A stretch of DNA of 36,694 bases from Fibrobacterota bacterium (GTDB taxonomy: Bacteria; Fibrobacterota; Fibrobacteria; UBA11236), in NCBI GenBank assembly GCA_023249635.1, contig JAHFCH010000043.1:1-36694 (forward strand), in the 5' to 3' direction. Shown one piece after another: positions 1-36,694 of this stretch; within the stretch, counting starts at the first letter, position 1, and each line of letters begins with the position of its first letter. The notes beneath the pieces are model-generated. The model saw only the letters and a list, made by a program, of their open reading frames with translations, was not told where the DNA came from and did no database searches. A program made the translations under genes and the position numbers.

Positions 1-78
1 GATCGAATCGCTCCGACCTCACCCAACCTCAGTACCTGCCGAATCCCGTCGAAGGGCGTTTTTCGACAGGGGAAAAAG

Positions 79-151
79 TACACCCGCCTGGGTTCGAACC
101 AGGGACCAACGGTTTAGAAAACCGCTGCTCTATCCACTGAGCTACGGGTGC
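79..151 (-). tRNA. tRNA-Arg (anticodon UCU)
   Basis: Read on the minus strand, the sequence folds into a full cloverleaf. It has a 7-bp acceptor stem beginning GCACCCG and closing with a G-U pair at 1-72. The D arm has stem GCTC/GAGC, and the anticodon stem GCGGT/ACCGT encloses loop TTTCTAA. The T arm has stem CCTGG and loop TTCGAAC. The loop places TCT at 34-36, giving arginine AGA decoding. The discriminator base is A and CCA is not encoded, so CCA would be added by nucleotidyltransferase. A consensus-like promoter lies just upstream (174-202). Downstream, at 48-67, a 6-bp hairpin (GTCGAA/TTCGAC) without a T run might help end transcription. Confidence 0.95.
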
Positions 152-173
152 CCGAGACTCTCGAAGGCCCCAT

Positions 174-202
174 AAAGTATGAAGGGGCCCAGAGGGTTGC
201 AA
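174..202 (-). promoter_or_regulatory. sigma70-type promoter for tRNA-Arg
   Basis: On the minus strand, TTGCAA (202-197) and TACTTT (179-174) are separated by exactly 17 bases. Transcription would start near 167, about 15 bases before the mature tRNA 5' end, which is a normal short tRNA leader. Called by eye from consensus. Confidence 0.6.
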
Positions 203-351
203 GGAAAGCGGGGGAAGGGCCCGGTTTTGCCCTGATCGGCGGGCTCGCGGACCACTTGGCCGACCCGGCAGCGCAGGGGTTGACGCCTCCCGGGGAAATT
301 CCCTAAATCTGCCGTTTACGCGATAATCGCTCCACTCTGGGAACCCTTGCG

Positions 352-381
352 TTGACGCTATTTGGGCCCGGCAGCCATAAT
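352..381 (+). promoter_or_regulatory. promoter of the minor-pilin operon, apparently leaderless
   Basis: TTGACG (352-357) is followed after 18 bases by CATAAT (376-381). If the last base of the -10 box is -7, +1 falls on base 388, the G of the GTG start codon of the first pilin gene. The bases before the GTG hold no Shine-Dalgarno sequence and the in-frame codon just before it is TAA. This suggests a leaderless transcript. A weaker pair, TTGACG (280-285) with CTAAAT (303-308), lies upstream and could give a longer leader. Confidence 0.5.
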
Positions 382-387
382 GTATAA

Positions 388-795
388 GTGGAATCCCGTA
401 AGCTTCGTAACGGCTATATCCAGATGGAAATCCTGGTCGGCATCAGCATCTTGCTGGTGGCCATCGCCGGGATCATGGCGTACTTCCAAACCAACTCCAA
501 AGCCGCCAAGCAATCCAGCGCATTTTACTTTTCCACCACCCTCGCAGCATCTGCCATCGAGACGGCCGAAGGCTCTCTCTCCAATCCCGATAGCCTGAAG
601 GCCCTACTGGCCGCCATCTCCGATTCCACGCATACCCGCAAAACCACAAGTTCGAAATCCGGCAAAGCCTTCGCGATGCAGGTCAAGTTCCGCAAGGTCG
701 CGGCGCCGGCGAACCTCATGAGCATCAAGGCGACGGTCACCTGGGACGGCACCATGACAAATTCGCTCGGAACGGTGGTCCCTTATGAGCCATGA
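388..795 (+). CDS. type IV prepilin-like minor pilin (PilV-like)
   Basis: This is a 135-residue protein with a class III (prepilin) signal. A short basic leader, MESRKLRNG, is followed by a hydrophobic helix of about 20 residues, YIQMEILVGISILLVAIAG. Prepilin peptidase would cut after Gly9, leaving Tyr10 at +1 and the conserved Glu at +5 (Glu14). Tyr at +1 in place of the usual Phe is uncommon. The rest is a small globular pilin head without recognisable cysteine pairs. The GTG at 388 is the only start that keeps the leader: the codon before it is a stop and the next start (424) lies inside the helix. It overlaps the next gene by 11 bases. The role is probably initiation or tip of a type IV pilus or type II-like pseudopilus. 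PilV-like is assigned by position and size, not by a diagnostic motif. Confidence 0.85.
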   Translation: MESRKLRNGYIQMEILVGISILLVAIAGIMAYFQTNSKAAKQSSAFYFSTTLAASAIETAEGSLSNPDSLKALLAAISDSTHTRKTTSSKSGKAFAMQVKFRKVAAPANLMSIKATVTWDGTMTNSLGTVVPYEP

Positions 796-1351
796 GAGCC
801 ATAAAAGGGGAGCGACCCTGTTGGAGATGATCGTCGGGGTCGGATTGCTCGTCATCGTCGGGGTGATTTTCGGAAGGGTGTACAAATCCATGAGCGGTAG
901 CACCGCCAGCGTCATCGCCACCGCGGATATGCAGACCCTGGTGAAGACATTCGATCAGCAGATCCATTCCGATCTAGCGCGCGCGGGTTTCGGCCTGCAA
1001 GGCATCGGGGTATTCAGCCGTATGGACGCTAAGGCGGCGGAATTCAACTACCGCGACCTGGTGGGTACGTATTGCAAAGAAGGGCAGTTGGCCTCCATCC
1101 GCTATTTCCAGTACGGCAAATCCATCTCGCGCAGCATCGCCTGCGATGGAACTGGAATCCCCGACAAGGCCACAGGGGCGTCCGGTGACAGCCTCGATCT
1201 CGCTTTCCGCTACCTGGACAACGCGGGCAAGCCCACCACCGACGCGAACCTGGTCAAGACCGTGGAGTATACCTTGCGGGTCGTCTCGCTCCGCGAAAAC
1301 GGTATCAAGCAACGCGCCACCACCAGCAGCGTGAACCTGGCGAACAACTGA
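785..1351 (+). CDS. type IV prepilin-like minor pilin (PilW-like)
   Basis: This is a 188-residue protein. The leader MSHESHKRG is followed by ATLLEMIVGVGLLVIVGVIF, so prepilin peptidase would cut after Gly9 with Ala at +1 and Glu at +5. Its size, place in the order and a body of alternating short strands fit the PilW/GspJ class of minor pilins. The ATG at 785 lies inside the end of the preceding gene (11-base overlap), and its stop overlaps the ATG of the following gene by one base, so the set is almost certainly translated from one message. Two cysteines near residues 98 and 119 could form a disulphide in the head. The PilW label rests on operon position and general form. Confidence 0.85.
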   Translation: MSHESHKRGATLLEMIVGVGLLVIVGVIFGRVYKSMSGSTASVIATADMQTLVKTFDQQIHSDLARAGFGLQGIGVFSRMDAKAAEFNYRDLVGTYCKEGQLASIRYFQYGKSISRSIACDGTGIPDKATGASGDSLDLAFRYLDNAGKPTTDANLVKTVEYTLRVVSLRENGIKQRATTSSVNLANN

Positions 1352-1887
1352 TGCGCGCGGAATCCAAGCATCTGGCCGGCGAGGGTACCCGCGGGCAACG
1401 GGGCTTTACCATCGTCCTGGTGTTGTTCTTCCTGATCGTCGCCACCTTGCTGGGCGCCGTGGCCTACCGCAAGATCCACGGCGAAGGCAGCGGCACTCTC
1501 CGTAACGCCAACGTGACCAAGGCGAAATTCCTTTCCGAGGCGGCGGTTTACCTAGGCCTCTCGGTCGCCCGGGGCGATTTCCCCTACTCCTGCGTGACCC
1601 ATGCCCCCAACGGCATCGACAAATCCACCGGCCCGGACGCCTGCGCGCCTTTGGAGCTGGCGAAGATCACCGGGTTCTATTCCGGGACGCTCACGCGCAA
1701 CCCTTCCACCGGCTGGCTCGAAGGCGCTCCCGCCTCGGCCAGCGAGGCTCTGACGGGATCGGCCAAAGAGAAGATTTCCATCAAAATCTGGATCCCGTCC
1801 TCCGACACGGTGCGTGTCGTGGGCCGGGCCAGCTACAACGGCATCACGGAAGACGCCCAACTTTTCGGAACCTGGGGAGGCTCCTGA
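1351..1887 (+). CDS. PilX/GspK-like prepilin lacking Glu5
   Basis: This is a 178-residue protein. An 18-residue basic leader ends in QRG, followed by FTIVLVLFFLIVATLLGAVAY. Cleavage after Gly18 puts Phe at +1 but Leu, not Glu, at +5. Loss of Glu5 is typical of GspK-type pseudopilins that sit at the very tip of the fibre, because the residue is needed to join the subunit above. The sequence after the helix (AKFLSEAAVYLGLSVARGDF) resembles the amino-terminal part of PilX/GspK proteins. The head has two cysteines (about residues 77 and 92). The start and stop each overlap a neighbouring gene by one base. The inferred role is tip subunit or adapter for the product of the next gene. Confidence 0.8.
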   Translation: MRAESKHLAGEGTRGQRGFTIVLVLFFLIVATLLGAVAYRKIHGEGSGTLRNANVTKAKFLSEAAVYLGLSVARGDFPYSCVTHAPNGIDKSTGPDACAPLELAKITGFYSGTLTRNPSTGWLEGAPASASEALTGSAKEKISIKIWIPSSDTVRVVGRASYNGITEDAQLFGTWGGS

Positions 1888-3023
1888 TGCGCAAAGCTTT
1901 ACTACCGGCCGTGCTCGCGGCCATTCCCGGGCTCGCGTTCGCCGCCAGCCTGCGCGTGAACGACACGCTCAACACCTTCCAGATCTACGGCAAGGCCTGG
2001 GTCTGCATCTATGGCGACGGGATCACGTCGGACAGCGCCGATATCGGTTCCGATGTCTTGATCGAGCAGAACAACAACAACATGAAGGTGGGCGGGAGCC
2101 TGATCAGCGGCGATAAGATCATTCTCTTGGAGAACATGAAGGTTTCGGGCATCGTGAATTGCCGGGGCAATCTCAGAATGACCGCATTTAGCACACTCTT
2201 CGGCAAAATGAACGTAGGCGGCAGCGTCATCATTGCGGGAGCCAATCCCGCCAGCAACGTCTTCAAGGATTCCATGTACATCGGTGGCGGCCAGGTCCAG
2301 GTTTCCCAGGCGTGGGCCGGCAACACCTACTCCGGCGTCTCCTTGAACGGCAGCGTGCTGCCGGCTACCGTGGGCAAGCCGGGCAACATACGCTTCGGCG
2401 TCAATAAAGCCTTCCCCACCAAGAACATGATCCTGCCCGATACCACCGTGAACTTCGATGGCGCGCGCAATTGCGTCACCGTGCCGGGGGTCCGCTTCGA
2501 CATGGCCATGTGCGGCCTGGGAGGCTCCGCGACGGACAGCATCCTGACACCGGGGCGTTACGGCGATTTCACCATCGCCTCAGGTAACCGCTTCTATCTC
2601 GGACCCGGCCTATATCAATTCCGATCGCTTACGCTCAAGTCGGACGGCACCAAGATGATTTTCGTGCAAGGGAAGACGGGAACCACGCGGGTATTGGTCG
2701 AAAATGACATCACCATCGAGCCGGGATTCCAGCTCATCGCCCCGGAGCGGTACACGGATCCCACCTTCAACTCGGGCACCGTATTCTTTTACGCCAACGG
2801 GAAAATCTCGCTGGGCGATGATATCCAGATTTGGGCCACCCTGGTCTCGCCCAACAGTTTCATGAGCCTGGAATCCGGGATACGGCTCTTCGGGCAAGTG
2901 TTCGCCAAGGGGATACGCATCGAGAACGGATTCGACGGCTCCGGCGGCAAAGGACGATGGATTCCGGTGGCGAACAAGCGCACGCTGAAATATTCCATCA
3001 TCCACTTCAAGCACCCGGGTTGA
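1887..3023 (+). CDS. secreted beta-repeat protein of the pilin operon
   Basis: This is a 378-residue protein with a Sec signal peptide (MRKALLPAVLAAIPGLAFA, probable cut before Ala20). The mature part is rich in short Gly/Val/Ile strands with turns, first around residues 25-120 (repeats such as MKVGGSLISGD, MKVSGIVNC, MNVGGSVII) and again at 220-360. The second half has the pattern LTPGRYGDF, GPGLYQFRSLTLKSDG, VLVENDITI, and a final FGQVFAKGIRIENG. It resembles the beta-helical DUF7305-type region found in pilus-associated proteins, and bactofilin-like folds. That resemblance is from memory of the family. Its start overlaps the pilX-like stop by one base, so it belongs to the pilin operon and may be a pilus-tip or surface adhesin. 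I do not recognise a specific family name with certainty. Confidence 0.7.
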   Translation: MRKALLPAVLAAIPGLAFAASLRVNDTLNTFQIYGKAWVCIYGDGITSDSADIGSDVLIEQNNNNMKVGGSLISGDKIILLENMKVSGIVNCRGNLRMTAFSTLFGKMNVGGSVIIAGANPASNVFKDSMYIGGGQVQVSQAWAGNTYSGVSLNGSVLPATVGKPGNIRFGVNKAFPTKNMILPDTTVNFDGARNCVTVPGVRFDMAMCGLGGSATDSILTPGRYGDFTIASGNRFYLGPGLYQFRSLTLKSDGTKMIFVQGKTGTTRVLVENDITIEPGFQLIAPERYTDPTFNSGTVFFYANGKISLGDDIQIWATLVSPNSFMSLESGIRLFGQVFAKGIRIENGFDGSGGKGRWIPVANKRTLKYSIIHFKHPG

Positions 3024-3075
3024 TCCCGGACCGCGAACCCGGCTGGGTTGCGGACAGCTTCAGGCCTGATTCCGG

Positions 3076-4716
3076 CTAGCCCGGCCCATTCACGACGAAG
3101 CGTATGATGCGGCAGGCATGCCCCGTGCTCTGGGCGTTTTTCCCGGGCGCCGTCACCAGCCGCAACTCATGGGCGCCTTTCGCCAGGTCCTTGCTGAAGA
3201 TGTAGGTCCAGGGGATATTCAGGCCCGAGCTCCAGGGCGTGAATTGATCCTGGGTGCCCATGACCTTCCCGTCGATGGCGTATTCCAGCATACCCACATC
3301 CGGTCCCGCGGGGACCACGATGCCCACGGCGGTGCCCGTAAAGGCGTAAGTGAGGGTATCGCCCGGCGCGGTGGATTCCAACACGGGAAGCTTGAAGAAG
3401 CCGTCGCGAGTGCCTCCTGCGGTCGGGGTCCAGGACTCGACCCGCTTCCAGCCGGTGACGATCTTCCCCTTGGAGATGGAATCGGTATGGCCCTGTTGAA
3501 AGCAAAGCGAGTCCAAGGGCAGGGCCGGGATATGCGCGACCGGGGCCGCGGTAACCGTAAGCGCGAACGCCGCATCCAACATGCGGATCATGTTCCTCGC
3601 ATAGATGCTTTGGCCGAACGCACCGGGATGCACATCGCCGCCGAACTCGGCCCAGGTGTAGCGTTCGGCCACGTATTGCGCCAGATTGAGCGATGGGATT
3701 CCGTACGGGTTCGCGACCTTTTCATAGTCGGCGATGGGCGCGACCGGTTTCCCGGCCTTTACGTTTTCGTAAAAAGAAGCATCCGCGAAATAGTAGAACA
3801 CGATGTCCATCTCCGGATTGGCGCGGCGGGCCTGGCGCACGATGCCCTCGTAGGCCCGGGTGCGCACCAGGCTGGCGACTTTGTTGGTGGTATCGTTCAC
3901 GGCCGATTCGAAGAACAGCAAGTCCACCTTGCCCTTCTCCAAAACGTCCCGGCGCAGGCGGAAGCCGTGCATATCGCTGCCCACGCTGGGGATGCCGGCG
4001 TTGATGAATTCGAAGACGGTGCCGGGGAATTTCTTCTTGAGGTAATTCGCGACGCTATCGCGCCAGCCCCCATTGTAGGTGATGGATCCGCCCAGGAAGG
4101 CCACCCGACCCTGCTTGGCGCCGCGGAAATGCCCGGCGCAATGGCCCATGTCGTCACGCAAGATGGCACGGGTCGAATCCCACAGGTCCGTGGCCGCGAG
4201 CTTGAAATCCTTGACCGCGGTTGCTTCCAGCGCGACTGAAGCGGCGCGATAGGGCAGGATGCCTTTGCCCCACACGCTGACATGGAAGCTGAGGGCAGCG
4301 GAAGATTTGCGTGACGCCGGCGCCTGATCGGCTATGGCATAACCGGGGAGGCCCGTCGCATCAACAGGCCTGGAAACCGCCAAGCCCGGAACCGGGAAGC
4401 CGTGGTAACCTCTGAGATACCCCAGCGACCGTCCGCGCAGGTCGTAAAAAAATCCCTGCGTTAAACCCGCGCGGTTCCCGTTGGAGGCGGCAAGTCCGCG
4501 CAGGAAGGTGCCGGATCCCGGCGGCAAGGTCAGGGTATACCTTCCCTGGGCATTGGTGACGGCCTGGACCTCGCGGCTGGAATCGGTAGCGTCGACGAAA
4601 CGGACGAAGGCGTCGGCGATGGGCTTGCCCGCGTCGTTGGAGACCACGCCCGTGACATCGGCGAAGGCGGTGGCGACAGCCAAGGGCAACAGGGGATATA
4701 AAAGCCAGGCACGCAT
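3076..4716 (-). CDS. secreted SGNH-family esterase with carboxypeptidase-regulatory-like domain
   Basis: This is a 546-residue protein starting MRAWLLYPLLPLAVATAFA, a Sec signal peptide. Residues 20-75 form a carboxypeptidase-regulatory-like beta-sandwich (VTGVVSNDAGKPIADAFV ... GRYTLTLPPG). The SGNH hydrolase core follows: block I FLGGSIT with nucleophile Ser211, block II Gly241 (NAGIPSVGSD), block III ESAVND with Asn274, and block V GGDVHPGAFG with Asp361/His363. The last 160 residues form a beta-sandwich that may bind carbohydrate. SGNH enzymes of this kind often deacetylate xylan, pectin or other polysaccharides; the substrate here is not evident. An in-frame extension to 4941 exists, but the ATG at 4716 is followed directly by the signal peptide. 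The gene is divergent from a polysaccharide deacetylase and convergent with the pilin operon. Confidence 0.82.
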   Translation of the reverse strand: MRAWLLYPLLPLAVATAFADVTGVVSNDAGKPIADAFVRFVDATDSSREVQAVTNAQGRYTLTLPPGSGTFLRGLAASNGNRAGLTQGFFYDLRGRSLGYLRGYHGFPVPGLAVSRPVDATGLPGYAIADQAPASRKSSAALSFHVSVWGKGILPYRAASVALEATAVKDFKLAATDLWDSTRAILRDDMGHCAGHFRGAKQGRVAFLGGSITYNGGWRDSVANYLKKKFPGTVFEFINAGIPSVGSDMHGFRLRRDVLEKGKVDLLFFESAVNDTTNKVASLVRTRAYEGIVRQARRANPEMDIVFYYFADASFYENVKAGKPVAPIADYEKVANPYGIPSLNLAQYVAERYTWAEFGGDVHPGAFGQSIYARNMIRMLDAAFALTVTAAPVAHIPALPLDSLCFQQGHTDSISKGKIVTGWKRVESWTPTAGGTRDGFFKLPVLESTAPGDTLTYAFTGTAVGIVVPAGPDVGMLEYAIDGKVMGTQDQFTPWSSGLNIPWTYIFSKDLAKGAHELRLVTAPGKNAQSTGHACRIIRFVVNGPG

Positions 4717-4838
4717 GCAGCTATCCAATCTAGGCAGGATAGCGGCCCCTGGCCCGGCTTTATCCCTATCTAAGCTTGGATTACGGGATTTCCCGGATTC
4801 CGCGTTTCTGGAACGGGGTCCGGGATTATCTTGGCAGC

Positions 4839-4844
4839 GGAGGT
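4839..4844 (+). promoter_or_regulatory. Shine-Dalgarno that fixes the deacetylase start
   Basis: GGAGGT lies 5 bases before the ATG at 4850. The reading frame is open far upstream (to 4481), but only this ATG has a strong ribosome site and is followed by a signal peptide. The 133-base gap between the divergent genes (4717-4849) must hold both promoters; I see no convincing -35/-10 pair in it. Confidence 0.75.
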
Positions 4845-4849
4845 CGAAA

Positions 4850-5983
4850 ATGCGGATTGCGGGAACGGTATGCGGCGCGATGCTCCTATGGGTCCAGAGC
4901 CAGGCCCAGGTGACGGTCGCCAAGTTCAAAGACGACTGCAACGGCGCCTATGTCTTCACCTTCGACGATGCGCTCCCCACCCAACTCATCTACGCCGCCC
5001 CCTACCTGGACCAGGTGGGCCTCAAGGGTTCGTTCTACCTGATTACCCGGAACGTAGCCGACGGGGATGCGGCCCCGGCCATCGGGAAGCCCACCACCTG
5101 GAAAGGCTGGAAGGTGCTGGCGGATAGCGGGCATGAGATAGGTTCGCATACCCTGAGCCATCCCGATCTCACCACCCTGTCCGCCGATTCGGCGGCCAAG
5201 GAACTGGAAGGTTCCGCCCAGGCCATCAAAACCAAACTGGGCCTTACCCCCATCACCCTGGCCTACCCTTATAACAGCCGTAACACCGCAGTTACGGCGC
5301 TGGCCCTTAAGACGTACATGGCCGCCCGGGAATACCAGAGCACCTACGGCGACGTGTCCGGGGGCGCGAACACGGCCGATGCCATGAACAAATTCCCGGA
5401 TGCCGCGGTCACGGCCCGCAAGCTGATGATCGGCATGATTCACGGGCTCACCGAACCCTACGCCCCGCTGGATCCCGCCCAGTTCCTGGTGCATCTGAAA
5501 TATTGCCGCAAGCTCGCGGATGATCGCAAGCTGTGGGTGGCCCGCTTCTGCGACGCCAGCAAATACGGGACGGAACGGGACTCCCTCAAACTCACCGTGA
5601 AAACCCAGACCGCGGGCCATGCGGAATTCACCGCCGCCAGCCCCCTGGATGCGGCCCGTTACGATTTCCCGTTGACCTTCAAGGTTGCCTATAGCGGGGA
5701 CGCGCCTGCCTCGGCCCAGGCCCTGCGCGCGGGCTCCTCCGTGCCCCTGCCTCTGGAAATCCTCCCCGGGTTCATCCTCATCCAGGCCGTACCCGGACCG
5801 GCCGCCATCACTGTGGATTGGCCCGGTGGGACCGGCTTGGCGCCTTCCGCGAAATCCCTATCCTCTCCGGGCAACCCGGCTTCCCGGCCACGCTACCTAC
5901 CGGATGGCCGTCGCTTCCGGTCCCGCCAGAAAGGTCCGGGCCCAATCCGGACGGCCTCCCCGACCATGTCCGGAAACGGCTAG
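4850..5983 (+). CDS. secreted polysaccharide deacetylase (NodB-homology, CE4-like)
   Basis: This is a 377-residue protein with a signal peptide ending near QSQAQ (residue 20). The NodB domain starts at once: VFTFDDA carries the catalytic base and metal-ligand Asp pair (Asp39/Asp40), and GSHTLSHPDL carries the two metal-binding histidines (His100 and His104). Members of this family remove N- or O-acetyl groups from chitin, peptidoglycan or xylan; the substrate cannot be read from the sequence. Residues from about 250 form a beta-rich tail. The last 60 residues are rich in Pro, Arg and Ser and look unlike a folded domain. I looked for a sorting domain in the other two frames there and did not find a clear one. 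It is divergent from the SGNH esterase, so the two may act on the same acetylated glycan. Confidence 0.85.
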   Translation: MRIAGTVCGAMLLWVQSQAQVTVAKFKDDCNGAYVFTFDDALPTQLIYAAPYLDQVGLKGSFYLITRNVADGDAAPAIGKPTTWKGWKVLADSGHEIGSHTLSHPDLTTLSADSAAKELEGSAQAIKTKLGLTPITLAYPYNSRNTAVTALALKTYMAAREYQSTYGDVSGGANTADAMNKFPDAAVTARKLMIGMIHGLTEPYAPLDPAQFLVHLKYCRKLADDRKLWVARFCDASKYGTERDSLKLTVKTQTAGHAEFTAASPLDAARYDFPLTFKVAYSGDAPASAQALRAGSSVPLPLEILPGFILIQAVPGPAAITVDWPGGTGLAPSAKSLSSPGNPASRPRYLPDGRRFRSRQKGPGPIRTASPTMSGNG

Positions 5984-6015
5984 TCGGCACGCCGCGGAGC
6001 GGTTAGTTTGCTTGC

Positions 6016-7476
6016 GTGGATCGCGGAGACGTTTATTATCAGGCCATGCTGGCGCGGGACTACCGCTTCGACGGCAAATTCTTCGTAGGCGTCAAGACCA
6101 CCGGGGTCTATTGCCGCCCGATTTGCCCGGCGCGGCCCAAACGCGAAAACGTGGAATTCTTTCCCGACGCCCGGCTTGCCGAAAAACGGGGCTACCGGCC
6201 CTGCCTGCGCTGCCGCCCCGAATGCGCGCCGCTCTCCCCCGCCTGGTCCGGCAAATCGGCCTTGGTACACCGCGCGCTCAAAGCGCTTTCCGAATCGGCC
6301 GCGGGCCACAGCGGCTCCCATCCGGCCGATGGCCAAGGGGAGGAAGCCTTCGCCGCCCGCTTCGGGGTCAGCGCCCGCCATCTGCGCCGGCTCTTTCTGG
6401 CCGAAGTCGGTAAAACCCCCGCGCGCATCCAATCCGATCACCGCCTCGACTTCGCGCGCAACCTGATCCTGGATACCTCCCTGCCCATGGCCGGGATCGC
6501 CGGCTCCGCGGGCTTCGCCTCCATCCGCCGCTTCAACGCCGCGGTCAAGGAACGCTTCCGCCGTTCGCCTACCGAGCTGCGCGGACGCGGCCGAAAAACC
6601 CTCCCCGCCCCAGGCATCGTCCTGACGCTGCCCTTCCGCCCCCCTTTCGATTGGGAGACTTCCCTCGCGTATTACCGCTCCCATACCATTGCCGGCCTGG
6701 AAAGCTTCGGGGACGGCGCCTACGAAAGGCGGTTCCGCTGGGAAGGCGGCGCCCCAGGTAGCGTACGGGTTACCCTGGATCCCGGGCCACATCGGCTGCG
6801 GGTGGAGGTATCGGGATCGGAAATCCGCTCATTGGCGCGTACCGCCAAGGCGGTGCGGCGCATGTTCGACCTGGATTCCGATCCGTTGTTGGTGGCCAAT
6901 GCCTTCGCCCGCGAGCCGCGCCTGGAAAAGCTAAGGCGCAAGCGGCCCGGCCTCCGTAGCCCGCGCGGCTGGGATCCTTGGGAAACCGCGGTATGCGCGG
7001 TGCTGGGCCAATTGGTAAGCATTCCCCAGGCCAACCGGCTGATCGCGCAGTTGGTCGCCGGCTACGGCGAAATAGTCCGGCATCCGGGAACCAGGGAGGA
7101 GTTCCGTCTCTTCCCCACGCCGGGAAACCTGCTCCGATCCGATCTGGCAAAGGTGGGAACGACGGGAGCACGCAAGGCGGTGCTGCGCGAACTCGCGCGC
7201 AAGGTGCACTCCGGGGAAATCAGCTTGTCCAGCGCGCAGGATCCAGATGCGTTCAGGGCAAGCTTGCTCGCTATCCGTGGCATCGGTCCCTGGACGGCGG
7301 AATACATTTGCCTGCGCGCCATCGGGGATACCGACGCATTTCCCGCCACCGATTTGGTGCTGCGGCGGGCCTTGGAAGCGGACGGACACATGGATATCAG
7401 CCGGGTACGGCCCTGGCGCGGATACGCCGCCGCGCATTTGTGGCGGGCCTGGGCGCTGGAAAAAGAAAACCAATGA
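6016..7476 (+). CDS. Ada-AlkA fusion: alkylation sensor and 3-methyladenine DNA glycosylase
   Basis: This is a 486-residue multidomain protein. Residues 5-75 are the Ada zinc domain with four cysteines, Cys33, Cys37, Cys63 and Cys66 (C-x3-C-x25-C-x2-C); one ligand is the methylphosphotriester acceptor in E. coli Ada. Residues 85-185 are an AraC-type double helix-turn-helix. Residues 195-290 resemble the AlkA N-terminal domain, and 300-470 are the HhH-GPD glycosylase with GIGPWTAEY and catalytic Asp446 (PATDLVL). It should sense methylated DNA, activate its own operon and excise alkylated bases. Compared with E. coli, the methyltransferase half of Ada is replaced by AlkA. The GTG at 6016 gives the usual short lead before the Ada domain; no strong ribosome site is seen. 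The stop overlaps the next ATG by 4 bases. Confidence 0.92.
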   Translation: MDRGDVYYQAMLARDYRFDGKFFVGVKTTGVYCRPICPARPKRENVEFFPDARLAEKRGYRPCLRCRPECAPLSPAWSGKSALVHRALKALSESAAGHSGSHPADGQGEEAFAARFGVSARHLRRLFLAEVGKTPARIQSDHRLDFARNLILDTSLPMAGIAGSAGFASIRRFNAAVKERFRRSPTELRGRGRKTLPAPGIVLTLPFRPPFDWETSLAYYRSHTIAGLESFGDGAYERRFRWEGGAPGSVRVTLDPGPHRLRVEVSGSEIRSLARTAKAVRRMFDLDSDPLLVANAFAREPRLEKLRRKRPGLRSPRGWDPWETAVCAVLGQLVSIPQANRLIAQLVAGYGEIVRHPGTREEFRLFPTPGNLLRSDLAKVGTTGARKAVLRELARKVHSGEISLSSAQDPDAFRASLLAIRGIGPWTAEYICLRAIGDTDAFPATDLVLRRALEADGHMDISRVRPWRGYAAAHLWRAWALEKENQ

Positions 7477-7961
7477 CCTATTTCAAAAAACGCATCGCCA
7501 CGCCCACGGGCAAGATGACCCTGGTCGCCACCGCCGAGTCGGTATGCGCGCTTGTTTGGGACGAAAGCGAACTCCCGCGCATGGGTATCGACAAGGCCAA
7601 GGCCGGCGTTGACTGCGCGCCCCTCGCCGCCGCCGAGAAGCAATTGGGGGAATATTTCCGCGGGGAGCGGAAACGCTTCGACCTTCCCCTGGAACCGCAC
7701 GGAACCCCATTCCAGCAAAGCGTATGGGCCGCGTTACGGAAAATCCCCTTCGGCAAGACCTGGAGCTACCGGGACCTGGCGCATGCGGTGGGAAACCCGG
7801 GAGCCATGCGGGCCGTTGGCACCGCCAACGGGCGCAATCCCCTGTGCATTTTCATTCCCTGCCACCGCGTGGTGCGCGCCTCGGGGGAAATCGGCGGGTA
7901 CGCCGGCGGCGTGGAACGGAAAATCTTCCTCTTGAATCTTGAGAAGGATTTACAGAAGTAA
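7473..7961 (+). CDS. ogt: O6-methylguanine-DNA methyltransferase
   Basis: This is a 162-residue, single-domain methyltransferase. The active-site motif IPCHRVV places the acceptor Cys at 130, and GTPFQQSVWAALRKIPFGKTWSY and AVGTANGRNP are the usual helix-turn-helix and Asn-hinge regions. The enzyme moves the alkyl group of O6-alkylguanine to its own cysteine in a suicide reaction. It begins in an ATGA overlap with the Ada-AlkA gene, so the two are translationally coupled and should be induced together by alkylation damage. A terminator follows 13 bases after the stop. The symbol ogt is used because the Ada sensor domain is on the other protein. Confidence 0.93.
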   Translation: MTYFKKRIATPTGKMTLVATAESVCALVWDESELPRMGIDKAKAGVDCAPLAAAEKQLGEYFRGERKRFDLPLEPHGTPFQQSVWAALRKIPFGKTWSYRDLAHAVGNPGAMRAVGTANGRNPLCIFIPCHRVVRASGEIGGYAGGVERKIFLLNLEKDLQK

Positions 7962-7974
7962 TTGGAGAAATGAA

Positions 7975-8001
7975 AAAGGGGGCTCCCCACTGGCCCCCTT
8001 T
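7975..8001. terminator. bidirectional intrinsic terminator
   Basis: A 9-bp perfect stem (AAAGGGGGC / GCCCCCTTT) encloses a 9-base loop. On the minus strand the stem runs into five T residues (7977-7973), so it fits best as the end of the minus-strand gene at 8022. On the plus strand it is followed by TTTCTCC and can also stop the alkylation-repair message. Confidence 0.8.
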
Positions 8002-8021
8002 CTCCGCACGGTCACGAAAGC

Positions 8022-8360
8022 CTATTGCACCGGGGGCGCTACGTAGCTCCAATCCCAGGCGGCTTTTCCGGATTGGGCTTCCACCAGGGATTTCGATAAA
8101 GCGTTCTCGCATTTCTTGAGGAATTGCACGCGGGTTTCTTGCAGGGAACATTCCTTGCGCACCACGAAAATTTCCTTTTCGGCCTCGACCAGGTTGTAGA
8201 CGTACTGCCCCGGCAACCATTGGGAATAGTGGGACATCAGGCCTTCCAAGGTGGTGAAGGCGAAGGGCGCGGCGATCCCGGGTATCGGCAATGGAATGCC
8301 GGACGAAAGCAGGGATTGCGAGGGCGCGGGCGGCACGTAGGGCCTCGACGGGTCCATCAT
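8022..8360 (-). CDS. hypothetical protein
   Basis: From the ATG pair at 8360 this is a 112-residue protein. The first 30 residues are rich in Pro and Ser. The remainder is a mixed helix/strand segment (FTTLEGLMSHYSQWLPGQYVYNLVEAEKEIFVVRKEC and a basic helix with two Cys). I do not recognise the family. There is no signal peptide or membrane segment. An in-frame TTG at 8423 would add 21 residues, but its only purine-rich stretch is too close to serve as a ribosome site. Neither start has a good Shine-Dalgarno. Support that it is real comes from the clean terminator just past its stop and from the lack of another gene in this gap. Confidence 0.55.
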   Translation of the reverse strand: MMDPSRPYVPPAPSQSLLSSGIPLPIPGIAAPFAFTTLEGLMSHYSQWLPGQYVYNLVEAEKEIFVVRKECSLQETRVQFLKKCENALSKSLVEAQSGKAAWDWSYVAPPVQ

Positions 8361-8451
8361 ATTGGGAGTATTGGGGGCGGCGTCCGGGAGCGTCCAGGGG
8401 CGGCGGGCGGGGCGCGGACTCAAACCCCTCGAAAAGCCCTTGGGGCTAAAT

Positions 8452-8460
8452 TGCTATATT
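8452..8460 (+). promoter_or_regulatory. extended -10 promoter for yajC
   Basis: TGCTATATT matches the extended -10 form (TGn followed by TATATT). No -35 is visible at the usual distance, which is acceptable for this promoter type. The start would be near 8467, leaving a leader of about 32 bases that contains GAGG before the ATG at 8499. Confidence 0.45.
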
Positions 8461-8498
8461 GCACTATCGTCCAATTGCTCCCTTTGCGAGGAAAAAAC

Positions 8499-8783
8499 AT
8501 GCATTTGCAAGCTCCCGATATTCTCGTTTTCGTGGCCATGGCCGCCATCGTCTATTTCATGATTTTCCTGCCCAAAAGGAAGGAGCAACAAAGCTTCAGT
8601 AAAATGATAGAATCCCTTAAGAAGGGCGATCGCGTGCTGACCCATTCGGGCATGTACGGGGAAATCGCCTCCATCAAGGATGATATCGTGACCTTGAAAT
8701 TCCACGACGGCGTCCGCATCGACTTCAACAAGACCGCCATCTCGCGGGCCGTGGAGGAGAAAGCCGAAGCCAAGGCCGCCTGA
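8499..8783 (+). CDS. yajC: preprotein translocase subunit YajC
   Basis: This is a 94-residue protein with one amino-terminal membrane helix (ILVFVAMAAIVYFMIFLP) followed by RKEQQSFSKMIESLKKGDRVLTHSGMYGEIASI, the standard YajC signature. It is part of the SecDF-YajC accessory complex that helps Sec export. The ATG at 8499 has GAGG a few bases upstream; longer in-frame openings are not supported. secD and secF do not follow, as they do in many genomes; peptide deformylase comes next after 29 bases. Confidence 0.93.
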   Translation: MHLQAPDILVFVAMAAIVYFMIFLPKRKEQQSFSKMIESLKKGDRVLTHSGMYGEIASIKDDIVTLKFHDGVRIDFNKTAISRAVEEKAEAKAA

Positions 8784-8812
8784 AGGCCGCCCGGTTTCGC
8801 GAAGGATTTCCT

Positions 8813-9337
8813 ATGGTGCTTCCCATCTATCTCTACGGCCAGAAGGTACTGCGCAAACGCGCCACCGAGGTCGCCAAGGTGACTCCCGCCCTGACCAAGC
8901 TCGCCGAGGACATGCTCGAGACCATGTACAAGTCCGCCGGCATCGGTTTGGCCGCGCCCCAGGTAGGCCAGAGCATCCGCCTGATCGTGGTCGACATCAC
9001 CAGCGAAGAGGACGAGGAACGCAAGCCCTACCTGATGTTCAATCCCCAGGTGACCGTGAAGAAGGGCGCCTGCACAGCCGAAGAAGGCTGCCTCTCGGTG
9101 CCCGGAGTCTGGGCCGACGTGGAGCGCCCGGAAACCATCACGGTGGAATCGTTGGACAAGGACGGCAAGCGCCAGGTCCTGCGGGATATCGACGGGATTC
9201 TCGCGCGTTGCATCCAGCATGAGATCGATCATCTCGACGGCGTCCTGTTCGTCGACAAGATCTCCGCCACCGACCGCACGCTCAACGAGAGCAAGCTGAA
9301 GAAATTATCGAAAGACTCGAAGTCAGTACCGGCGTGA
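8813..9337 (+). CDS. def: peptide deformylase
   Basis: This is a 174-residue protein with all three family motifs: GIGLAAPQVG (43-52), EGCLSVPG with metal-ligand Cys93, and HEIDHLDG with His136, catalytic Glu137 and His140. It removes the formyl group from the initiator Met of new proteins using a divalent metal. AAGGA lies before the ATG. The stop overlaps the GTG start of the next gene by 4 bases. The usual partner fmt is not adjacent. Confidence 0.96.
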   Translation: MVLPIYLYGQKVLRKRATEVAKVTPALTKLAEDMLETMYKSAGIGLAAPQVGQSIRLIVVDITSEEDEERKPYLMFNPQVTVKKGACTAEEGCLSVPGVWADVERPETITVESLDKDGKRQVLRDIDGILARCIQHEIDHLDGVLFVDKISATDRTLNESKLKKLSKDSKSVPA

Positions 9338-10887
9338 ACCTTCCGCGCCTTCCGCTTTACGTCTCCGCCCTTTCCTGCCTCACCTTCCTTTCCTGCACGT
9401 CCACGGCTTCGCGCACGGCCGCGCCTGCGGCCCCCCCGCGGGCGGATACGGTTCCGGCGGAACAAGGCGGCTTCGAACCTCCCGGCGATTCGGCCCCGGC
9501 GGCCCAGGGGGAATTGCCCTTCCCCGAGGCCAGCGATACCCTGAGCTGGGACGTGGCCTATGCCGGACCGGAGTCGGCCGCCGACCTGGAAGCGTCCCAC
9601 CGCCCCGACTCTTCCAAGGGACAACCCAACGCCAACGCCAGGCCCCACCTGGCCCAGGCCCTGCCCCCCGTCTCCCGTCCCGAAGGCATCCGGCAAAAGA
9701 CCCGTCCCCGGGATTTGCCCGATCGTGTGCACGTGCTCTTGTTCCGCTCCCCCAAGCCCCTTTCCCTCTACTCCCTGGGGGAGATGCAGGTGATGGCCGA
9801 AGGCGTTTCCGACAACGCGGGTAACAAGAACGCTACCCTGGCGAAGCTGGCCCAGCTCAAGGGCCGCTTCGTGATCCGGCGCTCCGGCGGCGCCTTTTTG
9901 GTCGACCAGGGCGGCAAGACGGTCGCGACGCACGTGGCCAGGAGGCTGCGTCTCATCTCGGTGAACCCCTACAACCTCATCGACGTGGGGACCGGCGTGT
10001 ACCGCGGCGGCATGCACATCATCGCCGAAGCGGACGGGCAGATCGCCGCCGTGAACGTGCTGGGCGTGGAGGATTACCTGCGCGGGGTACTGCCCTACGA
10101 ACTGGGCAACATCGATCGGGAAGGCCTGGAAGCCCTCAAGGCGCAGGCCATCGTGGCGCGCACCTACGCTTACAAACGCATGTTGCACGCGCCTAACGCC
10201 GATTTCCATCTCTACAGCGACGTGCAGGATCAGGTCTACAAGGGCGTGCGCGGGGAATACCTGCTCTCGGATCGCGCCGTGTGGGAAACCCGCGGGATGG
10301 CGGTCACCTACAACGACAGCCTTGCCCAGTGCTACTACTTCTCGACCTGCGGCGGCCGCACCGCCAGCAAGCACGAGGTATGGGGCGGAGACAGCATCGC
10401 CTACCTGGTCTCGCGCCCGGACTCGGACGCCATGGGTGATCCCTTCTGCCAGAACTCCAAGTACATGTCCTGGACCCAGGAATGGAGCCAACCGCAACTG
10501 GCCGGCATCCTCAAGCGCAACCTGCGCTCGGCGGGAGTGCCGGATTACCCGTCCTTCTCCAGTATCGCGAATGTTACCGTGTCGCAACGCGCCTCCTGCG
10601 GACGCGCCCGCGTCTTGACCATCCAGACCGATCGCGGCCCGATAACCGTCAAGGGCGACAAGACGCGCTGGGCCCTGCGCCCTTCGGCCTCGGATGACAA
10701 GATCATGCCCAGTTCCTGGTTTTCCGTGAAGGCCGGCGGGGGGAAAATCTCGGTACAGGGAAAAGGCTTCGGCCACGGCGTGGGGATGTGCCAGATGGGC
10801 GCCATCGCCCGCTCCAAGGCCAACCAGAATTTCGTCCAGATCATCCGCGCCTATTTCCTGGGCGTGGACGTGGTCGAATTCAGATAA
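9334..10887 (+). CDS. SpoIID/LytB-domain lipoprotein
   Basis: This is a 517-residue protein. The amino terminus (MNLPRLPLYVSALSCLTFLSC) is a lipoprotein signal with Cys21 as the likely lipidated residue (LS-C). Residues 25-115 are a Pro/Ala-rich, low-complexity spacer. The SpoIID domain covers about 220-515: VLGVEDYLRGVLPYELG, LKAQAIVARTYA, YYFSTCGGRTA, and the closing GFGHGVGMCQMGA. SpoIID-type domains bind or cleave peptidoglycan (lytic transglycosylase in spore formers, amidase enhancer in LytB). In a bacterium that shows no sign of sporulation, a cell-wall remodelling role at the outer membrane is likely. The GTG start overlaps the def stop (GTGA), so the two are translationally coupled. 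Confidence 0.88.
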   Translation: MNLPRLPLYVSALSCLTFLSCTSTASRTAAPAAPPRADTVPAEQGGFEPPGDSAPAAQGELPFPEASDTLSWDVAYAGPESAADLEASHRPDSSKGQPNANARPHLAQALPPVSRPEGIRQKTRPRDLPDRVHVLLFRSPKPLSLYSLGEMQVMAEGVSDNAGNKNATLAKLAQLKGRFVIRRSGGAFLVDQGGKTVATHVARRLRLISVNPYNLIDVGTGVYRGGMHIIAEADGQIAAVNVLGVEDYLRGVLPYELGNIDREGLEALKAQAIVARTYAYKRMLHAPNADFHLYSDVQDQVYKGVRGEYLLSDRAVWETRGMAVTYNDSLAQCYYFSTCGGRTASKHEVWGGDSIAYLVSRPDSDAMGDPFCQNSKYMSWTQEWSQPQLAGILKRNLRSAGVPDYPSFSSIANVTVSQRASCGRARVLTIQTDRGPITVKGDKTRWALRPSASDDKIMPSSWFSVKAGGGKISVQGKGFGHGVGMCQMGAIARSKANQNFVQIIRAYFLGVDVVEFR

Positions 10888-10893
10888 CCGCTT

Positions 10894-11094
10894 TTAGCCT
10901 CCGCCCAGGAACTTCACGATCTCCACCTCGTCGCCTTCCTTCAGGAAGGTTTCCGCCCAGGCCGCCTTGGGCGGCACCTGACGGTTCAGTTCGATCACGA
11001 CCTGTTCGGGCTTCAGTTGGTAGGAATTGAGCAGGGCAACCAGGCTGAGGCCCGATGCGAGCTCAGCCAAGTCGCCATTCACTTTCACGCGCAT
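10894..11094 (-). CDS. thiS: sulfur carrier protein ThiS
   Basis: This is a 66-residue ubiquitin-fold protein. The MRVKVNG start, the NRQVPPKAAWAETFLKEGDEVEIVKFLGGG tail and the terminal Gly-Gly(-Gly) are the ThiS pattern; the C-terminal glycine is adenylylated and then thiocarboxylated to deliver sulfur for the thiazole of thiamine. No thiF, thiG, thiH or thiC is nearby, so it is an orphan in this window. No TPP riboswitch is seen upstream. It lies 66 bases after an unknown basic protein on the same strand. A GGGAGG stretch lies about 19 bases before the ATG, too far to be its ribosome site. Confidence 0.85.
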   Translation of the reverse strand: MRVKVNGDLAELASGLSLVALLNSYQLKPEQVVIELNRQVPPKAAWAETFLKEGDEVEIVKFLGGG

Positions 11095-11160
11095 CCCAGG
11101 GATCTAGCTATTCCCTCCCGCCGCCGTCCAAGGCCCGCGGTTGCGGACCCCGGGAATCGG

Positions 11161-11688
11161 CTATGCGGCGGCCTGCAGCCGGGGCCGCTCGGGGAATTCC
11201 CGATCGAACATCCCCCAGCGGTGTTGGATGGACTTGGCAAGCCCCGGCTCCTCCAGTGCCTTGCGGATGGCCTCCTTGTAACGGTGGCCCTCCCGGTACA
11301 CTTCGGACTCCAGCACTTCGCGGAAAAAACCCATGGCAACAAGGGTATGGATGGTACGCGAGCGGCTGGCCTTGGCGATGAAGCCGTCCAGGTCGCGGGT
11401 GTTGTTCAATTCGGATTTCACCTTGCGGAGCTGCGAGGCCAACAGGGCCTTGCGCTTGTCCGCGCCGCTTTCCAGCATCCGACGCTCGTTCTTCTTTCTC
11501 GCATCCAGATCCAGGAACAACTCCGGATCATGCATGCCGGCCTGCAAATGCTCCTTGATGCGCGCGCGTTCGATCTGATGATCTCGGCGCTTCTCCTTCC
11601 GCTTCAGCTTGCGTAAAGCCTTGGCGGGAATCCATGGGGCCGATTCGGGATCGGAATAAGAAGGGTTGGACGGGTTCGTATCGAGCAT
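11161..11688 (-). CDS. hypothetical basic, helical protein
   Basis: This is a 175-residue protein with a strong ribosome site (GGAGGT, 6 bases before the ATG). It is very rich in Lys, Arg and Glu, almost all helical by eye (KALRKLKRKEKRRDHQIERARIKEHL; KRKALLASQLRKVKSELNN), with no signal peptide or membrane span. I do not recognise the family. The charge pattern suggests nucleic-acid or ribosome binding, but that is only inference. thiS follows on the same strand. A 9-bp inverted repeat (11738-11760) and a weak promoter-like pair, TTGGGC (11733-11728) with TTTATG (11710-11705), precede it. Confidence 0.75.
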   Translation of the reverse strand: MLDTNPSNPSYSDPESAPWIPAKALRKLKRKEKRRDHQIERARIKEHLQAGMHDPELFLDLDARKKNERRMLESGADKRKALLASQLRKVKSELNNTRDLDGFIAKASRSRTIHTLVAMGFFREVLESEVYREGHRYKEAIRKALEEPGLAKSIQHRWGMFDREFPERPRLQAAA

Positions 11689-11737
11689 AGTCGCACCTCC
11701 CTGCCATAAATGTCCTCATTTTTTCGGGCCCAATCCA

Positions 11738-11760
11738 CCATTTTGATCGTTTCAAAATGG
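11738..11760. promoter_or_regulatory. inverted repeat, possible operator
   Basis: CCATTTTGA and TCAAAATGG form a perfect 9-bp inverted repeat with a 5-base spacer. It lies about 50 bases upstream of the basic-protein gene and just upstream of a weak minus-strand -35/-10 pair. It could be an operator or a small hairpin. The rest of the 326-base gap (11689-12014) between the divergent genes holds nothing else I can identify except the ribosome site AAGGA before 12015. Confidence 0.4.
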
Positions 11761-12014
11761 CCGCTTTCGCCCGGGGAACGGGCTGAAATCCGGCTACGGA
11801 TATTCCATCTTCCGTGGGATCAATGCGTTAGGGGCCGGTGGAGAAAGGGCAGCTTCGGAACCTTCTGTTCAAGCCCGGGTAAATTTCTCCGCCGGAGAGC
11901 GCTTCGTAGCGCCGATGGAACACCCGGCCGGTTACACCGGGGTAGATTGCCCGCGGTACCAGTCGTCCGTCTTTGCCTTTGTTCGCAGCCTTCCCACTCT
12001 CGAAAGGAATCAAG

Positions 12015-13004
12015 ATGCTCATGAACAGGAATTCCGCCGCCGTCCTCTTCGCATCGGCCGGCCTGGCGATCGCGCTCCTGGCCTGCAACCAAACCGATCG
12101 GGTCGCCGCGCCGGAAGGCACGGGAACGACCGGGGTCGATATGCCCGCGGGCCCGCCGACTCCATTCGAGAATGCGCTGACGGATCTCAAACGCGCGGAA
12201 ACCGATCCGGACCGCGTGGACGCGGGCATCCGGGATCTCATGAGCCGCTATGGGTATCCCGTGTCGGAAGGCGCGGGCGCGCCGCTTGTCCCGCTCGGCA
12301 AGGCGGTCGCGGCCCAGGCCGTGAGCGGTTGGAAAACCGCCAAGTATTTCCAGTTCGGAATCGACCTGGTAATCTACGGGACCGTCACGGTACCGGTGAA
12401 CGGCACGCTCATCGTGCAAACCTCGCATCCCGCCGGCAGTACCACGGATCCTTACCTCATCGCGTTCTATAAGACCGGCAACGCCAACTATACCCAGACC
12501 AAGGTGGTGGGCTCGTCCGATGACGTTATCGGCACGGACGCCAAGTTCGTATGGGTCAATAACTCGGGCGCGAGCCGGGTCGTGACGTATATCGCATGCG
12601 GCTATAACACGAGCCTGCGCGGCCCGGGCTCGGTCCTGGTCCAATGCACGGGTCTGGCCGACAAGACCGTGAGCGGATACATGGGCGGCGTCCTGGTCCG
12701 CCAGAATATGGCGAAGGATATCGTCGGGTGCTCGCCCCTCTCCAAAACCAGCCTCTCCCTCTACATCCAGACTGCCGGCGCCGACGGGAATGGCGCCGTG
12801 GCCGTCAACGAGGCCACCATGCGGGGCGCGTACATCTACGAAACCGCGGTAACGGTACAACTGGCCGATCCCATGCCCTATGCCGCGCACAACGTTGTGC
12901 TGGGTTTTTCGCGGGGCCTGGACGGCTTTCCCTGCGGCAAGAATACCTGCTACGAGTCCATCAGCTACTACACCTACCAGCTCGATTACCACACTTGTCC
13001 CTGA
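12015..13004 (+). CDS. hypothetical lipoprotein
   Basis: This is a 329-residue protein. MLMNRNSAAVLFASAGLAIALLAC is a lipoprotein signal with LLAC|N. AAAGGA lies 6 bases before the ATG; an upstream in-frame ATG at 11973 would put a non-signal stretch first and is rejected. The mature part opens with a Gly/Pro/Thr-rich linker. A beta-rich region follows (GTVTVPVNGTLIVQTSHPAGSTTDPYL ... VTYIACGYN) that recalls pre-peptidase C-terminal-type beta-sandwiches. It contains six cysteines after the lipid site, possibly disulphide-paired. I do not recognise a specific family. The gene stands alone. Confidence 0.72.
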   Translation: MLMNRNSAAVLFASAGLAIALLACNQTDRVAAPEGTGTTGVDMPAGPPTPFENALTDLKRAETDPDRVDAGIRDLMSRYGYPVSEGAGAPLVPLGKAVAAQAVSGWKTAKYFQFGIDLVIYGTVTVPVNGTLIVQTSHPAGSTTDPYLIAFYKTGNANYTQTKVVGSSDDVIGTDAKFVWVNNSGASRVVTYIACGYNTSLRGPGSVLVQCTGLADKTVSGYMGGVLVRQNMAKDIVGCSPLSKTSLSLYIQTAGADGNGAVAVNEATMRGAYIYETAVTVQLADPMPYAAHNVVLGFSRGLDGFPCGKNTCYESISYYTYQLDYHTCP

Positions 13005-13020
13005 TTCGGCCCGCCTGCGG

Positions 13021-13066
13021 GCTCGGCTTGTCGCTCGGCTTGTCGCTCGCCTTGTAAAAGGCGGGC
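13021..13066 (+). repeat. three 12-bp tandem repeats running into a GTAA-loop hairpin
   Basis: GCTCGGCTTGTC occurs twice in tandem (13021-13032, 13033-13044), and a third copy with two changes (GCTCGCCTTGTA) follows at 13045-13056. The third copy is also the left arm of a hairpin, 13045-13053 with 13058-13066, with a GTAA tetraloop of GNRA type. It lies 17 bases after the lipoprotein stop and could act as its transcription end, though no T run follows. A second perfect 7-bp inverted repeat (TTGCGGC/GCCGCAA) is at 13073-13087. Confidence 0.6.
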
Positions 13067-13191
13067 TTCTGCTTGCGGCGGCCGCAATGCCGGCGCCTGC
13101 GGACGCTTGAGAGTGCGCCCGAGGCGCCCAGTTCCTCCCGGTTACTCCCGATTCCTGACTATATTGGGGAAAACCACCCAGCGAGACAGTC

Positions 13192-15876
13192 ATGGAAAGC
13201 CGATATTCCCCCCAGGACATTGAAGAGAAATGGTACCGCACCTGGCAGGACGCCGGGGCGTTCAAACCGCAGGGGAATGGTAAGCCTTTTACCATCGTCA
13301 TCCCGCCGCCCAACGTAACCGGCGCGCTCCACATGGGCCATGCCCTGAACAATACCCTGCAAGACGTACTCACGCGCTTCAAGCGTCTGCAAGGCTATCG
13401 CACCTTGTGGCAACCCGGCACCGATCATGCGGGTATCGCGACGCAGTCCGTGGTCGAAAAGCAATTGGCCAAGCAGAAAATCACCCGCCATGATCTCGGC
13501 CGCGAGAAGTTCGTGGCCAAGGTGTGGGAATGGAAGAACGAGTACGGCGATCGCATCGTGAACCAGCTGATGCGCCTGGGAAGTTCGTGCGATTGGTCGC
13601 GCCTGCGCTTTACCATGGACGAGGGGCTTTCGAAAGCGGTGCGGGAAGTATTCGTGCGCCTGCACGAGGACGGGCTCATCTACCGCGGTACGCGGCTCAT
13701 CAACTGGTGCCCGGCCCTGCAGACCGCGCTGGCCGACGAAGAGGTGGAGAACAAGGATAGCCAAGGGCATTTCTGGTCCATCCGTTATCCGCTGGCGGAT
13801 GATCCCACCCAATCGATTACGGTATCGACCACGCGGCCCGAGACCATGTTCGGAGACGTGGCCGTGGCCGTGAACGGCGAGGACGAGCGCTATAAGCATC
13901 TGATCGGCAAGCAGGTGATGCTGCCGGGAACGAACCGGACCATTCCCGTGATCGCGGACGAGCATGCCGATCCGACCAAGGGCACGGGCGCGGTAAAGAT
14001 CACGCCGGCGCATGACTTCAACGATTACGAAGTCGGCCAGCGCCACAACCTCAAGCCCATCATCGCCATGAACCTGGACGCCACCCTGAACCATCAGGCG
14101 GGCAAGTACCAGGGCATGAACCGCTTCGACGCGCGCAAGGCCGTAGTGGCCGACCTGGATGCCGCGGGACTATTGGCCTCGGTGGAAGATCGCGTGGTAT
14201 CCCTGCCCCGTTGTTACCGCTCCGACGATATCGTGGAACCGTACCTGTTGGATCAATGGTTCGTGAACATGAAGCCCCTGGCCATTCCCGCGCTGGAAGC
14301 GGTGGCCAAAGACGAGACGCGCTTTATTCCCGCGCGCTACAGCAAGACCTATCGCGATTGGCTGGAGCCCTTCAAGGACTGGTGTATCTCGCGCCAGCTA
14401 TGGTGGGGACATCAGATTCCCGCTTGGTACCTGGTGAGCGAGACGGAAGGCAAGAAGCGCCAGGATACGCCCTTCGTAGTGGCGCGCAGCGAAGCCGAGG
14501 CGCAGGCGCAGGCCGATGCGAAGTATGGCAAGGGTGCCAAGCTGGTGCAGGAAGAGGACGTGCTCGACACCTGGTTCTCGAGCGCCTTGTGGCCGTTCAG
14601 CACCTTGGGTTGGCCCGACAAGACGCCGGAGCTGGCGGCTCACTATCCCACCGACGTGCTGGTGACCGATCGCGGCATCATCTATTTCTGGGTGGCGCGC
14701 ATGATCTTCTCCGGGCTCAAGTTCCTGGGCAAGGCGCCGTTCCATAGCGTGTACATCCACGGCACCATCCTGGACGAAAAGGGCCAGCGCATGTCGAAGT
14801 CGAAAGGCAACGGCATCGATCCCATCGAGATGATCGGCAAGTACGGCGCGGATGCGGTGCGCTTCGCGCTGATGATCCTGACCACGGAAGGCCAGGACAT
14901 CAAGCTTTCGCCAGTGAAGTTCGAGACCGGGCGCAACTTCGCCAACAAGCTTTGGAACGCCGTACGTTTCGTGCATCCCCACTTGGATGGGAATCGCGTG
15001 GCCTTGGATGCCGGCAAGCTGCATCTGGCCGATCGCTGGATCCTGGCGCGCTTGGACGAGACCATCCGGACGGTGACGGAAAGCCTGGAGCCCCGCGGCG
15101 CGGACGGCTCTTCGGGCCTGCGCTTCTCGGAAGCCGCCCAGGCCTTGTACCGGTTTACCTGGGACGATTTCTGTTCGAACTATCTGGAGATCCGCAAGAA
15201 GGTGATCACGGCGGAAGGGGCTTCTCCGGAAAAGCAGCAGGCCGTGTCCGTGTTCGCGACCGTGTTGGAAAAGCTGATCACGCTTCTGCATCCCTTCATG
15301 CCCTTTATCACGGAAGAAATCCATACCGCCATCGGCGGCACGGGAATGCTTATTACGGCGAAGTGGCCCGAGACGGGCAAACCCTCCGCCGGCGCGGACG
15401 CCGATCTGAAGGCGATGGAGACCCTGCTCAAGATCGTCGAAGTGGTGCGTTCCATCCGCGGCGAATACACCATTCCGCCTTCCCAGGCGACGGATTTGAT
15501 TTTCGCGTGCGATACCCCGGTATTGCAGGACCTGCTCGCCAAGTACGGCGACATTCTCGGAAACCTGGATAAAGTGGTGGTGAAGCAGGTTGCGCCCAAC
15601 GCGGCCAAGCCCGCGTTCTCAGCCGCCGGCATCGTTCCGGGCGGGCGCGTGTTCATCCCCTTGGAAGGCATTCTCGATCCCGCCCAGGAGAAGGTGCGCC
15701 TGACCAAGGAACTCGGGAAGGCGGAAAACTTCCTGGCCTCCCAGGAGAAGAAGCTGTCGAACGAGAGCTTCGTGAAGAGCGCTCCGGCCGATGTGGTGGA
15801 AGGCGAGCGCGTGAAGCTGGCCAGCCAGAAGGAGCGCATCGTGAAGCTTAAGGAAGCCCTGGCGGATCTAGGGTAG
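13192..15876 (+). CDS. valS: valyl-tRNA synthetase
   Basis: This is an 894-residue class I synthetase. The HIGH motif is HMGH (47-50) inside PPPNVTGALHMGHALN, which is specific to ValRS. The KMSKS loop is RMSKS (533-537) in DEKGQRMSKSKGNGIDPIE. The editing (CP1) domain lies around 190-340, with an ATG-free insertion of normal size. The end is a Lys/Glu-rich coiled-coil tRNA arm (KVRLTKELGKAENFLASQEKKL). It charges tRNA-Val and hydrolyses Thr-tRNA-Val. Length is normal. TATATT at 13162-13167 may be its -10. The 3' end overlaps the convergent minus-strand gene by 9 bases. Confidence 0.97.
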   Translation: MESRYSPQDIEEKWYRTWQDAGAFKPQGNGKPFTIVIPPPNVTGALHMGHALNNTLQDVLTRFKRLQGYRTLWQPGTDHAGIATQSVVEKQLAKQKITRHDLGREKFVAKVWEWKNEYGDRIVNQLMRLGSSCDWSRLRFTMDEGLSKAVREVFVRLHEDGLIYRGTRLINWCPALQTALADEEVENKDSQGHFWSIRYPLADDPTQSITVSTTRPETMFGDVAVAVNGEDERYKHLIGKQVMLPGTNRTIPVIADEHADPTKGTGAVKITPAHDFNDYEVGQRHNLKPIIAMNLDATLNHQAGKYQGMNRFDARKAVVADLDAAGLLASVEDRVVSLPRCYRSDDIVEPYLLDQWFVNMKPLAIPALEAVAKDETRFIPARYSKTYRDWLEPFKDWCISRQLWWGHQIPAWYLVSETEGKKRQDTPFVVARSEAEAQAQADAKYGKGAKLVQEEDVLDTWFSSALWPFSTLGWPDKTPELAAHYPTDVLVTDRGIIYFWVARMIFSGLKFLGKAPFHSVYIHGTILDEKGQRMSKSKGNGIDPIEMIGKYGADAVRFALMILTTEGQDIKLSPVKFETGRNFANKLWNAVRFVHPHLDGNRVALDAGKLHLADRWILARLDETIRTVTESLEPRGADGSSGLRFSEAAQALYRFTWDDFCSNYLEIRKKVITAEGASPEKQQAVSVFATVLEKLITLLHPFMPFITEEIHTAIGGTGMLITAKWPETGKPSAGADADLKAMETLLKIVEVVRSIRGEYTIPPSQATDLIFACDTPVLQDLLAKYGDILGNLDKVVVKQVAPNAAKPAFSAAGIVPGGRVFIPLEGILDPAQEKVRLTKELGKAENFLASQEKKLSNESFVKSAPADVVEGERVKLASQKERIVKLKEALADLG

Positions 15877-16770
15877 TTTCGGGGGCGGCGTGGGATGCGG
15901 GGTCAGGAAGAGCGCCTGATCCCAGGCATGCCCCCCATTCGGATCCGCGAAGAATTTCCTGCCGGTCGCGGCGGGATCCAACAACGAGAAATGCAGGTCG
16001 CCTTCGTGGATCAGGAAGGCGCGCCCGCCGTGCATCATCATCTGCACAGGCGGTACGGGAACGTTCTGGCCGATGGCCAGGTGACGATCCGCGCCGCTGG
16101 GGAAATCGCCGCCCAAGGGTTCTCCGGGCAGGTGTTTGCCGGGGTCGGCGGGATCGTACGGATGGGAATGGATGACGAAGTCGGGGCGCGACCCGGTCGA
16201 GGGGACGGGAATGGTGGCGCCATCGCGGAATGAGAAGGCGGTGCGGACCGCGTCCAGCTTGCCGGTCTCGATGTCCGTGGCCTTGGAATAGGTGGCGATG
16301 AATTCCCCCAGCCGGGGGTTCTGCCTGCCTTGGGTAGCCTGGGTTGCCTCGCGCATGGCCGCAGAGAAGTCTTCCATCACCTGGCGTTCCAAATCCGACG
16401 GCGGCCGCACCAGGAGCGGCTTATAGGATAGGCGGCCTTGTACTTCGCCTGGACCTACTTCCATGATCAGATGCGAGAGGGGCGTACGCTCCTTGTCGAA
16501 CTTGGTTTCGATGTCGCCATCGTCGCCTTGGCGTTTCACGCTGCGGACATGCGGGGGAACGTCTGCTCCCGGTTGCGTAAGGTCCCAACCTTTGGGCCGG
16601 TTGGAGAGGGAGACGGAGGAGTTCTCTTCCTGGGCCTGATAGCTATAGCGCCGGGCGGTGTCCCATTTCACTTCGATGACAGGTTTGGGTATGGGCTTTG
16701 CCGACGGAGCTGGCGTTTCCGGGGTACGGGCGCGTCGTAGGGCTTGGCGCAAGGGATCGAGGCCGCGCAT
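15868..16770 (-). CDS. JAMM/MPN-like putative metalloprotease, copy B
   Basis: From the ATG at 16770 this is a 300-residue protein without a signal peptide. The probable JAMM zinc site is Glu156 (GEFIATY), His201/His203 (VIHSHPYDP) and Ser225/Asp228 (FPSGAD). The Glu-to-His distance of 45 residues is usual for JAMM domains, but the His-x-His to Asp spacing is x24 instead of the canonical x10. Before it is a conserved module IEVKWDTARRYSYQAQEE, and after it VQMMMHGGRAFLIHEGDLHFSLLDP. The same blocks occur in the same order in the upstream neighbour, so the two arose by duplication. A TTG at 16776 would overlap the neighbour's stop (TTGA); the ATG leaves a 2-base gap. Substrate and role are unknown. 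Its end overlaps the end of valS by 9 bases. Confidence 0.7.
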   Translation of the reverse strand: MRGLDPLRQALRRARTPETPAPSAKPIPKPVIEVKWDTARRYSYQAQEENSSVSLSNRPKGWDLTQPGADVPPHVRSVKRQGDDGDIETKFDKERTPLSHLIMEVGPGEVQGRLSYKPLLVRPPSDLERQVMEDFSAAMREATQATQGRQNPRLGEFIATYSKATDIETGKLDAVRTAFSFRDGATIPVPSTGSRPDFVIHSHPYDPADPGKHLPGEPLGGDFPSGADRHLAIGQNVPVPPVQMMMHGGRAFLIHEGDLHFSLLDPAATGRKFFADPNGGHAWDQALFLTPHPTPPPKLP

Positions 16771-16772
16771 GC

Positions 16773-17933
16773 TCAATGGCCTTCGTAGATGGCGGTGGTC
16801 GAGGCCGCATCGTCATCGACGGGCTTGGTCTTGCCGTAGCCTGCGGCTCCTGGCGCGGAAACTTCCGGGGACTCAGGCGAATCGGGACGGATCTGCGAGA
16901 CGGGGGTGGAGGGCCGATTGGCGGGCGAGAAGTACAAGCCATCGTCCCAGCCCACGCCTTGGGCGCGATCGGCGAGATGCAGGGTTTCCCCCGCCGCGGG
17001 ATCGAGCAGGGAGAAATGCAGGTCGTCCCCATGGGTGTGATACACTTGGCCGCCGTGCATCAGCATTTCCCGGGCGGGAGCTTGCCCGCCTTTCCCGATC
17101 ATGCGGGCCATCAGGCGGTCTTGTCCGCTGGGATAGGCGCCGCCCAGGGGATCCGTCACGCCCGCGCTCATGGGATGCTTGGGATCGTAGGGATGGGAAT
17201 GGATGACGTAGTCGTGCGGGGCGCCCTTATCGGGAACGTCGATGGAATGGGCTGCGTTGTAACGGAAGTTGGTGCGCTCCAATGTGCTCGCGCCGGTATC
17301 CTTGTCGGTGACGCGGGCATAAGTGGCGATGAATTCCCCATGCCGCGGCCCGCGCTTGCCCTGGGACAGCCGGGAATACTGGTGCACCGATTTGGCGAAG
17401 TCCTGCATCACGTGCAGTTCCTCGTCGCTGGGGCGCCGGGATTGGACGGGAAGATAGGTTAGGCGGGCCTGCACCGCGGTGGCGCCGAACTCGGATAGGT
17501 AATGCTTGAGCTCGTCCTTGCGGCGCAGCACGCCGTCGCCGGGGCCGTCGGCATGATCCCCGCCCATTTCGCGGGCCACCGATTCGATGCGTTTGGGTCG
17601 CCGCTCGATACCATGGTAAGACTTCATGCCTTGGGGATGATCGAGCAGGGAATGGCCAGCGGGATGTTCGTCGGCCTGGTAGCTGTAGGCCCGGGCGGTA
17701 CGCCATCTCACTTCGATTGGCTTACCGCCTACGGTGACGGGGGCTTCCTTCGCGGCCTTGGTTGCGGACGCGGCGGCACCGGATTCCGATGCGCCGGGCG
17801 CCGAAGCCGGGGTCGCCGCGGGCTTGGGCGCGCGCGAGCCGGAGGCGCCGGCAGAAAAGGGAGGCAGTGCGGGCATGGCAATAAGATAAGCCGACGCCTC
17901 CACGGAAGGAGGCGTGCGGAAGGGCGGAATCAC
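16773..17933 (-). CDS. JAMM/MPN-like putative metalloprotease, copy A
   Basis: This is a 386-residue protein from the GTG at 17933; an ATG at 17876 would give 367 residues, and neither has a good ribosome site. Residues 20-75 are an Ala/Pro/Ser-rich low-complexity region, not a signal peptide. Next comes the module shared with copy B (KPIEVRWRTARAYSYQADEH), then the JAMM-like site: Glu200 (GEFIATY), His245/His247 (VIHSHPYDP), Ser269/Asp272 (YPSGQD), with the same 45- and 24-residue spacings as in copy B. The tail after DLHFSLLDPA is about 80 residues and ends in a Ser/Asp/Ala-rich stretch. JAMM proteins cut isopeptide or peptide bonds, and JAB-type domains also occur as toxin domains in polymorphic toxins. 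No secretion marker or immunity gene is evident here. Confidence 0.7.
   Translation of the reverse strand: MIPPFRTPPSVEASAYLIAMPALPPFSAGASGSRAPKPAATPASAPGASESGAAASATKAAKEAPVTVGGKPIEVRWRTARAYSYQADEHPAGHSLLDHPQGMKSYHGIERRPKRIESVAREMGGDHADGPGDGVLRRKDELKHYLSEFGATAVQARLTYLPVQSRRPSDEELHVMQDFAKSVHQYSRLSQGKRGPRHGEFIATYARVTDKDTGASTLERTNFRYNAAHSIDVPDKGAPHDYVIHSHPYDPKHPMSAGVTDPLGGAYPSGQDRLMARMIGKGGQAPAREMLMHGGQVYHTHGDDLHFSLLDPAAGETLHLADRAQGVGWDDGLYFSPANRPSTPVSQIRPDSPESPEVSAPGAAGYGKTKPVDDDAASTTAIYEGH
17894..17915. other. 8-bp hairpin near the start of JAMM copy A
   Basis: ACGCCTCC (17894-17901) pairs perfectly with GGAGGCGT (17908-17915) around a 6-base loop. In the minus-strand message it lies between the two possible starts (17933 and 17876) and locks up the only GGAGG in the region. 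It might affect start choice. Confidence 0.4.
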
Positions 17934-18010
17934 GGCCTGGTTACACCCGCCGTTCGAGGGAACGCTGTTACCCTAGGGCCAGGGGGTGCGGCTGGCGACT
18001 GATCCCCCGT

Positions 18011-18057
18011 TGTAATGTCATTGTTATGGCGTTGGTTGTAATGACAATGACATTACA
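18011..18057. promoter_or_regulatory. 17-bp inverted repeat, likely operator or hairpin
   Basis: TGTAATGTCATTGTTAT (18011-18027) faces ATGACAATGACATTACA (18041-18057): 16 of 17 positions pair, with a 13-base spacer. The right half also has its own internal symmetry, TGTAATG (18037-18043) facing CATTACA (18051-18057) with a 7-base spacer, so the 7-mer occurs three times. It is AT-rich in a very GC-rich stretch, and it lies upstream of the JAMM-like pair and downstream of the glycoside hydrolase. It may bind a repressor for the pair; as a terminator it lacks a T run. Confidence 0.55.
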
Positions 18058-18111
18058 CCCGGGGACTTGGCCTCGGGGGAGGTGGCGCTACGGGGGACGG
18101 CGCTTCGGAGA

Positions 18112-18171
18112 GGCAGCGCCCCGGGCCCCAGGCGGCAGCGCCCCGGGCCCCAGGCGGCAGCACCCCGGGCC
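18112..18171 (+). repeat. 22-bp GC-rich tandem repeat, about 2.7 copies
   Basis: A 22-base unit beginning GGCAGCGCCCCGGGCCCC is repeated exactly at 18112-18133 and 18134-18155; a partial third copy with one change runs to 18171. Each unit contains CCCGGG and a GCCCGGGGC-type palindrome, so the RNA can fold strongly. It begins 4 bases past the stop of the minus-strand glycoside hydrolase, in its 3' untranslated region. Confidence 0.8.
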
Positions 18172-18175
18172 GGAT

Positions 18176-20299
18176 TCAGCGGGGGGAAAGGAGGACAGTG
18201 CGGGTGACCGCGCGTTCGCCGACCGAGACCTTGAGGTAATGGAGGCCGGAACGGTGGGACGGCAGCTGCAGGACCCGGGAGACGCCCGCCGCGGCCGATA
18301 GATCCAGGGAGCCTTGCGCCAAGGCGCGGCCCGAGGCGTCGGCCAGCAGATAGCGGACGGGGGCCGCGGTGCGGAAGCCCGCCGAAACCGTAAGCCGATC
18401 GGAGGCGGGATCGAAGGCCACCCGGAAACCCTGGGGCAATTCGCGGCGCGCGGCCGCGACCACCGGGGTCTTGTCCGCGAACCACAGGGCCATGTCGCCG
18501 TAGGCGGCCAGGGTCGGCACCGCAACCGTCATGGTACCCCCGGATGCCGTAATGGTCGCCGGGGTCCCGAAGCCGCCCTTCCAATTGTCGAAGCTGCGCC
18601 ATTCGTAGGCCACGTTGGCGGCCCCGGTGACCTTGACCTGGAAATTGGTCTGGGCCGAAGCGTTCTTGTTGTTGAGCCAGACGAACATGCCGCGATCCGA
18701 CTTCAGGGCGCGCACCTCCACGTTACCGGGAGCGGTGGCGTCCACGTTGGCGATGGCCTGGGTCCCCTCCAGGACTTTGTCCATGAACTCGCGGGCATGC
18801 AGGAAATGGAAATAATGCCCGTTGTCGGCGTGGAAATCCCACCACCAGGTGAGCGGGGTGATGGGGGTGTTCATGAACATGCCGCGCCAGATTCCCATAT
18901 GCACCTCCTTGCCGTACTCGGCCGGGGTATGCTGGGTCACGCCGCGGTAGTCCAGGGAGAATTCCCCCGACACGAAGGGCTTATTGTATTTGGCGTACTG
19001 GGTCTGGAAACCGATCAGCTGATCCATGCTTCCGTAGATGTGGCGTTGGGTGAAGTCCATGTTCTTGAGGCTCCACAAATCGCTGAAGTCGCTATGCGAG
19101 AGGCTGGTGGTGACGATGTGGTTGTACGGGTCGATGCTGCGCAGGTACGAGGCCATGTAATTGTGCCAGGCCGCGATGTCGGCGGTGGGAACCTTCTCGG
19201 TGATGTTGGCCCAATCCACCTCGTTGAAGAATTCCCATACCGCGACGTACGGGCTGTAACCCCAACGCGCCACCGTGTAGCGCAGGCGGTTCTTGTAGAT
19301 GTCGCGCGCCTTCTGGCCGTTGAAGAAATCCAAGGGCCCATTGCAAGGTCCGCCCTTGTAGGTTCCGTACGGGTTCTTCTGCCATTTGATCTCGCCGCTC
19401 CAGCCGTCCACGCCCGTCTGATACTCGATCACCGGATCCAGGGTCGGCATCATGTACAGGCCGCTGGCCTCGGCCAGGTTCATGGTCTTGTCCAGGCGGT
19501 TGGCGGTGTCCTGCTGGTACCAGCCCGCCTTGCCCGTGCCTTGTTCCAGATAGAACGAGCCCGGACCCTTCCAGGTGCGCACGAAGTTGGCGCCGTTCTG
19601 CTTGAGCAGGGCGAACATGACCTCGAAGGTGTACTTGCCTCCTTCCCAGCCGAAATTCTCGCCTACGCCGCGGAAGGGTTTGCCCGAGTCGAAACGGAAA
19701 TGGAAGAACGACCCCGTGCTGTCCATGTGCAGGAAGCCGTCCAGGTTGGAAGGATTAACGGTCAGGCTCTGTTCCGCCGAGGTGGAAGTCTCCCCGGCTT
19801 TAAGGCAGGTGATCTTATAGGTATAGGCGCCCACTTCGCGCGGGGTCCAGCGCGCCTCCCAGGTTGACGATGCCGTGGTCCCTCCCTTCCAGAAGCAGGG
19901 TACGGTGATGGACTTGCCCGTAGGCGAAGTCGCCACCAGGTCGACCTTCACGTCGGTCTGATCAAATGGGTTGGAGTAATTGACGGCCATGGTGATGGTC
20001 GCGAAGAGAGGCTTATAGCGATCGACCGCGGCCGAAGCGGGCTTCACTTCGATGGCGATGGCGCTGGCTGCCGAGGCCTTACGCAAAGCTGGAATGGGCT
20101 GCGCCAGGGGTTCCACCGGGGTTACCGGGGTGGGCGGCAGTTCCGGGCCGGCCACGGGCGCGGGCTTGCCGTATTTCTCCGAGCCATCGGGATAAAGGCG
20201 GTCGGAGCCGTCCTGGGCGCGCGTGCCAGCAGCCAGGGAAAGTACGCATACGATGGAAAGGGCACCAAAGCGGAAAAACCGCCCACCTAGAAATCGCAT
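18176..20299 (-). CDS. secreted DUF5060 / GH5-like glycoside hydrolase with C-terminal sorting-like domain
   Basis: This is a 707-residue protein. The ATG at 20299 has GGGGAG 7 bases upstream and is followed by a signal peptide ending in TRAQ; the longer frame to 20440 is rejected. A Pro-rich spacer (about 40-75) leads to a beta-sandwich of DUF5060 type (ATITMAVNYSNPFDQTDVKVDLVATS ... WTPREVGAYTYKITC), then a TIM-barrel catalytic domain. VWEFFNEVDW gives the probable acid/base Glu360, and KPFVSGEFSLDY the probable nucleophile Glu446. Such DUF5060 proteins are often beta-glucanases, mannanases or agarases; the substrate is unknown. The last 80 residues (YLLADASGRALAQGS ... SGLHYLKVSV) look like a C-terminal sorting domain. 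A subtilase gene precedes it on the same strand by 184 bases. Confidence 0.85.
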   Translation of the reverse strand: MRFLGGRFFRFGALSIVCVLSLAAGTRAQDGSDRLYPDGSEKYGKPAPVAGPELPPTPVTPVEPLAQPIPALRKASAASAIAIEVKPASAAVDRYKPLFATITMAVNYSNPFDQTDVKVDLVATSPTGKSITVPCFWKGGTTASSTWEARWTPREVGAYTYKITCLKAGETSTSAEQSLTVNPSNLDGFLHMDSTGSFFHFRFDSGKPFRGVGENFGWEGGKYTFEVMFALLKQNGANFVRTWKGPGSFYLEQGTGKAGWYQQDTANRLDKTMNLAEASGLYMMPTLDPVIEYQTGVDGWSGEIKWQKNPYGTYKGGPCNGPLDFFNGQKARDIYKNRLRYTVARWGYSPYVAVWEFFNEVDWANITEKVPTADIAAWHNYMASYLRSIDPYNHIVTTSLSHSDFSDLWSLKNMDFTQRHIYGSMDQLIGFQTQYAKYNKPFVSGEFSLDYRGVTQHTPAEYGKEVHMGIWRGMFMNTPITPLTWWWDFHADNGHYFHFLHAREFMDKVLEGTQAIANVDATAPGNVEVRALKSDRGMFVWLNNKNASAQTNFQVKVTGAANVAYEWRSFDNWKGGFGTPATITASGGTMTVAVPTLAAYGDMALWFADKTPVVAAARRELPQGFRVAFDPASDRLTVSAGFRTAAPVRYLLADASGRALAQGSLDLSAAAGVSRVLQLPSHRSGLHYLKVSVGERAVTRTVLLSPR

Positions 20300-20483
20300 C
20301 AAAAAGCTCCCCTCAGGCCCCCACCCGATCGGGACTAAAATATCGCGACCGCGGCGATCCGCGATTAGAGGATCAACCCGGAAAATGGAAACCGCTTGCT
20401 GGTTGAAAGCGTACGGGGATGGGGACGCAAATACCGCCAACGGGGAAGCTTAGGGTATCCGAACGGCTAGGGGGTTCGGGAGG

Positions 20484-22127
20484 CTACGGAATGCGGGCTA
20501 TGTAAACGCCGGATTGCAGGAACCGCTTCGGCTCCACGTAGAGCAAAGGACCCGCGACGCGCACGGTAACCGGTATGCTGCGGCCCGAGGGATCGAGCAA
20601 TTGCAGCTTCGGCTTGGCCGCGCCCGGATCCCAGCCCATCACGATGGGCGCCCCGTTGCCGGAATGATACAGGGACATGATGCGCGACCGCACCAGCGGG
20701 CCATCAATGGGCAGTCCCAGGGCGCGGGCGGCCGCGGCCGCGTCTACCAGACCATGTCCCACTTCCCCGTCCGGATCGCCGTAGTGATCCGCGGTGCGTA
20801 TCAGGGCTTGGCGTATCTCTTCCGCGCCGGCGTCCGGGAAAATCTGCCGCAGCAGAACCGCTACGCCCGCGACGGCCGGGGCGGCGAAACTCGTCCCGGC
20901 GTAATTGGCGATACCCCCATCGCTACGGGAAGGATCGGCCACGGCCACCGTGCAGGTGTTGATTCCCATGGACACCACGTCGGGCTTTACGCGCCCGTCG
21001 GCGGCCGGACCCGTGCAGGAATAGCCGCAATGCCGGCGCAGGCGATCTTCGATGCCCACCGAGAGCACGCTGTCGGCGTCGGCGGGAGCGGTGAGGGAGG
21101 GCAGCACGGGCGTGGAATCGGGCAGGTTTCCCATGGCGATGGAAACCAGCACGTTACGGCGAGCGGCTCCAAGTGCGGCCAAGGAAGAAGGCCGGGTGCG
21201 CCCGTCGAATTGCGAATAAGGGAGATCGGGATCGCTATCGTATTCGTAGCGGTAGCCCAGGCTGATGTTGATCACCTGCGCCCCCGAATCCACCGCCCTT
21301 TCGATGGCCGCCGCCACGTAATCCTCTTCCACGTAGAGCTCGCTGTCGTTGATCTCGGCGCGGTAAAGCAGGAATTCCGCCTGCGGGGCCGCGCCCACGT
21401 ACGTACCAGGCAGGTTACCCCCGATCAGGGACATGCATTCCGCCCCGTGGCTGCTCGCGAATACTTCGTCCACCGCTTGTTCCTGGTGCCCGGCGAAATC
21501 GTATTGATCGCGGATGCGGGTTTTCATGTCCGCGAAGAGGGGGCTGCCCAGATGGAAATCCGCGTCGATGACGGCCACCCGCACTCCCTGCCCCGGCAGC
21601 TTGCCGGATGCGGCCAACCATGCATGCAGCTTGGAAACCTTGAGGCTATCGTGCAGGGGACGAGCGGCGCCATAATCCAGGCTGTCACCGCGCGCACCGG
21701 CGGAAGGCTTACCGAAGGGACGCCAAGCGAAAGGCCGGAAGGGCAGCGGCGCGGGACGGGCCCGACGCGGCATGATCTCCACTCCCGAAACGCAAGCCAG
21801 GGACCGCAAGGCGGGTACCCGGTTTTCCTCGATCCAGCCGGAAACCCGGTTCTGCCATTTCAGCCCGGCCTGGCGATCGAATCCGGCCCGGCCCAAGGCT
21901 TCGAGATAAGGGGCGTACAGGGGAAGGTTTTCCAGGGTTCGCGCACGGGTGGCCTCAGGGGAACCCGGCCCGGCGGGCGCAGCCTGCATGGCCGGGCCCT
22001 TGTCCTTGAGCGACACCCAGACCTTGATGGGGCCCGCGGCCGCCAGGGCCGCCAACAACAGTGGAAGCACGAGGGCGGGGCCCACGGCGATCCCGGGAAG
22101 CTTAGGGCAGGGAGACAGGATAGGCAA
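20484..22127 (-). CDS. secreted subtilisin-family (S8) serine protease
   Basis: This is a 547-residue protein. The catalytic triad is complete: Asp188 (VAVIDADF), His227 (SSHGAECMSL) and Ser413 (YAGTSFAAPAVAG). Residues 1-33 are a signal peptide (LVLPLLLAALAAAG), and about 35-170 are likely a propeptide. The C-terminal 90 residues (LQLLDPSGRSIPV ... LQSGVYIARIP) have the same sorting-domain-like pattern as the neighbouring glycoside hydrolase. The TTG at 22127 is preceded by GGAGG with only 2 bases between. It is kept because a TATAAT at 22149-22144 would start the message about 10 bases upstream, and no ATG lies before the signal peptide. A GTG 14 codons later is the alternative. Confidence 0.88.
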   Translation of the reverse strand: MPILSPCPKLPGIAVGPALVLPLLLAALAAAGPIKVWVSLKDKGPAMQAAPAGPGSPEATRARTLENLPLYAPYLEALGRAGFDRQAGLKWQNRVSGWIEENRVPALRSLACVSGVEIMPRRARPAPLPFRPFAWRPFGKPSAGARGDSLDYGAARPLHDSLKVSKLHAWLAASGKLPGQGVRVAVIDADFHLGSPLFADMKTRIRDQYDFAGHQEQAVDEVFASSHGAECMSLIGGNLPGTYVGAAPQAEFLLYRAEINDSELYVEEDYVAAAIERAVDSGAQVINISLGYRYEYDSDPDLPYSQFDGRTRPSSLAALGAARRNVLVSIAMGNLPDSTPVLPSLTAPADADSVLSVGIEDRLRRHCGYSCTGPAADGRVKPDVVSMGINTCTVAVADPSRSDGGIANYAGTSFAAPAVAGVAVLLRQIFPDAGAEEIRQALIRTADHYGDPDGEVGHGLVDAAAAARALGLPIDGPLVRSRIMSLYHSGNGAPIVMGWDPGAAKPKLQLLDPSGRSIPVTVRVAGPLLYVEPKRFLQSGVYIARIP

Positions 22128-22143
22128 TTCCTCCGAGGCGGTT

Positions 22144-22149
22144 ATTATA
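22144..22149 (-). promoter_or_regulatory. -10 box for the S8 protease gene
   Basis: A perfect TATAAT on the minus strand puts +1 near 22137 and gives a message starting a few bases before GGAGG and the TTG start. No good -35 is visible 16-18 bases upstream, so an activator or another feature may be needed. Confidence 0.45.
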
Positions 22150-22205
22150 TTAGCAACAACAACCCATTGGAGGCCACGGGGTTACCGCGGCACCGACATT
22201 AAGAC

Positions 22206-22215
22206 GTTAGCTAAC
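22206..22215. promoter_or_regulatory. perfect palindrome upstream of trpE
   Basis: GTTAGCTAAC is a perfect 10-bp palindrome 15 bases before the trpE start. It lies between two copies of AGACGTT (22202-22208, overlapping its first bases, and 22218-22224). It could be an operator. I see no Trp-rich leader peptide and no attenuator in the 103-base gap. Confidence 0.35.
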
Positions 22216-22230
22216 TCAGACGTTGGATAA

Positions 22231-23688
<1,458 letters not shown>

Positions 23689-23692
23689 AGCC

Positions 23693-24301
23693 ATGATCCT
23701 CATCATCGACAATTACGACAGCTTCACCTTCAACCTGATGCAGTACATCGGGGAGCTGAATCCGGACCTGAAGGTGGTCCGCAACGACGGCGTTACCGTG
23801 GCCGAGGCCATCGCCCTCAAGCCCACCCACATCGTGGTCTCCCCCGGTCCCTGCACCCCGTCCGAGGCCGGCATCTCCGTGGAGCTGATCCGTAACGCGC
23901 CGGTTTCCATCCCCCTGTTGGGGGTATGCCTGGGCCATCAGGCCATGGGCGAAGCCTTCGGCGGCAAGGTAGTGCGGGCCCCCGCCCCCATGCACGGTAA
24001 GCTATCCACCATTGAATGCAATGGCCAGGGCCTATTCCAGGGGTTGCCCAAGGCCTTCCAGGCGACGCGCTACCATTCCCTCATCGTCGAGAAGGCCGGA
24101 CTGCCCGCCGAGCTCGAGATCACGGCCACCTGCAACGACGCAGCCGCCGACGCCGAAGGCAAAGGCCCGCTCATCATGGCCATGCGCCACAAGACGCGGC
24201 CCATCCACGGCGTCCAGTTCCATCCCGAATCCATCCTCACCGAGCACGGCAAGACCATGATCAAGAATTTCCTGACCCTGAAAGGCCAAGGCCATCCATG
24301 A
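23693..24301 (+). CDS. trpG: anthranilate synthase component II (glutamine amidotransferase)
   Basis: This is a 202-residue class I glutamine amidotransferase. DNYDSFTFNL marks the start, the nucleophile is Cys79 in GVCLGHQ, and His177/Glu179 in GVQFHPES complete the triad. It releases ammonia from glutamine for TrpE, and may also serve PabB. It starts 4 bases after trpE stops, and its own stop lies within the ATGA overlap with trpD. Confidence 0.95.
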   Translation: MILIIDNYDSFTFNLMQYIGELNPDLKVVRNDGVTVAEAIALKPTHIVVSPGPCTPSEAGISVELIRNAPVSIPLLGVCLGHQAMGEAFGGKVVRAPAPMHGKLSTIECNGQGLFQGLPKAFQATRYHSLIVEKAGLPAELEITATCNDAAADAEGKGPLIMAMRHKTRPIHGVQFHPESILTEHGKTMIKNFLTLKGQGHP

Positions 24302-25320
24302 TCGCCTCCCTGCTCGGCAAACTCATCAAAGGCGAGAGCCTCACCTTCACGGAAATGCAAGCCGCCATGGGCGGCATCCTGGAAGGCCAGTGGACGCCCG
24401 CGCAGATCGCGGGATTCCTGGTGGCCTTGCGCATCAAAGGCGAGACGGCATCCGAGATCGCCGCGGCGGTAAGCGCCTTGCGGGAGAAGGCGACGCTGGT
24501 GCCGACCTCGGCCAAGCCCCTGATCGATACCTGCGGCACCGGCGGCGATCATAGCGGCACCTTCAACATCTCCACGGCCGCGGCCATCGTGGCGGCGGGC
24601 GGCGGAGTGGCGGCGGCCAAGCACGGCAACCGCGCCATCAGCAGCGCATGCGGCAGCGCCAACGTCCTGGAAGCCCTAGGCGTGCGGCTCGATCTGACCC
24701 CGGAGCAGGTGGGCGAATGCGTGGACAAATGCCGCATCGGCTTCCTGTTCGCGCCCAAGCTGCACGGCTCCTTCAAGCACGTGGCCCCGGTGCGCACCGA
24801 ATTGGGCCAACGTACCATTTTCAATCTGCTCGGCCCCATGCTCAACCCGGCCCGGGCCAAGCGCCAATTGATCGGCGTTTATGATCTAAACCTTACCCGC
24901 ATCCTGGCCGAAGTGCTTTCCGAGCTGCGCTCCGAGCACGTGATGGTGGTGGCCGGCACCGATGGGCTGGACGAGATCAGCATGGCAGCCCCCACCAAGG
25001 TGGCCGAACTCAAGAACGGCGAAATCCTCGAATACATCCTCAACCCCCAGGACCTCGGTTTCTCCCTGTGCTCGCTGGCCGATCTCAAGGGCGGGGATGC
25101 CACCGTCAACGCCGCCATCATCCGTGGTGTTTTGGAAGGCAAGCCGGGCCCGGCCCTGGACATCGTTCTCATCAACGCCGGCGCGGCCCTTTATGTCGGC
25201 GGCCTGTCCCCGGACCTCCAGGGCGGCGTGGCCCTGGCCCGCAAGTCGATCGAGTCCGGCGCGGCCCGCAAGACCCTGGAAGCCTGGATTTCCCTATCGC
25301 GCAGCTTCCCCGCCGTGTGA
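24298..25320 (+). CDS. trpD: anthranilate phosphoribosyltransferase
   Basis: This is a 340-residue protein. DTCGTGGDHSGTFNIST is the PRPP-binding glycine-rich loop, AKHGNRAISS and RTIFNLLGPMLNPA are family motifs, and GTDGLDEIS is the second phosphate/metal region. It joins anthranilate to PRPP. The ATG at 24298 overlaps the trpG stop by 4 bases, so the pair is coupled. It is followed after 26 bases by trpC. Confidence 0.96.
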   Translation: MIASLLGKLIKGESLTFTEMQAAMGGILEGQWTPAQIAGFLVALRIKGETASEIAAAVSALREKATLVPTSAKPLIDTCGTGGDHSGTFNISTAAAIVAAGGGVAAAKHGNRAISSACGSANVLEALGVRLDLTPEQVGECVDKCRIGFLFAPKLHGSFKHVAPVRTELGQRTIFNLLGPMLNPARAKRQLIGVYDLNLTRILAEVLSELRSEHVMVVAGTDGLDEISMAAPTKVAELKNGEILEYILNPQDLGFSLCSLADLKGGDATVNAAIIRGVLEGKPGPALDIVLINAGAALYVGGLSPDLQGGVALARKSIESGAARKTLEAWISLSRSFPAV

Positions 25321-25346
25321 TAAAATAGCCGTAACAGGCGTGTAAC

Positions 25347-26156
25347 ATGGCAATCACGATTCTCGATAAGATTCTCACAGCCAAGGCGGCCCGACTGGCC
25401 GACCTGATGAAAACCGTATCGCTCGAGGACATCGAGGCCAAGGCCCGCGCCCTGCCCACTCCCGAACGGAATTTTCTGGCCGCCATCACGGCCCCCACCC
25501 CCAGCGCCTCCGGCGGAACCGGCGTCCACGTTATCGCCGAAGTCAAAAAGGCTTCGCCTTCGCGCGGCATCATCCGGCAGGATTTCAAGCCCCTGGAGAT
25601 CGCCAAAGCCTACCAGGCCGGCGGCGCCTCGGCGTTGTCCATCCTTACCGAAGAGGATCATTTCCAGGGCCATGATCGCTACTTGCGCGAAATCTCCCGG
25701 AACGTGGAACTGCCTACCCTGCGCAAGGATTTCATCATCGATGCGTACCAGATTTTCGAGGCCAAGGTGTTGGGGGCCAGCGCCTACCTGCTGATCGTAG
25801 CCTGCCTGAAGCCCAAGGTCCTGGCCGAATACATCGCCCTGGGCGCCGAACTGGGCATGACGCCGCTGGTCGAGGCGCATACCGAGGATGAGGTGAAAGC
25901 GGCCCTGGATGCCGGCTCCACGCTGATCGGCATCAACAACCGCGACCTCAAGAGTTTCCATACGGATCTCCAGGTAACCTTCAAGTTACGTACGCTCATC
26001 CCGGACAGCATCCCCGTGATTTCCGAATCGGGTATTTTCAAACCCGCCGATCTCAAGGCCCTGGCCGATGCCAAGGTGCAGGCCGCCTTGGTGGGGGAAA
26101 GCCTGATGAAGCAGAAGGACGTCACCGCCGCCCTCAAAGAACTGCTCAATTTCTGA
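25347..26156 (+). CDS. trpC: indole-3-glycerol-phosphate synthase
   Basis: This is a 269-residue, monofunctional TIM barrel. EVKKASPSRG carries the catalytic Lys, TLRKDFI the second Lys, and GINNRDLKSF and SESGI complete the active site. It closes the ring of 1-(2-carboxyphenylamino)-1-deoxyribulose 5-phosphate (CdRP) to give indole-glycerol phosphate. It is not fused to TrpF, and trpF, trpB and trpA are absent from the window. The next gene starts 7 bases later. The substrate CdRP is chemically an N-aryl ribulosamine 5-phosphate, which makes the next two genes of special interest. Confidence 0.96.
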   Translation: MAITILDKILTAKAARLADLMKTVSLEDIEAKARALPTPERNFLAAITAPTPSASGGTGVHVIAEVKKASPSRGIIRQDFKPLEIAKAYQAGGASALSILTEEDHFQGHDRYLREISRNVELPTLRKDFIIDAYQIFEAKVLGASAYLLIVACLKPKVLAEYIALGAELGMTPLVEAHTEDEVKAALDAGSTLIGINNRDLKSFHTDLQVTFKLRTLIPDSIPVISESGIFKPADLKALADAKVQAALVGESLMKQKDVTAALKELLNF

Positions 26157-26163
26157 AACCCCC

Positions 26164-26661
26164 ATGAGCGGCAAAGTCCTCTTCGTCTGCCTCGGGAACA
26201 TCTGCCGCTCGCCTTTGGCCGAAGGCATTTTCGCCCATCTCGTGCGCGAGCGCGGCCTGGAAGGCAAGTACCTGGCCGATTCCGCGGGCACCGGTAATTG
26301 GCATGTGGGACAACCCCCGGATCGCCGCTCCATCGCAGTGGCCAAGAAGCGCGGCGTGGAATTGCCCAGCCTGTGCCGCCAGGTGCGCAAAGCCGATTTC
26401 CTGGATTTCGACTGGATCATGGCCATGGACAAGAGCAACCAGGGCGATCTGCAGGCGATGTGCCCGCCCGCGCAGCGCGGCAAGATCAAGTTGATGCGGG
26501 ATTTCGAGCCCGCGGCCGATCAGGGTGCCGACGTTCCCGATCCTTACTACGGCGGACCCTACGAATTCGACTCGGTGTACGAGATGCTGCTCCGCTGCTG
26601 CACGCGCCTGCTGGAAACCCTCGAAACCACCATACCGGGCGGAGATGCCGCAACCGCCTGA
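26164..26661 (+). CDS. low-molecular-weight protein-tyrosine-phosphatase family protein
   Basis: This is a 165-residue protein. The phosphate loop CLGNICRS at residues 9-16 gives nucleophile Cys9 and Arg15, and DVPDPYYGG supplies the general acid Asp126. The family includes protein-tyrosine phosphatases. Human LMW-PTP-A and relatives are also known to remove the 5-phosphate from protein-bound ribulosamine 5-phosphates. The following gene is a fructosamine-kinase homologue, which overlaps it by 17 bases, so a deglycation role is more likely than signalling. It starts 7 bases after trpC and is probably transcribed with it. Confidence 0.9.
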   Translation: MSGKVLFVCLGNICRSPLAEGIFAHLVRERGLEGKYLADSAGTGNWHVGQPPDRRSIAVAKKRGVELPSLCRQVRKADFLDFDWIMAMDKSNQGDLQAMCPPAQRGKIKLMRDFEPAADQGADVPDPYYGGPYEFDSVYEMLLRCCTRLLETLETTIPGGDAATA

Positions 26662-27577
26662 AGGTTTCCGGGCGGCGCTTGAGTCCGCTTTCCGGGACGC
26701 CGGACGCCCCAAGCCCGCGTTGATCGCGCTGGAACCCATTGCGGGCGGCTCCATCAACCAGACCTTTCTGCTCCGCGCCGCCACCGGCGTCTTCTTTTGC
26801 AAATGGAATGCCGCCGCGCCCGCGCCCATGTTCCGCCAGGAAGCCTCGGGCCTCGCGGCCTTGCAGGCGGCCGGTTCCTCCTTGCACATTCCGCGCGCCA
26901 TCGCCTTATGGCCCGATACCGTTGCTGAGGATACGGCTGCCGCGGAGCCCGGAGTCACGGGGCCGGCCATCCTCGTGCTTGAGTATCTGGAACCGGACGC
27001 CGACGGACCTTCGCCGAAAACCTGGGAGCGCTTCGGGCGCGGTCTGGCGGAGTTGCACCGCGGCTCGGAAGATCGTTTCGGCTGGGCCCAGGACAATTAT
27101 TGCGGTCTGACCCTGCAGGAAAACGGTTGGGAATCGGACTGGCCCGCGTTCTACGCACGGAAACGCATCGCCCCCCTGGTGGCCCGCCTCGCCGGCAAAG
27201 GCGCCTTGGCCGCGGCAGACCGGGCCGTGTACGATTCCCTCTTGGAAAAATTGCCCGATCTGCTCGCGCACCACCCGGTGCCTTCCCTGATTCATGGCGA
27301 TCTGTGGAGCGGGAATTTCCTGGCCGCCGCCTTGGGTCCCGCCCTCGTCGATCCCGCCGCTTACTGCGCCGATCGGGAGGCGGAGTGGGGCATGATGTCC
27401 CTCTTCGGGAATTTCCCGGAAACGGTGTTGGATGCCTACCAGGAAAGCTGGCCGCTGCCGGAGGGATGGCGCGAGCGACAGCCCCTCTACCAGTTGTATC
27501 ATGTGCTGAACCACTTCCTGCTTTTCGGGGGTAGTTACGGCGCGCAGGCCATGCGGATCGCGACTAGATTCGTATAG
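26645..27577 (+). CDS. fructosamine/ribulosamine 3-kinase family protein
   Basis: This is a 310-residue protein with the aminoglycoside-phosphotransferase-like fold. GVFFCKWN supplies the ATP-binding Lys, LIHGDLWSGN holds the catalytic Asp219, and VDPAAYCADREAEWGMMSLFG is the metal-binding and family-specific stretch. Family members phosphorylate O3 of protein-bound Amadori products, which then fall off and free the amine. Bacterial members studied so far prefer ribulosamines and erythrulosamines. The ATG at 26645 lies inside the phosphatase gene (17-base overlap) with GGAG directly before it, so translation is coupled. It is the last gene of the trp-linked cluster. A 5-bp hairpin (CCGGC/GCCGG) follows at 27579-27592 without a T run. 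Confidence 0.9.
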   Translation: MPQPPEGFRAALESAFRDAGRPKPALIALEPIAGGSINQTFLLRAATGVFFCKWNAAAPAPMFRQEASGLAALQAAGSSLHIPRAIALWPDTVAEDTAAAEPGVTGPAILVLEYLEPDADGPSPKTWERFGRGLAELHRGSEDRFGWAQDNYCGLTLQENGWESDWPAFYARKRIAPLVARLAGKGALAAADRAVYDSLLEKLPDLLAHHPVPSLIHGDLWSGNFLAAALGPALVDPAAYCADREAEWGMMSLFGNFPETVLDAYQESWPLPEGWRERQPLYQLYHVLNHFLLFGGSYGAQAMRIATRFV

Positions 27578-27629
27578 CCGGCTCCTGCCGGAATGGTAAC
27601 GTCCGCGGGCCCGGCCCCGCTGCGTTCGG

Positions 27630-27658
27630 TTGTCCCTTCCAGTTACTAAACCTACATT
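27630..27658 (+). promoter_or_regulatory. possible promoter for the barrel/protease gene
   Basis: TTGTCC (27630-27635) and TACATT (27653-27658) are 17 bases apart. The predicted +1 (about 27665) falls almost on the ATG at 27667, yet AGGGA lies just before that ATG. Either the message is nearly leaderless or transcription starts further upstream. Low certainty. Confidence 0.35.
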
Positions 27659-27666
27659 AGGGAACT

Positions 27667-30600
27667 ATGCAAAAAACCTCCGTCGGATTCGCGTCCATGC
27701 TCGCACTGTTCGCCCTGTTCGCGCTTTCCTTCGCCTCCCAGGCGGCGCAAGCACAGAAAATGCTGACCCTGGAAACGCCGCATTACCGCGTCGGCTACGA
27801 GAAGAAATACTCGCAGCTCGCGGGCGAGGTGCTCAAGGTCGCCGAGTCGGTGTGGCCGACGCTTTCCAAGGCCTACGAGAGTTATAACCGCTACCAGCGC
27901 ATCGATATCCTGATAGTGGATGAAGGGGACGACGCCAATGGATTCGCCATCTACAACTTTTCCCGCGTGGTCATCTTCGCGCCCCACATGGATTGGGTCA
28001 TGCGCAACCGGCAATTGTGGATCCAGAACGTGGTGACCCACGAGCTGGCGCATATCTTCTCCCTGCGCCGCGCCGCCTACCTCTCCCCCGTCGACGCGGT
28101 GGAGCTGTACGGCAGCACCTATAACTATACCGACAAGGTGAACTACTCCTTCCACCTGCCCTGGGTGCCGCTGGTCGCGCCCACCTGGTACGTGGAAGGC
28201 ATCGCCCAGTTCGAAGCCTACATGAACGGCAATGACAGCTGGGATTCCCAGCGCGACATGGTGGTGCGCGACGCATACCTTACCGGCACCCTGCCCTCCC
28301 TGGACTTCATCGAAACCTTCGAAGGCGACGAGGACTGGACCCAGGCAGAACGCTGCTACAATACCGGCTACGCCTTCCTCATCTACCTGAAGGATCGCTT
28401 CGGCGCCGACAAGGTGCGCCAATTGGCATGGGCCAAGCCCGTCTTCAACTTCTCCTATTCCGTGAACAAGGCATTCGGTCGTGATCTGGTCGATCTCTTC
28501 GAGGATTTCAAACGCTCCCTGGCCGATCGCTACGCCGACTTCAAGGACATACCCAAGGACAGCCTGGCCGATCCGGATATGGTGGGCGGCTTCCAGCAGA
28601 ACCTGGCCTTCTCGCCCGACGGCCGCTACATGGCCTGGCTCGGCAACGACGAAGATCGCCGCTATCCCCTCAATTGGATCTATTGGAAGAAGATCGGCGG
28701 CGACCTGAAGAAATCCGGCAAGCCCACCGAGGTTCCCGCGAGCCAGCCGGCCGCGCCCAGCCCCGGTCCCGCTCCGGCTCCCGCCCCCGCGCCTTCCCCG
28801 GCTCCCACGCCCAACGGCTTCTTCCCCGGCATGGGCCCGGAAGCCCCCGGCGTGATGCCCCCGGTGCGCTTCGCCAATCCCGCGCTGGCCATGGGCAAGA
28901 CCTACGGCGCCTTTCCCCGCGGCCCGGAACGCTTCACCGCCCCGGCCTCCGGCGCGGTGCGCGAACGGACACCGTTAATCGACTCGCGCCGCAGCGAAGA
29001 GTTCGGATCCAGCGGGTTGGAATTCAACCGCGATAACAACCTCTTGCTCACCACCCGCCAGGGAAACTACGCGCAGTTCACCGATATCTGGGTGTATGAA
29101 TTCCGCGCCGATAAGCCGGAGAAGGAAAAGTGGCACCGGCTCACCTGGGAAGAGCGCGCGGCGTATCCCAGCTACCATCCCACCCGGAACCTGATCGTCT
29201 ACTCCCGCAAGAAGGGCGGTACCAGCAACGTGGCCCTGCTCGATTCCGCGGGACGCACCTGGCAATTGACCAACTTCGCCAACGGCGAGCAGGTGTACAA
29301 TCCCCGTTTCACCCCCAAGGGCGATTCAATCTACTTTACCCTTGGCAATACCGATCACGAGGCCATCGCCGCCATCGATGCCGAAGCGCCCGGCTTCAAT
29401 CCCTTCATGGCCCTCAAGGATTCGGCCCAATTCCCGGATTCGCTGTCCATGGCCAAGGGCCAGAAGGTCACCTTCGTGACTTCGTGGCGCAAGGGCGCGA
29501 TCCGCAACCTGCGCTTCGCGGGGGATACCCTGTTCTTCTCCTCCAACGCCGAGGACAGCGTCTATAGCGTTTACAACGTCTACGCCCGCCTGCCCGGCGA
29601 TACCGGACTGTACCGGGCCACCCGCGTTGCGGGCCAGGCCATGGAGCCGCTGGTGCGGGACGGCAAGCTGTATTACCAAGGTTACCGTAAGCAGCAATTC
29701 CGCATCTTCAGCCAGCCGTTGAGCCTTGCGCGCACGGCCACCACCCTGGGCACGCCCAAGGATTCCATCCCGAGCGCCAAGCCCAAGAAGATCGAATACG
29801 ATAAGGCCTTCGAGTCCGGCGAATACACCGGCACCAAGGTGGCGCTGGACATCACCCCCTACCTGGCGGTGCAGCCCGTATTCATTTCCGGCAACCAGTC
29901 CTACACCGATTTCGCCTTGGGCCTTAACCTGGCATTCGGCGAGGCCTACGGTTCCTGGATGCAATCCGTCTCCGCCGCCGTCACCAAGCGGACGCGGCTG
30001 GACTCCCCGCTCAATTACCAGTTCAGCTACGAGGGCTATCTCGCCTCCGAACCCATCGGGCATACGCGCTTCTCCTGGCCCGTGGACATCTATTACTCGC
30101 TGTACCACGACGTGGTGGAGCAGAACAGCCTGGACGTGTTGAAACAGGTGCGCACCCGCGGCGTGCAGCAGATCCAGGACGTGGACAAGTTCTGGTCGTA
30201 CGCCAATTTCTCGCGTTGGGCGCTTTCCGCGGGGATGCCGTTGCCCGCCGCCTTCAAGATATTCGGCGTGCCCTATTCCATGATCCTCGGCGCCAGCTAT
30301 TGGCAACAGCTCGTCACCCAGGACTTCGCCGAGACCATCAGCCATTACAACATCACCCGCGATTCGGTGGAAGTACCGGATATCCAGCCCCGCCTCAACT
30401 TCGTGCGCGACGCCAACCAGCATCGCCATTTCGAAGCCAACCTGGGATGGGGATGGTCCAAGGGGATGCTGGGAACCTACCTGCCCACCGGCGGCGGCCT
30501 CTACGCCTATGCGCACCGCTACTGGGCCACCTACGAGAACAACTTCACGCCCCTTGATTCCACCAACCTGTTGCGCATTTCCGCCGAAGGCCACCCCATG

Positions 30601-31326
30601 CCCCTCGGCATCCTCACCCAGGCCGTGTACGATCCCTGGAGCGTGGATGGCGGCATCGGCGGTATCTACTCCTTCGGAAAGACCCTGTCGGTCTTCGCCA
30701 ACACGGACGCGGGGATGTTCCTGAACAAGTTCCCCTCGGTGCGCCGCCTGGTGCATCTCTCGGCCACGGATACCGTCTACGCCGACCAGCCCGAGCCCGG
30801 CCTCTGGGTCATGTCCTACCGCTTGGGTTATTACCGCATGTCAGGCTACCCGTACAATTTCCAATACCGCGGGCGCGACATCATGGAAGGCAGCTTCTAC
30901 AATTTCGGCCAGGTGGGCGTGCAAATCCCCCTCAAGGCAGGGACGTTCCTTTCCGGTCTGCCCACCACTTCGCTGAAGCAATTCATGATTACCGGCCTGG
31001 GCGAATGGGGCACCACCCTGTTCAGTACCCCGGACGCGGTGGGCGATTCCATTTGGGTGCATCAGTACCATCTGCTGCTGGACGTAGGCGTGCGTCTGTC
31101 GGGCAACTTCAAGCTGTACCACCAGTTCCCGGCCACCATCTATCTGCAGATGTTCCAGCCCATCAACAACCTGAATTCGGCCAACCTGTACAGCTCGGAT
31201 TATTCGCATACCGACCCGCGCCCGGGCGAAACCGCTGATCAGGCGGATGCGCGCGATCGCAAATCCTACATGAAATACGTGAAAGACCCGCGCTACTACG
31301 TGGGGTTCAACCTGGGGATATTTTGA
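27667..31326 (+). CDS. gluzincin-type protease / beta-propeller / outer-membrane barrel protein
   Basis: This is a 1219-residue protein with a signal peptide (to about residue 30). Residues 33-190 are a gluzincin-like domain: HELAH (125-129) and Glu178 in PTWYVEGIAQFEAY form a HExxH...E zinc site as in peptidase-MA families. About 295-340 and 440-690 contain TolB/WD40-like strands (LAFSPDGRYMAWLGNDE, YPSYHPTRNLIVYSR, YNPRFTPKGDSIYFTL), broken by a Pro/Ala-rich linker near 358-385. From about 735 to the end, alternating amphipathic strands rich in Tyr and Phe lead to YYVGFNLGIF, with a terminal Phe as in outer-membrane barrel signals. It is thus likely a surface protease or receptor anchored by its own barrel. 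Its stop overlaps the next start (TTGA). Confidence 0.75.
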   Translation: MQKTSVGFASMLALFALFALSFASQAAQAQKMLTLETPHYRVGYEKKYSQLAGEVLKVAESVWPTLSKAYESYNRYQRIDILIVDEGDDANGFAIYNFSRVVIFAPHMDWVMRNRQLWIQNVVTHELAHIFSLRRAAYLSPVDAVELYGSTYNYTDKVNYSFHLPWVPLVAPTWYVEGIAQFEAYMNGNDSWDSQRDMVVRDAYLTGTLPSLDFIETFEGDEDWTQAERCYNTGYAFLIYLKDRFGADKVRQLAWAKPVFNFSYSVNKAFGRDLVDLFEDFKRSLADRYADFKDIPKDSLADPDMVGGFQQNLAFSPDGRYMAWLGNDEDRRYPLNWIYWKKIGGDLKKSGKPTEVPASQPAAPSPGPAPAPAPAPSPAPTPNGFFPGMGPEAPGVMPPVRFANPALAMGKTYGAFPRGPERFTAPASGAVRERTPLIDSRRSEEFGSSGLEFNRDNNLLLTTRQGNYAQFTDIWVYEFRADKPEKEKWHRLTWEERAAYPSYHPTRNLIVYSRKKGGTSNVALLDSAGRTWQLTNFANGEQVYNPRFTPKGDSIYFTLGNTDHEAIAAIDAEAPGFNPFMALKDSAQFPDSLSMAKGQKVTFVTSWRKGAIRNLRFAGDTLFFSSNAEDSVYSVYNVYARLPGDTGLYRATRVAGQAMEPLVRDGKLYYQGYRKQQFRIFSQPLSLARTATTLGTPKDSIPSAKPKKIEYDKAFESGEYTGTKVALDITPYLAVQPVFISGNQSYTDFALGLNLAFGEAYGSWMQSVSAAVTKRTRLDSPLNYQFSYEGYLASEPIGHTRFSWPVDIYYSLYHDVVEQNSLDVLKQVRTRGVQQIQDVDKFWSYANFSRWALSAGMPLPAAFKIFGVPYSMILGASYWQQLVTQDFAETISHYNITRDSVEVPDIQPRLNFVRDANQHRHFEANLGWGWSKGMLGTYLPTGGGLYAYAHRYWATYENNFTPLDSTNLLRISAEGHPMPLGILTQAVYDPWSVDGGIGGIYSFGKTLSVFANTDAGMFLNKFPSVRRLVHLSATDTVYADQPEPGLWVMSYRLGYYRMSGYPYNFQYRGRDIMEGSFYNFGQVGVQIPLKAGTFLSGLPTTSLKQFMITGLGEWGTTLFSTPDAVGDSIWVHQYHLLLDVGVRLSGNFKLYHQFPATIYLQMFQPINNLNSANLYSSDYSHTDPRPGETADQADARDRKSYMKYVKDPRYYVGFNLGIF

Positions 31327-32558
31327 AAAACCGCGGATTCACGACCAGCATCATCCATTCCGATCGGCTCGGCAAACCCGAGCATGGGTCCTTGCATAAG
31401 CCGATCCATACTTCCATCGCCTTCGGATACGAGAAGGCCGAGGATTTGGCGGCGGTATTCCAGGGCACCGCCAAGGGATACGCCTACTCGCGCCAGGCCA
31501 ACCCCACCGTCTCGGCCCTGGAGCAGAAGATCACCTCCCTGGAGCAGGGTATCGGTTCGGTAGCCTTCTCCACCGGCATGGCCGCTTTGGCAGCGCTGCT
31601 GACGGCGCTGCTGCGCAAGGGCGATCATATCGTCTCCAGCTCCTTCCTGTTCGGCAATACCAACAGCCTGTTGAATACCCTGGCCGGCATCGGCGTCGAA
31701 GTGACCTTCGTGGACGCCACCGAGGTCCGCCACGTCGAAGCCGCGCTGAAGCCTTCCACGCGCATGGTGCTGGTCGAGACCATCGCCAATCCGGCGACCC
31801 AGGTAGCGGACATGGCCCGCATCGGCGCATTGTGCGAGTCGAAGGGCATCATGTACGCGGTGGACAACACCCTCACCTCGCCATACCTGTTCCTGCCCAA
31901 GTCCGTCAAGGCGACCTTCTCGGTCAACAGCTTGTCGAAATACTTCGGGGGCCACGGCAACGCCCTGGGCGGCGCCGTTACCGACCTGGGCCTGTACGAC
32001 TGGAGCACCTTCCCCAACATCCTCGACATCTACAAGGCGCCGGGCAACGACCCGCGCATGGTGGCGTTGCTGCAACTGCGTAAGAAAGGGCTGCGCGATT
32101 TCGGCGGCACGCTCGCGCCGGAAGCCGCGCACACGCTCTCGGTAGGCTCGGAGACCTTGGCCCTGCGCATGGATCGCGCCTGCGGCAACGCGGCCAAAGT
32201 GGCCCTCTATCTTTCCAGCCATCCCAAGGTCAAGGCCGTGCATTATCCCGGCCTGCCTGCCCATCCCCAGCATTCCCTGGCCAAGGAATTGTTCAAACGT
32301 CCCGGCGCCTTGCTCAGTTTCGTACTCGCCGATGGCATGGATACCTTCGCCTTCCTCAATCGGCTCAACCTGGCCATCTGCTCCAGCAACCTGGGCGACA
32401 ACCGCACCCTCATCATCCCCGTGGCGCAAACCATCTTCTTCGAAATGGGCGCGAAGCGTAGGGCCGAAATGGGGATCGAGGACGGGATGATGCGGCTATC
32501 CGTGGGAATCGAGGATAGCGAGGATTTGCTGGAAGACTTCGGTCAAGCGCTCGCGTAG
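31323..32558 (+). CDS. Cys/Met-metabolism PLP-dependent enzyme (O-acylhomoserine sulfhydrylase or cystathionine synthase/lyase type)
   Basis: This is a 411-residue type I PLP enzyme. PLP binds Lys206 in SLSKYFGGHG, and YSRQANPTVSALEQKI, FSTGMAAL and AVDNTLTSPYLFLP are the family motifs; RLSVGIEDSEDLLEDF closes it. The family covers cystathionine gamma-synthase, cystathionine gamma-lyase, O-acetyl/succinylhomoserine sulfhydrylase and methionine gamma-lyase, which cannot be told apart safely here. The TTG start at 31323 overlaps the stop of the barrel/protease gene by 4 bases, with GGGGA about 5 bases upstream. It is convergent with the gene at 32563, 4 bases away. Confidence 0.9.
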   Translation: MKNRGFTTSIIHSDRLGKPEHGSLHKPIHTSIAFGYEKAEDLAAVFQGTAKGYAYSRQANPTVSALEQKITSLEQGIGSVAFSTGMAALAALLTALLRKGDHIVSSSFLFGNTNSLLNTLAGIGVEVTFVDATEVRHVEAALKPSTRMVLVETIANPATQVADMARIGALCESKGIMYAVDNTLTSPYLFLPKSVKATFSVNSLSKYFGGHGNALGGAVTDLGLYDWSTFPNILDIYKAPGNDPRMVALLQLRKKGLRDFGGTLAPEAAHTLSVGSETLALRMDRACGNAAKVALYLSSHPKVKAVHYPGLPAHPQHSLAKELFKRPGALLSFVLADGMDTFAFLNRLNLAICSSNLGDNRTLIIPVAQTIFFEMGAKRRAEMGIEDGMMRLSVGIEDSEDLLEDFGQALA

Positions 32559-32562
32559 CCGC

Positions 32563-33396
32563 TCAAGGGAGGCAAGCGCGGAGGACCTGATCCGCGCGTC
32601 CGGCTGACTGGACGCGAAGGAAAGACATTCCCCGGGGCAGTTCCCGCATCGGCACCAGGTACCTCTCACCCAGTACGAATGCGTTGGTGACGCGACCGGA
32701 AGGATCCATCAGGGTAGCTTGGGCGTTACGTCCGGAGCGGTTTTCGATCGCCAGCGCGTTGCCTCGGAAGGTAGCGGAAAGCCAGGTTCGCGCGCCGCCG
32801 CTGCGGGAGGCGATTCCCTCCACGGGCCGGGTATCACCGATGGAAGTCACTTTCATGGTGAGGGAAGCGCTCGACCATGCCGAAGCCGGCCCCACGTAGT
32901 TTTCCGTGACGCTCATGGTTTCCCCGATTACGGGGAGGAAGACCGTCGTAGTCGGCGCCGCCAGGTAAGCGATGACCTGGGTATTGTGATCGGCATTGCC
33001 GATAATCGTCTGGATCGCGGCCGTGTTGCTTTCCTTCGCCCCGGAAGTGATGGTGGTATGGTATCCGAAATAGGAACCGGATGCGCTATCTGCGACCGCG
33101 GGCGAGAACAGCGACGCGTAGACAAGGGAATCGAAAAAGTAATCGGCGTGATAACCTTCATTAATCACGTCCGGCTTGTCGGTTTTCGTACCCTGGGATT
33201 TCGTGAATCCCGCCTTGTCGGTGTCCACGACGAAGACGTAGTTCACCGTATTCCCCACCCGGATATCGTGGGCGGCCGCGTAGCCACCCGCATCGGTAGG
33301 GAGGATGGTGATCTTGCCGGTGAGGATGTAATACTTGGGGGCCGCGTAGGCGGTCGGATTTCCCAGCAGTGCCAGTAGGACAATCGCTTTACGCAT
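32563..33396 (-). CDS. secreted hypothetical protein with C-terminal sorting-like domain
   Basis: This is a 277-residue protein. MRKAIVLLALLGNPTAYA is a signal peptide, and GGGGG lies 5 bases before the ATG. The mature part is beta-rich (KYYILTGKITILPTDAGG ... VNYVFVVDTDKAGF). It resembles the short secreted proteins of unknown function that carry an LTG-type N-terminal strand and a middle FDSLVYASLF helix. The last 75 residues (ATLMDPSGRVTNAFVLGERY ... RGMSFLRVQSAG) share the DPSGR and Gly-aromatic-hydrophobic pattern of the glycoside hydrolase and S8 protease tails. I do not recognise the main domain. Confidence 0.75.
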   Translation of the reverse strand: MRKAIVLLALLGNPTAYAAPKYYILTGKITILPTDAGGYAAAHDIRVGNTVNYVFVVDTDKAGFTKSQGTKTDKPDVINEGYHADYFFDSLVYASLFSPAVADSASGSYFGYHTTITSGAKESNTAAIQTIIGNADHNTQVIAYLAAPTTTVFLPVIGETMSVTENYVGPASAWSSASLTMKVTSIGDTRPVEGIASRSGGARTWLSATFRGNALAIENRSGRNAQATLMDPSGRVTNAFVLGERYLVPMRELPRGMSFLRVQSAGRADQVLRACLP

Positions 33397-33474
33397 GCGA
33401 ACCCCCTATAAAAGTTGATTTACCCGACACCCTGCCAAGGTAGAAAGCCTGTCCTTCGATTTCGGTGAGCGTCC

Positions 33475-35415
33475 TCACGGGGAAAGCCTCAACCAACGAA
33501 TCCCGAAAGCCGATTCCCGGTAGCGGAGACGCCGTTTACCCTCCCGCACCGCGGCCACTCGCCACCCTTTTTCAACCGTTTTCCCGGGTTCGTTCCGGGA
33601 AATGAATCGGATGACATTATCCCAGGAACCCAATGCGAATGCCGGTGAAAGCAGGATGGACAAGGTGGTATCCCCTGGATGCAGGAAGGCCGTCGCGGCG
33701 GGCCGGCCGTTGATGAGTACGGACAGGGATTCATCCGTCAATGCGGTCATGCGCAGGGAAAGCGTACCCGCGGCGGCGGAGTCGCTCCCCAGATTGAAGC
33801 GGATGGAAGGCTCGGGATCGAAATTCCGGCGCAACCCGCCCTCATCGCTTTTCCAGCCCTGAAGGAATAGATTCCGGGAATAGAAAGTCGCCGTATCCCC
33901 CACCCGCAAGCGCGCGCGCCGCGTATCCAGCACCCCATAATTACGATCCAACACGAGGCAATCCTCCCCGCAATACACGTCCCATACCAGCCGCGCATTC
34001 GGCACCGCTGACTCGGGACAGGCGAGCTTTGCGGTATACATCCATTCCATGTTACGCCATGTGGTGCAGACCTTCCGCCCCGCATGGGTAAGGTCCAACA
34101 ATACGCCCGCGGCCATGGTCCACATATCATGATGGGTATAGTCGAGGATGATCGGCTCATCGGCGGCGAATGCAGCTTGCAATCCTTCGCTCAGCCTTTT
34201 CGCGGTCCCGGATTCCGGAATGGGCCCGCTGTGGAGCCGGGTGAATTGCAAGCCGACTCCGGCGATCAACAGCGCCACCACCGCGGCTTTGAGCGTCTGC
34301 GCCCACCTTCCCCCGGGCAACGCCGCATCGCCCCTGAGCAGGCAACAGAAAGGATACGCCAGCAGGGTCACGGGCACGGTCCAATAGGAAATGGCGGTGT
34401 ACCCCATCAGCGGCCGCTCCGTGGATTTGAAGGCGATGAAAAAAAGGCAAGTAATCACGGCGGATGCGGGAAGCAGTCGCGGGAGCTGGGTGGCCGGGGA
34501 TTTCCTGCGCATCAAGAGGAAGTATCCCAACATCGCCGCGGCGTACAGCGGGATGTCGATCTGGAAAACCCAATAGCCCTTGAAGAAGGCCAGGACTTCC
34601 ATCCAGCTCGGAGTCTGCTTCTGAGCCTGCTGGGCCGCCAGGATTTTCAGAAGGTTGCCTGGCTTCCCGAGGAACGCGTCGAGCAGGATGGGAAAAGCGA
34701 AAATCCCCGCTACCATGGCCGCCCATGCCACCGCCTTCTTTTCAGCGGGCAACCAGGGGCCCTTGTGCGCAAAATATCCCCAGGCCATGGCGAAGGCCAG
34801 GGCGGGTAGGGTGATGAACGGCATGGTGAGATACCCGTGGATGAGCACGCAGGCGCAGCACACGGAAAGCGGCAACCAGGTGAATTCCCGATCCATAAGG
34901 CGCGGAAGGGTGGCGAGGAAGGCGAGGAACGGGGTGATGACCACGTAAGGCATCCAGAAATCGATCGCGTACAGGTTGAATACCGAAAGCGCGATCAGGA
35001 CGAACGCGGCGCGCGCGAGGAGGACTCCGGTGCCAGGGCGGGGGAAAAGCACGGTCGCCGCCACGGTCGTGAAGCACGCGTTGAGGATGACTTCGCCCAA
35101 GATCCATACGTTGTAACGCGAGGGCAGGGCCCGGGAGAAAAGCCTATCGAAAACGTCGAAGGCATACGCGAAGAACGGGCCGGGATGATCGCAGCGCATG
35201 CGCGAGGGATTGCCCACCAGCAGGTAGCCTTGATCCCGGATGCGATCGGCCCACAGCATGTACATGGCGTAATCGCCGGTGGGCGCAACCGCGGTACGCA
35301 GAAAGTGGCGGGCGAGGTAGGCCAGGAAGCCGCAGGCCATGGCGAACACCATGGCGAAAAGGGCCGCGGATTCCCAATGGGGACGAAGGTCGGCGGGCCG
35401 GGGCATCCCCGGCAT
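33475..35415 (-). CDS. polytopic membrane protein, possibly GT-C-type glycosyltransferase
   Basis: This is a 646-residue protein. About ten membrane helices occupy residues 15-415 (for example SAALFAMVFAMACGFLAYLA, WILGEVILNACFTTVAATVLF and AVVALLIAGVGLQF). The first large loop after helix 1 carries PTGDYAMYMLWADRIRDQGY and RCDHPGPFFAY; an acidic residue in that loop is typical of GT-C glycosyltransferases that use polyprenyl-phosphate sugars. The C-terminal 230 residues are soluble and beta-rich (SIRFNLGSDSAAAGTLSLRMTAL), with a few cysteine pairs before them. The family is not certain. The ATG at 35415 has GGGAT upstream. The 78 bases before the next gene (33397-33474) show nothing clear. 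Confidence 0.7.
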   Translation of the reverse strand: MPGMPRPADLRPHWESAALFAMVFAMACGFLAYLARHFLRTAVAPTGDYAMYMLWADRIRDQGYLLVGNPSRMRCDHPGPFFAYAFDVFDRLFSRALPSRYNVWILGEVILNACFTTVAATVLFPRPGTGVLLARAAFVLIALSVFNLYAIDFWMPYVVITPFLAFLATLPRLMDREFTWLPLSVCCACVLIHGYLTMPFITLPALAFAMAWGYFAHKGPWLPAEKKAVAWAAMVAGIFAFPILLDAFLGKPGNLLKILAAQQAQKQTPSWMEVLAFFKGYWVFQIDIPLYAAAMLGYFLLMRRKSPATQLPRLLPASAVITCLFFIAFKSTERPLMGYTAISYWTVPVTLLAYPFCCLLRGDAALPGGRWAQTLKAAVVALLIAGVGLQFTRLHSGPIPESGTAKRLSEGLQAAFAADEPIILDYTHHDMWTMAAGVLLDLTHAGRKVCTTWRNMEWMYTAKLACPESAVPNARLVWDVYCGEDCLVLDRNYGVLDTRRARLRVGDTATFYSRNLFLQGWKSDEGGLRRNFDPEPSIRFNLGSDSAAAGTLSLRMTALTDESLSVLINGRPAATAFLHPGDTTLSILLSPAFALGSWDNVIRFISRNEPGKTVEKGWRVAAVREGKRRLRYRESAFGIRWLRLSP

Positions 35416-35675
35416 CTTATGATCCCGGGCCGGCGGTATTCAATGACCCATGACGTTTTCAACCTGGAAGCTGTCGAAAAGATTCGGTGACAAGCGGAGG
35501 TCTGCGTTTTCCTTGCGGATCGAGGTCCATTTGGAGAAATCCCGGGCTACCCTATGAGGATGCAGGGTTTCTGCGCTCGCTTGCGGCCGGGGCCTCCCCG
35601 CCCCGGAATCACAGATGCAAATTTGCTGTCGAAGTATCCGGATTGATTAACATTTGTGCCTTGGGGGGTGGACAT
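35416..35675. other. divergent intergenic region
   Basis: This 260-base gap lies between the membrane protein and the GH76-like gene. It contains GCTGTCGAA twice (about 35469 and 35626), a GC-rich 6-bp hairpin (CCGGGG/CCCCGG near 35590), and GGGGGGTGG just before the 35676 ATG. No strong -35/-10 pair is evident. Confidence 0.4.
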
Positions 35676-36694
35676 ATGGTGGACCGATCCGGCGCTTGCA
35701 AAAGCGCCTTTAAAAGCACCTTTAAAAGCGCCCGCGCTTTTCTCTTATCGATTTCAATGTGCGCCACGCTATGCCATGCCGTTACCAAAGGCCAGGCCGA
35801 TACCTCGATCCAGACATACAACACGACGTATTGGAACGCGGGCAGCAAGACCTTCTACAAGCAGGACAACCGCTCCGGGCAGCTCGATTATTGGATGTGG
35901 GCGCATGCCTGGGAAACCGAGATGGACGCCTATGAGCGGACCAAGGACCCCGCGCTCCTGCAGAAGATCAAGGACACCTATACCGGGTTCATCGCGCATA
36001 ACGGGACGAACGGCACCAATCTCTCCAACAATCCCTACAACGACGATATCGCCTGGTGGGTGTTGGCCGCCACACGCGCCTACGAGCTGACCCTGGATAC
36101 CAACTACCGCGCCCTGGCCAAACGGAATTTCGATTGGATGTATTCCACCCAGTTGGATACGGTTTGGGGCGGAGGCATCTGGTGGCAGAACCGTTCCCGC
36201 GGGCAGAAGAACACCTGCAGCACCTTGCCTATCGCCATCGCGGGATTCAAGCTGGCCAAGGCCTACAATACCCCCGCATACGCCACCAAGGCGCTGGTCA
36301 TGGTCAATTGGGTCCGCAAGAAATTATACCGGCCCAGCGGCGAGGTCGCTGATCGTTTGACCGCCAATGGCGCCCGCGACTCCACCGTGTGGGGACCGCT
36401 TTCGTACAACCATGGGATATTCATCTACGCGTCCTACCTGGCCTTCCTGGCGAGCAAGGACAGCGCTTATTTCAAGGACGCCATCGCCACCGCGGACTAT
36501 TTCAAGCGGGAGAAGTGCGACGCCCAAGGCATCATGCCGGACGAGAAGGGCAGCGGAGGCAATACCAGCAACGACGCCGGCATGTACAAAACGGTATTCG
36601 TGCATTACCTGATGCGATTCGTCATCGAAGCCAAGCAGAAGCAATACCTGCCCTGGATGAACGCCAATGGAGACAGCATGTGGAAGAACCGACG
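35676..36694 (+). CDS. secreted GH76-like alpha-1,6-mannanase (partial, runs off the window)
   Basis: The frame is open to the last base; 339 residues are visible. It begins MVDRSGACKSAFKSTFKSARAF with a long basic n-region, then the hydrophobic core LLSISMCATLCHA, with a probable cut near residue 35. The mature part is an all-helical (alpha/alpha)6 barrel: YWNAGSKTFYKQDNRSG, YWMWAHAWETEMDAYERT, and NPYNDDIAWWVLA with the adjacent Asp123/Asp124 that are the catalytic pair in GH76, then WGGGIWW and YNHGIFIYASYLA. GH76 enzymes cut alpha-1,6-mannan. The start is the ATG at 35676, preceded 4 bases upstream by GGGGGGTGG. The n-region is encoded by a 12-bp tandem repeat. Confidence 0.85.
   Translation, partial: MVDRSGACKSAFKSTFKSARAFLLSISMCATLCHAVTKGQADTSIQTYNTTYWNAGSKTFYKQDNRSGQLDYWMWAHAWETEMDAYERTKDPALLQKIKDTYTGFIAHNGTNGTNLSNNPYNDDIAWWVLAATRAYELTLDTNYRALAKRNFDWMYSTQLDTVWGGGIWWQNRSRGQKNTCSTLPIAIAGFKLAKAYNTPAYATKALVMVNWVRKKLYRPSGEVADRLTANGARDSTVWGPLSYNHGIFIYASYLAFLASKDSAYFKDAIATADYFKREKCDAQGIMPDEKGSGGNTSNDAGMYKTVFVHYLMRFVIEAKQKQYLPWMNANGDSMWKNR
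35691..35741 (+). repeat. 12-bp tandem repeat and hairpins at the start of the GH76-like gene
   Basis: AAAAGCGCCTTT (35700-35711), AAAAGCACCTTT (35712-35723) and AAAAGCGCCCGC (35724-35735) are three tandem 12-mers that encode KSAF, KSTF and KSAR. The first overlaps a perfect 7-bp hairpin GGCGCTT-GCAA-AAGCGCC (35691-35708) with a GNRA-type loop, and the last overlaps an 8-bp palindrome AAAAGCGC/GCGCTTTT (35724-35741). They sit 15-65 bases inside the coding region. Confidence 0.75.

Follow-up and report, generated by a model that had tools for sequence, protein, structure and literature searches.

The window, a stretch of 36,694 nucleotides from a Fibrobacterota bacterium (contig JAHFCH010000043.1 of assembly GCA_023249635.1), carries six consecutive genes on the plus strand. 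The first is trpE (22231-23688), for anthranilate synthase component I, which matches TIGR00564 with 570 bits (cut-off 517.7) as well as PF00425 and PF04715. It is followed by trpG (23693-24301), for the anthranilate synthase glutamine amidotransferase (PF00117, E 5e-56; TIGR00566 above cut-off), trpD (24298-25320), for anthranilate phosphoribosyltransferase (TIGR01245, 408.7 bits, cut-off 199), and trpC (25347-26156), for a monofunctional indole-3-glycerol-phosphate synthase without a fused trpF (PF00218, E 5e-81; NF001377, 313 bits, cut-off 260). The last two genes encode a phosphatase of the LMW-PTP family (PTP; 26164-26661; PF01451, E 5e-42) and a fructosamine/ribulosamine-3-kinase homologue (FN3K; 26645-27577; PF03881, E 5e-73). 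The successive spacings are 4, -4, 26, 7 and -17 nt. The original prediction had described trpE, trpG, trpD and trpC, a 7-nt gap, an LMW-PTP gene, a 17-nt overlap and an FN3K gene on one strand; its coordinates and spacings are exact, and the Pfam and NCBIfam matches agree with its gene identities.

The gene spacing suggests that trpC, PTP and FN3K are co-transcribed. Base composition is even over the trp-PTP-FN3K region, and this lack of a break speaks against a recent foreign insertion. No Rfam leader was found between positions 18 and 33 kb of the window, and scans of the window for promoters and terminators gave site numbers not above those of shuffled sequence. Upstream of trpE, and divergent from it, lies a gene for a secreted-looking S8 subtilase (20484-22127, minus strand), which is probably functionally unrelated to the trp genes.

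The window PTP has the P-loop C9-LGNIC-R15-S16 and the general acid D126 within a DPYY motif, so that both the C(X5)RS loop and the distal Asp that define the LMW-PTP family (PF01451) are present. C9, R15, S16 and D126 are invariant in an alignment of the ten PTPs from the bacterial family of the window's genome, and the enzyme is probably active. Its matches in the PDB are YfkJ (4etm), the ACP1-type 1bvh, and 2cwd, the nearest solved relatives being YfkJ and the ACP1-type LMW-PTPs. Human LMW-PTP A (ACP1) and bacterial YfkJ (4etm) have an identical CLGNICRS P-loop and share the DPYY general-acid motif; unlike these two, the window PTP is linked to trpC in the genome. Human LMW-PTP A (ACP1) has reportedly been identified as a protein-ribulosamine-5-phosphatase. 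LMW-PTPs as a group also use phosphotyrosine or phosphoarginine as substrates. The pairing with FN3K points to the window PTP as a putative ribulosamine-5-phosphatase.

The FN3K homologue is the sole PF03881 member in the window's genome. Aligned to 9cx8 and 6oid, it has the features of that family, an APH-like kinase with an HGDLWSGN catalytic loop and a metal-binding Asp. The residues HGD219LW221SGN, D236, N289 and H290 of the window protein align with D217, W219, D234, N287 and H288 of human FN3K (HsFN3K), the functional roles of which have been described (PMC11754801). At the position of HsFN3K N284 the window protein has His, a residue that it shares with the plant ribulosamine 3-kinase. 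The window FN3K has kinase-domain homology with both the plant protein-ribulosamine 3-kinase (6oid) and human FN3K (9cx8/9cxm) and keeps the equivalents of these five residues, although its identity to them is low. It is probably enzymatically active and may, by analogy with these enzymes, phosphorylate ketosamines at O3.

How constant is this arrangement among relatives? FN3K and trpC were each sought in the same 61 relatives, and the matching regions were compared; the family sample comprised ten genomes, six of the window's genus and four of a sister genus. PTP lies directly after trpC in all ten, across both genera, the TrpC proteins of which are about 60% identical. In seven of the ten genomes the start of PTP and the stop of trpC share 4 nt, while the window genome has a 7-nt gap instead. 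The two genes are still joined in G006 and G009, where trpD is about 2 kb away from trpC, and a tree test does not reject monophyly of these ten PTPs. The adjacency is confined to this one family, as it might be if it were a pure accident without shared function or transcript. However, its presence in 10/10 genomes of two diverged genera, with 4-nt overlaps and persistence after rearrangement, makes an accident very improbable. Adjacency by itself was nevertheless rejected as proof of function: the S8 subtilase gene is conserved as well, being divergent from trpE in 9/10 family genomes of both genera (in G002 it is not near trpE), and because this probably unrelated gene is conserved too, adjacency alone is weak evidence.

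FN3K is distributed differently from PTP. It follows PTP in only three of the ten family genomes (G000, G002 and G005), and no PF03881 gene was found anywhere in the other seven, including all four of the sister genus; PTP is retained in every one of these. The complete order trpEGDC-PTP-FN3K is repeated in two further genomes of the genus, G002 and G005, and G002 has the same 17-nt overlap of PTP and FN3K as the window. An adjacency limited to a single genome, which would have counted against the original prediction, is thereby ruled out, and the expected conservation in related genomes holds for trpC-PTP throughout the family and for trpC-PTP-FN3K in three genomes, but not for FN3K in the remaining seven. 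Judged by whether relatives keep it coupled to the trp genes, PTP behaves as a trp cistron (10/10) and FN3K does not (3/10, none in the sister genus); an indivisible trp unit of the two is ruled out by the seven genomes without the kinase.

In the tree of concatenated TrpE, TrpG, TrpD and TrpC, the FN3K carriers are scattered, with G000 sister to the FN3K-less G004, and G002 to the FN3K-less G003. This pattern corresponds either to one gain and at least two losses in the family or to repeated gains. Since the three family FN3Ks form one clade, which groups in the tree with other PTP-paired FN3Ks, loss is the simpler reading. Within this genus the kinase-less genomes are smaller, 5.0-5.4 Mb as against 5.8-6.75 Mb, and those of the sister genus measure 2.2-2.7 Mb.

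The PTP-FN3K pair recurs well outside the family. Among the 80 best relatives of the window PTP in the species collection, FN3K is directly adjacent in 12 and trpC is near in none, and the FN3K-paired PTPs lie scattered through the PTP tree. In a Gemmatimonadota-type phylum, FN3K is present in 82/346 genomes, and PTP lies directly upstream of it on the same strand, as it does in the window, in 23 of the 30 loci examined. Another class of the window's own phylum has a second, separate PTP-FN3K pair (G086, L057). The neighbours of these outside pairs are varied and include genes for a DEAD-box helicase, lepA, a Kdo transferase and dehydrogenases; because the pair occurs in so many contexts, it is a self-contained module. 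No trp genes were found beside the pair in the 12 paired loci among the 80 best PTP relatives or in the Gemmatimonadota-type loci. In two gammaproteobacterial loci (L095:4322-6450 and L120:4165-6447) an FN3K-PTP pair, here with the kinase first, is divergent from rpiA, the gene for ribose-5-phosphate isomerase, a neighbourhood that hints at a role of the pair in general repair of ribose-phosphate glycation.

Three distant loci have noteworthy neighbours. At L095 a DAHP synthase gene comes after the rpiA-side pair. The pair in G086 (L057:4053-6898) is convergent with a gene for a chorismate-binding enzyme (PF00425, pabB-like) and an apparent pabC. In a Methylobacter MAG (L110:3399-6352) a PTP is preceded, at a distance of about 1 kb, by a trpE/pabB homologue, and an amino-acid-kinase-like ORF separates the two; no FN3K was found near this PTP.

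The recurrent adjacency in distant phyla supports a functional link between PTP and FN3K, and in this respect the original prediction of a functional pair stands. Operons of bacterial LMW-PTP and FN3K homologues had reportedly been described already by Gemayel et al. 2007 (FEBS J 274:4360), with which the module character of the pair is in agreement. The window pair resembles those operons in its two families, in the position of PTP directly upstream of the kinase on the same strand, in the overlapping or close genes and in the conserved catalytic residues. It differs from them in standing at the end of a trpEGDC operon, and in that within the family the kinase is dispensable and the phosphatase fixed.

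The trp-linked PTP might instead be an ordinary phosphotyrosine or phosphoprotein phosphatase, its co-expression with the trp genes being regulatory or a historical accident, with FN3K carrying out deglycation separately. Its best structural relatives are indeed PTPs (YfkJ and ACP1-type), it persists without FN3K in 7/10 genomes, and the synteny also keeps the apparently unrelated S8 protease gene. We nevertheless regard this explanation as unlikely, given that the PTP-FN3K adjacency recurs across phyla and that, in the three family genomes with FN3K, the kinase gene stands exactly after PTP, which argues for a linked function.

To place the trp linkage in a wider frame, we compared 86 trpC loci from outside the family, 26 from the same phylum, 30 from the Gemmatimonadota-type phylum and 30 from a Bacteroidota-type phylum; for each set the comparison covered the top 30 loci by score and 1.5 kb on either side, and the labels of the latter two phyla are taken from the named loci that anchor each set. 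Neither PTP nor FN3K was found within 1.5 kb of trpC in any of the 86. By contrast, trpF is directly by trpC in 57 of them. Within the family it was traced in seven genomes (G000-G006), where it is on a different contig from the trp operon, and no trp gene or PTP was found near the detached trpF in the loci scanned. Since trpF is beside trpC in most outside loci and detached in the family, PTP fills the usual trpF slot. In G010, a genome of a sister family, trpF is detached too, yet PTP does not follow trpC. The best PTP of G010 (L054:6391-8094) is directly upstream of a tyrS-like (tyrosyl-tRNA synthetase) gene on the same strand.

These observations bear on an amended form of the original prediction, a repair function specific to tryptophan synthesis. 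Here the PTP coupled to the trp genes, assisted by FN3K in genomes that have it, would clear away CdRP, dephospho-CdRP or the damage that results when phosphoribosylanthranilate hydrolyses. In its favour, CdRP has the structure of an N-aryl ribulosamine 5-phosphate. The stop/start coupling of PTP to trpC, kept where trpD and trpC are split, is consistent with such a function, as is the occupation of the trpF slot; with trpF outside the operon, the intermediates of the pathway may be less well balanced. However, a CdRP phosphatase made together with TrpC would compete with TrpC, FN3K is missing from most of the family, the pair occurs in other lineages without trp linkage, trpC-PTP is found in none of the 86 outside loci, and G010 lacks PTP after trpC despite its detached trpF. 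We consider this explanation decidedly unlikely. Its more elaborate form, in which the family trp operon carries a dedicated ribulosamine-5-phosphatase in the frequent trpF slot that limits phosphoribosylanthranilate and CdRP damage, an optional 3-kinase completing the breakdown, we consider improbable. As a substrate, CdRP or dephospho-CdRP is chemically possible and, from the genomic pattern, weakly disfavoured. Likewise, the proposal of a tryptophan-metabolism branch formed by the pair was not borne out: most family genomes lack FN3K, and outside the family no pair examined is beside trp genes, while two are beside rpiA. In the genomes compared, the trp link belongs to the phosphatase rather than to the pair, and to a single family.

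With moderate confidence, we prefer the reading that a known ribulosamine-repair module was appended to the trp operon in the family ancestor, with the phosphatase then fixed, the kinase dispensable, and the substrates generic rather than CdRP. In this mechanism, the LMW-PTP/FN3K module, a ribulosamine-5-phosphatase with a ribulosamine-3-kinase, would have joined the operon in the ancestor of this one family, PTP would now be a fixed trp cistron, apparently translationally coupled, and FN3K its dispensable partner. Ribose 5-phosphate would glycate amines to ribulosamine 5-phosphates, from which PTP, by homology, would strip the 5-phosphate. FN3K, where present, would by homology phosphorylate O3, giving a product that decays spontaneously and frees the amine. 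Since the pair is not linked to trp genes in other lineages, and since the family that has this link can dispense with the kinase, the natural substrates are more plausibly general ribose-5-phosphate glycation products (protein, lysine or polyamine ribulosamines) than CdRP. Several points tell against this preferred reading. The constant member is PTP alone; where FN3K is absent, the ribulosamine role of PTP is uncertain, as LMW-PTPs take phosphotyrosine or phosphoarginine too; the conserved synteny extends to the protease gene upstream of trpE; and coupling to trpC across two genera is more than would be expected of a random passenger, so that a trp-specific role is still conceivable.

Literature searches for FN3K with tryptophan biosynthesis, or for a ribulosamine-5-phosphatase in a trp context, found no relevant paper in the collection searched, and searches for CdRP dephosphorylation or PRA hydrolysis found nothing decisive. 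What we report is a known module in a new genomic context that is stably conserved for the phosphatase. To our knowledge, tryptophan synthesis has no known repair arm, and if PTP does act on CdRP-type compounds, this would be the first. If it is inactive on them, the pair would still be shown to be mobile between operons, with the kinase lost more easily than the phosphatase. Few physiological contexts have so far been available for bacterial deglycation enzymes, and a phosphatase of this type fixed to trpC throughout a family provides a concrete, testable one. The genus also offers a ready natural experiment, as some of its members have the kinase and others lack it.

Downstream of FN3K, the window contains two further genes that overlap by 4 nt (27667-32558, plus strand), one for a 1219-aa PD40-repeat protein, which is probably exported, and one of the cystathionine gamma-synthase family (NF004609). 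A search of the sister genus did not find these two genes after the trp operon. In the window's genus they trail the operon wherever the fetched sequence extends that far, and the predicted trp-PTP-FN3K transcript may continue into them.
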